NCBI RefSeq assembly: GCF_028207065.1
Contig: NZ_JAQLFP010000002.1
Span: forward strand, 1 to 64,000
Direction of reading: 5' to 3'
DNA: 64,000 bases
From: Collinsella aerofaciens
GTDB taxonomy: Bacteria > Actinomycetota > Coriobacteriia > Coriobacteriales > Coriobacteriaceae
Of this stretch, positions 1 through 64,000 are shown one piece after another. The notes below the pieces were generated by a model, which was not told the DNA's origin, searched no databases, and saw only the letters and a list, made by a program, of their open reading frames with translations. The position numbers and the translations under genes are program-made. Position 1 is the stretch's first letter, and each line of letters starts with the position of its first letter.

Positions 1-2
1 CC

Positions 3-419
3 GGGGCCCTCGAGGCCGAGACGGCGGCGCTGCTCGAGGGCGACGAGACCTACGCGTGCCTGCTCACCGTGCCCGGCATCGGCCCGAGGACCGCGGCGCA
101 GCTCGCGGTGTCGGTCGACATCGGGAGGTTCCCGGACCACGACCACCTGGCCTCGTACTGCGGCATAGCCCCGAGGGTGAGGAGCTCCGGAACGTCGGTG
201 AGGTCGGTCAGGGCGTCCAGGCGCGGCGACGCGAGGCTCAAGTCCCTGCTGATCTTCTCGTGCAACAGCCTGGTGAGGTCCTCGGGGCGCTACGGCGAGT
301 ACTACCGGGCCTGCAGGGCGCGGGGCATGGGGCACGGGCGGGCGCTCAAGGCCGTCGCGAGGAAGCGGCTCAGGGCGATATACGCCGTGATGCGCGACCG
401 GGTGCCCTACCGGGAGTAG
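3..419 (+). pseudogene. IS110-family transposase, C-terminal part (cut by window edge)
   Basis: The reading frame is open from the first bases of the window, so this is the 3' end of a longer gene. The translation has the TVPGIGPRTAAQL helix-hairpin-helix segment followed by FPDHDHLASYCGIAPR, typical of the C-terminal transposase domain of IS110/IS116/IS902 elements. It then has the usual basic tail ending in MRDRVPYRE. IS110 enzymes recombine DNA through an N-terminal DEDD domain, which would lie upstream of the window. Whether the whole gene is intact cannot be judged. The sequence just after the stop is probably the element's right end. Confidence is high for the family and low for functional state. 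Confidence 0.8.
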
Positions 420-470
420 CCCCGACGGTTGACAAAACTATAGGAACACCCAATGAGTGCTTGCAAAATG

Positions 471-534
471 AGCGTGGATAATCTCCCGGTTTTGGCCTGT
501 GTGCGGGCTCAAAGTGGGAGATTATCCACGCTCG
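471..534. repeat. 18-bp inverted repeat, probable terminator of the RpiR gene
   Basis: GAGCGTGGATAATCTCCC at about 471-488 is matched by its exact complement at about 516-533, with a 28-base loop. A third partial copy (ATCCACGCTCG) lies at about 551-561. It sits just past the 3' end of the minus-strand RpiR gene and of the IS110 fragment. Read on the minus strand the stem is followed by ATTTTG, so it may stop transcription. It could equally be an insertion-sequence end repeat. Confidence 0.55.
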
Positions 535-566
535 TTATCTGAGTGTCCAAAAATCCACGCTCGTCG

Positions 567-1421
567 CTACTTGAGTCCGGGCAGGCGGGTGTAGGGGAAC
601 GAGCGCTCTAAGAACTCGGAGCAGCGGGCGTAATCTTTGGCAAAGTAGCTGCTATAGAGCGAATCGAGTACGTATTGCACGGCAATATGGCTGGCGAATT
701 GCGTGATGCGGTGCGTCATGCTCTCGTGGTCGCTTACCGTGAGATAGGCGGCAAAGCCGGGGTGAATGCGGGCACAGTACGGCGTGCCGATGACGATGAC
801 CGGGACATGTCGACTGCTAAGGATCGGCAAGATCTCCTTGAGGTTGGGGGCAAGGCCGCTGTAGGAGATGATGATTGCCACATGGTCGGGACCCGAGGCG
901 AGCGCCGTGCGCACCTGCGCCTCGACGCTGTCGTGGCACGTCGCGCTTTTGCCGGCGGAAAGCAGGCGATCGCGGAACATTCCCGCTGGATACAGGTTAT
1001 GCGAGCCCGTGTAGATGTCCACGGTGCCGGCGCGCATGATGAGCTTGGCGGCGTGGTTGAGCTGTGCAGGGTCGAGCAGCTCCTGCGTTTCGGCCAAGGT
1101 GGTCTGGTAGAGCCCCTCCATGCGTTCCATCACCTGCGCAGGGGTGGAGGTGGCATCGAAGGGAAAGTTGATGTCCACGTCGCGCCGGTTGCCCGCCTCG
1201 GTCGCCTGGCGGATGAGCTCGACCTTGAGGTCTTTGAATCCCTCGAGGCCGAGCTTTTTGCAAAAGCGGTGCACGCTCGCGACCGAAACGTTGGCGCACG
1301 CGGCAAATTCCTTAATGGAAAGCCCGCGCACATCCTCGCCCATGGCGAGGGCCGTTCGCCCAAGTTGTTGCTCGGTGGGGGTGAGGCTTTTGCCCTGCGT
1401 GATCTTTCGCCTGATATCCAT
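567..1421 (-). CDS. RpiR/MurR-family regulator (HTH + SIS)
   Basis: This 284-residue protein has an N-terminal helix-turn-helix (FAACANVSVASVHRFCKKLG, about residues 38-60). A C-terminal sugar isomerase (SIS) fold follows, recognisable from DIYTGSHNLYP and HVAIIISYSGLAPNLKEILPIL. In this family the SIS domain senses a phosphosugar and the HTH controls nearby sugar-catabolism genes. The start is the ATG at 1421, with AGGAG a few bases upstream on the minus strand. It lies downstream of, and in the same direction as, the putative glycosidase, separated by 166 bases that hold a hairpin around 1497-1523. The effector is unknown. It may control the neighbouring glycosidase or the GH1/PTS genes. 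Confidence 0.85.
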   Translation of the reverse strand: MDIRRKITQGKSLTPTEQQLGRTALAMGEDVRGLSIKEFAACANVSVASVHRFCKKLGLEGFKDLKVELIRQATEAGNRRDVDINFPFDATSTPAQVMERMEGLYQTTLAETQELLDPAQLNHAAKLIMRAGTVDIYTGSHNLYPAGMFRDRLLSAGKSATCHDSVEAQVRTALASGPDHVAIIISYSGLAPNLKEILPILSSRHVPVIVIGTPYCARIHPGFAAYLTVSDHESMTHRITQFASHIAVQYVLDSLYSSYFAKDYARCSEFLERSFPYTRLPGLK

Positions 1422-1587
1422 ATGGCTCCTATGCGTTTGCGTCGCGATAAACCAATCATAGCGATAAATAAAACGTTCGGCTTGGCTGGGAGTTTTGGTC
1501 CGCCGGTCTATGAACGACGGACCGCTCGACGCTGTGCGGGCTCAACATAGGGGCGCTGTCCTTGTTGGGCCGTTTGTGCCCGGGGCG

Positions 1588-4179
1588 TTACCCGAGCACG
1601 CGTACGGGCCCCAAGAGGCCGCTGGGATCGGAGGGCTCGGTCATGCCGAACATGTCGGGGACGGCGTGGTCGAGGGTGTTGATGATATCGATCGTAAGCG
1701 CGTGCTCGCCGGCTAAAAGTGCGGCGGCCTCAAAGCGGTAAGGCGGACAGATGCGGGTGCCGAGGGATTTGCCGTCGAGGGTGACGGTTGCGGTCTCAAA
1801 GACCTCGCCAAGGTCGATGACGGTGCGGTTGGCCGCTTCGCCCAGGACAAAGGAGGCCCGGTAGCGGAATGTGCCGGCCTTGCCGGGGAACTCGGCCGAG
1901 GAAAGGTCGTGCAGGTCTGCAAGCTCAACAGACTCGTCAAAGGCATCGGTGCCAGGGGCAGAGAAGGCAACCGCCCAGGGCCCGTCGACGCATGTGGCTT
2001 CGTCTTCGGCGGTTGCCACAGCAACGGAACCTGTAGCCCCAAGGACCACGATGCAGCTCTCGTAGGGAGCCAGCTCGAGCGTGCCGTCAAAGGCGGCGGG
2101 CTCGGTGCCGTTGAGCAGGTCGAGGCGCGCGCCTGCAACGGGCGTGCCGTCGGCAAGCGCAATCTGAGTGGAGATACCCTGCTTGGGATGCTCGTTGACG
2201 AGCATCAGATAGGTCTCGCCCGCCCGCTCGTAGCGCAGTGCGCGCAGCCAGGGCTGGGACTCGGCACAAACCACGGTCTGCATACCGGCGTCGGCAAGCG
2301 TGCCTGCGAGCTCGGCGGTTGCCAGGAGCTTGATGCCGGCGACCGCGGCTGCATCCAGGGAGGCAAAGCCCTCGCGGCCTGCAGTGTCACCGTCGTAGCG
2401 CTTGCTCGGCAACTCATCCAGCGCGTACACGGCAACACCTGCGGCTGCGGCGCGCGCGGCAAAGTCGAGCACGGCTCCGCCGACAAACTCGGCTCCGGGC
2501 ATCACCAGGCAGCGGTATGCCTGGCCGTTCACGCTAAAGCCGCTACCGTCTGCGGCAATTTCAACGGCATAGCGCCCTGCGTCCTCAAATGCCTCTGCCG
2601 GCACGATGTCAAAGTCGACCTGCGCGCGCAAAAGCTCGGAGGCGACATGCTGCATAAAGTTCGCCTCGCCTGCCCACTCGGCGTCCGCATGGTAGAGAAG
2701 CGCCACCGGGGTCGTTGCGCGCCCGCCGCTCAGCAGGCTCGCCGTACGGTTCATGTAGCTCATGAGCTGCCTAAAGTGTGCAAACTGGGGGTTTTGGCCA
2801 TGCGCATAGAAATGCGGCGGGCAGTCCCAGTCGGGGAAGGCGGCCATGCTAAAGGCATGCGGCACAAACCAATTGACGCCGCGCACCAAAAAATGATCGG
2901 CGATCCACTTCATCTCGCGTAGGCCTTCGTGCCATCCAAATGCGCCAAAGACCTCGGCTATGCAGCGCCCCTGCTTTTTGGGATCGAGGTGTGCTGCCGA
3001 GGAGCCCAGCTTGGGCAGCACGTAGTTATAGAACTCGAGGTCCCACACGCCGCGTCCGTAGCTGTGAAGGCCGCGGTCCATGCCGGGTACCAGCTGGTTG
3101 ATCACGATGTCGACGCCCGCCATGTCCTGACCGCCCACGGCGCGGAAGTAGTGCCCGGCGCCCACGCCCAGGCGCGCGTGGCAGTCCTTGTCCTCGATAA
3201 CGTGGCCGATGTACTGCACGCCGCGCGCGCGGCACCAGTCTCCGAGCTGGTCGCAGAAGCACTCCTTATAGAGGGTGCTCGCGATGTCCATATAGACGTG
3301 GCGTACGTGCGCGCCGGCCGGCTCGCGGTCCCACAGGTGCGGGAGCTCGGCCAGGTAGCGCTCGCCCAGTGCCGCGCGTAGGCGACGCTCAAGCTCGGCC
3401 GACCAGGGTAGGGGCGCGGTGGCCTTGCCGATGAGCGTGTCCGAGATGCCATCGGGGCCCGTGGTGCCCTTCTCGTTGGCAAATCCGGGCTCATCGGAGA
3501 AAAAGCCCAGGATCGTCTTGCCAAACTCATCGCCCAGATGCTCAAAATGCGGCTCGTAGACAGCATCGATGAGCTGCGCCACCGAGGTGCGGTCGACCAT
3601 ATTGATGTAGTCCTCGTTGTAGGAGGTCTTGCCGCTCGTGAACATCACGCATGCCTGCGTGAGGCCCGCAGGTGCATCGAAGACCAGGCGGCTGGGGTTG
3701 CCGTCTGCATCGTCGATTACTCGGTAAGCGACGTCGACGGGGCTGCCGTCCTGCATAAATGCCACGCCGTAGAAGCGCTCCGTTTTGTCGAGCATGTTGG
3801 CGAGCGCGATGCTCGCGGCGGACGTGGGGCCCACGATGTCGAACGTGCGGTGCGTGAGCACGATCTTGCGGAGCTCGGGCACGGCCTCCTTGACGGCGCC
3901 GTTGGCAAAGCCCGTGGGGAAGTGCGCGTCGTCCAAGATCCAGAGCTTAAGGCCCAGCTGCTTGCACTCGTCAATGACAAAGCGCAAGTCGCGCCACCAG
4001 CCCTCGCCGCAAAAATCGGGGTGTGGGCGGCTTTCGAGACAGACCTCGTGGATGTCGGCGCCGGCGATCTTTTCCAGATACTCGGCAATGGTCTTATGGC
4101 TCTCGCCCTTCATCCACAAAAACGGAAGCACGTGGTTGTCGTATGTGCCCTCGAGCACCTGCTGATAGTACGCGGTCAT
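1588..4179 (-). CDS. Putative glycoside hydrolase, GH106-like, with C-terminal jelly-roll
   Basis: This 863-residue protein begins MTAYYQQVLEGTYDNHVLPFLWMKGES. The frame is open further upstream, but the ATG at 4179 has a strong GGAGGATCC site. The first 400 or so residues look like a TIM-barrel sugar hydrolase of the GH106 (alpha-L-rhamnosidase) type: WILDDAHFPTGFANG and GFFSDEPGFANEKG resemble that family's acidic active-site strands. The last 130 residues have a galactose-binding jelly-roll (FRYRASFVLGE, TVTLDGKSLG, LLGPVRVLG). No signal peptide is visible, so it probably acts on imported oligosaccharides. The AraC regulator is transcribed divergently from 114 bases away. The family is a judgement from motif style, and the substrate is unknown. 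Confidence 0.6.
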   Translation of the reverse strand: MTAYYQQVLEGTYDNHVLPFLWMKGESHKTIAEYLEKIAGADIHEVCLESRPHPDFCGEGWWRDLRFVIDECKQLGLKLWILDDAHFPTGFANGAVKEAVPELRKIVLTHRTFDIVGPTSAASIALANMLDKTERFYGVAFMQDGSPVDVAYRVIDDADGNPSRLVFDAPAGLTQACVMFTSGKTSYNEDYINMVDRTSVAQLIDAVYEPHFEHLGDEFGKTILGFFSDEPGFANEKGTTGPDGISDTLIGKATAPLPWSAELERRLRAALGERYLAELPHLWDREPAGAHVRHVYMDIASTLYKECFCDQLGDWCRARGVQYIGHVIEDKDCHARLGVGAGHYFRAVGGQDMAGVDIVINQLVPGMDRGLHSYGRGVWDLEFYNYVLPKLGSSAAHLDPKKQGRCIAEVFGAFGWHEGLREMKWIADHFLVRGVNWFVPHAFSMAAFPDWDCPPHFYAHGQNPQFAHFRQLMSYMNRTASLLSGGRATTPVALLYHADAEWAGEANFMQHVASELLRAQVDFDIVPAEAFEDAGRYAVEIAADGSGFSVNGQAYRCLVMPGAEFVGGAVLDFAARAAAAGVAVYALDELPSKRYDGDTAGREGFASLDAAAVAGIKLLATAELAGTLADAGMQTVVCAESQPWLRALRYERAGETYLMLVNEHPKQGISTQIALADGTPVAGARLDLLNGTEPAAFDGTLELAPYESCIVVLGATGSVAVATAEDEATCVDGPWAVAFSAPGTDAFDESVELADLHDLSSAEFPGKAGTFRYRASFVLGEAANRTVIDLGEVFETATVTLDGKSLGTRICPPYRFEAAALLAGEHALTIDIINTLDHAVPDMFGMTEPSDPSGLLGPVRVLG

Positions 4180-4293
4180 GGATCCTCCTTGGCTCGATCG
4201 ATCTGCTGCATAGCACAGATTATGGACGCGTCGGCGCGTTCTGCTAATATCTGAATCACGACGAACTATGACCAAATCAACGATTGGCAAGCC

Positions 4294-6902
<2,609 letters not shown>

Positions 6903-6964
6903 TCGACAATATGAGTGCCACCGGGGAAAAGCGTTGGGATGGGCTCGCGATTCGAGTCCCCACC

Positions 6965-6993
6965 TTAGCATTTGAACCATTTGGCACTATAAT
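6965..6993 (+). promoter_or_regulatory. Sigma-70-type promoter for the IIA-Glc gene
   Basis: TTAGCA at 6965-6970 and a perfect TATAAT at 6988-6993 are separated by 17 bases, about 50 bases upstream of the IIA-Glc start. This suggests the gene is transcribed independently of the GH1 gene. Confidence 0.65.
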
Positions 6994-7042
6994 CACCATA
7001 GGCATGCGCACAACGTTGCGCTTAATCAAGAGGAGAAAACGT

Positions 7043-7579
7043 ATGGGTCTGTTTGACATGTTCAAGAAGAAGGCTGAGCCCGCGACTGCCGCTGCTCCGT
7101 CCTCCATCTCTGCTTCTGCCGGCGCCGACGTGCTGTGCTCGCCCGTCAAGGGCAAGGTCATCAAGATGGCCGATGTGCCCGATCCCGTCTTTGGCGGCGA
7201 GGTCCTGGGCAAGGGCTGCGCCGTGTGGCCCGAGGACGATCTGGTCTACGCTCCCTGCGACGGCAAGGTGACCGTCACCATGGGTCACGCCGTGGGCCTG
7301 CAGTCCGATAGCGGCATCGAGGTTCTGGTGCACGTTGGCGTCGATACCGTCAACATGAACGGCGACGGCTTCGAGGGCTTCGTCAAGGCCGACGATGTCG
7401 TTAAGGCTGGCCAGCCCATGCTCAAGATCGACCGCGCCAAGATCGCCGCTGCCGGCTACAAGGACTGCGTCGTCGTGGCTGTGTCCAACACCGCCGAGTT
7501 CGCCGACGTCGAGCTCGCCGTCGAGGCTGACTCCGCTGTCTCCGCTGGCGATGCCATCGTCAAGGTCGTCCGCAAGTAG
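7043..7579 (+). CDS. crr: PTS glucose-type enzyme IIA
   Basis: This stand-alone 178-residue IIA-Glc protein accepts phosphate from HPr and passes it to a IIB domain. GIEVLVHVGVDTV contains the phosphorylated histidine (H97). The second active-site histidine (H82) is in MGHAVGLQSDSG. A short basic N-terminus (MGLFDMFKKK) resembles the membrane-contacting helix of free IIA-Glc proteins. The start is ATG 7043 behind AGGAG. It has its own promoter and terminator. The matching IIBC permease is not in the window. In this lineage it may serve several sugar permeases, including the one feeding the GH1 enzyme upstream. Confidence 0.9.
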   Translation: MGLFDMFKKKAEPATAAAPSSISASAGADVLCSPVKGKVIKMADVPDPVFGGEVLGKGCAVWPEDDLVYAPCDGKVTVTMGHAVGLQSDSGIEVLVHVGVDTVNMNGDGFEGFVKADDVVKAGQPMLKIDRAKIAAAGYKDCVVVAVSNTAEFADVELAVEADSAVSAGDAIVKVVRK

Positions 7580-7603
7580 TCTGCGGCAACATAAGGGTGT
7601 TTT

Positions 7604-7638
7604 GGGGTGGTCGGGTTATCCGGCCGCCCTTTTTTATT
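7604..7638 (+). terminator. Intrinsic terminator after the IIA-Glc gene
   Basis: A ten-pair stem, GGGTGGTCGG with CCGGCCGCCC (two G-T pairs), and a short loop are followed by six T residues. Confidence 0.85.
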
Positions 7639-7814
7639 GCAATGCGGCGGAACGTTTTATTGCGCGTTGGGCGGACCGGTAAACCGTTCGGACGTTAAAT
7701 CGAGCCGACTGCGCCTTTGCTTTGCCGGGGGTGTTCGTTATCGGCTAGTATGGCCTTATTGTTACGACGCGCACCGCGTCGGGAAGCGCGGTGCCGCTTG
7801 TTGGGAGGAATGTC

Positions 7815-8372
7815 ATGAAGAAGAAGCTGCTGCTTGCGCCCCTGATGGCTGTTCTGGTCGCGTGCGTGGTTGTGCTTTCCGGCTGCGGAGGTCCTTCGGT
7901 TGAGGAGCTCATCACCGAGGATCTTACGACGCAGTTTGACGAGGTCAAGAACGGCGGCGACGACTTCCTCGCCGGCCTGGAAGAGGCCTCGGGCGACGAG
8001 TTCGAGCAGCTGGGCATCGATCCCAAGGAGTACGCCAAGAGCTATCTCGAGGGTTTTGACTACAAGATCGGCGATGTGACGGTCGACGAGGACAAGGGCA
8101 CCGCGACTGCCGATGTCACCATTACCTGCAAGTCCATGAACAAGATCGTTGAAGATTTCGCCACCCAGTATCAGGAGAAGATCGCGGCGCTCGATACGAT
8201 GCCTTCCGAGGACGACCTGTACAAGATGGCCGGCCAGGTCATGGTCGACGTGACCAAGGCCGCTAAGACCAAGGACACCAAGGTTACCTTCAAGTACACC
8301 GCCAATGACGATGGCGAGTGGTCTGCTGACGATTCCGCAACCACCGAGATGATGAATGCGATGATGAGCTAG
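7815..8372 (+). CDS. Small secreted lipoprotein, DUF5105/DUF4878-like
   Basis: This 185-residue protein has a type II signal peptide: a lysine-rich N-terminus, a hydrophobic core and a lipobox VLSGC with the lipidated cysteine at residue 24. The mature part is acidic and helical, with TADVTITCKSMNKIVEDFATQYQEKI in the middle. It resembles the NTF2-like lipoproteins common in Gram-positive gut bacteria. It should be anchored on the outer face of the membrane. The start is ATG 7815 behind GGGAGGAA. It is a single gene; its function is unknown. Confidence 0.75.
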   Translation: MKKKLLLAPLMAVLVACVVVLSGCGGPSVEELITEDLTTQFDEVKNGGDDFLAGLEEASGDEFEQLGIDPKEYAKSYLEGFDYKIGDVTVDEDKGTATADVTITCKSMNKIVEDFATQYQEKIAALDTMPSEDDLYKMAGQVMVDVTKAAKTKDTKVTFKYTANDDGEWSADDSATTEMMNAMMS

Positions 8373-8391
8373 GGGAGTTACGCGGTAGTTC

Positions 8392-8576
8392 GTTACGGCG
8401 TTTTACCAAACGCCGTAACTGCCCGACGCTGCGCGGGCACCAGAGCGACAACTTGTCATTCAAAGAGGACGGCATGACCAGAAGGTCTATACCGTCCTCT
8501 TTTCATGCCAATTTGTTCGCACTGGTGCCCGCTCGCTGCCCGTCCTCTACCTGCGGCGTTGCCATGGTAGTCATTG
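8392..8576. repeat. Dispersed structured element, copy 1
   Basis: This follows the lipoprotein gene directly. Hairpin A has 12-pair arms at 8392-8403 and 8408-8419 around a TACC loop. A long outer stem pairs about 8433-8453 with about 8511-8532 and encloses hairpin B (8465-8499), whose tip has GACC-AGAA-GGTC. TTTT follows hairpin B. The second copy at 30047-30247 keeps the loops and changes paired bases together. See the finding. Confidence 0.8.
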
Positions 8577-8639
8577 AGGCGGCACTTGGGGACGTTCCTT
8601 TTCTGCCGGCAGTTGGGGACACTCCTTGTATCAACGCCG

Positions 8640-8832
8640 TATCAAATGCTCGGGAAAATGCGACCCGGTTTTTTGGCCGAATTCCGGGTCGCGGTTTCCG
8701 GATGGGGCGGGTTGCGGAAACCGCGACCCGGAATATTGCTCTGAAACGGGATACGGTTTCCCCGACGCGCCTCAAACGGAAAGTGCATCCCATTTCGGAG
8801 CTCCAAAACGGGATGCACTTTCCGCGTGGAAG
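8640..8832. repeat. Array of alternating GGAAA/TTTCC palindromes, locus 1
   Basis: Three forward-reverse pairs follow one another. Each forward arm is GGAAA, a variable centre, then CCC; each reverse arm is GGG, a variable centre, then TTTCC. The last pair (GGAAAGTGCATCCC with GGGATGCACTTTCC) is a perfect inverted repeat. The same family occurs at 25430-25490 and 48848-49073. Confidence 0.75.
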
Positions 8833-8865
8833 AATTGTCGCAGCTGCGTTAAGCGGTGTCGCTCG

Positions 8866-9534
8866 CTACTCGCCCAAGATTAGCTCGGCGAGTTCGTCCT
8901 GCGTATCTACCACGTAGTCGGCGCCGGCGGCTTCCAGCTCTGCGCGGCCGCGGAAGCCCCAGCTGACGCCCGCGCTCTTAAGGCCGGCGTTGTGGCCGGT
9001 CAGAACATCGACATTCGAATCGCCCACATAGAGCGTGGTTGCCGGATCGGCGCCCAGCTCTTTCATCACATGCAACGTGACGGGTGCCTCGGGCTTGGGC
9101 GGAAATGCGCCCACACGGCCCTGTACCAGCGCAAAGCGATCGGGGCCAAAGTATTTCTCGATAAGCGGGGCTGCCGAAATATGATCCTTGTTGGTGAGCA
9201 CGGCAAGCTGAACGCCCGCTGTGCGCAGACGGTCGAGCATCTCAATCGTGCCGGCGTAGGGTGAGGTGTGGTCCTCCTTGTGCTCGCCGTAATAGGCCCT
9301 AAACTCGGCAAGCGTCTGCTCAAACATACGGCCGTCGCCCGCGTACTCGGCGGGCATAAAGCGCTCGACCAGCTTGAGCATGCCGTTTCCCACCTTGTAG
9401 CGGTACTCGTCTACGGCAAACGTGGGCCAGCCGTGCATCTCGCAGGTATGGTTGCTGGCGGCCGCCAGGTCCTCGAGCGTGTTGAGGATGGTGCCATCCA
9501 GATCAAAGATCACATGGGAAAAAGCTGCTGCCAT
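8866..9534 (-). CDS. HAD-superfamily phosphatase, phosphoglycolate phosphatase-like
   Basis: This 222-residue haloacid-dehalogenase-type hydrolase has motif I DLDGT (D11, D13), motif II VLTNKD, a lysine in FPPKPEAP and motif III GDSNVDVLTGHNAG, all in order. The helical cap sits between motifs I and II. The layout is that of Gph/PGP phosphatases, which dephosphorylate 2-phosphoglycolate or small sugar phosphates; the exact substrate cannot be read from sequence. The start is ATG 9534, with AGGAG upstream on the minus strand. It lies downstream of hypE in the same direction but 106 bases away, so co-transcription is uncertain. Confidence 0.85.
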   Translation of the reverse strand: MAAAFSHVIFDLDGTILNTLEDLAAASNHTCEMHGWPTFAVDEYRYKVGNGMLKLVERFMPAEYAGDGRMFEQTLAEFRAYYGEHKEDHTSPYAGTIEMLDRLRTAGVQLAVLTNKDHISAAPLIEKYFGPDRFALVQGRVGAFPPKPEAPVTLHVMKELGADPATTLYVGDSNVDVLTGHNAGLKSAGVSWGFRGRAELEAAGADYVVDTQDELAELILGE

Positions 9535-9639
9535 GGGTGCTCCTGCCGCTTGAGTTGTAAAACGCACCCCATGATACTGGGCATGCGTGCCGGGCATGTT
9601 TGGAATCTGAATATCTTTAATAGCCCTGAGCCTTTGTCG

Positions 9640-10674
9640 TTAGCAAATCCTCGGCAGTTGTTCTCCCACAAGCATGTCGAGGATACGGGTCGAGCCCCAG
9701 CCGGTGCGTACGCGCACGGCGGGACGGGCGCCCTCGGCAAGTGGCAGCACGCGACCGATGATGGCGGCGTTCTCGCCGTAGCGGGCGGCGCGCATGGCTG
9801 CCAGCGCGGCATCGGCTTGCTCGGCCGGCACCACGGCAACCATCTTGCCCTCGTTTGCCACCTGCAGCACATCGTAGCCGAGCATCTCACATGCCGCCTG
9901 CACGTCGGGGCGCACGGGCACGGCATCCTCGTCGATCTCCATGGCAACGCCGCTGGCCTGGGCAAACTCGTTGAGCGTGGATGCCAGGCCGCCGCGCGTG
10001 GGGTCGCGGAAGCAGCGGGTGTCGGGGGCGGCGGCGAGCACGTCGGCAATCAGATGATTGAGCGGCGCAGCGTCGCTTTCGATGTTGCTCGAAAACGCCA
10101 AGCCCTCGCGCTGGCTCATGATGGCGATGCCGTGGTCGCCTAGCGTACCCGACACCAGGATGACATCGCCGGGCCGACAGTTTGCGCCGCTGAGTGCCAC
10201 GCCCGTGGGCACCTCGCCCACGCCGGCGGTATTGATGTAGACGCCGTCGGCCCCGCCGCGCTCGACCACCTTGGTGTCGCCGGTGATAATCTTCACACCT
10301 GCCTCGCGCGCTGTCTCGGCCATCGTCTGCACAATTTGGCGGAGCTTATCCATGGGATAGCCCTCTTCGAGGATAAAGCCGCACGACAGGTAGCGCACGC
10401 TGGCGCCCGAGGTCGCGACGTCGTTAACGGTTCCGCAAACGGCAAGACGTCCGATGTTGCCACCGGGGAAGAACTGCGGCGAGACCACAAAGCTATCGGT
10501 CGACATGGCGATGCGCCCGCTCGCGGGGAGCGCGGCGACGCCGGCATCGTTGCCCTCGAGCAGCTCGGGCGACCCAAAGGCATCCAAAAAGACCTCATCG
10601 ATGATGCGTTTCATCATCTGGCCGCCGGAACCGTGGCCCAGCAGGACAGTGTTATCGGTGATGCTATGGGACAT
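9640..10674 (-). CDS. hypE: Hydrogenase maturation factor HypE
   Basis: This 344-residue protein carries LLGHGSGGQMMKRIIDEVF at the start and ends in LPRIC. The terminal cysteine receives the carbamoyl group from HypF and is dehydrated to thiocyanate, the source of cyanide ligands for the NiFe centre. The body is an AIR-synthase-like ATPase (EGNDAGVAALP, DPTRGGLASTLNEFA). The start is ATG 10674 with GGAG eight bases upstream; a TTG two codons earlier is less likely. It is the last gene of the hypC-hypD-hypE run. The hydrogenase subunits themselves are not in the window. Confidence 0.95.
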   Translation of the reverse strand: MSHSITDNTVLLGHGSGGQMMKRIIDEVFLDAFGSPELLEGNDAGVAALPASGRIAMSTDSFVVSPQFFPGGNIGRLAVCGTVNDVATSGASVRYLSCGFILEEGYPMDKLRQIVQTMAETAREAGVKIITGDTKVVERGGADGVYINTAGVGEVPTGVALSGANCRPGDVILVSGTLGDHGIAIMSQREGLAFSSNIESDAAPLNHLIADVLAAAPDTRCFRDPTRGGLASTLNEFAQASGVAMEIDEDAVPVRPDVQAACEMLGYDVLQVANEGKMVAVVPAEQADAALAAMRAARYGENAAIIGRVLPLAEGARPAVRVRTGWGSTRILDMLVGEQLPRIC

Positions 10675-10722
10675 ATCCAAAACTCCAATCGTGGGTGGTG
10701 CCAGCGTGCGGGTGCGTCCGGG

Positions 10723-11835
10723 CTAGTTACGGTAGCGGTAGTACGCCGCGCAGCTGCCCTCGGAGCTCACCATGCACGGGCCGACGGGATGTTCGGGCGT
10801 GCATGCGCGGCCAAAGAGCGGGCAGTCGCTCGGCGTAATGGCTCCGCGCAGCACGTCGCCGCAGCGGCACCCGCGCGGCTCAACCGTCGGCTCAACGGGC
10901 ACGTCAAAGCGAACGTGGGCATCAAAGCGCGAGAACTCGGGCCGGATGGAAAGACCCGAGCCGGCAATCGGCCCCAGACCGCGCCATGTGGTATCGCACG
11001 GCTCAAATACCTGCTCGACCAGCTGGCGCGCCACGGGATTGCCGTCGGCATTGACGCCGCGACGGTAGGCGTTGTCGATCGCGGGCTGCCCCTCAACAAC
11101 CATCTGGACCAGCATGCAGATGCCCTGCAGGATATCGACCGGTTCAAATCCCGTGACCACACCCGGGGTCTTGAATTCGTCGACCAAAAACCCAAAGGGT
11201 GCCAGGCCTGTGATGGTGGCGACGTGGCCCGGCAGGATGAAGCCGTCGATGGCGGTCTCGGGATCGTTGGCGATGGCGCGCAACGCCGGCGGCGTGGTCT
11301 TGTGAGCGCAATAGACCGAAAAGTTCTGGAGTCCGCGTGCATCGGCCTCCAAAATGGCGGCGGCGATGGTGGGCGTCGTGGTCTCAAAGCCCACGCCCAT
11401 AAAAATGACCGGACGATCGGGGTTTTGCTCGGCAATGTCGAGTGCATCGAGCGGGGAGTACACAATGCGAATGTCGCGCCCCGCGGCCTTTTGCGCGGCA
11501 AGCGAGGTGGACGATCCGGGCACGCGCATCATGTCGCCAAAGGTGGTGATGATGGCGCCGTCCATCTTGGCGAGCGCGATTGCATGGTCGATATCGCGGT
11601 TGGCGGTAACGCAGACGGGGCAACCCGGACCGCTCAGCAGTTTGAGCCCGGCAGGCATAATGGAGCGAAAACCATAGCGCCCGATGCTCACGGTATGCGT
11701 GCCGCAGACTTCCATAAGGTTGATGGTGCGGTCGCCGACAAGCTCATGAATGCGCTCGATGAGCTCGCGAGCCAGCTTGGGATCGCGAAATGCCGAGAAG
11801 TCGATACCGGAGCGAGCCGGCTGCTCGGGCGCCAC
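10723..11835 (-). CDS. hypD: Hydrogenase maturation factor HypD
   Basis: The 370-residue iron-sulfur protein assembles the Fe(CN)2CO unit together with HypC. Family motifs visible are MEVCGTHTVSIGRYG, LLSGPGCPVCVT, FMGVGFETTTPTIAAAI and GFILPGHVATITG. Cluster-binding cysteines are near the C-terminus (CRCGDVLRG, CPLFGRACTPEHPVGPCMVSSEGSCAAYY). It starts at a GTG (11835) whose first base is the last base of the hypC stop codon, so the two are translationally coupled. HypE follows 48 bases on. Confidence 0.95.
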   Translation of the reverse strand: MAPEQPARSGIDFSAFRDPKLARELIERIHELVGDRTINLMEVCGTHTVSIGRYGFRSIMPAGLKLLSGPGCPVCVTANRDIDHAIALAKMDGAIITTFGDMMRVPGSSTSLAAQKAAGRDIRIVYSPLDALDIAEQNPDRPVIFMGVGFETTTPTIAAAILEADARGLQNFSVYCAHKTTPPALRAIANDPETAIDGFILPGHVATITGLAPFGFLVDEFKTPGVVTGFEPVDILQGICMLVQMVVEGQPAIDNAYRRGVNADGNPVARQLVEQVFEPCDTTWRGLGPIAGSGLSIRPEFSRFDAHVRFDVPVEPTVEPRGCRCGDVLRGAITPSDCPLFGRACTPEHPVGPCMVSSEGSCAAYYRYRN

Positions 11836-12095
11836 TAGTATGCCTCGGCCGGGTTGGTGGCGAGCTGGTCCTCTTCGGCCAGCTCGGTCATGGTATTGAC
11901 GAGCTCGAGTGTCTCTTGGGCTTCCTGCTTGCCGACAATCTGAATGCCAAAGCCGGCGTGCACGAGAATATAGTCGCCTACCTGTGCCGTCGGCACGAGG
12001 CGCAGCGAAACGGGGCGCTCGATGCCCATCATGTCGACGGTCGCCTTAAGGTCGTCGTCGCGTTTGACCACTTTACCGGGAACGGCAAGGCACAT
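11835..12095 (-). CDS. hypC: Hydrogenase maturation chaperone HypC
   Basis: This 86-residue HypC/HupF/HybG-family chaperone begins MCLAVPGKVV. The N-terminal cysteine (C2) is the residue that carries the iron unit between HypD and the hydrogenase large subunit. The VGDYILVHAGFGIQIV core is typical. Its stop codon overlaps the hypD GTG start by one base. It heads the hypC-D-E unit, 131 bases past the end of hypF. Confidence 0.95.
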   Translation of the reverse strand: MCLAVPGKVVKRDDDLKATVDMMGIERPVSLRLVPTAQVGDYILVHAGFGIQIVGKQEAQETLELVNTMTELAEEDQLATNPAEAY

Positions 12096-12226
12096 AATGT
12101 TCCCCTTTTATACGTTTTGCGCTGGATAGGCGCCTAATTACCCATCAGTTGATGGTAGCGCTCGCGGGAGTCGCGAGCAAACGCGTTACACCTGTGAGAC
12201 GGCGGCGCGCAGACTGGCAAAACAGC

Positions 12227-14698
12227 CTATCGCGATGCTGTCTGCGCGAGGCGAGCGCGCGCGATCGTCGCCTGACCGTAGGCGATGCAGCCGTCGTTGA
12301 CGGGCGCGGAGTGGGGGACCAAGACGGCAAGACCGGCGTCTTTGAGTTCGTGGGTAAGGAGCCGAAGCAAAAGTCGGTTCATGAACACGCCGCCCGAGAG
12401 TGCGACGGTGTCGAGGTCTTCACGGACGCAGATCTCGCTTGCGATGCGGGCCGACGCGCGTGCGATGGTGACATGGAAGTCGAGCGCGAGCTTGCCGGCG
12501 GGCACGCCGGTCCTGATTCCCTCCAAAAGCGCCTCAAAAAGCGGTCTGGAGTTCAGAACATGGCAGTCGTCTGGACGGGATGATTCGGTTACGGAAAAGC
12601 TGGCCATATTGCCGGTGGGGCAGGCACGTTCACTGCTGAGCGCGCGCCAGGCGGTGGCTTCGAGTTCTATGGCGGGTTCGCCCTCGTAGGTTGCCTTGCC
12701 GCAGATGCCCAGAATCGCTGCCGCGGCATCAAAGAGACGCCCCATGCTGCTGGTATGCGGGCTGTTGATGCCGCGCTCGATCATGGTGGCTGTCACGCGG
12801 CGCGTTTGCTCGTCGAGGCTGTCCAAAAGCCGAGCGGCACCTGGGTGCTCGAGCAGGCCGAGCTCACTGAGCAGGGCAAAGGCGTTGCGGCGGGCATCGC
12901 GTACGGACGCTACGCCACCGGGTAGGGCCCAAGTGCGCAGATGCGCTGCGCGCTCAAAGTCAGCAAGGCCAGCGACAAGAAACTCGCCGCCCCATATGGT
13001 GCCATCGGTGCCGGCGCCCGTGCCATCCAAGGCAATACCGAGGACGCGCGCCTCGGGCGCAAGCTGGCCTGCAACAATCGCTTCTGCCATCACGCTCGCG
13101 ATGTGCGCATGATGGTGCTGGACTTCGATAAGCGGCAGATTGTGCTCCCGTGCCTGCGCGCGTGCCCATTGGCTCGGTAGGTAGCTGGGATGCATATCGC
13201 AGGCCAAGGCGGCGGGCACCAAGTCAAAGAGATCTTCCAAGCGCGTGCGCGCGGCGTTCCATGCATCGAAGGTCCCGCCGTTTTCAACATCGCCGATATG
13301 CTGCGACACAAAACAGGTTGCCTCGCCGTTCGCCCCTTCACGCGTGAGCGCAATCGTGGCCTTTTGTTGTGGCCCGCAGGCGAGCACGCAGGACGGAGCG
13401 CCGTCGAGCGCCGGCAACGGCAGCGGCTGGGGTGCATATCCGCGAGCGCGGCGCACGGGCATAACGGCGCCGTCGACCACGCGCACCACGGAGTCATCGT
13501 AGCGCGAGAGGATCGCGCGGTCGTTGCCGAGTAGCGCATCAGCAATGCCGGCGGCAACGAGACGCTCCCAGGCAAGATCGTCATCGGTCTCGATGGGCTC
13601 TTCGCTCAGGTTTCCGCTGGTCATGACGAGCGCGTGCATACCGCGGGCTTCTGCCGCGGCAAGCAACAGATGCTGAAGCGGGGTGTAGGGGAGCATAACG
13701 CCAAGCTCGGGCAGGTCGTGCACGACGGACGGTGCGAGTACGAGGGCGTCGGGAGAATCGCCGTCGCTCCCGCAAACAGCACGCCGGCGCAGCAGCACAA
13801 TGGGGCGAATGCTGCCGGCCAGCAAGCCGCGCTCAACGTCGCTGATATGGCACAGACGTTCAACGTCGGCAAGGCTGCGCACCATAACGGCAAGTGGCTT
13901 GTTGCTGCGGCGTTTACGGCGGCGAAGCTCGGCTACCGCCTGCTCGTTGGAGGCGTCACAGGATAGATGGAATCCGCCCAGGCCCTTGATGGCGACGATG
14001 CCACCAACGGCCAGCAGCTCAACGCAGCGCTCGATGATAGCGTCGCTGGCCTCGCGTGTGGTGCCGACGGCCGGTGTCGCGGACGAATTCCCGCACGCAT
14101 CGCCGTTCACAGCCTCGCGCCAAGTAATATGCGGCCCGCAATCAAAGCAGGCATCGGGCTGCGCGTGAAAACGCCGGTCGAGTGGGTCGGCATACTCCGC
14201 GGCACACTCAGGACACATGGGAAAACAATTCATCGACGTGGCCGCTCGGTCATAAGGCAGCGATCGGATGATGGTAAAGCGTGGGCCGCAGTTGGTGCAG
14301 TTGATAAAGGGGTAGTGATAGCGTCGGTCGGCGGGATCGAACAATTCGCTCAGACAATCGTCGCAGGTGGCGATATCGGGCGAGACGAGCGTCGTGTGCG
14401 CGGTCTGATCCTGTGACGCTACAATACGAAAGACCTGCTCATCGTCGGCATCCCAAGCGTCGGGCTCCAGGTCTGCAACAGCGACATGCTCAACGCGGGC
14501 TGCGGCCGGCGCGTGCTCCGACAGCGCGGTGACAAATTCGTCGAGCGCCTCGCTCAAAGCATGCGCCTCGATGTGTACGCCATCGCCCGCGTTGAGCACC
14601 CAGCCGCAGATGCCATGCGCCATAGCCTCGCGATACACAAATGGCCGCATGCCAACGCCCTGCACAATGCCCGTCACATGAATATGCACATGCCGCAT
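12227..14698 (-). CDS. hypF: Carbamoyltransferase HypF
   Basis: This 823-residue four-domain enzyme makes the carbamoyl group for HypE. It has an N-terminal acylphosphatase domain (HIHVTGIVQGVGMRPFVY). Two zinc fingers follow (CDDCLSELF...CTNCGPRF and CPECAAEYADP...CFDCGPHI). Then come a YrdC-like nucleotide-binding domain (ALVMTSGNLSEEPI) and a Kae1-like domain with VQHHHAH and GIALDGTGAGTDGTIWGGE. All key motifs appear intact. The start is ATG 14698 behind GAGGGGAA. Together with hypC-D-E, hypA (44.75 kb) and NikR it implies a NiFe hydrogenase elsewhere. No hypB is seen. Confidence 0.95.
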   Translation of the reverse strand: MRHVHIHVTGIVQGVGMRPFVYREAMAHGICGWVLNAGDGVHIEAHALSEALDEFVTALSEHAPAAARVEHVAVADLEPDAWDADDEQVFRIVASQDQTAHTTLVSPDIATCDDCLSELFDPADRRYHYPFINCTNCGPRFTIIRSLPYDRAATSMNCFPMCPECAAEYADPLDRRFHAQPDACFDCGPHITWREAVNGDACGNSSATPAVGTTREASDAIIERCVELLAVGGIVAIKGLGGFHLSCDASNEQAVAELRRRKRRSNKPLAVMVRSLADVERLCHISDVERGLLAGSIRPIVLLRRRAVCGSDGDSPDALVLAPSVVHDLPELGVMLPYTPLQHLLLAAAEARGMHALVMTSGNLSEEPIETDDDLAWERLVAAGIADALLGNDRAILSRYDDSVVRVVDGAVMPVRRARGYAPQPLPLPALDGAPSCVLACGPQQKATIALTREGANGEATCFVSQHIGDVENGGTFDAWNAARTRLEDLFDLVPAALACDMHPSYLPSQWARAQAREHNLPLIEVQHHHAHIASVMAEAIVAGQLAPEARVLGIALDGTGAGTDGTIWGGEFLVAGLADFERAAHLRTWALPGGVASVRDARRNAFALLSELGLLEHPGAARLLDSLDEQTRRVTATMIERGINSPHTSSMGRLFDAAAAILGICGKATYEGEPAIELEATAWRALSSERACPTGNMASFSVTESSRPDDCHVLNSRPLFEALLEGIRTGVPAGKLALDFHVTIARASARIASEICVREDLDTVALSGGVFMNRLLLRLLTHELKDAGLAVLVPHSAPVNDGCIAYGQATIARARLAQTASR

Positions 14699-14717
14699 GT
14701 GGCTTCCCCTCGTCAAA

Positions 14718-14798
14718 ACCGACCAAAAAGGGACAGGTTTATTTTGGTCGGTAAAACTTCTAAACCTGCCAAAACAAACCTGTCCCTTTTTGGCAGGT
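14718..14798. repeat. Composite hairpin repeat with GGGACAGG core
   Basis: ACCGACCAAAA and its complement (14718-14752) form one hairpin. ACCTGCCAAAA and its complement (14764-14798) form another. The two loops, GGGACAGGTTT and AAACCTGTCCC, are also complementary, so alternative folds are possible. It lies between hypF and nikR. It shares its core with hairpins at 32.9, 33.8 and 34.6 kb. Confidence 0.65.
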
Positions 14799-14816
14799 GC
14801 GCTGCGGGAAATCCCG

Positions 14817-15311
14817 CTACAGCCCCAGGCTCTGCTTGGTGGCGGCGCAGGTGAGCTCGCCGTGCTTAACGCCGCGCAGTCCCAGCAACCGGTCCGCTAG
14901 CTCATAGACGCGTTTGCCGCGACCCTTGAGCGCCAGAATCTCCAGGCAGTTGTGGTGGTCCAGATGCACGTGCATGGTCGAGACAATCTCGTCGGTGTAG
15001 TCGTGCTGCACCTCGTCCAGACGGCGCGTCAGATCGCCGGTATGGTGGTCATAGATCATGGTGAGCGAACCGATGACCTGCTCGTCGGGCGTGCGCATCT
15101 GCTCCTTGGCGATCGAGGCGCGAATCAGATCGCGTACGGCCTCGGATCGGTTAGCCACGTCACCGCGGCGCGCGATCTGCTCGTCAAAGCGGCGCAGCAG
15201 GTCGTCGGGCGCGGTGACCGAAAAGCGGACCAGCTCGGAGCTGGAGCCGCTGTAGCGGCAGCTTGCATCGTCGTCCGCACCGTGATTGTGCGCGTGCTCG
15301 TGCTCGGCCAC
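14817..15311 (-). CDS. nikR: Nickel-responsive regulator NikR
   Basis: The 164-residue protein has a ribbon-helix-helix DNA-binding region (SELVRFSVTAPDDLLRRFDEQIARRGDVANRSEAVRDLIR, about 26-65). An ACT-like nickel-binding domain contains TMHVHLDHHNCLEILALKG, the conserved His/Cys site. NikR represses nickel uptake when nickel is abundant. The N-terminus is unusual: a histidine-rich lead (HEHAHNHG) of about 25 residues before the family's normal start. The GTG at 15311 follows the upstream gene's stop at once, with no clear ribosome site, so coupled translation or a later start is possible. Its position beside hypF links nickel supply to hydrogenase maturation. Confidence 0.9.
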   Translation of the reverse strand: MAEHEHAHNHGADDDASCRYSGSSSELVRFSVTAPDDLLRRFDEQIARRGDVANRSEAVRDLIRASIAKEQMRTPDEQVIGSLTMIYDHHTGDLTRRLDEVQHDYTDEIVSTMHVHLDHHNCLEILALKGRGKRVYELADRLLGLRGVKHGELTCAATKQSLGL

Positions 15312-15312
15312 G

Positions 15313-15561
15313 TTACACCAGTTTCACAGAGCCGACGGAGTTGTGGTCGGCCTCGATGGCCTCCTCGTAGCCCTCGAGCGCATCGTGCGCCTCGTGGAGT
15401 GCCGCCATGGCGGCCTCGAGCTTGGCGCCAATGCGCTCCATGTCAAAGTTCTCGGTCGCATGCAGCAGCTGATGGCTCCACTCGTGAGCGAGCTCAATGG
15501 TGTCGTCGACCTGCTTGACGCTCATGGCAAGCTGGCTCATGTTCATTCCGACGTCATGCAT
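15313..15561 (-). CDS. Small helical protein of unknown function beside nikR
   Basis: This 82-residue acidic protein is predicted mostly alpha-helical (ERIGAKLEAAMAALHEAHDALEGYEEAIEADHN). It has five histidines but no recognisable domain. A good site (AAAGGAGA) precedes ATG 15561, and the stop is one base from the nikR GTG, so the two form a coupled pair. Its place suggests a role in nickel handling or hydrogenase maturation, but that is inference from position only. Confidence 0.7.
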   Translation of the reverse strand: MHDVGMNMSQLAMSVKQVDDTIELAHEWSHQLLHATENFDMERIGAKLEAAMAALHEAHDALEGYEEAIEADHNSVGSVKLV

Positions 15562-15633
15562 GGGGAGTCTCCTTTTGTACGGGGCGATATGGTGGTTCAG
15601 ATTCTACTACGCCCGCCTTGAGCGCCGCCGCAT

Positions 15634-15673
15634 AAGAAAACGGGTGCGAGTCCGTCTGACCCGCACCCGTTCA
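15634..15673 (-). terminator. Terminator of the thioredoxin gene
   Basis: A stem of ACGGGTGCG-type arms surrounds a short loop. On the minus strand it is followed by TTTTC, just past the end of the thioredoxin gene. Confidence 0.7.
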
Positions 15674-15782
15674 CTGGGGGCTGTTTGTATCTACCATACT
15701 ATCCGTGGTCGCATACCTTGCGTTTGGCACTCCGGCGAGCGGTGCGAAACCGCTCATGGACGGCAGATGGGTAACAAGCGTA

Positions 15783-16103
15783 TTACAGATGTTTCTCCAG
15801 CAGTGCCTGAAGTCTTGCCTTGGGCAAGGCGCCGACCGAGCGGTCGACCTCCTCGCCGTTCTTAAAGACGATCAGCGTGGGGATGCTCATGACGCCAAAC
15901 TTCATGGCCAGGTCCTGGTTGTCGTCGACGTTGCACTTGGCCACAGCCAACTTGCCGGCCAGCTCGTCGGCAACCTCGTCTACGATGGGCGAGAGCGAGC
16001 GGCAGGGGCCGCACCACGGGGCCCAAAAATCAACCAGTACGGGCAGGCTGTCGTTAACGATGGAATCGAAGTTCTCGGGGGTAATCTGCTTAATGTCAGC
16101 CAT
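15783..16103 (-). CDS. trxA: Thioredoxin
   Basis: This 106-residue classic thioredoxin reduces protein disulfides in the cytoplasm. It has VLVDFWAPWCGPCRSLSP with the redox pair C31/C34, and the cis-proline segment MSIPTLIVFKNGEEVDRSVGA. The start is ATG 16103, directly preceded by GGAGGTCACC. The longer open frame upstream lacks a site. It is a single gene with its own terminator. A partner thioredoxin reductase is not in the window. Confidence 0.95.
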   Translation of the reverse strand: MADIKQITPENFDSIVNDSLPVLVDFWAPWCGPCRSLSPIVDEVADELAGKLAVAKCNVDDNQDLAMKFGVMSIPTLIVFKNGEEVDRSVGALPKARLQALLEKHL

Positions 16104-16239
16104 GGTGACCTCCATAATACGACGCGGCTCGGCCGCGTAAAACTCAGTACGACCGTGCTTATACCCAGCGGCCCGCAAAGCAACCACTCGCGGGCGGCTC
16201 TTTTATATAATGGTGGGCACGCAAACGATTGGAGAGCGC

Positions 16240-16815
16240 ATGCCCACGTCACAAAGCCAGAAAAAAGAAGCCATCGCTCAGGCGACCGAGCAGGAGCTCG
16301 CGTCGCTTGCAGGTCGCGGTGTGCGTATCGCGGGCAACGCGTGCTCGCCGATTGTGCTGGTCAAAGGCGATTTGGATGAAGCCGAGTGCTCGGGCGGCGA
16401 GCTGGCTGCCGGCGCGGATGGCGCCGCGTTGCGCAAGGCGCTCGGCGCCATCGGATATGCCCCCGAGGACTTTTGCGTGCTGGCAAGCGTCGCCGGCGCG
16501 GGTGACGGAGCGGTCGCGGTGGGCGAGACTCTGCCGTGCGACCTGTTCCGCGAGGCGCTGGAGGCTCTGGACCCCGAGGCGGTGCTGCTGCTCGACAACA
16601 GTGCGGCCGATGTCATGCGCGAGACCTATGCCGATATGCTTGTGGCAATTGATGACTTTGACACCGCCATGCTCAAGCCCGGCCTGGTCGCCCATGTGCA
16701 GGGGCGCCGCGTGCTGGCGCTCGACGGTTTTGAGGCGGCGCTCACCGACAAGGCCGCCAAGCAGCGCATGTGGGCCTACATTAAGCAGCTGACCCCGGCG
16801 GCTGCACCGCTGTAG
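16240..16815 (+). CDS. Conserved-looking protein of unknown function
   Basis: This 191-residue acidic, alanine-rich cytoplasmic protein starts at ATG 16240 behind GGAGAG. It contains EDFCVLASVAGAG, ALDPEAVLLLDNSAADVMRETY and GLVAHVQGRRVLALDGFEAALTDKAAKQRMWAYIKQL. The alternating hydrophobic strands and helices suggest a small alpha/beta fold. I do not recognise the family. It is divergent from thioredoxin and convergent with the kinase remnant. Confidence 0.65.
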   Translation: MPTSQSQKKEAIAQATEQELASLAGRGVRIAGNACSPIVLVKGDLDEAECSGGELAAGADGAALRKALGAIGYAPEDFCVLASVAGAGDGAVAVGETLPCDLFREALEALDPEAVLLLDNSAADVMRETYADMLVAIDDFDTAMLKPGLVAHVQGRRVLALDGFEAALTDKAAKQRMWAYIKQLTPAAAPL

Positions 16816-16833
16816 CGAGGTTGGCGGCAGCCC

Positions 16834-17361
16834 CTACATCACGGCGCGCAGCTCAAACCGGTCGCCGTTAATGCGGAGCTGGCAGTTGCCGTTCATGCGC
16901 TCGACGGCAAGCATAATGCTCTTGGTGCCAAAGCCGTGCCCAGTGTGCTGAGCCACGGGCATGCCGTCGACCATGTGCGGCGCACGGCCAAACGTGTTGG
17001 AAACCAGCAATAGAAGCTGACCGTCTTCGTAGCGAAGGTCCAGGTCGACAAACCGCTTGCCTTCGGGGGCGGCGCTCGCCGCGGCGATGGCATTGTCCAG
17101 GGCGTTCGATACCACACTGAATAGATCGACATCGCCCACGTGGACGGTTTCGGGCACGGCGGCGCGCAGATCGGCGGTGATGCCGCGCGCGTTGATGTCC
17201 GCGGAAAGCGACGAGAGCGCAATGTTGACCGTTTCGTTGGCGCAGTAGCGGCGCACGGCGGTGCGGTCGTTGGTCTCGCAGAGCGCGTCGATGCGCCCGA
17301 GTGCCTCATCGGTGTGACCCTCTTCGATCAGGGCCGCAAGACCGCGCAGGTAGTGGCGCAT
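16834..17361 (-). pseudogene. GHKL-type sensor kinase, C-terminal remnant
   Basis: The 175 codons encode the end of an AgrC-like histidine kinase. It starts just at the H-box region (DMRHYLRGLAALIEEG) and runs through the N-box (DLFSVVSNALDNAIAAA) to the G-box (HTGHGFGTKSIMLAVERMNG). A stop codon lies two codons before the ATG. No sensor domain or membrane segments precede it, and no response-regulator gene is adjacent. The phospho-acceptor histidine that normally precedes DMRH is a tyrosine here. This looks like decay of a two-component pair, although a free-standing GHKL ATPase cannot be excluded. Confidence 0.65.
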
Positions 17362-17548
17362 GTCGTATCACATTGAGACCAAGTCAAGAAGAATCGCTTC
17401 GGTCGAATCGCGTCTTTTGGGTGAGTTCTCAACGTCCGCTGCCGCTGGTTTCCACCGTATGCCGAAAACACCCGGACGATGCCGTGCAGATCGCTTCGCT
17501 CTGCTATAGTCTCCCAAATTCACGTTTTCTATTGGGATGGTGGTTAAT

Positions 17549-18655
17549 ATGGGCGACATACTCGAATCGTTCCTGCGCGTGGCGATGGTGGTGTTCATCG
17601 TCGGTCCGCTCACTGCATGGGTCGCCCGTCGCGGCGCGCGCGAGCGCAGTGAGGCGACGGACAGCCTCGATCGCTTCACGGTGCGCATGCCCGCTGCCAT
17701 TCGCACGATCATCGCCTGCTGCGCCGTCGCGTTCGAACTGCTCATGCTGGGTGTCTACGTCTGGCAGGGCGTCTCGTTGGGCGAGTGGGACCACGAACTT
17801 GTGTGGTTCGGTCACGCCATGGCGCTCGCGGGCATGGCCATCTGGGCCCTGCTGAGCATCCCGCGCATCGACGTGGACGGTGAGCGAATTCTCTCGCGTA
17901 ACGCCTTCGGCATCCGCAAGGAGACGACGTTTGGCAACATCACCCGTGCAACGCTTCACACGCAGATGATGAGGATCGACCTGTTCGAGGGCGACCGGAA
18001 GTTCTGCTCGATAAGCCTCGAGGGGGTGTGCTCGCTCAACCTCCTCGCCCGTCTGGAGGAAGAGGGCATCGAAGTCTCGGACGCCGTCGACGGTCCCATG
18101 ACCAAGGCGGGCCTGTGTTGGTCTGCCATCAAGCCGTTGACGATTGTTTTCAACGGCATGGCGCTCGTCTTCTCGCTCGTGATCGCCTTCATGGCTGTTT
18201 TCACCGATGCCGGTGCTCGTCTGCTCTTGCTCGTCCCGTTCCTCTTCCTGTTCATAGGGGGACTCCTGCCCCTGCTCATGCTCAGCATGCCCGCCCGCGG
18301 CATCCTCGAGATCGGCAGGCAGGAGCGCGAACTCGGCTTCTCCTTCGCCGAGGAGATGGCAAGTCGAGGTACCACGGGCACTTCGCTTGTCGACGATGAT
18401 TGGTTCATCGAGATCAGCAATGCCCGCGTCGTGGCGTTCCGTCGCGATTACCTCAAGAAGGTCACGGCGCACGAGAACAGCGAGAGCGGCGACCGTTGCA
18501 CGGTGACCACGAAAGGCGGTCGCAAAATCAAGGTGTATGCAGCGGGCAGCACGCTCGAGGACCTGCGCTCGTGGTTCAAACAGGGTGCCAAGGCCAGAAG
18601 CACGCTCGACCGTGCAGAGGACGCGCTCGAGACGACGTCTGATTGGGTTGTCTGA
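17549..18655 (+). CDS. Multi-pass membrane protein of unknown function, 3' end altered by IS insertion
   Basis: The protein is about 368 residues, with hydrophobic segments near the N-terminus (SFLRVAMVVFIVGPLTAWV), at about 55-75 and 85-105, and a pair at about 195-250 (LTIVFNGMALVFSLVIAFMAVF, LLLLVPFLFLFIGGLLPLL). The parts between and after resemble PH-like beta domains (RILSRNAFGIRKETTFGNITRATL; CTVTTKGGRKIKVYAAGS). The TGA stop is the first bases of the IS3 element's terminal repeat, so the original C-terminus may have been longer. The start could also be the GTG at 17537. The family is not recognised. Confidence 0.65.
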   Translation: MGDILESFLRVAMVVFIVGPLTAWVARRGARERSEATDSLDRFTVRMPAAIRTIIACCAVAFELLMLGVYVWQGVSLGEWDHELVWFGHAMALAGMAIWALLSIPRIDVDGERILSRNAFGIRKETTFGNITRATLHTQMMRIDLFEGDRKFCSISLEGVCSLNLLARLEEEGIEVSDAVDGPMTKAGLCWSAIKPLTIVFNGMALVFSLVIAFMAVFTDAGARLLLLVPFLFLFIGGLLPLLMLSMPARGILEIGRQERELGFSFAEEMASRGTTGTSLVDDDWFIEISNARVVAFRRDYLKKVTAHENSESGDRCTVTTKGGRKIKVYAAGSTLEDLRSWFKQGAKARSTLDRAEDALETTSDWVV

Positions 18656-18737
18656 CCTGTATCGTCTTTTCGGACACGCATGCTAGAGGCCCAATCCTTT
18701 AGAATGCATTCATCGACGACCGAGAGGACGGTATGCT

Positions 18738-19022
18738 ATGTCCAACCCAGCCGCCAAGTACACCGACGAGTTCAGGCGCGAGACCGCCGACTACATCATC
18801 TCGACGGGCAGGCCGATAACGGAATGCTGCGCAGAACTGGGCCTGAATTCCAAGACCGTGAACAAGTGGGTGCAGAATCGCCGGCGCGAGCTTGCCGGCG
18901 GGCCCGACCCCAAGGCCGAGGACCGCGAGCTTCGCGAGGCGAAAAGGCGCATACGCGAGCTCGAGATGGAGAACGCCTTCTTGAAAAAAGCCGCGGCCTT
19001 CTTCGCCAAAAGCCAGGCGTAG
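18738..19022 (+). CDS. IS3-family transposase OrfA
   Basis: The 94-residue HTH protein (KYTDEFRRETADYIISTGRPITECCAELGLNSKTVNKWVQNRRRE) has a C-terminal leucine-zipper-like helix (LREAKRRIRELEMENAFLKKAAAFF). It binds the element ends. A run of six A residues followed by G at 18984-18990 allows the ribosome to slip back one base into orfB and make the OrfAB transposase, as is usual in this family. Confidence 0.92.
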   Translation: MSNPAAKYTDEFRRETADYIISTGRPITECCAELGLNSKTVNKWVQNRRRELAGGPDPKAEDRELREAKRRIRELEMENAFLKKAAAFFAKSQA

Positions 19023-19918
19023 CCGCGTGCTACCGGATGATGTTGGCGGAGAAGGCCGAATTCCCGGTGAAAATGATGGCCCGCGTGCTCGGCGTGAGCC
19101 GATCGGGCTTCTACTCGTGGCTCTCCAACGGCTGCCCGCGAGAAGACTGGTCGGCCGAGCGCGAGGCGGTCCGGCGCGTGTGGCTGGAGTCGGACCGCAG
19201 GTTCGGCTTCCGGTTCGTGAAATGCTTCCTGCCCGGCGAGTTCTCCGGATTGACCCTGTACAGGGTGCGCAAGCTGATGCGCGAGCTGGGAATACGCGGC
19301 TGCACGCCCAACGCCAGGAAGCGCACCACCATCCCCGACCCGAAGGCCAGGCCCCGGCCCGACCTGGTGCGCCGCGACTTCACCAGTCCCGTTCCAACCT
19401 GCAAGCTCGTGGGCGACATCACCTACCTGCGCACCGGCGAGGGATGGCTGTACCTGTCGACGGTCATCGACCTCAACACCCGCATGGTGGTGGGCTGGTC
19501 GCTCTCCGAGCGCATGACCGCCGACATCGTGGTTTCGGCGCTGGCGTCGGCCAAATCGCGCGGCTACGTGGCCGGCAACGCGATATTCCACGCCGACCGC
19601 GGCGCCCAGTACACCAGCAGGCTTCTGGCCGAATGGGCGCGCGACAACGACGTGCGGCTGTCCTGCAGCCGCGCCGGCAACTGCCACGACAACGCGGTGG
19701 CCGAGTCGTTCCTCGCCACGCTGAAGAACGAGATGTACTACAGGCGCAGCTTCCCGACCAGGGATTCCGCCAAGCACGCGGTGGTCGAGTTCATCGAGGC
19801 GTACTACAACCGCCGAAGGCCCCGCTCGACGATCGGCTACAAGGTGCCGGCCGAGGCCATGGCGGCCTTCTTCGAGAGAACCGAGCCCAAGCTCGAGGCC
19901 ATGCCTATGGCCGCTTGA
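18986..19918 (+). CDS. IS3-family transposase OrfB (made as OrfAB by -1 frameshift)
   Basis: This is the catalytic half. It has an HTH_21-like segment (MMARVLGVSRSGFYSWL) and then the integrase core with its DDE triad in DITYLRTGEGWLYLSTVIDL, HADRGAQYTS and AVAESFLATLKNEMYY. The YYNRRRPRSTIGYKVPAEAM tail is conserved. The frame is intact, so the element may be active. The coordinates start at the frameshift site because no independent start is evident. Confidence 0.92.
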   Translation, partial: KSRGLLRQKPGVAACYRMMLAEKAEFPVKMMARVLGVSRSGFYSWLSNGCPREDWSAEREAVRRVWLESDRRFGFRFVKCFLPGEFSGLTLYRVRKLMRELGIRGCTPNARKRTTIPDPKARPRPDLVRRDFTSPVPTCKLVGDITYLRTGEGWLYLSTVIDLNTRMVVGWSLSERMTADIVVSALASAKSRGYVAGNAIFHADRGAQYTSRLLAEWARDNDVRLSCSRAGNCHDNAVAESFLATLKNEMYYRRSFPTRDSAKHAVVEFIEAYYNRRRPRSTIGYKVPAEAMAAFFERTEPKLEAMPMAA

Positions 19919-20004
19919 TTTCTCGAGCATGCGTGTCCGAAATCTTGACACAGGTCAGAAGGCCTCGATGCCAGCGCTGCGCCGATATGGGGCAGCGGCC
20001 CCCC

Positions 20005-20385
20005 GTTGGCCGCCATGGCCCTGACTTCCGAGCGTATGCTGGCGCCGCTCGTCTTAAGACGTTGACCTCCATCCGGAGCCTGCGGTTCTCGCGCTCGGGC
20101 TCCAGGATCCGGTTCTACTCGGGCGTGCGGTTGTCGGCGGCGCGCGGCGAGCCGGTCTCGTTTATCGACTTGACCCGCCTCTCCACGGTGCTCTTGTCGA
20201 GGTCGCACTCGTCCATGGCCTCGCGCCTGGGTTTTCCGGCGTTGTGGAGATCGACTATCTTCCTCTTGAACTCGTCGGTGAAATGCCTCGGTCTGGGGCC
20301 GGTCGAGGCCGAGCCCCCGGTCCGGCTGGGGTAGCATGTCGCTGCGGACCATTGTCTTTCCTCTCGTTGAATATCTAGGCGCTGA
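20005..20385 (-). pseudogene. Decayed IS3-type transposase OrfA
   Basis: On the minus strand, RHFTDEFKRKIVDLHNAGKP followed by REAMDECDLDKSTVERRVKSINETGSPRAADNRTPE is a recognisable OrfA of an IS3-family element. An ATG at about 20351 begins in another frame, so a frameshift lies before the HTH. A TAG replaces a glutamine codon after NRTPE, and the zipper region runs out near 20010. No OrfB follows. This is a fossil next to the intact IS3 copy and could have been its landing site. Confidence 0.75.
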
Positions 20386-20440
20386 CGATTCTAGGCGATG
20401 GCCCTCTCTTGCTTCTTACACCTCGATTGTGCTCGCTACC

Positions 20441-20479
20441 CCCAGCGGGCCCGGATCGAGCGATTCGGGCCCGCTTTTG
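20441..20479 (+). terminator. Terminator-like hairpin
   Basis: GCGGGCCCG pairs with CGGGCCCGC across a 12-base loop, followed by TTTT. No intact gene lies directly upstream. Confidence 0.6.
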
Positions 20480-20498
20480 GGGCCTGCCGGAAACCCGG

Positions 20499-20705
20499 TG
20501 GTCAAAAAGGGCCAAATATGAGTACTGTTACCAGTTTGGTGGCAGCCAAATGGCCTCAAAAATCGGTGCCAGAGGCCAAAAGTGCATCGATTTTCGTTCT
20601 TCAGAGTCGCGATCGGGCTCCAAACAAGGCGATTTTGCTGCTCTGGACCGGAAAATCGATGCTACTAATTTGGTGACAGTACTCATATTTGGCCCTTTTT
20701 GACCA
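20499..20705. repeat. 207-bp element with perfect 30-bp terminal inverted repeats (MITE-like)
   Basis: The repeats at 20499-20528 and 20676-20705 begin TGGTCAAAAAGGGCC and match base for base. The interior shows weaker inverted pairs (CATCGATTTTC and its partner). No reading frame of note lies inside. The size, the perfect ends and the non-coding interior suit a miniature transposable element, or a very large hairpin in RNA. Confidence 0.7.
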
Positions 20706-20739
20706 CTGCCCCTTGGTCCAGGACAAAACGGGCTGCCCG

Positions 20740-20808
20740 AATCATGGGGCGGGTCCATTTTCGGCTGTCCTCAGCTTGCCAGTTCGAAAATGGACCTGCC
20801 GCATGATT
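20740..20808. repeat. Second inverted-repeat element, about 24-bp arms
   Basis: AATCATG-GGCGGGTCCATTTTCG at 20740-20763 matches the complement of 20785-20808 at about 22 of 24 positions. It lies between the MITE-like element and the nad promoter. Confidence 0.6.
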
Positions 20809-20827
20809 GAATCTTTATTTCAACTTT

Positions 20828-20877
20828 ACACCTAGGTTTACAGCTGTCTTGTCAGCTGTAAACCTAGGTGTCATACT
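20828..20877 (+). promoter_or_regulatory. nad operon promoter with overlapping palindromic operator
   Basis: Two perfectly complementary 19-base arms (20828-20846 and 20853-20871) flank TCTTGT. A promoter overlaps it: TTGTCA at 20849-20854, 17 bases, CATACT at 20872-20877. A regulator bound here would block RNA polymerase. The last gene of the operon encodes a NiaR-type repressor, so this is the likely NiaR site. The match to NiaR is inferred from context. Confidence 0.75.
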
Positions 20878-20912
20878 AAAGCCCCAAGATTCGCCAAAAG
20901 AGAGGGGCCTTG

Positions 20913-21938
20913 ATGGCACAGAGCGCGAACATGGATGCGTCGGAGCTTGCACGCGACATTGCGGCCGGCCTGGCATCGGCAACGACGGCAACGGAGCGCG
21001 CGGCATTGGTGCCCGCAGAGCTCGTCGAGGCCATTCAGCAACTTAAAACCCAGCGCGACGCGGTGATCCTGGCGCACTATTACGTGGCGCCCGAGGTCCA
21101 GGCTGTGGCCGATTACGTCGGCGACAGCTTCTACCTGGCTAAGCTCGCCAAGAGCCTGCCGCAGCAGACCATCGTGCTGTGCGGCGTGGAGTTTATGGGC
21201 GAGAGCGCCAAGCTGCTCAACCCCACCAAGACCGTGCTGCTGCCCGAGCCGGGCGCGGACTGCCCCATGGCTCATATGGTCAAGCGCGAGACGGTCGACG
21301 CGGCGCGCGCCGAGTACGGCGACGACCTGGCCGTGGTCTGCTACGTCAACTCCACGGTCGAGATCAAGAGCTGGAGCGACGTGTGCGTCACCAGCTCCAA
21401 CGCCGTCAAGATCGTGTCCGAGCTGCCGCAGCAGCATATCCTGTTCATTCCCGACCAAAACCTCGGCCGCTTCGTAGCCGAGCAGGTGCCGCAAAAGCAC
21501 GTCATTCTCAACAACGGCTACTGCCCGCGCCATCACATCATCACCGTCGAGCAGATCGTCGACGCGACGGAGGCCCACCCCGACGCGCTCGTGCTGGCGC
21601 ACCCCGAGTGCAAGGCCGACGTCCTGGCCGAGGCCGACTACATCGGCTCCACCGCCGGCATCATCAAGTATGCCGAGGAGTCCGACGCGAGCGAGTTCAT
21701 TATCGTGACGGTTCGCGGCGTGCTCTACGAGCTCGAGCGCCGCTGCCAGGGCACCGGCAAGAAGTTCTACTTCCCCGCGGTGCAGCCCACCTGCGTCAAC
21801 ATGGACCTCATCACGCTCGAAAAGCTCGTGCGCTGCCTGGAGACGGGCGAGGGCGAGGTGCAGATCGGCGTCTCGGACGAGGCGGCAGACCAGGCCAAGC
21901 TCACGCTCGACCGCATGCTCGAGTACGCGGCGCGCTAA
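20913..21938 (+). CDS. nadA: Quinolinate synthase NadA
   Basis: The 341-residue enzyme condenses iminoaspartate with dihydroxyacetone phosphate to quinolinate, using a 4Fe-4S cluster. Family motifs: AVILAHYYVAPEVQAVADYVGDSFYLAK, IVLCGVEFMGESAKLLNP, HPECKADVLAEADYIGSTAGI and QPTCVNMDLITLEKL. The three cluster cysteines are plausible in LCGV, GYCPRHH and QPTCVN. The start is ATG 20913; a TTG one codon earlier is less likely. It is the first gene of nadA-B-C-niaR. Confidence 0.96.
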   Translation: MAQSANMDASELARDIAAGLASATTATERAALVPAELVEAIQQLKTQRDAVILAHYYVAPEVQAVADYVGDSFYLAKLAKSLPQQTIVLCGVEFMGESAKLLNPTKTVLLPEPGADCPMAHMVKRETVDAARAEYGDDLAVVCYVNSTVEIKSWSDVCVTSSNAVKIVSELPQQHILFIPDQNLGRFVAEQVPQKHVILNNGYCPRHHIITVEQIVDATEAHPDALVLAHPECKADVLAEADYIGSTAGIIKYAEESDASEFIIVTVRGVLYELERRCQGTGKKFYFPAVQPTCVNMDLITLEKLVRCLETGEGEVQIGVSDEAADQAKLTLDRMLEYAAR

Positions 21939-21994
21939 GCCAATGTGACATGAGGGGCCATCCCTTATGCCACATTACAAGGGAGAGGATTCCT

Positions 21995-23371
21995 GTGGAA
22001 ACCAAACAATACTCCGACATGGAGTGCGACGTCGTCATTGCCGGTTGCGGCGTGGCGGGCCTGTATGCGGCCCTCAACCTGCCGACGAGCACGCGCGTAA
22101 TCATGCTCTCCAAGGGCGCCGTCGACGAGTGCGATTCGATGCTCGCGCAGGGCGGTATCTGCGTGCTGCCCGAAGGCTCTGACTACGATGCCTTCTTTGA
22201 GGACACCATGCACGCCGGCCATTACGAGAACCGCCGCGAGAGTGTTGACATCATGATTCGCTCGAGCCGCTCGGTCATCAACGACCTGCTGGCGATGGGC
22301 GTGGACTTTGAGCGCAAGGCCGACGGCAGCCTCGACTTTACCCGCGAGGGTGCGCACAGCCGCCCCCGCATTGCCTTCCATGCCGACATTACGGGCAAGG
22401 AGATCACGACCAAGCTGCTCCAAGCCGTTTGCAAACTGGATAACGTGCAGATTTTGGAGCACGTGGCCATGACCGACATCCTGACGGGCGAGCGTGACGG
22501 CGCCACGGTGTGTGCCGGTGTCGTTGCCGTTCCCGTGGACGAGGACAACTCGGTTCGTCCCGCCGACGAGCTGGTAAATGCCGCCGAGGGCGCGCATGCC
22601 GGCGAGCCGTTTAAGATCCATGCCCGCCACACGCTGTGGGCGACGGGCGGCATCGGTGGCGTGTACGACCACTCGACCAACTACCCGCAGCTCACGGGCG
22701 ACGCCTGCTACATCGCTCAGGAGCATGGCATTAAGATGGAGCACCTGGACTACGTGCAGATCCACCCCACGGGTCTGTTCTCGCCGCAGCCGGGCCGCAC
22801 CTTCCTGATCAGCGAGAGCTGCCGCGGCGAGGGCGCGATTTTGCTCAACGCCGCCGGCGAGCGCTTTACCGACGAGTTGCAGCCGCGCGATGTGGTCGCC
22901 GCCGCTATTCGCGAGCAGATGAAGCAGGACGGTACCGAGCACGAGTGGCTGAGCTTTGCCCCCGTCGAGCGCGATGTGGTGACCGGGCACTTTGCCAACA
23001 TTCGCGCACGCTGCTTGGAGGACGGCCGCGACATCTTGGACGAGCCCATTCCCGTTACGCCCACGCAGCACTACTTTATGGGCGGCGTGTGGGTCGACAA
23101 GGACGGCCGCACCTCGATGCCCGAGCTCTACGCCGCGGGCGAGACGGCTTGCAACGGCGTTCACGGCAAGAATCGCCTTGCATCAAACAGCCTGCTCGAG
23201 GCGCTGGTCTGGGGTCGTCGCGCCGCGTGGTACATGCGTACCGGCGAGTCGCTGGCCGTGGAGCAGGCGGGCGATCCCGCGCTCGATGGCCGTCATCGCG
23301 CCCTGAGCGCCGACACCCTGGCAATCGATGATTTGGCCCGTGCTGCCGGCACGCAGGCCGTGGAGGAGTAG
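21995..23371 (+). CDS. nadB: L-aspartate oxidase NadB
   Basis: The 458-residue FAD enzyme oxidises aspartate to iminoaspartate for NadA. The dinucleotide-binding start is CDVVIAGCGVAGLYAALNL. ARGG-type signatures follow: MLAQGGICV, HTLWATGGIGGVYDHSTN and QIHPTGLF. The C-terminal part has YFMGGVWVDKDGRTSMPELYAAGETACNGVHGKNRLASNSLLEALVWG. It starts at a GTG (21995) with GGGAGAGG seven bases upstream. It is shorter than the E. coli enzyme because the C-terminal helical domain is abbreviated. The nadC start follows its stop by three bases. Confidence 0.95.
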   Translation: METKQYSDMECDVVIAGCGVAGLYAALNLPTSTRVIMLSKGAVDECDSMLAQGGICVLPEGSDYDAFFEDTMHAGHYENRRESVDIMIRSSRSVINDLLAMGVDFERKADGSLDFTREGAHSRPRIAFHADITGKEITTKLLQAVCKLDNVQILEHVAMTDILTGERDGATVCAGVVAVPVDEDNSVRPADELVNAAEGAHAGEPFKIHARHTLWATGGIGGVYDHSTNYPQLTGDACYIAQEHGIKMEHLDYVQIHPTGLFSPQPGRTFLISESCRGEGAILLNAAGERFTDELQPRDVVAAAIREQMKQDGTEHEWLSFAPVERDVVTGHFANIRARCLEDGRDILDEPIPVTPTQHYFMGGVWVDKDGRTSMPELYAAGETACNGVHGKNRLASNSLLEALVWGRRAAWYMRTGESLAVEQAGDPALDGRHRALSADTLAIDDLARAAGTQAVEE

Positions 23372-23374
23372 ACC

Positions 23375-24235
23375 ATGAATCCCATTACCATGAAGCTCGT
23401 CGTCGATGATCTGATTTTGCAGGCTCTGCGCGAGGACATTACCTTTGAGGACGTGAGCACGGCGAGCGTGTGCCCCACGGCGCGTCCCGCCACGGTGGAG
23501 CTTATCGCCAAGGCCGATGGCATCATCGCGGGCTTGGATGTGTTCGCCCGCACCTTTGAGCTGCTGGATTCGCAGAGCTCGGTGCTGTTTGATGTTGCCG
23601 ACGGTGACGAGGTGCACGCCGGCGACCACGTGGGCCAGGTGCGCGGCGATGCGCGCGTGCTGCTTTCGGGCGAGCGCGTGGCGCTCAACTACCTGCAGCG
23701 CATGAGCGGTATCGCTACCTATACGCACAGAATGGCAGCGGCGCTCGAGGGTACCAAGACCGTGCTCGTCGACACACGCAAGACCACGCCGGGCATGCGC
23801 GTTTTCGAGAAGGCCGCGGTCGAGATCGGCGGCGGCAGCAACCATCGCTACAACCTGTCGACAGCCGTCATGCTCAAGGACAACCACATCGATGCCGCCG
23901 GTGGCGTGACGCGCGCGATCGAGATGGCGCGCGCCCACGCGTCGTTTACCACGACGGTCGAGATTGAGTGCGAGAACCTGGACATGGTACGCGAAGCCGT
24001 GGAGGCCGGTGCCGATATCATCATGCTCGACAACATGGCCCATGACGACATGGCCGCCGCCATCGAGCTTATCGCCGGTCGCGCCAAGACCGAGTGCTCG
24101 GGCAACGTGGACGCCAGCAATATCCGCGCCCTGGCCGATCTGGGTGTCGACTATATTAGCTCGGGCGCCCTGACGCACTCTGCGCCGATCCTCGACCTCT
24201 CGCTTAAGCACCTGCGTCTGCTGGACGGTAAATAA
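23375..24235 (+). CDS. nadC: Nicotinate-nucleotide pyrophosphorylase NadC
   Basis: The 286-residue enzyme turns quinolinate plus PRPP into nicotinate mononucleotide. Typical stretches are LREDITFEDVSTASVCP, ERVALNYLQRMSGIATYTHRM, VDTRKTTPGMRVFEKAAVEIGGGSNHRYNLSTAVMLKDNHI and ISSGALTHSAPILDLSLKHL. The ribosome site lies in the end of nadB. Its TAA overlaps the niaR ATG (TAATG), so translation is coupled. Confidence 0.96.
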   Translation: MNPITMKLVVDDLILQALREDITFEDVSTASVCPTARPATVELIAKADGIIAGLDVFARTFELLDSQSSVLFDVADGDEVHAGDHVGQVRGDARVLLSGERVALNYLQRMSGIATYTHRMAAALEGTKTVLVDTRKTTPGMRVFEKAAVEIGGGSNHRYNLSTAVMLKDNHIDAAGGVTRAIEMARAHASFTTTVEIECENLDMVREAVEAGADIIMLDNMAHDDMAAAIELIAGRAKTECSGNVDASNIRALADLGVDYISSGALTHSAPILDLSLKHLRLLDGK

Positions 24236-24780
24236 TGGACGCCCGCGAGCGTCGCCGTGCCATCATGGCCGTGCTCGAGGGGGCCAAAGATCCTGTCTCG
24301 GGCAGTGCGCTTGCCCGCGAGGTGGGCGTGAGCCGTCAGGTCGTGGTGCAGGACATCGCCCTGCTGCGCGCTGACGGGCACGATATCGTCGCCACCAATC
24401 GCGGCTATGTACTACAGGAGGCCCCCAGCAGCCCCGCCGTGCCCACGCGCTTGGTCAAGGTTCGCCACAGCGTTGAGCAGGCGGGCGATGAGCTCACGAG
24501 TATCGTCGACGCCGGCGGCGCCGTGCTCAACGTGATCGTCAATCACCGCGTGTACGGTAAGATCACGGCCGACCTGGACATTCGCAATCGTCGCGATGTT
24601 GAGCGCTACCTGCACGATATCGAGAGCGGCAAGAGCTTTCCACTATTAACGGTGACGAGCGGCTATCACTTCCATCGCATTGCGGCAGAGGATGAGCAAA
24701 CCCTCGACGAGATCGAGGCCATGCTCAAGGAGAAGGGCTACCTTGCCGATTTAATGCCTTACGAGGACGATCTATCGTAG
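24235..24780 (+). CDS. niaR: NiaR-type repressor (HTH + 3H domain)
   Basis: The 181-residue protein has an N-terminal winged helix (RRRAIMAVLEGAKDPVSGSALAREVGVSRQVVVQDIALLRADG). A C-terminal 3H domain has the histidines in VRHSVEQAGDEL, VNHRVYGKI and SGYHFHRI. NiaR proteins repress NAD synthesis or niacin uptake genes with nicotinic acid as co-repressor. As the last gene of the nad operon it likely binds the palindrome at 20828-20871, giving feedback on its own synthesis. It overlaps nadC by one base. Confidence 0.92.
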   Translation: MDARERRRAIMAVLEGAKDPVSGSALAREVGVSRQVVVQDIALLRADGHDIVATNRGYVLQEAPSSPAVPTRLVKVRHSVEQAGDELTSIVDAGGAVLNVIVNHRVYGKITADLDIRNRRDVERYLHDIESGKSFPLLTVTSGYHFHRIAAEDEQTLDEIEAMLKEKGYLADLMPYEDDLS

Positions 24781-24790
24781 CCGATGCTGC

Positions 24791-24888
24791 AAACGTCCCT
24801 AAGCGGCAATCTGACGTTCAATCGTCGGTCGCGTACCAAAGTACGCTTCCCTCCTCTTTCACGTCACCTTGCTCGCTTAGGGACGTTT
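24791..24888. repeat. Inverted repeat around GTCCCTAAGCG, after niaR
   Basis: AAACGTCCCTAAGCG (24791-24805) and its exact complement (24874-24888) flank a region holding a small perfect hairpin, GCGTAC-CAAA-GTACGC (24831-24846). It might end nad operon transcription. There is no T-run. Confidence 0.6.
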
Positions 24889-24934
24889 TCGCTGACGTGA
24901 GCTCAACCTGCGACGGTGCCTAATTGGTTATCCG

Positions 24935-24985
24935 CACAAAAAGGAGGCCTCCGCGGCGATGCGGAAGCCTCCTTTTTTGTGCACG
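24935..24985. terminator. Bidirectional intrinsic terminator, niaR/ferredoxin
   Basis: AAAAAGGAGGC and a matching GCCTCCTTTTTT with a GC-rich middle form a long stem, with A-run and T-run on either side. It serves the converging nad operon and ferredoxin gene. Confidence 0.85.
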
Positions 24986-25017
24986 GTGTACTTTTGAGTG
25001 TGCAAGTGGGGGAGTTG

Positions 25018-25203
25018 TTACTCCTCGACGATCTCGGTGATCGCGCCAGCGGGGCAAGCGTCCTGGCAAGCGCCACAGGCGACGCAGGAGTCCTCGTCAG
25101 CGACGGTAGCGACGTCCTGGAGCTCCAGAACGCCAGCGGGGCAGGAGTCGACGCAAACGCCACAAGCGATGCACTCGTCGGCATCAATTACGGGATGAGC
25201 CAT
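25018..25203 (-). CDS. 2[4Fe-4S] ferredoxin
   Basis: This 61-residue clostridial-type ferredoxin has two cluster motifs: CIACGVCVDSCPAGV and CVACGACQDACPAGA. It carries low-potential electrons in the cytoplasm of anaerobes, for example to hydrogenase or pyruvate:ferredoxin oxidoreductase. The start MAHPVIDADE is at ATG 25203 behind GAGGAAA. It is a single gene ending at the bidirectional terminator. Confidence 0.95.
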   Translation of the reverse strand: MAHPVIDADECIACGVCVDSCPAGVLELQDVATVADEDSCVACGACQDACPAGAITEIVEE

Positions 25204-25429
25204 GGTAGTTTCCTCTCTGTTGACCGACGCTACAGGCGATGCGCGCCGGTTTGATTCGGGCAAAAACATACCACGGGAGCGACCGTTTGCAATACCCTCT
25301 GGCCGGCATCTTCATACCGTTCGCCGAGTATGCCAAGGTTTACTAAAAAACGCGCAGGTGGGGCCGTTGAGCTGCGCAAATGTTAGCTATAGGTGACTTG
25401 AAATATAGGGCGATTGAGCGTGCTTGCGG

Positions 25430-25490
25430 AAACCGCATCCCATTATTTGGCCGAAAAACGGGTCGAACTTTCCCCAGGGAAGCCCGGGGC
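25430..25490. repeat. Degenerate GGAAA/TTTCC palindrome, locus 2
   Basis: GGAAACCGCATCCC and, about 16 bases on, GGGTCGAACTTTCC: the same forward-reverse layout as the arrays at 8640 and 48848, with more mismatches in the variable centre. Confidence 0.6.
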
Positions 25491-25597
25491 CGCCATGTGC
25501 GCTCCCAAGCCCAAACCTCAGCCATCTCTACATAGATCTCAATAGATCTGCCGAGAACTCAAACAGTGCATCTACCTGCGCATTTGAGAACCTAAAC

Positions 25598-25648
25598 TCT
25601 CAGAGATAAGAAATCTTATATGAATTGACTTAGATTTTGTATATTCCG
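25598..25648 (+). promoter_or_regulatory. Heat-shock promoter block of the dnaK operon
   Basis: CTCAGA, AAATCTTATAT, GACTTAGATTT and TGTATA occur here in the same order and nearly the same spacing as upstream of clpB (about 34910-34948). The AAATCT...AGATTT pair is an inverted repeat. It is a good candidate for the shared -35/-10 region and the HspR operator, although it does not match the actinobacterial HAIR consensus. Confidence 0.65.
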
Positions 25649-25746
25649 GCCCATAAGGGGATACACTACATCCTGAAAGACAAGCCGAAGCGCCGCGCGA
25701 CAGATCGTCGAGGCGGCGCGAACGCAAAAGAGAGAGGGAATTTCTA

Positions 25747-27639
<1,893 letters not shown>

Positions 27640-27641
27640 TC

Positions 27642-28484
27642 ATGTCCGCCCGTAAAGCTCGCACGGAGGCGGCCGCCGCTGGCGCCGCCCCCGTTGACTC
27701 TGAGGAGAAGGACGTGAAGATTCCCGTAGAGGCCGTCGACGATACCGAGGCCAACGAGGCCGAGGCCGCCGAGGCTGCCGAGAACCAGGTAGAGGATTCC
27801 AACAAGGAGGCGACGATGACCGAGGACGAGATGGTGGAAGCCGCTATCCGCGCCGGTGAGGAAGCCGCCGACAACGACTTTAAGCTCAAGTTCGAGCAGG
27901 CCCAAAAGGAGCTTGCCGACGTACGCAGCGAGCTCGATGCTGCGGCAGAGGCTCAGAAGGCCGCCGAGGACAAGGCAAAGGACGCCACCGAGCGTACCGC
28001 CCGTCTGCAGGCCGACTGGGAGAACTTCCGTCGCCGCACCGCCAGCGAGCGTATCGCCGAGCGCGAGCGCGCGACCGAGAAGCTTGTCACCGCGCTGTTG
28101 CCGGTGGTTGACGATATCGAGCGTGCAATCGACCATGCCCGTAGCCAGGAGCTTTCCGACGACTTTAAGCAGTTCGTCGATGGCGTTGATGCGGTGCATG
28201 CCAAGCTGCTCGATGTGTTTGCGCACGAGGGCGTTGAGCCCATCGACCCCAAGGGCGAGGCGTTCGATCCGCTCGAGCACCAGGCCGTGGGGCGTGTCGA
28301 GGACGCATCGCAGTACGACGAGACCGTCAACGACGTGTACCAGAAGGGCTACCGCATGGCGGATCGCATCCTGCGCTCCGCGATGGTGACGGTGACCTAC
28401 GGTGGCGAGAAACGCCCCGCACCGGAGCCCGAAGCGGCGCCCGAGGATGCTACGGCCGATACGGCCGAGAGCACCGAGGAGTAA
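27642..28484 (+). CDS. grpE: Nucleotide exchange factor GrpE
   Basis: This 280-residue protein releases ADP from DnaK. It has a long coiled coil (KLKFEQAQKELADVRSELDAAAEAQKAAEDKAKDATERTARLQADWENFRRRTASE). The GrpE signature follows at the C-terminus (AVGRVEDASQYDETVNDVYQKGYRMADRILRSAMVTV). The acidic, low-complexity first 70 residues make it longer than typical GrpE. It begins two bases after the dnaK stop. An internal start at MTEDEMVEAA is possible. Confidence 0.93.
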   Translation: MSARKARTEAAAAGAAPVDSEEKDVKIPVEAVDDTEANEAEAAEAAENQVEDSNKEATMTEDEMVEAAIRAGEEAADNDFKLKFEQAQKELADVRSELDAAAEAQKAAEDKAKDATERTARLQADWENFRRRTASERIAERERATEKLVTALLPVVDDIERAIDHARSQELSDDFKQFVDGVDAVHAKLLDVFAHEGVEPIDPKGEAFDPLEHQAVGRVEDASQYDETVNDVYQKGYRMADRILRSAMVTVTYGGEKRPAPEPEAAPEDATADTAESTEE

Positions 28485-28491
28485 TTGAGAA

Positions 28492-28523
28492 GGGCCCCGG
28501 GGCAACACCCGGGGCCCTTTCTG
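28492..28523 (+). terminator. GC hairpin between grpE and dnaJ
   Basis: GGGCCCCGGG and its complement form a very stable stem followed by TTTCT. It may terminate part of the transcripts, or act as an RNA-processing or stabilising site that lowers dnaJ-hspR relative to dnaK-grpE. Confidence 0.7.
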
Positions 28524-28591
28524 GCCTAGTGCCATATGACAGTATGAGCCGCCGCCCGTTGAGCGGTGGATGAAACAGGAGAGGAGCTACG

Positions 28592-29557
28592 ATGGCTGCA
28601 GGCAAAACCTTCTATGACATCCTGGGCGTATCCAAGAGCGCCTCCGACAAAGAGATCAAGAGCGCGTTTCGCAAGCTCGCGCAAAAATACCACCCCGATG
28701 CCGGCGGCGACGAGGCCAAGTTCAAGGAGATTAGCGAGGCTTACGAGACGCTTTCGGACGAGAAGAAGCGCAAAGAGTACGACCAGATGCTCATGTTCGG
28801 CGGCATGCCGGGCGCGGGCGGCGCGTATGGCGGCGGCTACGGTGCCGGCGCCGGTGCGAGCGGCTGGGGCGATATCTTCGACAGCATCTTTAGCGGCAAC
28901 GGCGCCTGGGGCAGCGATTGGGGCTCGGGCTTTGCCGGGGCTGCGGGTGCTGCCGGTGCCGGCGCGGGCCGCAGCCGTGCTCGCAAGGGCGGCGACCTGT
29001 CGCTGACTGTCGACGTGACGGCCGAGGACGCGTTCCGCGGCGTGACGCACAAGGTCACCTACCGCATTCCCTCGACGGGCGAGCAGCAGACCATTACGGT
29101 CTCGGTGCCTGCGGGCGCCGTGGATGGCGGCAAGCTGCGCTACAAGCGTCGCGGCGAGTATGGCGTTGCCGGCGGCGAGCGCGGCGACCTGGTCGTGACC
29201 ACGCACGTGGAGGAGCATCCGCTGTTTAAGCGTAAAGGTGCCGACGTGACCATGGAGGTGCCGATCTCGGTCTACGAGGCGGCGCTCGGCTGCACGGTGG
29301 ATGTGCCCACACCCGGCGGCGCGACGGTTCGTCTGAAGGTGCCGGCGGGCACCCAGACGGGCAAGAAGTTCCGCTTTAAGGAGATGGGTGCGCCCGACGT
29401 TAAGCATCGCGGCCGCACGGGTGCGCTGCTCGTCGAGATCAAGGTGCAGGTCCCCACGAACCTGTCCGACGACGAGCGCGATGCCATGACCAAGCTGCGC
29501 GAGGCCGACACGCGCGACTACCGCGAGAAGGTCAACCGTTACAAGGCGACGTACTAG
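28592..29557 (+). CDS. dnaJ: J-domain co-chaperone, zinc-finger-less DnaJ (CbpA type)
   Basis: The 321-residue protein has an N-terminal J domain with HPD at 34-36. A glycine/alanine-rich linker (about 70-130) precedes two C-terminal beta domains ([40 protein letters not shown]). The four CxxCxGxG repeats of canonical DnaJ are absent. It therefore belongs to the class B/DnaJ2 type that actinobacterial dnaK operons often carry. It stimulates DnaK ATPase activity. The start is ATG 28592 after GGAGAGG. Confidence 0.93.
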
Positions 29558-29630
29558 GGCGGTTGCGTGGCCCACGGGCTGGCCGCAGGCTTATGATGGA
29601 CGATAGCGAGACGGAAAGGGGTCAGGTAGC

Positions 29631-30047
29631 ATGGCCGAGGACAATAGGAACAAACCGCTGTACATGATCAGCGTGGCGGCCGAGTTGACCGGCATGCATC
29701 CGCAGACTCTGCGCGTCTACGAGTCTAAGGGCCTGGTGAACCCCCAGCGCTCGGGCGGTAACACGCGCCTGTATTCGCGTGCCGATATCGAGCGTCTGGA
29801 GCTCATCAACCAGCTGACTGACGAGGGTATCAACCTTGCCGGCGTGGTGCGTATTCTCGATATGAAGGAGCGTGCCGAGGAGCGCGAGCGCGAGAACGAG
29901 AAGCTCCGCGCTCGCGTGCGCCAGCTCGAGGATGAGCTGCACGAGTACAAGATGCAGAAGAAGATCACCGCCCTGGCCCCGCGCGATGGCTCGGTTAACC
30001 CCGAGCAAGTCATGCGCAAGCTGCTAGGTACGGGTGGCGACTTATAG
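29631..30047 (+). CDS. hspR: Heat-shock repressor HspR (MerR family)
   Basis: The 138-residue MerR-type protein has the winged helix MISVAAELTGMHPQTLRVYESKGLVNPQRSGGNTRLYSRADIERL, followed by a coiled coil (KERAEERERENEKLRARVRQLEDELHEYK). In actinobacteria HspR with DnaK as co-repressor silences dnaK and clpB. Here it is the last gene of the dnaK operon and the same promoter block precedes clpB, which fits that scheme. It is 73 bases downstream of dnaJ. Confidence 0.93.
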   Translation: MAEDNRNKPLYMISVAAELTGMHPQTLRVYESKGLVNPQRSGGNTRLYSRADIERLELINQLTDEGINLAGVVRILDMKERAEERERENEKLRARVRQLEDELHEYKMQKKITALAPRDGSVNPEQVMRKLLGTGGDL

Positions 30048-30247
30048 TTACGCGGTTTTACCAAACCGCGTAACGGGCCGACGCTGCGCGCCGCCCAGAG
30101 CGACAATTTGTCATTCAAAGGGCAAGGCATGACCAGAAGGTCTATGCCTTGCCCTTTTCATGCCAACTTGTTCGCTCTGGACGTCGCTCGCTGTCCGTCC
30201 TCTACCTGCGGCGCTGCCTTGCTCCGGATGCGGTAGGGTAGTCATTG
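30047..30247. repeat. Dispersed structured element, copy 2
   Basis: It begins in the hspR stop codon. Hairpin A arms are 30047-30058 and 30063-30074 (loop TACC). Hairpin B is 30120-30154, again with GACC-AGAA-GGTC at its tip and TTTT after it. The outer stem pairs about 30090-30110 with about 30164-30185. Paired bases differ jointly from copy 1 at 8392. After about 30250, up to the hydratase start at 30441, I see only ordinary leader sequence. Confidence 0.8.
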
Positions 30248-30440
30248 GGGACGTTCTTAAATGACTAGTCGAAAGGGACGCTCTTGCACAAAATCTTCCG
30301 GCCTTCGACCGGCACGTCCTTTACTTTACCTAGATAAAGTGAACGCGCAGATTCGTAGCCCACTCGCAACTGTTCTATGGCACGATATTGAACGAATGTA
30401 TGCTATGCGCCCAAATTGTTTGGGCAGAGTGGGAGACAGT

Positions 30441-32741
30441 ATGGTCAAGCTGTACGAGGACGGCATCTACCTGCGCGGCGGCAGCGAGGTGGTGCCTGCG
30501 GCCGAGGCTGCCGAGCACGGTATTACGCAGACGCCCGAGGATGCCAAGCGCGGCACCATCGCGTATTCGATCCTCCAGGCACACAATACGTCCGGCGATC
30601 CCGAGGCGCTCAAGATTCGCTTCGATGCCATGGCGAGCCACGACATCACCTTCGTCGGCATCATCCAGACGGCGCGTGCCTCGGGCATGGAGCAGTTCCC
30701 GCTGCCCTACGTGCTCACCAACTGCCATAACTCGCTGTGCGCCGTGGGCGGCACCATCAACGAGGACGACCACGTCTTTGGCCTTTCCGCTGCCAAGAAG
30801 TACGGCGGCATCTTCGTTCCGCCGCACATCGCCGTCATCCACTCCTTTATGCGCGAGAACTTCGCCGGTTGCGGCAAGATGATCCTGGGTTCCGACTCGC
30901 ACACCCGCTACGGCGCCCTGGGCACCATGGCCGTGGGCGAGGGCGGCGGCGAGCTGGCAAAACAGCTGCTGCGCGACACCTACGACGTCGCCTATCCCGG
31001 CGTTGTCGCCATCTACCTCACGGGCGCCCCGCGCCCCGGCGTCGGCCCGCACGACGTGGCGCTCGCCATCATCCGTGCCGTCTTTGCCAAGGGCTACGTC
31101 AAGAATAAGGTCATGGAGTTCGTGGGCCCCGGCATCGCGAGCATGACGACCGACTACCGTAACGGCGTCGACGTCATGACCACCGAGACCACCTGTCTTT
31201 CCTCCATCTGGGCCACCGACGAGGACACGCACGCGTTTTTGACCATGCACGGCCGCGGCGACGACTACCGCGAGCTCAAGCCCGCCGATGTTGCCTACTA
31301 CGACGGCTGCGTCGAGGTCGACCTGTCGAGCATCAAGCCCATGATCGCGCTGCCGTTCCATCCTTCCAACGGCTTTGAGATCGACGAGCTCAACGAGAAC
31401 CTCGAGGACATCCTGCACGAGGTAGAACTCGAGGCCGCCAAGATCGGCGAGGGCAAGACGCACTTTAGCCTGCTCGATAAGATCGTCGACGGCAAGCTGC
31501 ACGTGCAGCAGGGCGTTATCGCCGGCTGCTCGGGCGGCAACTACGACTCCGTGGTCCAGGCCGCCCGCGTGCTCAAGGGCGCCAATACCGGCTGCGGCGA
31601 GTTCTCGCTGTCGGTCTATCCCACAAGCCAGCCTGTGGCGCTCGAGCTTACACGCCGCGGCTACATCTACGACCTTATGGAGGCCGGCGCGATTGTACGC
31701 ACGGCATTCTGCGGCCCGTGCTTCGGCGCCGGCGACACGCCCGCCAACAACGGCCTGTCCATCCGCCACACTACGCGCAACTTCCCCAACCGCGAGGGAT
31801 CCAAGCCGGGTAATGGCCAGCTGAGCGCCGTGGCCCTGATGGACGCCCGCTCCATTGCGGCGACGGCTGCCAACGGCGGCATCCTGACGCCGGCGACCGA
31901 CCTGCCCGAGGAGACTTGGGACGAGGCCTGCGAGTACACCTTTGACGACGCGCCGTACAAAAAGCGCGTGTACTGGGGCTTTGGCAAGGCGGAGCCTGCC
32001 GACGAGCTGGTCGAAGGCCCCAACATCAAGCCGTGGCCCGCGATGGAGCCCCTCGGCGACGACATCCTGCTCAAGGTGTGCTCCAAGATCATGGACCCGG
32101 TCACCACGACCGACGAGCTCATTCCCTCGGGCGAGACGAGCTCCTTCCGCTCCAACCCGCTGGGCCTGGCCGAGTTTACGCTCAGCCGCCGCGACCCGGC
32201 GTACGTGGGTCGCAGCAAAGAGGTCGACGCTGTGGAGAAGCGTCGCGTGGCGGGCGAGTCCGCGGGCGACCTGTCGGTGCTCGATGCCGAGCTTGCCGGT
32301 GTGTTTGAGGCACTGGCCGGCGCGGGTGTCGCGGCCGATGCCAAGGCGACCGAGTACGGCTCCATGCTCTACGCCAAGAAGCCGGGCGACGGTTCTGCTC
32401 GCGAGCAGGCCGCGAGCTGCCAGCGCGTGATCGGCGGTCTGGCCAACATTGTCCACGAGTACGCCACCAAGCGCTATCGCTCCAACGTGATGAACTGGGG
32501 CATGGTGCCCTTCCAGATGGAGACCGAGCCCAACTTTGAGGTGGGCGACTACGTCTTTGTGCCGGGTATCCGCGCTGCGCTCGATGGCGACCTAAAGGAC
32601 ATCGCCGCCTACGTAGTGCGCGCCGACGGCACGGTTGAGCAGATTGAGCTCTACATTGCCGATATGACGGCCGAGGAGCGTGCCATCGTCAAGGCCGGCT
32701 GCCTGATCAACTACAACAAGTTCAAGGCCGCTGCCGAGTAA
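30441..32741 (+). CDS. Aconitase-family hydratase (YbhJ-like)
   Basis: The 766-residue aconitase-superfamily enzyme has cluster-binding cysteines in GCSGGN (C363) and FCGPC (C424, C427). Substrate-loop stretches [41 protein letters not shown] and [13 protein letters not shown] are visible, and a swivelling C-terminal domain begins near 560. The closest style is the E. coli YbhJ group, whose substrate is not settled, so citrate/isocitrate activity should not be assumed. The start is ATG 30441 behind GTGGGAGA; the frame is open upstream without a site. It is a single gene. Confidence 0.85.
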
Positions 32742-32753
32742 CTCTGCTGTACG

Positions 32754-32823
32754 CCCCGGACACACCTTTCCCTCGTGCTCACGCGCTTCGCGAGGGTCGC
32801 CCGAGGGAAAGGTGTGGCCGGGG
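32754..32823. repeat. Large inverted repeat after the hydratase gene
   Basis: The 22-base arms at 32754-32775 and 32802-32823 (core ACACCTTTCCCTCG) have one or two mismatches. An inner CTCAC...GCGAG-type hairpin lies between them. No T-run follows. Confidence 0.65.
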
Positions 32824-32879
32824 CTACCGCGACGTTCTCGTTGGGTCTTGAGGGACGCTAATAAATGGACCTGCTTGAT

Positions 32880-32911
32880 GCCGCCCCTTTTTATTGGGGC
32901 GGCTTCTTTTT
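32880..32911 (+). terminator. Intrinsic terminator of the hydratase gene
   Basis: GCCGCCCC pairs with GGGGCGGC over an eight-base loop and is followed by TTCTTTTT. Confidence 0.85.
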
Positions 32912-32915
32912 GTCG

Positions 32916-32956
32916 AAAACCACCACATTGGGGTCAGGCACCTTTGTGGTGGTGGG
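32916..32956. repeat. REP-like hairpin, ACCACCACA arms, copy 1
   Basis: AACCACCACA pairs with TGTGGTGGT around GGGGTCAGGCACC. Close copies are at 33784 and 34588. Confidence 0.6.
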
Positions 32957-33006
32957 GACTAGCTCGATGTTGTTGTGATCGTTGAGCGGCATGTTAATGG
33001 GCGGCT

Positions 33007-33675
33007 CTACAGGATTTCATCTGGGTTGACGGGTTTGGTTGTTTTGGGGAGGCCGAGTTTGGATGACGCGAAATCGTCAACATTGTCCTTAATTCCGTCT
33101 TTGGTGCAGACAGTGACCATATAGGTGCTGTGTCCGAATTCGCCCTTGTCGCGTGTTGCCCAGGCATCCCAGTAGGCGGCCCCGTTTCGCCCTTTGATTT
33201 TTCCGACACGGCGGAGTTCTGTTCGCTTTAATTTCTGGTTGCTATAGATGGTTCGACCGGCCTCCTCGGTGAGCCCGCACTGTCCAAGCATCTTGTCGAG
33301 GACTTGGTTCATGTGGCGCTCATCGGTGTTTGGTGCGTAGTCGTAGGCGAGGGTGATGGAGTCGAGTGGCTGGTCGTCGATTAGATAGTTTAGCGCCTGA
33401 GGTCCAAGGCAGAAATAGGGGGAGCATCCGTCGATCTGACCGAGCAGCGGTAACTTTGACCGCCAAATTCCGGTGGGAATTCCATCTTCGTAAAACACGC
33501 CGCGACAGATAAAGGAGAGCGAGGTGGCACGCGAGCCGGCGTCGACCATTCCGCATAAATCGAAGGGCGAGGTGATACCAAGGGAAAAGGGCGTGATGAC
33601 GATAAGGAAGAGCATCACGATGGGTATGGCGAGAATGGCGATGACGTTGCGAGCGGTGGGAGAAGACGACTTCAT
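33007..33675 (-). CDS. Membrane-anchored protein of unknown function
   Basis: The 222-residue protein has one N-terminal hydrophobic segment (NVIAILAIPIVMLFLIVITPFSLGI, about 10-33). A mostly extracytoplasmic remainder has five cysteines (LCGMVD, ICRG, GCSPYFCLG, QCGLTEEAGR), which may form disulfides. The start MKSSSPTARN is at ATG 33675 with AGGAG upstream. It is divergent from the similarly sized secreted protein at 33910, and the two may work together. I do not recognise a family. Confidence 0.65.
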   Translation of the reverse strand: MKSSSPTARNVIAILAIPIVMLFLIVITPFSLGITSPFDLCGMVDAGSRATSLSFICRGVFYEDGIPTGIWRSKLPLLGQIDGCSPYFCLGPQALNYLIDDQPLDSITLAYDYAPNTDERHMNQVLDKMLGQCGLTEEAGRTIYSNQKLKRTELRRVGKIKGRNGAAYWDAWATRDKGEFGHSTYMVTVCTKDGIKDNVDDFASSKLGLPKTTKPVNPDEIL

Positions 33676-33783
33676 ATGTGCTCCTCGAGACAAAGAGCTG
33701 TTGAGGATAGGCAGAAATGGATATGTTCAGAGAACAATTCAAGTTTAATCTCATGGCGCGAGATGGTCGACCGTTAGCGTCGA

Positions 33784-33821
33784 AAACCACCACAAAGGTG
33801 CCTGTCCCCTTTGTGGTGGTG
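33784..33821. repeat. REP-like hairpin, ACCACCACA arms, copy 2
   Basis: ACCACCACAAAGG pairs with CCTTTGTGGTGGT around TGCCTGTCC, in the gap between two divergent genes. Confidence 0.65.
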
Positions 33822-33909
33822 AGGAGTGTGCGGCTTCTTTTGGTAATAGTGCTGGCTGGCGATATCATTAGTGCAGGTAGCGAAGGCTTGCATTGTGAGG
33901 TGCTTTGCT

Positions 33910-34581
33910 GTGAGAAGTCCTGCCCGTATTGGATTGATTGTTTTGGCGCTTGCGATTACCGTGGTTGGCATGGGCACTGTCGGCATGGCGTTTCTACCTG
34001 CTGCGGTGACGGAGCCGGTGGTCAAGCCTGTGACTCAATCTGTCGAACTTCTGACCGGCGACGACAAGTCCGAGACCATTACCGTTGATTTTGATGAGCA
34101 GCCGGCTGTGCTGGGCATTAGCAATTATCCGCGTATTCAGCTTGGGGCCATGCGCTATACCACGGATACAAACCTGATCGATAGGGCGTCCGAGCTACTC
34201 AAGGGCAAAACATTTAAGCGTTGGTACGGATATGCGTCCTATCGGGCAAAAGCGAACGACATGGTTGGCGGATGCCACTCTTCCATCGAGCTGGACACTG
34301 CAAACGGCGCAAAGTTATGTGATGTCTCGTACGATCCGGGCTACGAGGGTAATGAGGGTCCGGGCATCTACATCATGGACGGCGATGTCGCCTATGTCAT
34401 GGAGGGCGACCAGACCGAGCTCAACGATTTTATGGGTCAGTGTATCCAAGATGCCTATAAACAGACCTGCTTGCCTGACCCGCAGACTGCACGCGATAGT
34501 GGGTCTGCCCGTACATGGCTGTTCGAGGATGAGATGCCCTGGACCGTCGAATCGGGAAGTACGGGTTCGGCGAAGGAGTAG
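33910..34581 (+). CDS. Secreted or membrane-anchored protein of unknown function
   Basis: The protein is about 223 residues with an N-terminal hydrophobic segment (ARIGLIVLALAITVVGMGTVGMAFL). Its mature part contains two paired-cysteine regions (GGCHSSIELDTANGAKLCDVSYDPG; GQCIQDAYKQTCLPDP). The GTG at 33910 is preferred because GAGG lies nine bases before it; the frame is open to another GTG at 33871. It is divergent from the 33007-33675 gene and is followed by a hairpin repeat. The family is unknown. Confidence 0.6.
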   Translation: MRSPARIGLIVLALAITVVGMGTVGMAFLPAAVTEPVVKPVTQSVELLTGDDKSETITVDFDEQPAVLGISNYPRIQLGAMRYTTDTNLIDRASELLKGKTFKRWYGYASYRAKANDMVGGCHSSIELDTANGAKLCDVSYDPGYEGNEGPGIYIMDGDVAYVMEGDQTELNDFMGQCIQDAYKQTCLPDPQTARDSGSARTWLFEDEMPWTVESGSTGSAKE

Positions 34582-34587
34582 AGACCG

Positions 34588-34626
34588 CGACCACCACAAA
34601 GGTACCTGTCCTCTTTGTGGTGGTTT
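34588..34626. repeat. REP-like hairpin, ACCACCACA arms, copy 3
   Basis: ACCACCACAAAGG pairs with CTCTTTGTGGTGGT around TACCTGTC, seven bases after the preceding stop codon. TTTTC follows, so it may also terminate. Confidence 0.65.
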
Positions 34627-34634
34627 TCGGTCTG

Positions 34635-34850
34635 TCTCGATCTGTAACATCTTGGCCGCTAAAAGTGGGCCTGGTGTTACAGATTTAGATTTTTGATCCG
34701 GGTGTTTTCTGTTCGTCTCGATTTGTAACAGATAGAGCTCTATTTGCTGACTAGATGTTACAGATTTAGATAAACGGGTGCCGCTGGTCATTTCATCTCG
34801 ATCTGTAACATCTAGAGCCATAAACAGTCGCTAGATGTTACAGATTGAGA
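34635..34850. repeat. Three tandem hairpins of about 80-bp period (TCTCGATCTGTAACATCT units)
   Basis: Units start at 34635, 34716 and 34796. Each opens with TCTCGAT(C/T)TGTAACA and closes with TGTTACAGATTTAGAT or a close variant, making a stem with an 18-25-base loop. The loops and the spacers between units differ. They lie between the 33910-34581 gene and the clpB promoter. Confidence 0.8.
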
Positions 34851-34904
34851 TAGTAAGGGGACGAGGCCGCAGCTGGTAAGCGTGCCTGCCCCTATCTCTT
34901 AATC

Positions 34905-34950
34905 ACTCAGAAAATCTTATATATAGAGACTTAGATTTGTGTATAAGATC
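34905..34950 (+). promoter_or_regulatory. Heat-shock promoter block of clpB
   Basis: CTCAGA, AAATCTTATAT, GACTTAGATTT and TGTATA occur as in front of dnaK, about 80-120 bases before the clpB start. It is the probable HspR-controlled promoter. Confidence 0.65.
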
Positions 34951-35027
34951 GCGCAAAGCTGGCAACAATACTTCTCGAACAACGTGAAGCCGCCCCGTAG
35001 GGCGGCCACCCCAAGAGAGGTGATTCC

Positions 35028-37655
35028 ATGAGAATCGATAAGCTAGCAATGACGTCGCGCGAGGCGTTACAGACCGCCATGAGCACGGCTGCCGATGCGC
35101 AGGCCGGCGCGGTGGAGCCGATTCACCTGTTGTCTGCCCTGCTCGGTGCCGGCGAGCGCAATATCTCTGTGATCATCGAGCGCATCGGTGCCGACCCGGC
35201 CCAGCTCGCACGCTCCACACAAGATGCCATCGACCGCGCGCCCAAGGTTTCGGGCGAAGGCCAGCAGATGGGCCTGTCCAACGAGCTCGTCCGCGTTATC
35301 GAAAAGGCCGAGAAGAAGGCCACCAAGATGGGCGACAGCTTTGTGGTGACCGAGCATCTGCTGATGGCACTTGCCGAGGACAAGGGCGAGGCCGGCCGCG
35401 TTCTGCGCGACGCCGGCGTGACCAAGGAGCGCATCGAGCAAGTCTACGAGGAGCTGCGCGGCGATGACCGCGTGACGTCTGCCGAGGACAAGACGCAGTT
35501 TGAGGCGCTGGAGCAGTACGGTCGCAACATCTGCGACCTCGCCCGCGCCGGCAAGCTCGATCCGGTCATCGGCCGAACCGACGAGATCCGCCGTACCATT
35601 CAGGTCCTGTCCCGTCGCACCAAGAACAACCCCGTGCTCATCGGTGAGTCGGGCGTCGGCAAGACGGCCATCGTCGAGGGCATCGCCCAGCGTATCGTGG
35701 CCGGCGACGTGCCGAGTACGCTGCGCGACCGCGACCTCATCGAGCTCGACATGAGCGCGCTGGTCGCCGGCGCCAAGTACCGTGGCGAGTTCGAGGACCG
35801 CTTAAAGGCCGTGCTCAAAGAAGTGCAAAAGTCCGAGGGCAAGGTCATCCTGTTCATCGATGAGCTCCATACCATCGTGGGCGCGGGTGCCACCGAGGGC
35901 TCCATGGACGCCGGTAACATCCTCAAGCCTGCGCTTGCCCGTGGCGACCTGCACGCGATCGGCGCGACCACGCTCGACGAATACCGCAAGTACATTGAGA
36001 AGGACGCGGCGCTCGCCCGTCGTTTCCAGACCGTGATGGTTTCCGAGCCTACCGTCGAGGACACCATCTCGATCCTGCGTGGCCTCAAGGAGAAGTACGA
36101 GATCTTCCACGGCGTGCATATCACCGATAGCGCGCTCGTGGCCGCCGCCGACCTCTCCGATCGCTACATCGCCGACCGCTTCCTGCCCGACAAGGCCATC
36201 GACCTGGTCGATGAGGCGGCAAGCCGCCTGCGCATGGAGCTCGACAGCATGCCGGTCGAGATTGACGCCACCACACGCCAGCTCACCCAGCTGCAGATCG
36301 AGGAGCAGGCGCTCATGAAAGAGACCGACGACGCCTCCAAGGAGCGTCTGGAGGCCCTGCGCCAGGAGATTGCCGAGGTCCAGGAAAAGCTCAACGTGCA
36401 AAAGGCCGGCTGGCTCAACCAGAAGAACGCCATCGACCACGTGCAGGAGCTTAAGGGACAGCTTGACGAGGCCAAGAGCGAAGAGGAGCGCGCGACGCGC
36501 AACGGCGACCTGGGCCGTGCGTCTGAGCTACGCTACTCCGTGATTCCGGGTCTGCAGCAGCAGATTCAGGATTCCGAGGCCGCGCTCGAGGCACAAAAGC
36601 AGCAGGATGGCGAGGGCCTCAACGAGCAGGTGACCTCCGATGAGATCGCCGAGGTCGTGAGCGCCTGGACCGGCGTGCCCGTGTCCAAGATGATGCAGGG
36701 CGAGCTTGACAAGCTCAAGGGCCTGGAGGGCGAGCTGCATAAGCGCGTCATCGGTCAGGACGAGGCCGTCTCCGCTGTGGCCGCGGCCGTGCGTCGCAGC
36801 CGTGCGGGCCTCTCCGACCCGGACAAGCCCATCGGCAGTTTCTTCTTCCTGGGTCCCACCGGCGTGGGCAAGACCGAGCTCGCCAAGGCGCTTGCCGAGT
36901 GCCTGTTCGATGACGAGCGTGCGCTCGTGCGTATCGACATGTCCGAGTACATGGAGAAGTTCAGCGTCCAGCGTCTGATCGGTGCGCCCCCGGGATACGT
37001 GGGTTACGACGAGGGCGGTCAGCTCACCGAGGCCGTGCGCCGTCGTCCGTACTCCGTGATCTTGCTCGACGAGATGGAGAAGGCCCATCCGGATGTCTTT
37101 AACGTGCTGTTGCAGGTGCTTGACGACGGCCGTCTGACCGATGGCCAGGGTCGCCAGGTGTCCTTCAAGAACACGATTATCATCATGACGTCTAACGTGG
37201 GCTCCAAGGCCATCGCCGATCTGTCCGGCAAGGACGAGGAGGAGATGCGCCATCAGGTTGACGCCGCCATGGCTCAGACCTTCCGCCCCGAGTTCCTCAA
37301 CCGTATCGACGATATCGTGGTGTTCCATCCGCTCGGCATGGCGCAGATCGAAAAGATCGTTGATATTCAGCTCGCCGACGTCCGCGCACGTCTGGCCAAG
37401 GAGCGCATGACGCTTGCCATCACCCCGGCGGCCAAGCAGATGCTCGCCGTGGGTGGCTTGGACCCCGTGTTCGGTGCCCGTCCGCTCAAGCGCCTGGTCC
37501 AGCGCGAGGTCGTGGACGCCATCGCCGCCGCCATCATCGACGGCACGGTGCGCGAGGGCGATCAGGTGACGGTCGATGCCGACAAGGACGGCGGCTTTAC
37601 CGTCGTGTGCGACAACACGCCGGCGGCCACCTACGAGGTCCCTGACGCCGAGTAG
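35028..37655 (+). CDS. clpB: Disaggregase ClpB
   Basis: The 875-residue AAA+ chaperone pulls apart protein aggregates together with DnaK. It has the N-terminal repeat domain (1-150) and the first AAA domain with Walker A GESGVGKT (206-213). The M-domain coiled coil is at about 400-530. The second AAA domain has Walker A GPTGVGKT (609-616). Walker B regions are [15 protein letters not shown] and [14 protein letters not shown]. Length and order are normal. It starts at ATG 35028 behind AAGAGAGG. The upstream block shared with dnaK suggests control by HspR. Confidence 0.97.
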
Positions 37656-37700
37656 ATTTATGGGACATGCCTTAAAATCTACCAGCCGTCTCTAAACGCC

Positions 37701-37738
37701 AAGGGCGGCGGATCCAATTGGGTCCGCCGCCCTTTTTT
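37701..37738 (+). terminator. Intrinsic terminator of clpB
   Basis: A long stem, GGGCGGCGGATCC with GGGTCCGCCGCCC, is followed by six T residues. Confidence 0.92.
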
Positions 37739-37788
37739 CGTGCGACAATCGATGATGCTGAACGGATGCGATGCAAGGAGCTATGCAG

Positions 37789-37983
37789 ATGAAAGACGAG
37801 ATCAAGACAAGCGCGCCGGCGACCGATGCCGCGTCCGCCGCACCCAAGCCTGCGCCTAAGCCGGCACCCAAGCCGCGCGACCCCTACATCCGTGCCGAGA
37901 ACGAGGACGACGACGGCTACGATCCCTACAGCGATCGCCGCCCCGAGCGCGAGCCGATGTTCGAAGCCGACCCCTGGCGTTAA
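37789..37983 (+). CDS. Small proline-lysine-rich acidic protein
   Basis: The 64-residue protein has a PKPAPKPAPKP tract, then a conserved-looking acidic end (DPYIRAENEDDDGYDPYSDRRPEREPMFEADPWR). GGAG lies eight bases before ATG 37789. No signal peptide or membrane segment is visible. It is probably disordered; the function is unknown. It stands alone after clpB and may be expressed from its own promoter. Confidence 0.6.
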   Translation: MKDEIKTSAPATDAASAAPKPAPKPAPKPRDPYIRAENEDDDGYDPYSDRRPEREPMFEADPWR

Positions 37984-37992
37984 GTAGCTAAT

Positions 37993-38243
37993 TTGGGTGT
38001 CGCGGGCTGCTAGTCTTGGACCTTGATGCTCGGTAACAGTAAAACTTGATTTTCTATTAATCAAGTTGCACGTAATCTTGCTCTCTAGCTAATCAAGATT
38101 TGAGACGGGGCTTTTTTAACTGCCCCTGAAGCTGGTTCGACCTCGCTGTCGGGTAGAACAGAGAGTAGCTAAAAAGCCCCGTCCCAAAAAGACTACTCTG
38201 GGTGTCGCGGGCGGCTAGTCCTGGGCCTTGATGCTCGGCAGGA
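37993..38243. repeat. 43-bp direct repeat flanking a hairpin-rich insert
   Basis: About 43 bases at 37993-38035 are near-identical to 38200-38243, which is the 3' end of the next gene. Between them lie an AT-rich hairpin (CTTGATTTTC...) and a wide inverted repeat GACGGGGCTTTTTT / AAAAAGCCCCGTC. The inverted repeat could terminate transcription in both directions. Confidence 0.7.
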
Positions 38244-39711
38244 GAATCTGGGCGAGGTAGTCGGTCTCGAGCTTGGTGGCGGCGTCGGCTTTGCCGTCTT
38301 TGCCGACCAGCACGTTCTTGATCTGACTATAGGTGTAGCGGTTGCCGGTCGTAAGCTCGACAAGCTCAATGGCCGTGTCCATGGGGTAGGTTGACACGGG
38401 GTCTTGCGTGCGTCCGTTGATGGTCTGGGGCACCACATACGGATAAACGGGGCCGCTGGCGTAGACGGTATAACCGTTGCCTAGATTGGCCGCACCCAAA
38501 ACCGTATCGCCCTCATCGGGCGTAAAGCTCTCGCCCTCGCGCGCCGCGACGAGCGTCACAATCGGCGTATCGCTGTCGCCGGCAAGATAGATGCATAGCG
38601 TGCTGCCATTTTGCCAGGTTGCGACCTTGCCATACCACTCAACCGGAATATCGAGCTGATACAGGTTCGTCGCCTTGTGTCGAGCGTCGGCATCGCGGGC
38701 GGACTGAGCCTCGCTTGCGCTTACGGCGTTGGCGGCGGCATCGCGGCGCGTAATTGCCGCCTGCTGGAGTATCTTTGCCGCGGCGGCAGAGCTCGCGCCT
38801 CCCTCCTCGGCATATTTGGCGGCGGCATCGATCTGGTCGTCGGTTACCGTGTCGGCCGAAGGCACCTTGAGCTTAAAGGTGGCCTGGGCACTCAAATCCT
38901 GCCCATCGCTTTTAATGGTGACCTGGGCCTTGGTGGTCGGGACGGTGTAGACGGTGCCGTCGGACGCGATGGGTGAGGCGGCAATGGAGAGCGTGTAGTC
39001 ACCGGGTAGCAGTTTGATGCCACGGCCGTGCTCGTCAACATAGAGTGTTTCGCTCACGGAGGATCCGTCAGAATCCTGGCCACTCACTTGTACGGGAATC
39101 TTGGAGCCGGCGGAACAGTCGAGTCCCGCGGCATGCACGCCAATCTGCACTGACATCATCGTGTGGGCATTGGCGGCGACAGTGGCAGCCTGCTCTTGCT
39201 GATATCCGTTCCAGGCGGCATAGCCTGCGCCGCCGGCGACGAGCGCGACGGCCACGACACCGGCGACCATCAGATTGCGGCGCTTGGGCGACATCTTACG
39301 ATGACGAACCTCGGCTTCGCGTGCCGAAGGAACGGACGGTAGGGGAATATCGCCCATGGCGATGGTCTCGTCCATGGTAGGCGCAGAGCCTAAGCCAGGA
39401 AGCTCGCGGGTCAGCGAATCCTCGGCAGGCAAGCTGTCGAGCAAGACGGTTTCCTCGCCCGTGTCGGATTCGGGCTGGTTGCCGGCCTCGCTTTCGGTGT
39501 CTTCGTGATCTGCCTCATCTTCGGCAGGCTCAACATCGTCTGCATCCTGATCATCGGACTGCGCCTCGGCTTCCGGCTCATCCTGCACGTCAACGCCCGA
39601 ATCGTCAAACGCAATCTCGGCCAGCGCGATCTGGTCTAGGCTCTCCAGGGCCTCGGCACACGCTTCTGCATCTTGGGCCGCATCTTCTTGGCCCCTCGTC
39701 TCATCTTTCAT
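38215..39711 (-). CDS. Single-pass membrane protein with acidic cytoplasmic tail
   Basis: The 498-residue protein has a very acidic first 120 residues (QSDDQDADDVEPAEDEADHEDTESEAG), then a basic stretch (RHRKMSPKRRN) and one membrane span (LMVAGVVAVALVAGGAGYAAWNGY, about 150-172). The C-terminal region of about 325 residues should lie outside the cell. It includes a beta-rich domain (GIKLLPGDYTLSIAASPIASDGTVYTVP) and the end part NGYTVYASGPVYPYVVPQ. The start is ATG 39711 behind GGGGGA. The family is not recognised. Its 3' end is duplicated just downstream. Confidence 0.7.
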   Translation of the reverse strand: MKDETRGQEDAAQDAEACAEALESLDQIALAEIAFDDSGVDVQDEPEAEAQSDDQDADDVEPAEDEADHEDTESEAGNQPESDTGEETVLLDSLPAEDSLTRELPGLGSAPTMDETIAMGDIPLPSVPSAREAEVRHRKMSPKRRNLMVAGVVAVALVAGGAGYAAWNGYQQEQAATVAANAHTMMSVQIGVHAAGLDCSAGSKIPVQVSGQDSDGSSVSETLYVDEHGRGIKLLPGDYTLSIAASPIASDGTVYTVPTTKAQVTIKSDGQDLSAQATFKLKVPSADTVTDDQIDAAAKYAEEGGASSAAAAKILQQAAITRRDAAANAVSASEAQSARDADARHKATNLYQLDIPVEWYGKVATWQNGSTLCIYLAGDSDTPIVTLVAAREGESFTPDEGDTVLGAANLGNGYTVYASGPVYPYVVPQTINGRTQDPVSTYPMDTAIELVELTTGNRYTYSQIKNVLVGKDGKADAATKLETDYLAQILLPSIKAQD

Positions 39712-39846
39712 ATATCCCCCAAGCTCAATATCGGGACAACAATGTACCCAAAATTGGGGCCAGATAGAGCTGGCGTGCGGTCGGAAATATGATTTTATCT
39801 GCGCGATACATTGTGAATATGTGCGTGAATGCACGCGCGGCAGCAA

Positions 39847-39884
39847 AAAGCCCCCGGAAAGCGGACGAATCGCTTTCCGGGGGC
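39847..39884 (-). terminator. Intrinsic terminator of the DUF5692-like gene
   Basis: GCCCCCGGAAAGCG pairs with CGCTTTCCGGGGGC. On the minus strand five T residues follow. Confidence 0.9.
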
Positions 39885-39954
39885 ATGCAATACGTTGCAT
39901 TGCGCGGAGTCGGCCAGGCGACTTCACATTCAAGCGGCGTTTGCGTCAAGCGCG

Positions 39955-40962
39955 TTACTCGGCGTGAGCGTAATCAACCTTGGCGCGGCGGGCGGTGGCC
40001 TTCTCCCAATCGCTGGTGCCCTCAAAGACATCCTGCTTATAGGGATTGCGGCCGAGCTTCTTGGCACGGTAGGCGACGTAGATGATCGCGGCGATGTTGG
40101 CGATCAGCGCGGCGACCGAGACCGCGGTGGCGGCGGCGGGGTCGAGCGTGGAGTGCGTCACAAAGATGGACTCCTCCTGGAAGTACGGGAACACCTGGGC
40201 AAACATGCACCAAATGGCCAGAGTAAAGGCACGGTTCTGGATCCAGCCGCCCTTGTTCCAGATAAAGGCGGCGACGGTGGGCGCCAGCAGCAGTGCAAAG
40301 CCGCAGAACCAGGAGTGGGTGGGCAGGCAGTTGTAGGTGTAGCAGAAGTTCCAGATGTCGTAGGCGATGATGTAGACCCAGGTCATGTCGGGCCACAGCA
40401 TGTCGGTCTTGTCCTCGGAGGCGTAGACACTCCACCAACCGGTCATGCAGAAGATGTTGATGATACCGGCGATGCCGTTGAACACGTTGTTCCAGCCGGC
40501 AAGCTGCGTGGCGCCCTCGGAGGTGACCCAGGTGGACTCGCCCAGGACAAAGAAGTGATAGGCGCTCTCAAAGTCGGACACGACGGCGATCATGATGTTG
40601 ATGGCGACGATCACAAACGGCCACGCGCGGAACCAATGCGCCTTGCCGATCTTGCCCCACTGGTACTTAATGGCAATGAAGCCCCAGCAACCGGCCAGCG
40701 CCGCGTATACCTTGGCGTAGTGGAACCAGCTGTTCTGGTACACATGGGTGGGGTTGGTGAGCGCCCATTCGGCGCCCTGCGAAACGCCGATGGCGATGGC
40801 GACGCAGTAGATGGTCATGGCCAGCGGAGCCACGCCAAAGATGATGGCCGCGCCGAGTTTGGTGCGGCGGCCGACCTCGTTGAGCACGATCAGGCCGATA
40901 AAGACCATGGCCCAGCCGACCCAGTGGATAAGGGTATTGCTACCCCAGACATCGAACAGCAT
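39955..40962 (-). CDS. Multi-pass membrane protein, DUF5692-like
   Basis: The 335-residue protein has about nine hydrophobic segments (LIHWVGWAMVFIGLIVLNEV, LGAAIIFGVAPLAMTIYCVAIAIGV, WPFVIVAINIMIAVV and others). It is rich in tryptophan and tyrosine in the loops. It resembles DUF5692 proteins of anaerobes, which have no assigned function. It is downstream of a TetR regulator on the same strand, and a large redox flavoprotein is divergent, so the three may form one regulon. A role in transport of a redox substrate would be speculation. Confidence 0.65.
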   Translation of the reverse strand: MLFDVWGSNTLIHWVGWAMVFIGLIVLNEVGRRTKLGAAIIFGVAPLAMTIYCVAIAIGVSQGAEWALTNPTHVYQNSWFHYAKVYAALAGCWGFIAIKYQWGKIGKAHWFRAWPFVIVAINIMIAVVSDFESAYHFFVLGESTWVTSEGATQLAGWNNVFNGIAGIINIFCMTGWWSVYASEDKTDMLWPDMTWVYIIAYDIWNFCYTYNCLPTHSWFCGFALLLAPTVAAFIWNKGGWIQNRAFTLAIWCMFAQVFPYFQEESIFVTHSTLDPAAATAVSVAALIANIAAIIYVAYRAKKLGRNPYKQDVFEGTSDWEKATARRAKVDYAHAE

Positions 40963-41025
40963 GCTGCTCTCCTTTCACAAGCCCGCGGCCCCTCTTCCGA
41001 GCGCGGGCAGTTTGGCCAAATGTCG

Positions 41026-41688
41026 TCAGTTCTGGGGCTTGCGCTCCGGATACTTGGCGGTATAGCCCTCGATATGGAGCGTCGAGGCGATGATTTCCTT
41101 GACCGTCTCGTCGGGTACATCGGGGTGCGTGCGGATATACATCAACAACCCCATGATGAGGGTGTAGAACGTCTCGTAGACATGGTCGATGCGCAGCTCA
41201 TGATGGGCGACAAAATCCACCACGGTGGTGTCGCAGATATATTGCGCCACGCGCTGGACCACGTTGTGCAGAAAGCCGCCGTAGAGCGCGCCGCTGCTCG
41301 AGGTGAGCGTACTCGGCAGCTCGTGGCCGCTGGCGACCAGGCGCTTGAAGAGTGGGGCGACGGTGTCGAGCGCGCCCTCGATATCACCGACGATGCGGCT
41401 GGCATTCCACTGCTCGAGCTCGGAGATAAAACCGTCGATTGCCTCGTCCATGACGGCGGTGACGGCGGCGTCCATATCGGCAAAGTAGTGGTAGAACAGC
41501 GAGCGCGTGCAGCCGGCTCGCTTGGTCACGGCCGAGACGGATAGATGGGACACGCCCAGCTCGGAGCTCACGGCGCGCACGGCGGCGAGAATCTCGCGGC
41601 GGCGCTCGTCACCTGTCAGGCGCTTTGCCGCGCTATCGGACGCGGGGATGGCATCGACCACAGAGGTATCTGCTGTGTTGCTGCCCAT
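41026..41688 (-). CDS. TetR-family regulator
   Basis: The 220-residue protein has the TetR helix-turn-helix REILAAVRAVSSELGVSHLSVSAVTKRAGCTRSLFYHYFADMDAAVTAVM at about 30-78. A helical ligand-binding half follows. The start is ATG 41688 behind AGGCGG. It lies between the divergent flavoprotein gene (188 bases away) and the DUF5692-like gene, and probably represses one or both until a ligand appears. Confidence 0.9.
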   Translation of the reverse strand: MGSNTADTSVVDAIPASDSAAKRLTGDERRREILAAVRAVSSELGVSHLSVSAVTKRAGCTRSLFYHYFADMDAAVTAVMDEAIDGFISELEQWNASRIVGDIEGALDTVAPLFKRLVASGHELPSTLTSSSGALYGGFLHNVVQRVAQYICDTTVVDFVAHHELRIDHVYETFYTLIMGLLMYIRTHPDVPDETVKEIIASTLHIEGYTAKYPERKPQN

Positions 41689-41875
41689 GTTTTGCCGCCT
41701 TTCATCCTCTTTTGCCTGACCGTTCGCCTAACAGTCTTGAATATTGTTGACGGTTCGTCAATACTATTTTTGACACAATGTCAACAATAACGGGTGAACG
41801 GCATGGGGGTATGTCGAGCCCGTACAAAGAGGGGCGCCGCGGTCTCGCCGGGCTGTGGCAAGAGAAGGGACGACT

Positions 41876-44653
41876 ATGATTCTCAACGGACCGGGGATTA
41901 GCTACACCGAGCCCGACATCGGTTCGGAGTTCGTGCCGCCGATACCGGAGCATCCGCGCGAGGCCATCGTCAAACTGTGTGAGCACTGCACCAACCGCCT
42001 GCTGCACCGCGACGAGCTGCTGGGCTACGAGTACTGGTCGTTTGCCGAGGCCGCAACCGACGAGCAGGCCGAAGTGCTCTGCAAGATGAAGATGCGCCGT
42101 CCCTATACGCTGCCCGAGATGGTCAAGCTCACCGGCATGCCCGAGGCCGATATCGAAAAAATGCTCGACGACATGAGCTACACGGGTCTGCTCGAGTACA
42201 ACTGGGAAAACCCCGAGCGCGCCAAGCAGTGGGTGCTGCCCATGCTGGTGCCGGGTTCCGCCGAGTTCCTCAACATGCGCGTGAGCCAGCTCGAGGAGCA
42301 TCCGGTCTATGCCAAGTTCTTTGAGCAGGCGTCCAAGGGACCGCTGTCCAAGGCCACGCCGATGGTGCCGCCCGGCGGTGCCGGCATCGGCATGCATGTC
42401 ATTCCGGTCGAGAAGGCCATCGATGCCGCGAGCACCTCGGTGCCGATCGAGCATATCGAGCATTGGCTCGACAAATACGAAGGTAAGTATGCCGCTAGCA
42501 CCTGCAGCTGCCGCGCGAGCCGTCGCGTGATGGGAGAGGGCTGCGCCGACGACCCGGCCGATTGGTGCATCGCCGTGGGCGATATGGCCGACTACGTGGT
42601 CGAGACCGACCGCGGCCATTATGTGACGCGCGAGGAGGTCTACGACATCCTGCGCCAGGCCGAGGACAACGGCTTTGTGCACCAGATCACCAACATCGAC
42701 GGTGAGAACAAAATCTTCGCCATCTGCAACTGCAACGTCAACGTGTGCTACGCCCTGCGCACTTCGCAGCTGTTCAACACGCCCAACCTGTCGCGCTCGG
42801 CCTACGTCGCCAAGGTCGAGAAGGACAAGTGCGTGGCCTGCGGTCGCTGCGTTGAGGTGTGTCCGGCCGGCGCCGCCAAACTGGGCCAGAAGCTCTGTAG
42901 CAAAAAGGCTGGCGGACAGGTGCCCGAGTATCCGCGCCAGGAGCTGCCCGATGCCACCAAGTGGGACCACACCAAGTGGTCGCCCAACTACCGCAACGAC
43001 AACCGTATCGAGACGCATGAGTCCGGCACCGCTCCCTGCAAGACGGCCTGCCCCGCGCACGTTGCCGTTCAGGGCTATTTGAAGCTCGCGGCGCAGGGCC
43101 GCTATGACGAGGCGTTGGCGCTCATCAAGCGCGAGAACCCGTTGCCCGCTATCTGCGGCCGTGTGTGCAACCGCCGCTGTGAGGATGCCTGCACCCGCGG
43201 TCGCGTGGACGAGGCCGTGGCCATCGACGAGGTCAAGAAGTTTATCGCCCAGCGCGATCTGGATGCCGCGACTCGCTATGTCCCACCTGTGGTGACCCCG
43301 ACGCGTGCCGGCGGCTTCGACCAGAAGATCGCCATCATCGGCGCCGGTCCGGCCGGTCTGTCCTGCGCCTTCTATCTGGCCGAGAAGGGCTACAAGCCCG
43401 TCGTGTTCGAGAAAAACGAGCGCCCGGGCGGCATGCTCACCTATGGCATTCCGAGCTTTAAGCTGCAGAAGGACGTTATCGAGGCCGAGGTTGAGGTTAT
43501 TCGCCTGATGGGTGCCGAGTTCCGCTATGGCGTGGAGGTCGGTCGCGATGTGACGCTCGACGAGCTGCGCGCGCAGGGCTTTAAGGCCTTCTACGTGGCT
43601 ATTGGCTGCCAAGGAGGCCGCCTTGTCGGCATTCCGGGCGAGGATGCCGAGGACGTGACCGTGGCCGTAGACTTCCTTCGCGAGGTTAACAGCGGCAAGA
43701 TCGATACCCTGTCCGGCCGCACCATCGTGGTGGGCGGCGGCAACGTGGCCATCGACGTTGCCCGCAACGCCTGCCGTCTGGGTTCCGAGCACGTTGAGAT
43801 GTTCTGCCTGGAGAGTGAGGCCCAGATGCCTGCCAGCGAGGAAGAGCGTCGCGAGGCCATCGAGGACGGCGCGCACATCAGCTACGGTTGGGGCCCCAAG
43901 GAGGTTCACCTGGACGAGGCCGGTCATGTGCGCGGCATCACCTTCAAGCGCTGCACGTGTGTCTTTGACGACGAGGGCCGTTTTGCGCCCGAGTACGATG
44001 AGAACGATCTGCGTCGTGTCGATGCCGACCGTGTCGTCATGTCGATTGGCCAGTCCATTGTGTGGGGCGACCTGCTGGCTGGCTCCAAGGTGGAGCTTGG
44101 CCGCGGTCAGGGTGCCCTTGCCGATCCTCAGACCTACCAGACCGCCGAGCCAGACATCTTTGTGGGCGGCGACGTCTACACCGGTCCGAGTTTTGCCATC
44201 GATGCCATCGCCGCCGGCCACGAGGCCGCCGTGTCCATCCATCGCTTTGTGCAGCCGGGGTCCACGCTCACCATCGGCCGCAACCAGCGCCGCTACACCG
44301 CGCTTGACCGCGACGATGTCGTGATCGAGAGCTACGACAACGCGAGCCGCGAGGTTGCCCATGTGGACCGCGAGCGCGAGAAGGCCGCGCCGTTTAGCGA
44401 GTACGTCGAGACCTTTACCGAAGAGCAGGTGCGCGCCGAGACCGCCCGTTGCCTGGGCTGCGGCGCCTCGATCGTCGACCCCAACAAGTGTATCGGCTGC
44501 GGCCTGTGCACCACCAAGTGCGCGTTCGATGCCATCCATCTGGATCGCGATCGCCCCGAGTGCTCCACGATGGTCAAATACGAGCAAAAGCTCCCGAGCC
44601 TTGGCAAGTATGCTTTAAAGCGTGCAATCAAAATCAAGTTCGGTCGTAAATAG
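41876..44653 (+). CDS. Large iron-sulfur flavoprotein, GltD-like oxidoreductase fused to ferredoxin domains
   Basis: This 925-residue protein has several parts. The first 300 residues have a cysteine-rich region (STCSCRASRRVMGEGC, ICNCNVNVCYALR). A 4Fe-4S motif follows (CVACGRCVEVCPAG, about 318). The GltD-type N-terminal cluster domain is next (CKTACPAHVAVQGYLKLAAQGRYDEALALIKRENPLPAICGRVCNRRCEDACTRG). FAD and NAD(P) sites are IAIIGAGPAGLSCAFYLAEKGYKPVVFEK and IVVGGGNVAIDVARNACRLG. A C-terminal ferredoxin part is CLGCGASIVDPNKCIGCGLCTTKCAFDAI. It likely moves electrons between NAD(P)H and ferredoxin or a small substrate. The start is ATG 41876 behind GAGAAGGG. The substrate is unknown. Confidence 0.85.
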   Translation: MILNGPGISYTEPDIGSEFVPPIPEHPREAIVKLCEHCTNRLLHRDELLGYEYWSFAEAATDEQAEVLCKMKMRRPYTLPEMVKLTGMPEADIEKMLDDMSYTGLLEYNWENPERAKQWVLPMLVPGSAEFLNMRVSQLEEHPVYAKFFEQASKGPLSKATPMVPPGGAGIGMHVIPVEKAIDAASTSVPIEHIEHWLDKYEGKYAASTCSCRASRRVMGEGCADDPADWCIAVGDMADYVVETDRGHYVTREEVYDILRQAEDNGFVHQITNIDGENKIFAICNCNVNVCYALRTSQLFNTPNLSRSAYVAKVEKDKCVACGRCVEVCPAGAAKLGQKLCSKKAGGQVPEYPRQELPDATKWDHTKWSPNYRNDNRIETHESGTAPCKTACPAHVAVQGYLKLAAQGRYDEALALIKRENPLPAICGRVCNRRCEDACTRGRVDEAVAIDEVKKFIAQRDLDAATRYVPPVVTPTRAGGFDQKIAIIGAGPAGLSCAFYLAEKGYKPVVFEKNERPGGMLTYGIPSFKLQKDVIEAEVEVIRLMGAEFRYGVEVGRDVTLDELRAQGFKAFYVAIGCQGGRLVGIPGEDAEDVTVAVDFLREVNSGKIDTLSGRTIVVGGGNVAIDVARNACRLGSEHVEMFCLESEAQMPASEEERREAIEDGAHISYGWGPKEVHLDEAGHVRGITFKRCTCVFDDEGRFAPEYDENDLRRVDADRVVMSIGQSIVWGDLLAGSKVELGRGQGALADPQTYQTAEPDIFVGGDVYTGPSFAIDAIAAGHEAAVSIHRFVQPGSTLTIGRNQRRYTALDRDDVVIESYDNASREVAHVDREREKAAPFSEYVETFTEEQVRAETARCLGCGASIVDPNKCIGCGLCTTKCAFDAIHLDRDRPECSTMVKYEQKLPSLGKYALKRAIKIKFGRK

Positions 44654-44668
44654 GTAACCATGGCGGGT

Positions 44669-44704
44669 AAGGGGACGGCGCAGACTAGATTTCGCCGTCC
44701 CCTT
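44669..44704 (+). terminator. Terminator-like hairpin after the flavoprotein gene
   Basis: AAGGGGACGGCG and its exact complement surround a 12-base loop. The tail GCTTTG is only weakly T-rich. Confidence 0.65.
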
Positions 44705-44749
44705 GCTTTGAGTTTGCATCGCATCAACCGTTGTTGAAAGGTTTCTACC

Positions 44750-45175
44750 TTGCATGAATTGGGAATCGTTTATCACATTATTCGCGATGTTGAGAACGTG
44801 GCGCGCGCCAATGGCGTGCGTCGCGTTTCGAGCGTCACGCTGCTGCTGGGCGAGGTCTCGGGCGTCGTTCCCGACTTGCTGCTCGACGCTTGGCGCTGGG
44901 CGGCAGATAAAAAGTCCATCACGCAGGGCGCGGAGCTTATCGTGGAGCCCGTCGAGGCCGTGACGCATTGCGAGGCGTGCGGCCGAGACTATGCGACAGT
45001 CGAGCACGGCAAGACCTGCCCCCATTGCGGCAGTGGCGATACCTATCTGCTCCAGGGCCAAGAGGTCATGATCAAGCAGATCGAGACCCCCGACGAGGAT
45101 CCGGCAGACGCTGCCCCTGATGGTCCCGCTGCTCCTGACGCCGTCGACGCCGCCAACCCCCTCCACATCGTCTAG
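44750..45175 (+). CDS. hypA: Nickel metallochaperone HypA
   Basis: The 141-residue protein delivers nickel to hydrogenase. HypA needs a free N-terminus starting Met-His-Glu because the main-chain amine and His2 bind nickel. That fixes the start at the TTG at 44750, the only initiator that gives MHELGIVYHIIRDVE. The zinc site is C74/C77 (CEAC) and C90/C93 (CPHC). The C-terminus is an acidic, alanine-proline tail of about 30 residues beyond the usual family end. It is 30 kb from hypCDEF, on the opposite strand, with no hypB beside it. Confidence 0.92.
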   Translation: MHELGIVYHIIRDVENVARANGVRRVSSVTLLLGEVSGVVPDLLLDAWRWAADKKSITQGAELIVEPVEAVTHCEACGRDYATVEHGKTCPHCGSGDTYLLQGQEVMIKQIETPDEDPADAAPDGPAAPDAVDAANPLHIV

Positions 45176-45185
45176 CCCCTAGTCG

Positions 45186-45229
45186 TTGGGGACGTTCTTG
45201 CATGGCTAGTCAAACAAGAACGTCCCCAA
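45186..45229. repeat. Perfect 15-bp inverted repeat, GGGGACGTTCTT family
   Basis: TTGGGGACGTTCTTG and its complement surround a 14-base loop that contains GGCTAGTC. Related single arms occur at about 8587 and 30245. It lies right after hypA and may terminate it, though there is no T-run. Confidence 0.65.
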
Positions 45230-45234
45230 TGACT

Positions 45235-45553
45235 ACTTGCGCTAGAACATAAGCCACGAAAATAGTCAAGTCATATCTGTTTAAACAAAATAGCGGCAGT
45301 ACAAGCGCATTCGCACTTGCTTAAAATCGGCATCAATGAACAGCATGCTTGTATCTGTAAAATACATGACTTGATGAGCGACGCTTTAGTGGGAAATGAG
45401 TCGAAAAATAGCAACGTAATCAACTTGTAACAAACCTAGACGTTTAAACAAATAATCCAACCTTTTGCGGATTCAGCTATAATTCCACAATCCAAACAGG
45501 TATACTTCGTTCATGTCGTGTAGGAAATACGTAGACAAAAAGGAGGTTATGTG
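45235..45553 (+). promoter_or_regulatory. Long AT-rich control region of the mannose PTS operon
   Basis: There is no gene here. TATAAT at 45478-45483 is a good -10 but lacks a clear -35, which suggests an activated promoter. GTTTAAACAAA occurs twice (45279-45289 and 45442-45452). GTCAAGTCAT (45265-45274) and ATGACTTGAT (45366-45375) form a nine-of-ten inverted pair. These are candidate regulator sites. The ribosome site AGGAGG is at 45541. Confidence 0.55.
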
Positions 45554-46543
45554 ATGGTAAGTATTGTTCTTGCTAGCCATGGTGACTTGGCGGCTGGAAT
45601 CAAGCAGACGGGCTCGATGGTCTTTGGCGATCAGCCGTCTGTAGCCGTGGTCTCGCTCGAGCCGAGCATGGGCCCCGACGACTTCCGCGCCAAGGTCGAG
45701 GAGGCAATCGCTTCCTTCGAGGACCAGGAGCAGGTGCTCTTCCTCGTTGATCTGTGGGGCGGCACGCCCTTCAACCAGATCAGCGGTCTCATCGAGGGCC
45801 ATGATTCCTGGGCTATCGTCACCGGTGTCAACCTGCCTATGCTCATCGAGGCATATTCGCAGCGCTTTGACGCAAAGAACACTGCACATGCGATCGCAAA
45901 ACATCTCGTGACTGAGGCTAAGGCCGGCGTGCGCGTCAAGCCCGAGTCTCTGGAGCCCGAGGAGAAGAAGCCGGCTGCGGCCGCCGCTGCTCCTGCGGGT
46001 GCCATTCCTCCGGGAACGGTGATCGGCGACGGGCACATCAAGATCGCCCACGTCCGTATCGACACGCGTCTGCTGCATGGTCAGGTGGCCACCACGTGGA
46101 CCAAGCAGATCAACCCCAACCGCATCATCGTGGTCTCCGACGGCGTTGCTCACGACGAGCTCCGCAAGACCATGATCGAGCAGGCTGCCCCTCCGGGAGT
46201 CCACGCCAACGTCGTGCCCATCAAGAAGATGGCCGAGGTCGTCAAGGACACGCGCTTTGGTGACACCAAGGCCATGCTGCTGTTCGAGAACCCGCAGGAT
46301 CTGCTCAGGGCCATCGAGGCCGGCGTCGACATCAAGGAAGCCAACATCGGTTCCATGGCCCACTCCAAGGGCAAGGTCGTCGTCACCAACGCTGTCGCTA
46401 TGGGCGATGACGATGTCAAGACCATCGAGGCTCTCAAGGCCAAGGGCGTCAAGTTCGAGGTCCGCAAGGTTCCTTCGGATGCCTCCGAGGATCTCGACGC
46501 CATGTTGAAGAAAGCTAAGGCCGAACTGGCCGCTCAAGCATAG
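45554..46543 (+). CDS. manX: Mannose-family PTS enzyme IIAB
   Basis: The 329-residue protein phosphorylates incoming sugar by relay. The IIA domain (1-130) starts MVSIVLASHGDLAAG with active histidine H9. A linker rich in Ala/Pro/Lys follows (about 135-155). The IIB domain has HVRIDTRLLHGQV with H175. The start is ATG 45554, seven bases after AGGAGG, rather than the GTG just before it. It is the first gene of the IIAB-IIC-IID operon. The substrate could be mannose, glucose, fructose or an amino sugar. Confidence 0.95.
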   Translation: MVSIVLASHGDLAAGIKQTGSMVFGDQPSVAVVSLEPSMGPDDFRAKVEEAIASFEDQEQVLFLVDLWGGTPFNQISGLIEGHDSWAIVTGVNLPMLIEAYSQRFDAKNTAHAIAKHLVTEAKAGVRVKPESLEPEEKKPAAAAAAPAGAIPPGTVIGDGHIKIAHVRIDTRLLHGQVATTWTKQINPNRIIVVSDGVAHDELRKTMIEQAAPPGVHANVVPIKKMAEVVKDTRFGDTKAMLLFENPQDLLRAIEAGVDIKEANIGSMAHSKGKVVVTNAVAMGDDDVKTIEALKAKGVKFEVRKVPSDASEDLDAMLKKAKAELAAQA

Positions 46544-46561
46544 TAAAGGAGGGTCCGATAC

Positions 46562-47380
46562 ATGTCTGCAATCACTATTCTGCTCGTTGCGATTGTCGCG
46601 TTGCTTGCCGGTATGGAAGGCATTCTGGATGAGTTCCAGTTCCATCAGCCGCTCGTGGCATGCACGCTTATCGGTCTCGTAACCGGTCACCTTCAGGAGG
46701 GCATCCTCCTGGGCGGTTCGCTCCAGATGATGGCCCTTGGCTGGGCTAACGTCGGCGCCGCCGTCGCGCCTGACGCCGCTCTGGCCTCGGTCGCATCTTC
46801 CATCATCATGGTGCTCGCCCTTAACGGTGGCGCCACCGATTCGGCCAAGGCCGTTACCGCCGCCATCGCCGTCGCCGTCCCGCTGTCGGTCGCTGGCCTG
46901 TTCCTGACCATGATCTGCCGTACCCTGGCTACCGCTATGGTTCACGGCATGGACGCCTGCGCCGAGAAGGGCGACTTCGCCGGCATCGAGCGTTGGCAGT
47001 ACGCCGGCATCCTCATGCAGGGTGTTCGTATCGCCATCCCGGCAGTACTTCTGTGCATCATCCCGGCCGAGGCCGTTACCAACGCGCTTAACGCTATGCC
47101 CGATTGGCTGTCCGGCGGCATGGCTGTCGGCGGCGGCATGGTCGCTTCCGTCGGTTACGCCATGGTCATCAACATGATGGCCACCAAGGAGACCTGGCCG
47201 TTCTTCATCCTCGGCTTTGTCCTTGCTGCCATCCCTCAGCTCACGCTGATCGCCCTTGGCCTCATCGGCATCTCCCTTGCCCTCATCTACCTTGGCCTTA
47301 AGGATCTGGCCAAGCAGGGTGGCGGCATGGGCGGTGGCTCCGGTGACCCGCTCGGCGACATTCTGAACGATTACGAGTAG
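46562..47380 (+). CDS. manY: Mannose-family PTS enzyme IIC
   Basis: This 272-residue polytopic membrane protein forms the transport channel with IID. It has MSAITILLVAIVALLAGMEGILDEFQFHQPLVACTLIGLVTGHLQEGILLGGSLQMMALGWANVGAAVAPD, the family signature, and about seven hydrophobic segments. It begins 18 bases after the IIAB stop, with AAAGGAGGG between. Confidence 0.95.
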   Translation: MSAITILLVAIVALLAGMEGILDEFQFHQPLVACTLIGLVTGHLQEGILLGGSLQMMALGWANVGAAVAPDAALASVASSIIMVLALNGGATDSAKAVTAAIAVAVPLSVAGLFLTMICRTLATAMVHGMDACAEKGDFAGIERWQYAGILMQGVRIAIPAVLLCIIPAEAVTNALNAMPDWLSGGMAVGGGMVASVGYAMVINMMATKETWPFFILGFVLAAIPQLTLIALGLIGISLALIYLGLKDLAKQGGGMGGGSGDPLGDILNDYE

Positions 47381-47396
47381 GAGGGGAGTGATACAT

Positions 47397-48317
47397 ATGG
47401 CAGAGAACAAGATTCAGCTCACCAAGGCTGACCGTAAGAAGGTTTGCTTCCGTCATCAGTTCCTTCAGGGCTCGTGGAACTACGAGCGTATGCAGAACGG
47501 CGGCTGGTGCTTCGCAATGATCCCTGCGATCAAGAAGCTCTACACCAGCAAGGATGACCAGATTGCCGCTCTTAAGCGCCACCTGGAGTTCTATAACACC
47601 CACCCCTATGTTTCCGCCCCCGTCATTGGCGTTACCCTCGCCCTCGAGGAGGAGCGCGCCAACGGTGCTCCGATTGACGACGTCGCCATTCAGGGCGTCA
47701 AGGTCGGTATGATGGGCCCGCTCGCCGGCGTCGGCGACCCCGCCTTCTGGTTCACCCTTCGCCCGATTCTGGGCGCACTGGGCGCTTCCCTGGCCCTGTC
47801 CGGCAGCATCGCCGGTCCGCTGCTGTTCTTCTTCGCGTGGAACATCATCCGTTACGCCTTCCTGTGGTACACGCAGGAGTTTGGCTACAAGGTCGGCTCC
47901 TCCATCGCCAAGGACCTCTCCGGCGGTCTGATGGGCAAGGTCACCGAGGGTGCTTCCATCCTGGGTATGTTCATCATCGGCGCCCTGGTCGAGCGCTGGG
48001 TGTCCATCTCCTTCACCCCGGTCGTCTCCAAGGTCACGCAGTCCGCTGGCGCCTATATCGACTGGGCCAACCTGCCCGCCGGTTCTGAGGGCATCAAGCA
48101 GGCATTGACGATGTACAGCTCTGTCGGTGCCAACGCACTCGACCCGGTGAAGGTCACCACGCTTCAGGCCAACCTCGATCAGCTCATCCCCGGCCTTGCC
48201 GCCGTGTGCCTGACCCTTCTGGTCTGCAAGCTCCTCAAGAAGAAGGTCAGCCCGATCGTCATCATCCTGGCTCTCTTCGCCGTCGGCATCATCGGTCGCG
48301 TCTGCGGCTTCATGTAA
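47397..48317 (+). CDS. manZ: Mannose-family PTS enzyme IID
   Basis: The 306-residue protein is the second membrane subunit. Typical stretches are FRHQFLQGSWNYERMQNGGWCFAMIPAIKKLY, HLEFYNTHPYVSAPVIGVTLALEEERANG and VKVGMMGPLAGVGDPAFWFTLRPILGALGASLALSGSIAGPLLFFFAWNIIRY. The start is ATG 47397 behind GAGGGGAG; a GTG three codons earlier is too close to that site. The operon terminator follows. Confidence 0.95.
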   Translation: MAENKIQLTKADRKKVCFRHQFLQGSWNYERMQNGGWCFAMIPAIKKLYTSKDDQIAALKRHLEFYNTHPYVSAPVIGVTLALEEERANGAPIDDVAIQGVKVGMMGPLAGVGDPAFWFTLRPILGALGASLALSGSIAGPLLFFFAWNIIRYAFLWYTQEFGYKVGSSIAKDLSGGLMGKVTEGASILGMFIIGALVERWVSISFTPVVSKVTQSAGAYIDWANLPAGSEGIKQALTMYSSVGANALDPVKVTTLQANLDQLIPGLAAVCLTLLVCKLLKKKVSPIVIILALFAVGIIGRVCGFM

Positions 48318-48371
48318 GCACGCTTCGGCTTAAGACCGAGAGTTGCTAGGCAAGGGCTTTTGAGCCATTGA

Positions 48372-48420
48372 AACGGACCGCACCCGGTGGGTACACTGGA
48401 TGCGGTCCGATTGTTTTTAT
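48372..48420 (+). terminator. Terminator of the mannose PTS operon
   Basis: ACGGACCGCA pairs with TGCGGTCCG across a loop that can itself fold, and then TTGTTTTTATT. It lies before the DUF956 gene, so that gene is reached only by read-through. Confidence 0.85.
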
Positions 48421-48437
48421 TGGAGGGCGAGGCGCGT

Positions 48438-48836
48438 ATGGCGCAATCTCAGAACAGCACGGTCGATCTGGCAACGCCGGCAACCTGCCTGATGGGGCTT
48501 ACCAGTCACGGTAACGTGATGGTGGGCAATAAGGCGTTTGAGTACTATAACGAGCGTAATCCCGAGGATTATATCCAAATCCCGTGGGACGAGGTCGACT
48601 ATATTGCCGCCGAGGTTTTGCGCGGCACCAAGAAGATTACGCGTTTTGCCATCTTTACCAAAGAGAATGGCCACTTTACGTTTTCGACGCGCAATGACAA
48701 GGAAACGCTTCGCGCGGTGCGTAAGTACATTGACGAGGACAAGCTCGTTCGTTCGCCCGACTTTATCGATGTGACGGCCAAGGGCGCCAAGAGCATCCCC
48801 TCCGTCATCAAGAACCTTTTCCACAAAGGCAACTAG
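48438..48836 (+). CDS. DUF956-family protein of the mannose PTS (ManO-like)
   Basis: The 132-residue protein has the DUF956 features ATCLMGLTSHGNVMVGNKAFEYYNERNPEDYIQIPWDEVDYIAAEV and FAIFTKENGHFTFSTRNDKETLRAVRKYI. DUF956 genes regularly close mannose-type PTS operons and are thought to tune them, with no settled mechanism. The start is ATG 48438 after GGAGGGCGAGG. The leader also contains the operon terminator, which implies lower expression than manXYZ. Confidence 0.88.
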   Translation: MAQSQNSTVDLATPATCLMGLTSHGNVMVGNKAFEYYNERNPEDYIQIPWDEVDYIAAEVLRGTKKITRFAIFTKENGHFTFSTRNDKETLRAVRKYIDEDKLVRSPDFIDVTAKGAKSIPSVIKNLFHKGN

Positions 48837-48847
48837 CCATTAAAGAG

Positions 48848-49073
48848 CGCCCCCCCTAAAGTGGGACGCGGTTTCCCATGAGGCTCGATCGGGAAAGTGC
48901 ATCCCGGTTCGAGTGCCGATTGCGGGATGTAGTTTCCGGAACGGGCCCGTTTGGGAAACCGTGTCCCGTTTCGAGTCGAAATTCTGGGACACAGTTTCCC
49001 AGCGAGGTCCCATGGGGAAAGTCTGACCCAGAATTTGCCTGGATAGTGGGACGCACTTTCCGGAGGGCTGTTC
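48848..49073. repeat. Array of alternating GGAAA/TTTCC palindromes, locus 3
   Basis: Seven arms alternate in direction (for example GGGAAAGTGCATCCCG, CGGGATGTAGTTTCC, GGGAAACCGTGTCCCG, GGGACACAGTTTCCC). The inner halves co-vary within a pair: CATCCC/GGGATG, then TGTCCC/GGGACA. The array fills the gap between the DUF956 gene and tRNA-Arg. Confidence 0.75.
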
Positions 49074-49141
49074 CACCACAACTTCGAAGAGTGGCTACAC
49101 GCTGCATCACAACGTGTAAATCTGCTACACTAGTACAACAT

Positions 49142-49217
49142 GCCTCCGTAGCTCAGGGGATAGAGCACCGCTCTCCTAAAGCGGGTGTCGACGGTTCGAA
49201 TCCGCCCGGGGGCACCA
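49142..49217 (+). tRNA. tRNA-Arg, anticodon CCT
   Basis: A full cloverleaf: acceptor GCCTCCG pairs with CGGGGGC (one G-T), D-arm AGCTCAGGGGATAGAGC, anticodon stem CCGCT/AGCGG with loop CTCCTAA giving CCT, T-loop TTCGAAT, and encoded CCA. It reads AGG codons. Its 3' half is the attachment site of the element that follows. Confidence 0.95.
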
Positions 49218-49219
49218 GA
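49172..49219. repeat. attL: 48-bp direct repeat inside tRNA-Arg
   Basis: It begins TCTCCTAAAGCGGGTGTC in the anticodon loop and runs two bases past the CCA end. It is identical to 62674-62721. Confidence 0.93.
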
Positions 49220-49347
49220 AAAATCGCAGGTCAGGAGTTAATTTTGCTTCTGACCTGTTCTGGTTTTAGGGTTAAGAACTGCTTTTGTTTGTAAATTTGG
49301 TAAGTAAATAATTTAACTTACCGAGTTTTCCACTGAAAACAGGAAAT

Positions 49348-49512
49348 CACCATTTTGGGGATAAAAAGTTTTCAACAGCCGTTAGTCGGTTCCATTTTGG
49401 TGAAGCGCTTCCTCAATTTGGGTAAAAAATTTCACCATTTTGATGATTCGGCTGCTTTGAGTTTTTGATAAAAACGCCTGTTCAGAAGCTTGCGCTATAC
49501 CCATTTTGGTGA
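49348..49512. repeat. Four CCATTTTGG(T/G)GA direct repeats beside attL
   Basis: Copies start at about 49348, 49392, 49433 and 49501, and the third is degenerate. Their position 130-290 bases inside the left end suits integrase arm-binding sites. Replication iterons are the other option. Confidence 0.55.
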
Positions 49513-49545
49513 AACCAATTAATAGAGAAATATACTATAAAAATA

Positions 49546-49722
49546 TAGGGACGGCGATGCCGTCCTCTTCGCTCGCGAAGCTCGCTGCGCGGCCACGTAC
49601 CGTGTCCTTGCCGCCGGCTAAGCCGTCGATAAAGAATAGGGACAGCGATGCTGTCCCCCTTCGCTCGCGAAGCTCGCTGCGCGGTCACGTGCCGTGACCT
49701 TGCCGCCGGCTGTGCCGTCGAT
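49546..49722. repeat. Tandem pair of 84-base structured repeats (period 91)
   Basis: Copies at about 49548-49632 and 49639-49722 share CTTCGCTCGCGAAGCTCGCT and other segments. Hairpin GGACGGC-GAT-GCCGTCC in the first becomes GGGACAGC-GAT-GCTGTCCC in the second, a compensating change. Confidence 0.7.
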
Positions 49723-49758
49723 TGATTCGCTCACTGCGTTCGCTGATTGATTGATGGA

Positions 49759-49992
49759 CTAATCCGTTTTCTCAGTCACACCAGTCATGAGTGCAGCGAT
49801 TGTCATGTCGAATCCGTTAGCAATTTTACAGAGGTTAGAAAGACTGACATTTCTTCGTCCGACCTCTATCGAGGCGTAGTAAGACCTGTCCATGCCGATG
49901 CGATTCGCAAATTGTACTTGAGAGTAACCAGACTTTGATCTTAATTCTTTGCAGCGTAGACCAAAGGATCGTTGTAGCGGCGAGATATCCAT
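49759..49992 (-). CDS. XRE-family helix-turn-helix regulator
   Basis: The 77-residue Cro/CI-type DNA-binding protein has LRCKELRSKSGYSQVQFANRIGMDRSYYASIEVGRRNVSLSNLCKIANGFDMTIAAL. The start is taken at ATG 49992 (MDISPL); an in-frame ATG at 50007 is also possible. A minus-strand promoter (TTGTAT, 16 bases, TATACA) inside the palindromic region just upstream would give a very short or absent leader. It is divergent from the giant surface-protein gene, which it may repress along with itself. Confidence 0.85.
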   Translation of the reverse strand: MDISPLQRSFGLRCKELRSKSGYSQVQFANRIGMDRSYYASIEVGRRNVSLSNLCKIANGFDMTIAALMTGVTEKTD

Positions 49993-50048
49993 GACAAAAA
50001 GAGTCATGGATTGTTGTATAAAAGCCAACGGACTATATACAACAATCC
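49987..50048. promoter_or_regulatory. Palindromic operator region between XRE gene and surface-protein gene
   Basis: ATCCATGAC and its complement (49987-50011) form one palindrome. GGATTGTTGTATA (50008-50020) and its exact complement (50036-50048) form another, 15 bases apart. Both overlap the likely start and promoter of the XRE gene. Confidence 0.65.
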
Positions 50049-50129
50049 CTGTTAAAGCGCATAATTATCTCTATTGGAAAGCACTCTGATGCCCAGTCGG
50101 ATAGGGCACGGAAAAGGAATGGAATAGCA

Positions 50130-53100
50130 ATGACTCAGGGAAAGCATTTCGCTGCCGGCGGCGATCACTTCGCCACACTGCCAAACAAAAAGATTCACGC
50201 CCCGAAGGGGATCGCGCGTCTGACCGTCACCGCGGCGACCATGGCCGCCATGACCGGATCGAGCCTCATCTCACCGTTCACGGCATTCGCCCAGACCGGT
50301 GACGGGGGCACGCAGCACCCCGCCGTGATGTCGCCGATCGCCGCCCACGCCGGCGCGGCATCCGGTGTCGGCGCGAAATCCGCCGCACAGACCATCGCGG
50401 ACCTGCAGAAGGCAGTCGACGAGGCGAAGGCGAAGGAGGACGCCGCCAAGGCATCCTACGATGAGGCCGCCGGTCCCTACAACGAGGCGGCTTCCGCCCG
50501 CGACCAGGCCAAGGCATCCTACGATTCGGCAGTCAGCGCCGGCACGGCAGCCGACCGAGCGGCAATGGACGAGTACGCCCGTCAGGTCGCGGAGGGCAAG
50601 GACGCCGCCGATGCTGCCGGCAAGGACCTCGAGCAGGCGAAGGCGGGTCTCGCAGACGCCAAGGCGGATGCATCCGAGAAGGACGAAGCGTACCAGTCCG
50701 CCATCAAGGCGGCTCAGGATGCCAAGGATGCCCTCGATAAAGCCAAGGCAGATGCCGTAAGCGCCACCCCGGAGGCTATCCGTGCCGCCGAGCAGGCGGT
50801 ACGCGACGCCCAGGCTGCCGTGGACAGGGCACAGGCCGATCTCGACAACGCCAACGCGACGCTTGGCGAGGCCCAGTCCAAGTTGGTTGCGGCCCAGTCT
50901 GCAAAGGATGCCGCCGAAGCCGTCCTCGCCGCAGCCCAGCAGAACAAGGACACGACGGATGCGAAGGCCGCAGCCGCCAGCGCCGCCTACGAGAAGGCGA
51001 AAGCCGACCTCGCCGCAGCGGAGGCAGGCGCCAGCGGCCCGGAGTACGATGCGGCAAAACAGAAGGTCGCGGACGCAGAGGCAGCCCTCGCTACCGCACG
51101 AGCGGCACAGTCCCAGTGCGAGTCCGAGCTCGAGCAGGCACAGTCCGCTGCGGCAACGGCACAAGCCGACCTGAATGATGCCCAGGTGGCCCTCTCCGTA
51201 AAGCAGCAGGCCGCGGCCGATGCCGAATCCGGCGTGAACGCCGCCCAGTCCGCACTCGATGCCGCGAACGCCGACCTCGATGCGGCCAAGCAGGCGAATG
51301 CCGACGCCGTCGCCAAGCTGGATGCAGCGAAGCAGGCTGTCAAGGACGCTGAGTCCGCCAAGGCAGCCGCCGATGTAGAGCTTGCGAACGCCAAGGCCGC
51401 AAAGGATACCGCAGACGCCGCCGTGACCGCCGCGCAGCAGAAGGTCGACGAGGCCCAGGCGAAACTCGATTCCGCCGACGCGCAGCTCAAGCAGGGAGCC
51501 ATCGGCTTCTTCCGTGCCATGGGTGCCGATGACGCAGTCAACATCATCCTGAACGCCAAATATGCCGGAAAGACCGAAGTCGGCAACTCCAAAGACGCCA
51601 CGTCTCTTGACAATATGCTCAATGCGATCAAGTGGATGAAGTCCGTCAACGACTACCGCAAGTCGGTCGGCCTGTCCGAGCTCCATGTCACCTACAAGCT
51701 CATCGCCGGTGCCATTGCAGATGCCAACTACAGTGACACCGTGCTCGAGCATGCCCGCCAATATGATTTTGCCGAAAACCTGGCATGGAATTACGGAATC
51801 GATCCGAGTGGGCAGTGGATCGAGCAGGAGAAGGGCTTTTTCGACAAGGCAACGGAGGCCCTTTATGGAGTCACCGGTCTTGTCGGCAAGGATGCCTATG
51901 ATTTCTATGCAAAGAACGGCGTCGCAATCAACCATTGGATTGCAAACAACTGCCGCTGGGAGAACGGCAGCAGCGGCACCGTCGGCCATTACATGAACAT
52001 CATCAATCCCGAACTCGCCGTTATGGGAATGGCAACCTGCACCAAGGGCACCATGTCCGGGCTTCAGACGCAGTGCTACACCGCAGAGATCTCCGGCTGG
52101 TCCGGCTCCGGTTGGAACACGAACCCCATCTCCGTCGACGAGTACGAGCAAAAGCTGACCTCCTATATCAACGGTCTCAAGAACGCCAAGAGCGCACTCG
52201 ACGCAGCCAAGGCCGATCTCGCATCCAAGCAGCAGGCAGCCACCGACGCCGCTGAAACCGTCCAGCAGAAGCAGGACGCAGCGGATTCCGCACAGGCAGG
52301 TGTCGATGCCGCGAAGCAGGACGTCACCGATGCCCAGCGTGCCGTCGATGCCGCAAAGGCTGATCTCGCATCCAAGCAGCAGGGCGTCACGGATGCCCAG
52401 ACCGAGCTTGATGCGGCGAAATCGGACCTCGATGCCGCCAACGCGGCAGTCGATACGGCAAAGTCGACCGTCCAGCAGAAACAGGTCGCCTTTGATGCCG
52501 CCAACGCAGCCGTAACGGCCGCACAGACCAAGCTGGATTCCGCCAAGGCGAACACCGAGGCCAAGCAGCAGGGCGTCACGGATGCGAACGCCGATCTCGC
52601 GAAGTTCTTCCAGGACGTCGCCGATGCCAAGAAGGCGCTCGATACCGCAAAGAGCGCCCATGACGCGGCGGAAGCCGACCAGGCCGAGAAGGCGGCGGTC
52701 CTCGCAGCCGCCAAGCAAAAGGCGGATACCACCGCAAGCGCCCTCGCGGATGCCCAGCGTGCCGTCGATGCCGCAAAGGCCGACACCGGCGTTGCCGCCG
52801 ACAAGCTCACCGGCTCCCAGACCGATCTCGAGGACGCACAGTCGAACCTCGACATCCTCACCGGTCTTGCCGCGAAGCTCGCAGAGGCACAGCAGCGCGA
52901 GCAGGATGCAGTAAAGGCCGTCAATGACACCAAGGCCGCGCTCGATGCCGCGAAGGCGGATACCATCGCCGCCGAGTCCCTGGTCTCCGCCGCCGAGCAG
53001 GCGAAGGCGCAGGCAGACGCCAAGCTGGCGAGGCTGAACTCCATCGACGCCGGCGCGGCGCTCGCCTCCGGCCATGACGCGAACGCGGATGACGCCCTCA

Positions 53101-53486
53101 ACGCGCTTTTCGCCGCAGCAGTCGAGGCGCGTGCCAAGGTCGCGCCCGCAAAGGCAATCCTGGACGAGAAGCAGGCTGCGCTGGACGGACTCCAGCCCGG
53201 CTATGATGCGGCACTCGCCGCCTATGAGCTGGCGAAGTCCGACCGCATCGCGGCGGAGCAGAAGCTTTCCGATGAGATCGCACGACAGGAGGCGGAGGAG
53301 GCCGCAAAGCAGCAGGCGGCATACAGCCCGAAGCATCTCGCAGGCACGGAGACCGCCCAGCGCGGCAGTCTCGCCCAGACCGGCGACCGCGCGGGACTCA
53401 TCGGCGAGACGTTCGTCATCGGCGGTACCGTCCTCGTGGCGGCCGGCGTCTTCCTCGACCGGAAGAAGCGCCGCGAGCAGATGTAA
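50130..53486 (+). CDS. Giant coiled-coil surface protein with central CAP-like domain and sortase-type tail
   Basis: The 1118-residue secreted protein has an extended signal peptide (to about residue 56, ...SPFTAFAQTGD). Alanine-rich heptad coiled coil covers about 90-450 and 690-1070, with repeated ADLASKQQ(G/A)xTDA blocks in the second part. A globular insert at about 455-665 (MLNAIKWMKSVNDYRKSVGLSELHV, HARQYDFAENLAW, NCRWENGSSGTVGHYMNIINPELAVMGMAT) has the look of a CAP/SCP domain. The tail is LAQTG at 1081-1085, a hydrophobic span and RKKRREQM, i.e. cell-wall sorting. It is probably a long rod displaying the CAP domain. It is cargo of the mobile element. Confidence 0.88.
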   Translation: MTQGKHFAAGGDHFATLPNKKIHAPKGIARLTVTAATMAAMTGSSLISPFTAFAQTGDGGTQHPAVMSPIAAHAGAASGVGAKSAAQTIADLQKAVDEAKAKEDAAKASYDEAAGPYNEAASARDQAKASYDSAVSAGTAADRAAMDEYARQVAEGKDAADAAGKDLEQAKAGLADAKADASEKDEAYQSAIKAAQDAKDALDKAKADAVSATPEAIRAAEQAVRDAQAAVDRAQADLDNANATLGEAQSKLVAAQSAKDAAEAVLAAAQQNKDTTDAKAAAASAAYEKAKADLAAAEAGASGPEYDAAKQKVADAEAALATARAAQSQCESELEQAQSAAATAQADLNDAQVALSVKQQAAADAESGVNAAQSALDAANADLDAAKQANADAVAKLDAAKQAVKDAESAKAAADVELANAKAAKDTADAAVTAAQQKVDEAQAKLDSADAQLKQGAIGFFRAMGADDAVNIILNAKYAGKTEVGNSKDATSLDNMLNAIKWMKSVNDYRKSVGLSELHVTYKLIAGAIADANYSDTVLEHARQYDFAENLAWNYGIDPSGQWIEQEKGFFDKATEALYGVTGLVGKDAYDFYAKNGVAINHWIANNCRWENGSSGTVGHYMNIINPELAVMGMATCTKGTMSGLQTQCYTAEISGWSGSGWNTNPISVDEYEQKLTSYINGLKNAKSALDAAKADLASKQQAATDAAETVQQKQDAADSAQAGVDAAKQDVTDAQRAVDAAKADLASKQQGVTDAQTELDAAKSDLDAANAAVDTAKSTVQQKQVAFDAANAAVTAAQTKLDSAKANTEAKQQGVTDANADLAKFFQDVADAKKALDTAKSAHDAAEADQAEKAAVLAAAKQKADTTASALADAQRAVDAAKADTGVAADKLTGSQTDLEDAQSNLDILTGLAAKLAEAQQREQDAVKAVNDTKAALDAAKADTIAAESLVSAAEQAKAQADAKLARLNSIDAGAALASGHDANADDALNALFAAAVEARAKVAPAKAILDEKQAALDGLQPGYDAALAAYELAKSDRIAAEQKLSDEIARQEAEEAAKQQAAYSPKHLAGTETAQRGSLAQTGDRAGLIGETFVIGGTVLVAAGVFLDRKKRREQM

Positions 53487-53494
53487 AAGCGAGT

Positions 53495-53533
53495 CGGGCG
53501 TTGGATATCGGCTAGTGTCCAACGCCCGGTTTC
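53495..53533 (+). terminator. Terminator of the surface-protein gene
   Basis: CGGGCGTTGGA pairs with TCCAACGCCCG and is followed by GTTTC. It stands before the lipoprotein gene, which may be read through or separately transcribed. Confidence 0.75.
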
Positions 53534-53551
53534 ATGGACGGGGAGATCGGT

Positions 53552-54196
53552 GTGAGAAAAAAGGCTATTATCGTTGCGCTTCTGGTGTGCCTTTCGGCAC
53601 CTCAACTTGGATGTGCCGGCGTTGCAAAGCAAGGAAGCGGCTCTACGGAAAGGGCCGCCACAGCGGTAAAGAACAAAGACAAAAAGAAGCCAAGCGAAGA
53701 AAAGGCGGCGCAAACCTCTGGAACCAAGACCGAGGAGAAGAAAGAATCCGACGACAAGGACCAGAAGTCCGATGACTCCAAGAAGGAGGATAACAAGTCT
53801 TCCGATTCCTCGAAGTCGGACAGCAAGGGCGATTCCTCCCAGTCCAAGCAGAATTCCGGCAATTCGCAGGGCTCTGGCAGCAACAATTCCTCTTCCAACG
53901 GCGGTAGCCAGAAGAAGTGGGTTGCCGAGCAGGGCCACTGGGAGACTGATTACAGCCAGGTCTGGGTGCCGAATGTGGTATATACGCGTCATGAACGTTA
54001 CATTTGTAGTGCATGCGGTGCATCTTTCGATTCTATAGCCGCTTGGTCAGCTCATAGTGACGCAATGTGGGAACAAGGTCAAGACCATGGAGCATATATC
54101 AATGATTCGTATACTACCTCTGAGGACCAGGGACATTATGAACAGAAGGCTACGGGGCAGCATTGGGTCGTCGATGTTGCCGGTCACTGGGAATGA
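53552..54196 (+). CDS. Lipoprotein with low-complexity stalk and C2H2-like motif
   Basis: The 214-residue protein has a signal peptide ending in the lipobox PQLGC (GTG start at 53552, GGGGAG upstream). A highly charged Ser/Lys/Asp stalk of about 100 residues follows. The C-terminal part has RYICSACGASFDSIAAWSAHSDAMWEQGQDHGAY, a C-x2-C...H arrangement like a classical zinc finger. It is flanked by two copies of a (Q/A)GHWxxD-type motif (EQGHWETDYSQVWVPN; VDVAGHWE). It should be anchored outside the cell, an odd place for such a finger. Position suggests partnership with the surface protein. Confidence 0.75.
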   Translation: MRKKAIIVALLVCLSAPQLGCAGVAKQGSGSTERAATAVKNKDKKKPSEEKAAQTSGTKTEEKKESDDKDQKSDDSKKEDNKSSDSSKSDSKGDSSQSKQNSGNSQGSGSNNSSSNGGSQKKWVAEQGHWETDYSQVWVPNVVYTRHERYICSACGASFDSIAAWSAHSDAMWEQGQDHGAYINDSYTTSEDQGHYEQKATGQHWVVDVAGHWE

Positions 54197-54247
54197 TGGA
54201 CATATGTTCCTCTCCTCTTACATTCGGTAAATGTTTATTTATTTGTG

Positions 54248-54272
54248 GGCGGCCGGTTCGGCCGCCTTTTTT
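54248..54272 (+). terminator. Terminator of the lipoprotein gene
   Basis: GGCGGCC pairs with GGCCGCC over a five-base loop and six T residues follow. Confidence 0.88.
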
Positions 54273-54639
54273 AGACGCCCAGTCTGGGAGCAAACGATAG
54301 AAAAGCAATCAAACGAGAGGCCGTTCCAAAAGAATCCGGCGGTGCCGGATGCTTTGGGCAAAACCTTCCGCAAATCGGTAAGGTCTTCCATCAACTTGCT
54401 TCAGCCCTCGCCCGGAGTCCGCTGCGCGGTAATGCAAACACTCGGCATCCCTCGCATTCGCATCACCGCTCCGCTCTCGCTACAGCGAATTTCTAACACT
54501 CAGCATCCTTCGCGTTAAAAATTCGCTTCCGCTCACGGTCTCCGCTGACACTACGACACCGCGAAGCCTTTCGCTCGAAACGAGGCCTCTCATTTCGTGT
54601 CTACGCTACGCTCCGCCCAATCGCCGTTCCGGTGATTGC

Positions 54640-54785
54640 AAGATGACTGTGGGTGGCATTTTTGTGGGCCCATTCGGACCCCAAAAACACCACGCCACAG
54701 ACCTTGCCTATCGCCTGCTGCGGCGATAAGGTTATCGTGAAGTTGAAACTTCGCGATGAAGAATCGCGGCGACGATTCTTCATTT
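54640..54785. other. Probable oriT region upstream of mobC
   Basis: The gap from 54273 to 54886 has no convincing gene. Within it are an imperfect inverted repeat (GGTGGCATTTTTGTGGG at 54652-54668 with CCCCAAAAACACCAC at 54679-54693), TATCGCC-TGCTGC-GGCGATA (54709-54728), GAAGTTGAAACTTC (54739-54752) and GAAGAATCG...CGATTCTTC (54758-54781). Clustered repeats just before mobC and the relaxase gene are typical of an origin of transfer. The nick site cannot be named. Confidence 0.55.
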
Positions 54786-54886
54786 TTGGAACGACGCCAG
54801 CCGTTCCTCATCAAGGAAAGCGAATCGCATAGCAGGTTTTGATCGGAGGCCTCTCCGATCGCTGATTCGTTTTCCGAGGAGGAATC

Positions 54887-55419
54887 ATGAGCAGGCTCCG
54901 CCCACACACCGTCAAGGCGTCTCTTTCAAATGACGAGAAGAAAACCATCGCTGCAATCGCAAAGCGACATGAGATGAGCGAGGCGGAACTCATCCGCTTC
55001 GTTTTGTGCAATGCCGACGATCTCGATATCGATTTTGGTTTTTCGGAAATCGCTGGGCAGAAATTCCGAACCGATGACATTCACGTCCGGGTCTCGCCGG
55101 AAGAAAAAAGAAAATCGAAAGCAATGCTGATTCCCTTGGCGTGACCGTGAGCTCGTATGCGCGGCGCGTACTGCTCAAAGGGAATGTCGAGAAAATCGAT
55201 GTCGATCGGGCGTCGATCGACAAGATTTATCACGAACTTCTGAAGGAAGGAACGAATCTCAATCAGCTGATGTACTTCGTGAACGCCCAGGGGCTTCCCG
55301 CGTACAACGAGAAAGCTGTTTTCCGCACACTCGAAAAGGTTTACCAAGTTGGGCGTAAGCTGGACTGTTTTATCGATGAGCTCGAGAAGCGCTATTTCGT
55401 TGGTGGTGATGTGAAGTGA
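54887..55419 (+). pseudogene. mobC: MobC-like mobilization protein, split by a -1 frameshift
   Basis: The first frame (54887-55144) encodes VKASLSNDEKKTIAAIAKRHEMSEAELIRFVL and then the second motif start HVRVSPEEK. After a run of six A residues at 55104-55109 the reading continues in the -1 frame as IESNADSLGVTVSSYARRVLLKGN to 55419, restoring a normal MobC-type ending. The first frame stops in GTGA, where a GTG could restart the second part. Three readings are possible: a disabling insertion, a programmed slip, or two coupled genes. MobC helps the relaxase open oriT. It overlaps the relaxase start by four bases. Confidence 0.7.
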
Positions 55420-56615
55420 CGGTTATCAAACAGAAAAGCGTTTCGAGCGATCGCTACGCAAAGAACGTCCGTAAATACATCAACGGAAAAGATGCGCTTG
55501 CGCGTGGTGGCTGGAACATCGAATACAGCGATCGCTGGTTTTCGAAAATGGATAGAACCAGAAAGGTTTTCCATCACGACAAGCCGTCGAGAGCCGGAGC
55601 CAAAAACGTAATCTTGCTTCATCAGATCCTCGCGTTCCTTCCGGAAGAATGCTCATGCAACGGGGGCAAGATGACCCCCGATGCATGTTTGGCCTACGCG
55701 GAGCAATGGCTTGCGAAGCACTATCTGCATCAACAGGTGATTCTCGCGCTGCACGAAGAAAGCGATAAGGCGGGAAAACGCTACGCAGTGCACATGGCGA
55801 TCAACCGTACCGATTTGTTAACTGGCAAGCGTTGCGAGACGGGCGGGCGGCATGGAAAGTACGAACGCGCCTCATGGGTCCGCGAACTCGATAAGGACTG
55901 GAATCTCGCCCAGCTCGAAAAGGGAAAGAAGAATTCGAAGATTCGAGATCGACAGCCGCGCGATATTGAAAAGGAGATTGTCGATCGCGGAGAGTACAGT
56001 TATAAAAACAATCTGCGCGAGCTGATCCATATTGCAATCAACGACTACCACCCGAAGAATATGGAGCAGTTCAAAAAATTACTTGCCTCATGGGGCGTAG
56101 ACATTTTCATCAAGAACAATCGTGTCTATGCGACAGATCTTGATATCAAAGAGGCCGGCAACCCGAAGTGCACTTTCAACCTGACCCGTCTTGACGGTCG
56201 GTTTGCGGTCAAGCAACTTGAGGTGGCCTTCAAAAATAACGTGCTTGAAGCCGAGCGAGCCCTTCCTTATGAGAGGCGTTGCGAGATTTACATTCAACGG
56301 CTTAAGAAAGCGTATTCGGCGTGGGTCGAGCAGGCAAAGGCGAGCAAGGGCGTCGCCTACAATCTCTTCCCTAAGTTCATCGCACCGAAGTGCGATGAAG
56401 ATCTGCTCGAGGATCCGGCGGTTCGTGATGAGCTTCTTGCCCGGCGCGGTTACGCAAGGGAGATTCGAAACCGTTACGCCGGCGCCGTTCCCGATGCTGG
56501 CGATGACCGCGTTCGCGCCGCAGGCCGAGCCCATGGTGGCAACGTCGACATCTCGCCGCAGGTCGATCGTGCGGTCGACCGAGGCGATTACGCTCGCGGA
56601 GACACGCCTCGCTAG
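55416..56615 (+). CDS. mobA: Relaxase / mobilization nuclease (MOBP-like)
   Basis: The 399-residue protein should nick oriT and lead the strand into a recipient cell. An N-terminal tyrosine candidate is in SDRYAKNVRKYI. The histidine region LHEESDKAGKRYAVHMAINRTD (H113, H126) is the metal-binding motif of relaxases. The middle is helical; the end is a short disordered tail (GRAHGGNVDISPQVDRAVDRGDYARGDTPR). It is shorter than many MobA proteins because it lacks a primase or other C-terminal domain. Translation may be coupled to mobC. Confidence 0.8.
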   Translation: MTVIKQKSVSSDRYAKNVRKYINGKDALARGGWNIEYSDRWFSKMDRTRKVFHHDKPSRAGAKNVILLHQILAFLPEECSCNGGKMTPDACLAYAEQWLAKHYLHQQVILALHEESDKAGKRYAVHMAINRTDLLTGKRCETGGRHGKYERASWVRELDKDWNLAQLEKGKKNSKIRDRQPRDIEKEIVDRGEYSYKNNLRELIHIAINDYHPKNMEQFKKLLASWGVDIFIKNNRVYATDLDIKEAGNPKCTFNLTRLDGRFAVKQLEVAFKNNVLEAERALPYERRCEIYIQRLKKAYSAWVEQAKASKGVAYNLFPKFIAPKCDEDLLEDPAVRDELLARRGYAREIRNRYAGAVPDAGDDRVRAAGRAHGGNVDISPQVDRAVDRGDYARGDTPR

Positions 56616-56802
56616 TTTTGGAGAGCCTATCGTCGGTGCCCTAGCGTGCTGCCATCCAGTGCCGATTCTTTCATGCTCGCAATTCGGCGAGGGTGAGGAG
56701 TATGAATTGATCGGCGGGAGTCAGCCGCTCTGATAGAATCGTCCTTGCTGTCGGCAGCCCTCGTGCCGGGCAGAGCCCTCCATTCGATGGGAGGTGATGC
56801 CC

Positions 56803-56928
56803 ATGACCGATTTCACCGAGCTCGTGAAGCTCCTGACCGCTACGGTCTCGCTCCTCACGGCCCTTGTCGGCCTTTCCAAGGCACTCAAGCAGGGCTCGAA
56901 GCCCAAAAAGAAAGGCCACCGTCGCTAA
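56803..56928 (+). CDS. Small membrane peptide (41 residues), possible type I toxin
   Basis: Too short for usual gene calls, but it has a strong GGGAGGTGA site six bases before ATG 56803. It encodes MTDFTELVKLLTATVSLLTA then LVGLSKALKQGSKPKKKGHRR: one amphipathic or membrane helix and a strongly basic tail. This layout resembles the holin-like/Fst peptides found on Gram-positive mobile elements. An inverted repeat follows at 56954-56990. Toxicity is not shown by sequence. Confidence 0.6.
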   Translation: MTDFTELVKLLTATVSLLTALVGLSKALKQGSKPKKKGHRR

Positions 56929-56953
56929 GACGATGACCTAACTCTATTAAGCA

Positions 56954-56990
56954 ACGGCTCTGCCCAGCTCACTACAACTTGGGCTGCCGT
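56954..56990. repeat. Inverted repeat after the 41-residue gene
   Basis: ACGGCTCTGCCCAG and CTTGGGCTGCCGT form an imperfect stem with a ten-base loop. It could be a terminator shared with an antisense RNA. There is no strong T-run. Confidence 0.5.
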
Positions 56991-57113
56991 CGGCACCATT
57001 CTACCCTCCTGACGAGGAATTCGTCCATATTTCAAAAATCAAATCCTGTTCGCGCGTGGGCGCGTGGGCGTAAACTTTTAGTTGGGCAAACCCGACAGAT
57101 TGGAGCTTGAAAC

Positions 57114-57179
57114 ATGAGGGATATGCACCTCATGTCGCTCATAAAACGTCTCCTGACCTCGAAGGAGAGCGTTTTTTAG
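57114..57179 (+). promoter_or_regulatory. Leader reading frame with built-in intrinsic terminator (attenuator)
   Basis: A 21-codon frame starts at ATG 57114, with GGAG eight bases upstream. It encodes MRDMHLMSLIKRLLTSKESVF and stops at 57179. Its second half is the terminator itself: AAAACGTCTCCT (57143-57154) pairs with AGGAGAGCGTTTT (57163-57175) with one bulge, and a T-run reaches 57177. The phosphoesterase start at 57200 follows. Translation or ligand-dependent folding could decide whether the operon is read. Confidence 0.65.
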
Positions 57180-57199
57180 CGACAGAAGGAGACGTAAAT

Positions 57200-57838
57200 A
57201 TGATCTGGTTTACCAGCGACACCCACTTCGGGCATGAGAACGTGCTGAAGTTCACCGACCGCCCGTGGGAGACGATTTGGCAGATGAACGACGCCATCGT
57301 CGACAGCATCAACGGCAGGGTTGCCGTGGACGACGAGCTCTACATCCTGGGGGATTTCTCATTCAAGATGACCGCCCAGGACGCCTACGGGCTGCGCAAG
57401 CGGATCGCCTGCAGGCGCATCCACCTCGTCCCGGGAAACCACGACAAGGACTGGACCCAGCCGGCGGTCGCGGGCGCCTTCACCGTGGAGCCGCCGATCT
57501 GCGTGCTCAAGATCGACGGGCAGAAGATCGTCCTGTGCCATTACCCCATTGCCGACTGGCAGGGCATGAGCCATGGATCGTGGCACCTCCACGGGCACAT
57601 CCACAGCAGCGGTGGCGCGTACAACGAGTTCAACCGCAAGCAGGGCCTTCTGCGCTACGACGTCGGTTGCGATGCCAACGGGCACTCCCCGGTGAGCCTC
57701 GACGAGCTGAGGGAATGGTTCGCCGGAGTCGACGAGCCGTGCGGCCGGGTGAAATGGGCCTGGTGGGTCAACGAGACCGGCGACAGGCAGGTCGAGCGCG
57801 AGCTGGCGGCGTACAAGAGGGAAGAGGCGATCCGATGA
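57200..57838 (+). CDS. Metallophosphoesterase 1
   Basis: The 212-residue calcineurin-like phosphoesterase has the metal motifs FTSDTHFGHENVLKF (D-x-H, DTH), YILGDFSF (GD), LVPGNHDKDW (GNHD), VLCHYPIADW (H) and HLHGHIHSSGG (GHxH), all in order. This subtype (HENVLKFTDRPW) is frequent in phages and mobile elements. The start MIWFTSDTHF is at ATG 57200 behind AGAAGGAGA. Its stop overlaps the next gene (ATGA). The substrate, perhaps a nucleotide or cyclic nucleotide, is unknown. Confidence 0.92.
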   Translation: MIWFTSDTHFGHENVLKFTDRPWETIWQMNDAIVDSINGRVAVDDELYILGDFSFKMTAQDAYGLRKRIACRRIHLVPGNHDKDWTQPAVAGAFTVEPPICVLKIDGQKIVLCHYPIADWQGMSHGSWHLHGHIHSSGGAYNEFNRKQGLLRYDVGCDANGHSPVSLDELREWFAGVDEPCGRVKWAWWVNETGDRQVERELAAYKREEAIR

Positions 57839-58560
57839 CGGTCTATGTGACGGGCGACATCCACGGTGGGCTCGACATGCAAAAGCTCCGCGACTGGGAG
57901 CTTGGCGACAGTCTTACCAGCGACGACTATCTCATCGTTGCCGGTGACTTTGGCTTTCCGTGGAACTTTTCTGCCGAGGAATGCGCCGACATCGCCTGGC
58001 TGGAGTCGTGCCCCTACACGGTACTGTTCGTCGACGGCAACCACGAGCGCTTCGATCACTGGGAGGAGCGCCCCATGGAGCCGTGGCATGGCGGGCTGAC
58101 GCAGCGCCTGTCGGACACCTCGCCCATTCGGCGCCTGACGCGCGGCGAGGTCTTCGAGCTCGACGGCTCGACAATCTTCACTATGGGCGGTGCCACGAGC
58201 GTGGACAGGGAATACCGCGTTCCGTATTCCAGCTGGTGGCCTCAGGAGCTCCCGGACGAGCGCGAATTCGATGCCGCGCGGGCAAAGCTCGACGAGGTCG
58301 GCTGGAAGGTCGACTGCGTCATCACCCATACCTGTGCCACGCGCATGCTCTCGCCGACGCTCTATCCGGACTCGGGCTGGGAACGCCCTGATGTGGACCG
58401 GCTGACCGGATTCCTCGACGAGCTCGAGGACCGCCTGGACTACAAGCGCTGGTATTACGGCCATTTTCACCGAGACGGCAACCCGGACGAACGGCACACG
58501 GTGCTGTATGACCGAATCGTGAGACTCGGGGACAAACTCCTGCCGTGGGGCGCGTACTGA
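57835..58560 (+). CDS. Metallophosphoesterase 2
   Basis: The 241-residue protein has VYVTGDIHGG (DIH), IVAGDFGFPW (GD), FVDGNHERFD (GNHE), CVITHTCA (H) and YYGHFHRDG (GHFH), a complete binuclear metal site. It is clearly a paralogue of the third protein: the same MTVYVTGD start, the same MGGA(T/A)S region and the same order throughout. It starts four bases before the stop of gene 1, so translation is coupled. Confidence 0.92.
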   Translation: MTVYVTGDIHGGLDMQKLRDWELGDSLTSDDYLIVAGDFGFPWNFSAEECADIAWLESCPYTVLFVDGNHERFDHWEERPMEPWHGGLTQRLSDTSPIRRLTRGEVFELDGSTIFTMGGATSVDREYRVPYSSWWPQELPDEREFDAARAKLDEVGWKVDCVITHTCATRMLSPTLYPDSGWERPDVDRLTGFLDELEDRLDYKRWYYGHFHRDGNPDERHTVLYDRIVRLGDKLLPWGAY

Positions 58561-59297
58561 TGACGGTCTATGTGACAGGCGACGTGCACGGCAGGGCCGA
58601 GTACGGGTCCAGCCGGTTTGCATTCAAAAATTGGCCGCTGGGCCGGACCCTGACGCGCGATGACGCGGTGATCGTGGCCGGCGACTTCGGCTTTGTCTGG
58701 GACGGCTCGAATGCTGAGAGGTATTGGCTCGATTGGTTTGAGTCGAAGCCGTGGACCACGTGTTTCGTAGACGGCAACCACGAGAACCACCACGCCCTGA
58801 CAGAACTGCCGGTGCGGGAGTGGAGCGGCGGTCTCGTCCATGAGGTACGACCGCACGTGCTGCACCTCATGCGCGGAGAGGTATTCGACATCGCGGGAAC
58901 CACGGTTCTTACCATGGGCGGAGCCGCGAGCAACGACAGGCAGTATCGCAAGGAGGGGAGGAGCTGGTGGCCCGAGGAGATGCCGAGCGAGGAGGAGATG
59001 GACCACTGCCGCGCCTCGCTCAACCGCGTAGGCTGGAGGGTCGATTGCGTTGTGACTCACGAGGCCCCTGCTGCCCTTGCTGAGGTGCTGTGCCGCGAGC
59101 ATGGACGCGGGTACCGTGGGGATCAACTGCAAACCTTCCTGGGCGAGCTCGACGGGCGGCTCGACTATCGCGTCTGGTTCTTCGGCCACTACCACGGCGA
59201 CAGATGGTGCGACGCCAAGCATCGCCTGATCTACCGAGACATCGTGCCGATTGAAGATGCCGCGCTCGGTTCTAGAGACCTCCTAGAAGCGTTCTAG
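58560..59297 (+). CDS. Metallophosphoesterase 3
   Basis: The 245-residue protein has VYVTGDVHGR, IVAGDFGFVW, FVDGNHENHH, TMGGAASNDRQYRKEGRSWWPEEMPSEEEMD, CVVTHEAPA and FFGHYHGD. All metal ligands are present. It overlaps gene 2 by one base (TGATG). Three related enzymes in one coupled operon is unusual and suggests different substrates or a mixed assembly. The stop codon lies inside a perfect palindrome. Confidence 0.92.
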   Translation: MTVYVTGDVHGRAEYGSSRFAFKNWPLGRTLTRDDAVIVAGDFGFVWDGSNAERYWLDWFESKPWTTCFVDGNHENHHALTELPVREWSGGLVHEVRPHVLHLMRGEVFDIAGTTVLTMGGAASNDRQYRKEGRSWWPEEMPSEEEMDHCRASLNRVGWRVDCVVTHEAPAALAEVLCREHGRGYRGDQLQTFLGELDGRLDYRVWFFGHYHGDRWCDAKHRLIYRDIVPIEDAALGSRDLLEAF

Positions 59298-59310
59298 GAG
59301 GTCTCTAGAA
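59270..59310. repeat. Perfect 19-bp-arm palindrome over the end of the operon
   Basis: TTCTAGAGACCTCCTAGAA, then GCG, then the exact complement. It covers the last codons of the third phosphoesterase. There is no T-run, so it may be a terminator of atypical form, an RNA-processing stem or a protein site. Confidence 0.75.
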
Positions 59311-59339
59311 ATCAGCCGCCTGATAGGAGAAGCGCGGGG

Positions 59340-59918
59340 CTACTCGCCCTTCATCTGGGTCATGACCTCGATCTTGGCCTCGGCCACGGCCGCACGCTGC
59401 TCGGAGGCGGCAAGGCGGTCCTTGAGGGCGGCGACCTCGGCCATCAGGTCGCGCTGGGCCAGGAGTGCGTCGTTCAACTCGGCTTGGGCTTTCAGCGCGG
59501 CATCACGCTCGCCGCGCAGCCGCTCGATCTCGTCGACCATGGCCACGGCCTCGGCATGGAGCTGGACGACCTGCCTGCCGAGCTCCCTGGCACGGGAGAG
59601 GTACCTGACGCCCGCGGCGTGGAGCTCGTTGTTCTCGAGTTCGAGACTCGCGGTATCGAGTTCGAACTTCTCCTCTATAAAGGCAATCCGCTCATTGCAG
59701 TCGGCCTCAATTTTTTCATTCCGATACGTCGCCTCGGCGAGCTTGCGGTTGAATTCGTCGAGCTGGGCCCTGAGCAGCGCGTTCTCGGTCTTGAGATCGG
59801 CGGTCTCGCGCAGCAGCTTCTCTCGCCAAGCCTTTTCAATCTGCTCGGCGGCCTCATCGAGGACGTCCTTCGCGCCGGGCGTCTTGCTGATTTTTCTGTC
59901 GTTCGGGTTGTCTGTCAT
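59340..59918 (-). CDS. Coiled-coil protein of unknown function
   Basis: The 192-residue protein is almost entirely predicted coiled coil (KAWREKLLRETADLKTENALLRAQLDEFNRKLAEATYRNEKIEADCNERIAFIEEKFELDTASLELENNELHAAG and on to the end). It has no signal peptide or membrane segment. ATG 59918 has GGAG ten bases upstream. It converges on the phosphoesterase operon. It might be a structural or accessory protein of the element. Confidence 0.7.
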   Translation of the reverse strand: MTDNPNDRKISKTPGAKDVLDEAAEQIEKAWREKLLRETADLKTENALLRAQLDEFNRKLAEATYRNEKIEADCNERIAFIEEKFELDTASLELENNELHAAGVRYLSRARELGRQVVQLHAEAVAMVDEIERLRGERDAALKAQAELNDALLAQRDLMAEVAALKDRLAASEQRAAVAEAKIEVMTQMKGE

Positions 59919-60040
59919 CGTGCGGCACTCCAATCAACAATGGGCATGGCTCCGCCATGGCGTACGGCTGGGAACAAATACGCGGCCGCTGTTGAGTTGT
60001 GTTTGTCCTGCGCTTGGTGAGTTCTAAAAGCGTTCAAGTC

Positions 60041-60325
60041 ATGCGTTCGCGCAGGTTTTCGATTGGAGAAATACCGCACGCTTTCATGGTATCACGTGCC
60101 TTAAAGACCATGAATGGACGGCCATATCGATTCGTTGAAAATGGCACCTACGACGTGCTGGTGGTAGGAGGTGAGGGCGTTAAAGATGTCGAGAATGATT
60201 ATGGGAGTATTTTAGATGCAGGTATGAGAAAGGGTCGAATCGAAGTGTCTGGCCGGACGCCAATTGTCCGGGAACTGTTTCGGTTCGACCCTGCTTCATT
60301 TTACATCCGCGGCATGCTCTTATAG
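60041..60325 (+). CDS. Possible small protein, weak support
   Basis: A 94-codon frame (MRSRRFSIGEIPHAFMVSRALKTMNGRPYRFVENGTYDVLVVGGEGVKDVENDYG...) lies alone between two minus-strand genes. It lacks a good ribosome site and a recognisable domain. The composition is protein-like, with strands and helices of normal length, so it is listed with low confidence. Confidence 0.3.
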   Translation: MRSRRFSIGEIPHAFMVSRALKTMNGRPYRFVENGTYDVLVVGGEGVKDVENDYGSILDAGMRKGRIEVSGRTPIVRELFRFDPASFYIRGMLL

Positions 60326-60374
60326 ACGCCCGGCGATTACCGACCTTCACGACCTCGATAGTCGGGCTATGGAC

Positions 60375-60761
60375 TTAAGATTTCTTGGGCTCCCAGCCGT
60401 TTTCGATTGCGGCGGGGTAGACTGCGGCGTAATTAAGCATCCAGCTGCCATCGCCCGCTTTTTGAATAAACCCCTTATCCGTCAAAGAGGTATAGGCCCG
60501 GGAGATCGTGTTCTTACTTAGGTGGTAGCGCTCCTCAATCCATTTGCTTTTTGCGTAAAAGCCCATGGCTCGTTTGTTTTTGGAAGGATTTCCAAGCTTC
60601 CATACTAGGCCGAGGATGAGGCGCTCGGCAGCGACAGTGGTGGCACAACACGCCCAGTCGGGCACCGAAATAAAATTCGCGTTATCCATTTTCCTTCTAA
60701 TCTCTCGTTGCTCATTAACATCATCGCGATATTTGTCGGAAATTGACGGTAGCTCGCTCAT
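60375..60761 (-). CDS. Winged-helix protein, replication- or control-type
   Basis: The 128-residue protein has ISVPDWACCATTVAAERLILGLVWKLGNPSKNKRAMGFYAKSKWIEERYHLSKNTISRAYTSLTDKGFIQKAGDG, a winged helix like those in GntR or plasmid replication-initiator N-domains. AGGCGG precedes ATG 60761. It follows the Xis-like gene after nine bases and probably shares its transcript. A role in control of excision or in replication of the excised circle is inferred from position. Confidence 0.65.
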   Translation of the reverse strand: MSELPSISDKYRDDVNEQREIRRKMDNANFISVPDWACCATTVAAERLILGLVWKLGNPSKNKRAMGFYAKSKWIEERYHLSKNTISRAYTSLTDKGFIQKAGDGSWMLNYAAVYPAAIENGWEPKKS

Positions 60762-60770
60762 GTTTACCGC

Positions 60771-61016
60771 CTAGTCAAGGTGGGCGGTACGACCTTCAAG
60801 CTGCTTGAAAAGTTCGTAGAACGAGCTTTCAAACATGTAATTCGAGCGATGGATTTGGATGAGCTTGCCGGACTCGCGCATAAACTTGCGCGCGGTGTTT
60901 TCGCTCCAGCCAGTGAGTTCGCGGATATCGTTAACGCGGAGCAACCGATCGCACTGAGCGGCACCAGTGGGGAAAGTCGGTGTGGACGCCTGAGTGCTAA
61001 TCTGTGGAGTAGCCAT
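60771..61016 (-). CDS. xis: Excisionase-like helix-turn-helix protein
   Basis: The 81-residue protein has CDRLLRVNDIRELTGWSENTARKFMRESGKLIQIHRSNYMFESSFYELFKQLEG, a MerR/Xis-type winged helix. Proteins of this size beside an integrase bend DNA at the attachment site and favour excision. The start is ATG 61016 behind AAAGGA. It lies 219 bases downstream of the integrase stop on the same strand, with its own control region. Confidence 0.75.
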   Translation of the reverse strand: MATPQISTQASTPTFPTGAAQCDRLLRVNDIRELTGWSENTARKFMRESGKLIQIHRSNYMFESSFYELFKQLEGRTAHLD

Positions 61017-61234
61017 GATGAGCTATCCTTTCAATGAGGGCCCTCCCTGTGCTTGTAAGACTTACCAGGTTCATAAGCACTTGGGGGGCCGGTTTCTATG
61101 ACTACATGCGTAGCCATCTGACAGCTTTAGCATGTATTAAAACTCATTAGTTGTCAATCAAATAAAGCATCTACCTGCGGAAACGGTATTATAGTACCGT
61201 AATATTATGAATAAAACGATGAATGAAAAACATG

Positions 61235-62482
61235 CTATTTCTCGCTTCTCTGTATATAGGCGTTGATGAAGTCTTCGTAGCCTTTAACTGCTTTTATTTC
61301 TGATTGTTGAACGAGGCTTGTATACGTTTTGAGCGTGATATTGGGGTCCGCGTGGCCAAGAATACCTTGCACGCTTCTAACGTCCGATCCGTTCGCCAGC
61401 ATAAAAGTGCTTACGCAATGCCTGAGCTGATGCGGGCAGATGCCCTTATATAGTTTTCCGCCAGTCGAATTGTTCGGCTCATAGATTCCAAGATTGCAGC
61501 TAACTGCGAAATCGCGAAACCAATGGTTGAAGATGTAGTTCTTCATGTGACAGACAGTAGGGACCCCTTGCTCGACAGCAATATCGCTAATGATGGGAGT
61601 GCTGCCAGTCTGGGACAGCCCCAGAGAGGCCAGGAGCTCTTTTTGTATGGCTGACCATGATTGAAGACGTTCGGCCAGGGTTTCTCCAACGGGGATTTTG
61701 CGTTGGCTTTCTTGTGACTTGGGTGCCCTCAGTTCATGATCGTTGGTGTACTGCCTGTCAATTTTCAAGGTTTTATTGGCAGGGTCCCAATCGCGCCATT
61801 CGAGGCCCAGCATCTCGCCTTTTCGCATACCCGTATACACTAGTACTAGCGTACCAACAGCTTCGGCGGTGAGCTCAATGTGTTGAAGATGTGTGCATAG
61901 GGTAGCTACTTGGTCGATTGTCAGTGATTCTCTTTTGTTGCGTGGTCTGCGAACATGAACGGTAGCGCAGGGGTTTCGGTCAATTATTCTCTTTGCGACT
62001 GCATTCGACAGAATCTGACGCAGTTTTGCATTGATTCGTACAAGCTCTGATGGTTTGTATTTTCCCGTACGACGAGCTTCGGCATATGTTTCTTCGATTA
62101 GATCGGGAGTTAGCCCCTCAATTGTCTGAAACGCACCGAATAGGTCTTCGATATGCCTGCAATCGTACGCTTCTCTTTCATAGCTCGTTGGCGCAAGCTC
62201 GGTGTCCCTATTTTCATGAAAGGCCCAGCAGTAAGACGCAAGCAAAGTGGGCTTTTTAGTTTTAGTGATCGTGCCAGAGGAGTTGATTTCAGCCAGCTTG
62301 GCCTGCATTGCAGCCTTAGCTTCTGTTTTAGTCTTGCAACGAACTGTATAAGTTGGGGATCGTTTGTAACGCCCTGTCTTAGGGTCCTTGACCCCAAGGG
62401 AAAAATAATAGCGATAGGTGTTAGGTGATCTCTTGTCTTTCCAACACGTGCCTCTTCCGCTAATGAGTGGCTGTTCTGACAT
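61235..62482 (-). CDS. int: Tyrosine integrase of the mobile element
   Basis: The 415-residue site-specific recombinase has an N-terminal AP2-like arm-binding domain (YRYYFSLGVKDPKTGRYKRSPTYTVRCKTKTEAKAA). A SAM-like core domain follows (LTPDLIEETYAEARRTGKY). The catalytic residues are R in TGMRKGE, H351/R354 in HQLRH, H377 in GHAD and Y387 in TLKTYTSL, all present. It lies 190 bases from attR, as usual, and should recombine the tRNA-Arg sites. It is apparently intact. Confidence 0.95.
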   Translation of the reverse strand: MSEQPLISGRGTCWKDKRSPNTYRYYFSLGVKDPKTGRYKRSPTYTVRCKTKTEAKAAMQAKLAEINSSGTITKTKKPTLLASYCWAFHENRDTELAPTSYEREAYDCRHIEDLFGAFQTIEGLTPDLIEETYAEARRTGKYKPSELVRINAKLRQILSNAVAKRIIDRNPCATVHVRRPRNKRESLTIDQVATLCTHLQHIELTAEAVGTLVLVYTGMRKGEMLGLEWRDWDPANKTLKIDRQYTNDHELRAPKSQESQRKIPVGETLAERLQSWSAIQKELLASLGLSQTGSTPIISDIAVEQGVPTVCHMKNYIFNHWFRDFAVSCNLGIYEPNNSTGGKLYKGICPHQLRHCVSTFMLANGSDVRSVQGILGHADPNITLKTYTSLVQQSEIKAVKGYEDFINAYIQRSEK

Positions 62483-62673
62483 CTTTGCACTCCGTTTCTT
62501 TGAATAGTTTTCAACAATTCAATGAGTGCAGTTTAGCTAAAGCTGTTAGTAATATGTTTGTAAAAGCGTAGGCGCAGCTACCGGAGGCAAAAGACACAAA
62601 CTGCTATGTTTATCTGCGGTTATATGATGTTCAATGATGCTTGATGAATGATAGGGGGTAGCATTAAATCATA

Positions 62674-62721
62674 TCTCCTAAAGCGGGTGTCGACGGTTCG
62701 AATCCGCCCGGGGGCACCAGA
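62674..62721. repeat. attR: 48-bp direct repeat
   Basis: Identical to 49172-49219. It is followed by the tRNA's own terminator, so the chromosome resumes here. Confidence 0.93.
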
Positions 62722-62730
62722 GATTTGTCG

Positions 62731-62766
62731 AGCCCGGTACCACCACGGTGCCGGGCTCTTCTGGTC
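62731..62766 (+). terminator. Original terminator of tRNA-Arg, displaced by the insertion
   Basis: GAGCCCGGTACC pairs with GGTGCCGGGCTC and TTCTGGT follows. It now lies 13.5 kb from the tRNA. Confidence 0.75.
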
Positions 62767-62824
62767 TAAGGGCAGGGTTCGAGCCGTCGACACCCGCGTC
62801 ACCAATTTCCTGCGGGGGGGGGTT

Positions 62825-62893
62825 GAATTCGCCCGGGGGCACCAGAGATTGATCGAGCCCGGTACACCGCCACGGTGCCGGGCTCTTCTGGTT
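62825..62893. repeat. Second copy of the tRNA 3' end plus terminator
   Basis: GAATTCGCCCGGGGGCACCAGAGATT... and the following GAGCCCGGTAC...GGTGCCGGGCTCTTCTGG repeat 62700-62767 with few changes, 125 bases on. Between the copies lies an inverted fragment of the tRNA (GAGCCGTCGACACCCGC, about 62781-62797). It may be the scar of an earlier integration or a decayed second tRNA. Confidence 0.7.
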
Positions 62894-62917
62894 CATGCCA
62901 TGTCAAAAATGAAGCGC

Positions 62918-62946
62918 CCGCTTGCTGGGGGAGCAAGCGGGCGCCT
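62918..62946 (-). terminator. Terminator of the PASTA kinase gene
   Basis: GCGCCCGCTTGCT and its complement form a strong stem. On the minus strand it is followed by TTCATTTTT. Confidence 0.85.
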
Positions 62947-62996
62947 GTGAGCGAATATGTTTGCGGCGAGAGCCGTAATGAGCGGTTGGGTGGCGA

Positions 62997-64000
62997 CTAG
63001 TTGGTCGTACCGGAATCGCCGCCCGTACCCGAACCCGAACCCGAGCCAGAAAGTGCAACCGTCAGCGTAATCGTGCTGTCGGTGGACTGCTTGCCGGTGG
63101 GGGAGACGCCCGTAACGGTGGCATCCTCGTTACCGCTCACGGGATTGCCGTTCTGGTCACAGAAGCCAATGTTATAGAAACCGGCGTTGTTGAGCGCGGT
63201 AACGGCGGCGGAAATGCTCTTGCCGTATAGGTTGCCCGGGACGGAGGCCTTGCCGGACTTCTTGGCAATGACGACGGTAATCGTGGCGCCGGGCTTCTGC
63301 TTGCCGCTGGGGTTCCAGCTGATCACGGTGCCCTCGGTAACCGAGTCGTTCTCCTGGTAGCTCACGTCGACGCCAAAGCCTGCCATATCGAGGGCGTTGC
63401 GCGCCTGGGCCTCGGTCATGTCGGTCAGGTCGGGGACGGACGTGGTATCCGGGCCGCTCGAGACCTTGTACGAGATGGTCGTGCCCTTCTCGACTTCCTT
63501 GCCGGCGTCGGTGCCCTGCTCAAAGACCTGGCCTTCGTCGGCCTCGTTGGCCTCCTCGGTGGCGTTGCCCTTTAGGCCAACGCTTGCCAGTGCCGCCTCT
63601 GCCTGGTCCTTGGTTAGACCGACAAGCCGGGGAACCTCAACCTTCTCGGAGGGCTTGGGGCCCTTGGAGATCACCAGGTTCACCTTGGTGCCTTTGGGCT
63701 TCTTGGTGTTGCCGTTGGGGGTCTGCTCGGCAACCTTGCCCTCGTCGACATCGTCGTTATAGCTCTGGTCGATGGTGCCGACCTCAAGGCCTTCCTCCTT
63801 GATCAGCTCGACGGCAGTCTGCTGGTCCTTGCCCAGCACGTCGGGCACGGTGACCTGTTCGCCGCCAAAGAGTCCTGTGGCAAAGGCCACCACGATGCCG
63901 ATGACGGCAACGGCTGCCACCACAGCGGCGATGATCTTGTTCTTGTTGGATTTGGGCTTTTCGACCTCGTAGGAGCCGGTGGAGCCCGAAACTGAGCTAC
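62997..64000 (-). CDS. PASTA-domain Ser/Thr kinase, C-terminal part (PknB/Stk1 type)
   Basis: The frame is open to the window edge, so the kinase domain lies outside. Visible here are a basic linker (EVEKPKSNKNK), a membrane span (IIAAVVAAVAVIGIVVAFATGLF) and four PASTA units: VTVPDVLGKDQQTAVELIKEEGLEVG, VEVPRLVGLTKDQAEAALASVGLKG, TSVPDLTDMTEAQARNALDMAGFGV and a weaker ASVPGNLYGKSISAAVTALNNAGF. A Gly/Ser tail ends it. PASTA domains bind muropeptides, and such kinases control growth and division. It could in principle be another PASTA protein, but the layout is that of PknB. Confidence 0.85.
   Translation of the reverse strand, partial: SSVSGSTGSYEVEKPKSNKNKIIAAVVAAVAVIGIVVAFATGLFGGEQVTVPDVLGKDQQTAVELIKEEGLEVGTIDQSYNDDVDEGKVAEQTPNGNTKKPKGTKVNLVISKGPKPSEKVEVPRLVGLTKDQAEAALASVGLKGNATEEANEADEGQVFEQGTDAGKEVEKGTTISYKVSSGPDTTSVPDLTDMTEAQARNALDMAGFGVDVSYQENDSVTEGTVISWNPSGKQKPGATITVVIAKKSGKASVPGNLYGKSISAAVTALNNAGFYNIGFCDQNGNPVSGNEDATVTGVSPTGKQSTDSTITLTVALSGSGSGSGTGGDSGTTN

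What the first reader, a model, noticed from the sequence alone, without database searches (positions are those of the whole stretch)
8392..8576. Dispersed folded element with compensating base changes (also 30047-30247)
Two copies 21.6 kb apart, each just after a gene. In hairpin A the arms are GTTACGGCGTTT in one and GTTACGCGGTTT in the other, each with its exact complement. In hairpin B, GAGGACGG/CCGTCCTC becomes GGGCAAGGC/GCCTTGCCC, while the tip GACC-AGAA-GGTC and the loop TACC do not change. This pattern means the fold, not the sequence, is kept: a structured RNA or a protein-recognised DNA cruciform.
Basis: seen in the sequence. Interest (0 to 1): 0.75.

Follow-up and report, generated by a model that had tools for sequence, protein, structure and literature searches.

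The report
Gene-end DNA hairpins of gut Coriobacteria
A roughly 150-letter hairpin-forming DNA repeat sits right after the stop codons of dozens of genes in many gut Coriobacteria; its paired arms keep changing together, and the evidence points to a folded, strand-specific DNA element that spreads and is swapped in place rather than to an ordinary structured RNA.

Summary
The two window copies and a third (24781-24894) belong to a dispersed family matched in 49 of 120 sampled Coriobacteriales genomes, with about 25-50 copies in Collinsella aerofaciens relatives and Gordonibacter-type genomes; no Rfam match. Anatomy: stop codon, 12-bp hairpin A, box CGACGCTGC, ~100-nt imperfect hairpin, box TCGCTG. 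Covariation is massive (34 of 49 and 46 of 49 pairs change on both sides). But G.U is no commoner than A.C (99:96; 106:250), unlike RNase P RNA of the same order (276:7), so a transcribed fold is probably not what is kept. The DNA has strand polarity: internal mismatches are purine-purine on the antisense strand (242 vs 2; 398 vs 6), and copies follow the leading strand (33 of 34 in G087, against 59% of comparable genes), though only weakly in Collinsella. Sites are conserved within a clade, yet at 12 of 19 shared sites the copy matches a paralogue better. Best reading: a REP/YPAL-like, attC-reminiscent miniature single-strand DNA hairpin element, exchanged in place. Y1/RAYT transposases are absent from seven copy-bearing genomes; the enzyme is unknown.

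The parts
8370..8372 (+). stop codon (TAG) of the upstream gene of copy 1 (about 185 aa; weak DUF5105 match, below its cut-off)
8377..8385 (+). truncated extra hairpin-A arm (GTTACGCGG) in front of copy 1; truncated or doubled A hairpins also occur in G012, G083, L008, L022, L055
8392..8419 (+). copy 1 hairpin A (12 bp, loop TACC)
8420..8432 (+). copy 1 linker with the conserved box CGACGCTGC
8533..8538 (+). copy 1 conserved 3' box TCGCTG
8539..8558 (+). copy 1 tail (CCCGTCCTCTACCTGCGGCG), semi-conserved
24781..24790 (+). copy 3 linker box (CCGATGCTGC) directly after stop TAG 24778-24780 of a 3H-domain regulator gene; hairpin A missing
24791..24888 (+). copy 3 long imperfect hairpin (other subtype); DNA MFE (24791-24889) -30.5 sense, -32.5 antisense
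24889..24894 (+). copy 3 3' box TCGCTG
24938..24978 (+). ordinary intrinsic-terminator-like hairpin plus T6 downstream of copy 3: here the element lies between stop codon and terminator
30047..30074 (+). copy 2 hairpin A; its first G is the last base of stop codon TAG 30045-30047 of the hspR gene (NCBIfam HspR, above cut-off)
30075..30087 (+). copy 2 linker with CGACGCTGC
30088..30187 (+). copy 2 long imperfect hairpin; DNA MFE -37.2 sense, -45.3 antisense
30188..30193 (+). copy 2 3' box TCGCTG
30194..30213 (+). copy 2 tail (TCCGTCCTCTACCTGCGGCG)

Best explanation
A dispersed, non-coding, miniature mobile (or exchangeable) DNA element of Coriobacteriales whose working form is an imperfect single-strand DNA hairpin of the antisense strand. 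SHOWN: one conserved anatomy in two bacterial families; paired arms that change together; no RNA-type preference for G.U over A.C; mismatches that are purine-purine on the antisense strand; fixed orientation relative to the upstream stop codon and, in three Eggerthellaceae genomes, to replication; presence of two sites in one clade and their absence in outgroups, with one subtype standing where another stands in a relative. INFERRED: a protein recognises the antisense-strand hairpin with its regularly placed G.A/G.G mismatches, cuts or joins near the hairpin bases (the CGCTG boxes flank the long hairpin), and so brings elements to gene ends and swaps them in place. Copies survive where they do little harm, just behind the stop codon, oriented so that the better-folding strand is on the leading-strand template, as reported for integron attC sites. 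The long paired arms are kept by selection for a foldable substrate (and perhaps by hairpin-templated correction), not by selection on an RNA. Effects on mRNA 3' ends would then be by-products or later uses. The enzyme is unknown; Y1/RAYT transposases are not required.
For: Family: a CM built from 40 copies matches 49 of 120 genomes of the order, 22 of 66 genera. Covariation. DNA rather than RNA: G.U:A.C cells 99:96 (110 distinct Collinsella copies) and 106:250 (90 Eggerthellaceae matches) vs 276:7 for RNase P RNA from 30 genomes of the order; distinct contexts 60:62, 71:119, 63:4; RNase P held-out halves 1374:44 over ten splits. Strand: internal-loop mismatches of the antisense fold purine-purine 242 vs pyrimidine-pyrimidine 2, and 398 vs 6; the sense fold gives the mirror image (pyrimidine-pyrimidine 204 vs 3, 232 vs 8), and without any folding three opposed column pairs of A2 are pyrimidine-pyrimidine in 40 of 40 copies; the sense strand is the better folder in only 3 of 135. 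Replication: 33 of 34 listed copies leading in G087 and 21 of 23 in G104 by GC-skew arcs vs 116 of 196 and 87 of 160 genes with a 3' gap of 60+ (Fisher 3e-6, 5e-4); G080 26 of 28 by best two-arc split (0 of 2000 shuffles as good). Position: 106 of 142 copies have a stop codon -15..+12 nt from hairpin A, against 13 of 142 at the other end. Turnover: 12 of 19 shared sites nearer a paralogue. Gain: hspR site filled in 14 of 17 clade members (3 remnants), none of 13 outgroups; pyrE site 16 of 17 (1 remnant), none of 8 outgroups.
Against: No mobilising enzyme or autonomous copy was found. No target duplication or fresh single insertion was demonstrated; the outgroup sites are too diverged to show junctions. 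Tight adjacency to stop codons in sense orientation is more naturally explained by a transcript-level role than by DNA transposition alone. Replication bias in Collinsella is weak (G024 23 of 28, 121 of 2000 shuffles as good; G121 13 of 15, 273 of 2000), and two G087 copies lie close to the arc borders I chose. The better folding of the antisense strand follows from the mismatch letters and is not independent of them. In-place replacement could partly be ordinary homologous recombination: one copy (G007 L096) is a chimera of two subtypes joined at the tip. The G.U:A.C test assumes that an RNA under selection would behave like RNase P; the control's pairs were chosen by a program that admits G.U, and in pairs at least 85% Watson-Crick the counts are 53:57, 48:76 and only 16:2 for RNase P. 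The Eggerthellaceae alignment was fitted to the model and holds a few fragments.
Confidence: 0.57

Rival explanations
1. A 3'-UTR RNA element: the hairpins are made in the upstream gene's mRNA and act there (mRNA stability, RNase III or protein binding, termination-coupled folding at the stop codon), as discussed for YPAL and ERIC; copies spread by recombination.
For: Sense orientation and adjacency to stop codons (106 of 142 within -15..+12 nt; annotated gene ends agree); copy 3 lies between stop codon and an intrinsic terminator, hence is probably transcribed; very strong covariation.
Against: G.U no commoner than A.C, opposite to RNase P; the sense strand is the better folder in only 3 of 135; a replication-strand bias beyond that of genes is not predicted.
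Confidence: 0.2
2. A host-used polar DNA landmark (in the manner of KOPS, Chi or Ter sites, recalled): a chromosomal protein reads these hairpins in the direction of replication; they are not mobile in themselves.
For: Leading-strand orientation in 33 of 34, 21 of 23 and 26 of 28 listed copies; positions largely shared between close relatives (19 shared sites of 27 and 25 with an assigned gene); among annotated collections seen only in one chromosome-sized record, in no phage record.
Against: Subtype replacement at fixed sites, single or no matches in several Collinsella species, and long variable arms are not needed for a double-stranded landmark.
Confidence: 0.12
3. A REP family mobilised by a RAYT (Y1 HUH) transposase.
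For: REPs share gene-end position and alternative complementary stem residues (PMC3733652, sections read; passages); 22 of 24 genomes of the genus have a Y1_Tnp match.
Against: No GTAG tag at the hairpins in the 40-copy alignment; no significant model match in 20 loci around Y1_Tnp matches (best E 0.11); no Y1_Tnp match in G080, G087, G104, G097, G101, G073, G043, which have 13 to 50 copies' worth of model matches, while Collinsella with no or one match (G013, G015, G020) have it.
Confidence: 0.04
4. Intrinsic transcription terminators that look alike.
For: Gene-end position; some subtypes have T4-T5 after the tip stem.
Against: A strict scan of my own finds 0 of 142 elements with an internal hairpin plus T-run; hairpin A has no T tract behind it; copy 3 is followed by its own canonical terminator. 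The scan is strict: it also finds a terminator within 250 nt downstream in only 7 of 142.
Confidence: 0.07

Closest known systems
REP / REPIN / BIME elements (GTAG and CGTC super-families)
   Same: Dispersed palindromes, in the families diagrammed close (<20 bp) to the 3' end of ORFs, GTAG REPs often supplying the TAG stop, sub-families with alternative complementary stem residues; CGTC REPs seem to lack a dedicated transposase (PMC3733652: sections 6 and 15 and passages read).
   Different: A two-hairpin unit of about 150 nt with fixed CGACGCTGC and TCGCTG boxes instead of a GTAG/CGTC-tagged 20-40 bp palindrome; one polarity to the gene and (Eggerthellaceae) to replication; strand-specific purine mismatches.
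YPAL / RU-2 and ERIC of Yersinia and enterobacteria
   Same: Size (127-168 bp), hairpin-forming, intergenic, empty and filled sites (PMC2229807, passages read). That YPAL prefers the vicinity of stop codons is recalled.
   Different: No sequence relation was tested; YPAL has 3-26 bp target duplications, not shown here; exchange of subtypes at fixed sites is not mentioned in the passages I read.
Integron attC sites
   Same: Imperfect hairpins kept in structure rather than sequence (start of abstract of PMC2727003 in a listing), one strand favoured, that strand preferentially on the leading-strand template in chromosomal integrons (PMC11023631, passages read); position at the 3' end of cassette genes is recalled.
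   Different: No R-box pair RYYYAAC/GTTRRRY at the hairpin base (consensus recalled), no cassette array, dispersed along the chromosome; integrase not searched for.
Candidate structured RNAs of human microbiomes
   Same: A 2021 screen lists 3161 candidates, 250 of them palindromic, and mentions one in Collinsella (PMC8040213, passages read).
   Different: The Collinsella example named there is a 51-bp motif upstream of L7/L12; whether this element is among the rest could not be checked (supplements not available). No Rfam family matches.

Membership tests
Structured RNA family | Covarying helices beyond chance | tested here: met
   34/49 and 46/49 pairs with double-sided changes; 0 of 500 shuffles as high; slid controls far lower
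Structured RNA family | Wobble (G.U) tolerated more than A.C on the transcribed strand | tested here: not met
   99:96 and 106:250 vs RNase P 276:7
Structured RNA family | Match to a curated family (Rfam 15) | tested here: not met
   the window's 1 gathering-score match is a tRNA at 49142-49214; 0 matches in 20 Eggerthellaceae loci; at E<=10 round copy 1 only weak hits far below gathering scores
Structured RNA family | Expressed transcript | not testable with these tools
   no RNA-seq available
GTAG REP / REPIN | GTAG tag beside the stem | tested here: not met
   40-copy alignment shows no GTAG; fixed boxes are GACGCTGC and TCGCTG
GTAG REP / REPIN | Associated RAYT (Y1_Tnp) gene | tested here: not met
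   no significant match in 20 Y1_Tnp loci; 7 copy-bearing genomes without PF01797, 18 of the 29 searched there have it
CGTC REP | CGTC tag adjoining an 8-9 bp stem with A-T in its first two pairs | tested here: not met
   hairpin A has 12 bp beginning G-C; CGTC occurs only in the antisense linker (GCAGCGTCGAG), some nt away from the stem
MITE (incl. YPAL/ERIC type) | Target-site duplication at filled sites | tested here: inconclusive
   filled, remnant and empty hspR and pyrE sites seen but the empty ones are too diverged to place junctions
MITE (incl. YPAL/ERIC type) | Multiple dispersed copies with presence/absence between relatives | tested here: met
attC site | R boxes RYYYAAC ... GTTRRRY at the hairpin base | tested here: not met
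   hairpin bases read GTTACG...CGTAAC and GCG...CGC; consensus recalled
attC site | Bottom strand folds better than top strand | tested here: met
   sense strand better in only 3 of 135 whole elements; long hairpin antisense better in 50 of 51 and 84 of 84
attC site | Integron integrase in the genome | not tested
Intrinsic terminator | GC-rich hairpin followed by T run | tested here: not met
   0 of 142 inside the element by a strict scan

The most novel reading that the evidence does not exclude
A new, order-wide recombination system of Coriobacteriales: dozens of attC-like, strand-specific single-strand DNA hairpins anchored to gene ends across the whole chromosome, between which an unidentified (non-Y1) recombinase exchanges hairpin cassettes in place, with orientation policed by replication.
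Probability: 0.2. Interest if true: 0.85.

Novelty: new variant of a known kind. Interest (0 to 1): 0.62.

Why it matters
It is an abundant, fast-changing element of common human gut bacteria for which five searches of the held open-access library found no description. It suggests that strong RNA-style covariation can come from folded DNA: the G.U versus A.C count and the strand of the purine mismatches separate the two and could be applied to other 'structured RNA' candidates. The combination of gene-end anchoring, replication-strand polarity and in-place exchange without a RAYT makes the question of how REP-like palindromes move testable in culturable organisms such as Gordonibacter and Collinsella.

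Tried and rejected
Rfam at gathering score, and at E<=10 round copy 1: nothing relevant. Phage collection: no match; plasmid collection: one chromosome-sized Collinsella record with 11 places. RAYT/IS200 as mobiliser: rejected. Intrinsic terminator: rejected by a strict scan. A TA-target model was considered from the letters before hairpin A (TA before the element in several Collinsella copies, not in most Eggerthellaceae copies seen) and dropped without a formal test. attC membership: rejected on the R boxes; kept as a 'works like' comparison. IS110-type elements were considered as movers, but they look like users of the element as a target. Literature: five searches aimed at such repeats in Collinsella, Eggerthella or Gordonibacter found no description (open-access library only); the RepRanger paper does not name these genera in its main text (word search).

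Rows dropped before counts: one search used 142 elements = 56 of 103 matches of G007 and G024 (those of 80 bits or more; the rest are echoes on the other strand, fragments or divergent members) plus 86 of 90 matches (50 bits or more; these include three met by chance in fetched G104 stretches). For strand, G087, G104 and G080 copies are the 34, 23 and 28 listed of 50, 35 and 42 found; G121's are 15 listed of 25 found. Folding used the 135 of 142 with 138-150 nt. RNase P used 30 of 34 genomes. One search shows two sites (L093, L009) against the wrong one of two copies in L126, on which the count rests, pairs them correctly. The Fisher value printed used the wrong genome's background; one search has the right ones.

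Full report
WHAT WAS CHECKED. Each folds far better than dinucleotide shuffles (z -8.45 and -7.54; 0 of 200 as good). Stem B is not a separate hairpin but the tip of one imperfect hairpin of about 100 nt. The full unit is: hairpin A (12 bp, 3-4 nt loop), linker ending in the box CGACGCTGC, long hairpin, box TCGCTG, then a semi-conserved tail. A third copy, lacking hairpin A, lies at 24781-24894 directly behind a stop codon and in front of an ordinary intrinsic terminator.

HOW FAR IT GOES. The window's own assembly is not held. BLASTN with copy 1 matched 17 of 39 relatives, all in one genus, 13 of them with 21-26 places and 4 with 1-3 (some places are echoes of the palindrome on the other strand). 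A named record with copies is Collinsella aerofaciens NZ_OY725717.1. A covariance model from 40 copies (alignment A2, model R1) then matched, at E<=1e-4, 49 of 120 genomes drawn from the order, in 22 of 66 genera (at most 26 candidates scored per genome, so counts are lower bounds): 20 genomes of the window's genus (5 of them with a single weak match; none of the genus appears among the non-matching genomes listed, 51 of which are not shown), 4 of 6 listed from other genera of its family, and many of one other family (Eggerthellaceae by the titles below). Fuller searches gave 28 matches of 78 bits or more in G024 and 29 of 83 bits or more in G007, and 50, 42 and 35 matches in G087, G080 and G104. 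G087's contig has the length of LT827128.1 (Gordonibacter sp. Marseille-P2775), and a 20-letter pattern led to copies in records titled Gordonibacter, Eggerthella, Paraeggerthella, Enteroscipio, Rubneribacter, Adlercreutzia, Slackia and Collinsella. There is no Rfam match.

COVARIATION. On the sequence-only alignment of 40 copies 96.9% of cells pair (80.4% when shuffled) and 34 of 49 pairs change on both sides; on 90 Eggerthellaceae matches 90.2% pair (67.0%) and 46 of 49 change on both sides; no shuffle of 500 reaches any measure, and sliding the partner by 1-3 columns destroys the signal. The second alignment was fitted to the model and so leans towards it. Several pairs flip C-G to G-C with no intermediate (31:9 and 22:18 in hairpin A).

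RNA OR DNA. If a transcribed fold is under selection, G.U should be tolerated and A.C (the same mutation seen on the other strand) should not. In 110 distinct Collinsella copies there are 99 G.U and 96 A.C cells, in 90 Eggerthellaceae matches 106 and 250; RNase P RNA from 30 genomes of the same order, aligned and folded in the same way, gives 276 and 7. In pairs that are at least 85% Watson-Crick the counts are 53:57, 48:76 and 16:2, so there the control is small. As distinct contexts the figures are 60:62, 71:119 and 63:4; RNase P with the structure taken from one half and counted on the other gives 1374:44 over ten splits. Hairpin A alone gives 1:1 and 19:10 in distinct arm pairs, too few to weigh and, in Eggerthellaceae, leaning the RNA way. 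So selection on a sense RNA fold of the whole element is not seen; an antisense RNA is not favoured either (119:71 against 63:4). This argues for a DNA-level fold.

STRAND POLARITY. The long hairpin has internal mismatches at regular places. In the antisense fold they are purine-purine in 242 cases and pyrimidine-pyrimidine in 2 (Collinsella, 5 mixed), 398 and 6 (Eggerthellaceae, 35 mixed), mostly G.A, G.G and tandem GA/GA. The result does not depend on which strand is folded: the sense fold shows pyrimidine-pyrimidine 204 vs 3 (35 mixed) and 232 vs 8 (141 mixed), and in the unfolded alignment A2 the opposed columns 62/123, 70/115 and 71/114 are pyrimidine-pyrimidine in 40 of 40 copies. With DNA parameters the sense strand of the element is the better folder in only 3 of 135 copies (mean difference 7.5 kcal/mol), nearly all of it from the long hairpin; this follows from the mismatch letters and is not independent evidence. 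Random 147-mers differ by -0.59 (sd 3.23).

REPLICATION. In three single-contig Eggerthellaceae genomes the strands of the listed copies fall into two arcs. GC skew changes sign at about the same places in G087 and G104. 33 of 34 copies (G087) and 21 of 23 (G104) lie with their sense strand leading; genes with a 3' gap of at least 60 nt do so in 116 of 196 and 87 of 160 (crude gene calls by codon-position GC in 400 kb of each genome). Two G087 copies lie near the arc borders that I chose. G080 fits two arcs with 2 exceptions of 28 (0 of 2000 shuffles; no independent skew survey). In Collinsella the tendency is weak: G024 5 exceptions of 28 (121 of 2000 shuffles as good), G121 2 of 15 (273 of 2000). 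The better-folding strand is thus usually the leading-strand template in Eggerthellaceae, which is the arrangement reported for attC bottom strands in chromosomal integrons (PMC11023631, passages read).

POSITION. Of 142 copies in five genomes 106 have the stop codon of an open frame of 80 or more codons -15 to +12 nt from the start of hairpin A, 85 of them -2 to +5; 14 have none in the range searched. At the other end of the same copies a facing frame's stop lies in that range in 13 of 142. Where annotation was looked at, the genes are ordinary: lysS, tyrS, queA, lacB, DAHP synthase and others; the gene of copy 2 is hspR and that of L088 pyrE by NCBIfam. Twelve Eggerthellaceae copies, at exactly -15, have the stop codon in the loop of hairpin A, so the arm would encode the last amino acids.

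TURNOVER. Between G007 and G024, 19 gene ends carry a copy in both (of 27 and 25 with an assigned gene). The genes' last 290 bases are 88-100% identical, yet in 12 of 19 the G007 copy is closer to a copy elsewhere in G024 than to its orthologue: in 10 of these 0.87-0.99 against 0.73-0.79, in two by a small margin (taking the best of some two dozen paralogues favours the paralogue somewhat). In the other 7 the orthologue is as close or closer. At the hspR gene of copy 2, 14 of 17 genomes of the aerofaciens clade have a copy, 3 a remnant, and 13 other Collinsella nothing; at pyrE 16 of 17, one remnant, and 8 others nothing (one and one searched genomes gave no locus to read). The filled sites show varying arms, doubled or truncated hairpin A, and pieces that look like older copies behind the new one. 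One copy (L096) joins the 5' arm of one subtype to the 3' arm of another at the conserved tip, so homologous recombination also acts.

WHAT MOVES IT. The model finds nothing significant in 20 loci round Y1_Tnp matches (best E 0.11), and seven copy-bearing genomes have no Y1_Tnp match while some with no or one copy do. I met no autonomous relative, but made no systematic search for one.

CONCLUSION. The tests made here favour folded DNA over RNA. In habit it is closest to REPs and YPAL: gene ends, alternative complementary stems, sometimes supplying the stop codon (PMC3733652, sections 6 and 15 read; PMC2229807, passages). In strand choice and orientation it recalls attC. It does not meet the definition of any of them as far as tested, so I call it a new variant of the known kind 'dispersed palindromic mobile element', mechanism partly inferred. 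The main unexplained point is why the start lies within a few bases of the stop codon; a DNA mechanism alone does not predict it, and I keep the 3'-UTR RNA rival at 0.2.

Noticed in passing
L093, L126, L155, L467, L036, L437, L291 (junctions); L312:16616-17428: A foreign sequence begins at exactly the same spot of the element, TCGCT|CATATGACCC, at 7 of 8 distinct junctions found in the fetched loci (L437 is at the end of a remnant); the eighth (L468) is at the end of a terminator-like hairpin. In G007 it leads to an IS110/IS116-family transposase frame (Pfam Transposase_20), so an insertion sequence seems to use the element as a target.
   Followed up: partly
window 8565-8625, 30236-30262; many fetched loci: A second dispersed repeat, (G)TAGTCATTGGGGACGTTC... 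/ CACTTGGGGACGTTCC..., follows many copies; it has a GTAG-like start and may be a true REP family of Collinsella. Another insertion-sequence-like end (TGTTCCTATAGTTTTGTCAACC) interrupts it in L081 and L096.
   Followed up: no
G024:C1:250515-250614, 1333792-1333890, 1660957-1661054, 1662257-1662356 and similar in G007: Divergent members consist of the long hairpin alone (98-100 nt, no hairpin A, quite different outer arms) with a similar inner core; several also follow stop codons.
   Followed up: partly
G012 (L448) and G024 (L132): A hairpin A cut at the same place (ACCAACCC or ACCAAACC) is followed by TATCG/TATTG and a second complete element, as if a new copy had been placed into an old one.
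   Followed up: no
window 8640-8830: Other long inverted repeats (GACCCGG..., GGGATGCACTTTCC...) downstream of copy 1, seen by eye; the intergenic region is a mosaic of repeats.
   Followed up: no
G007 contig C6 = NZ_OY725717.1: The record is titled 'plasmid 6' but is 900 kb and carries lysS, tyrS, ribosomal protein genes and the RNA polymerase alpha subunit gene, so it looks like part of the chromosome.
   Followed up: no
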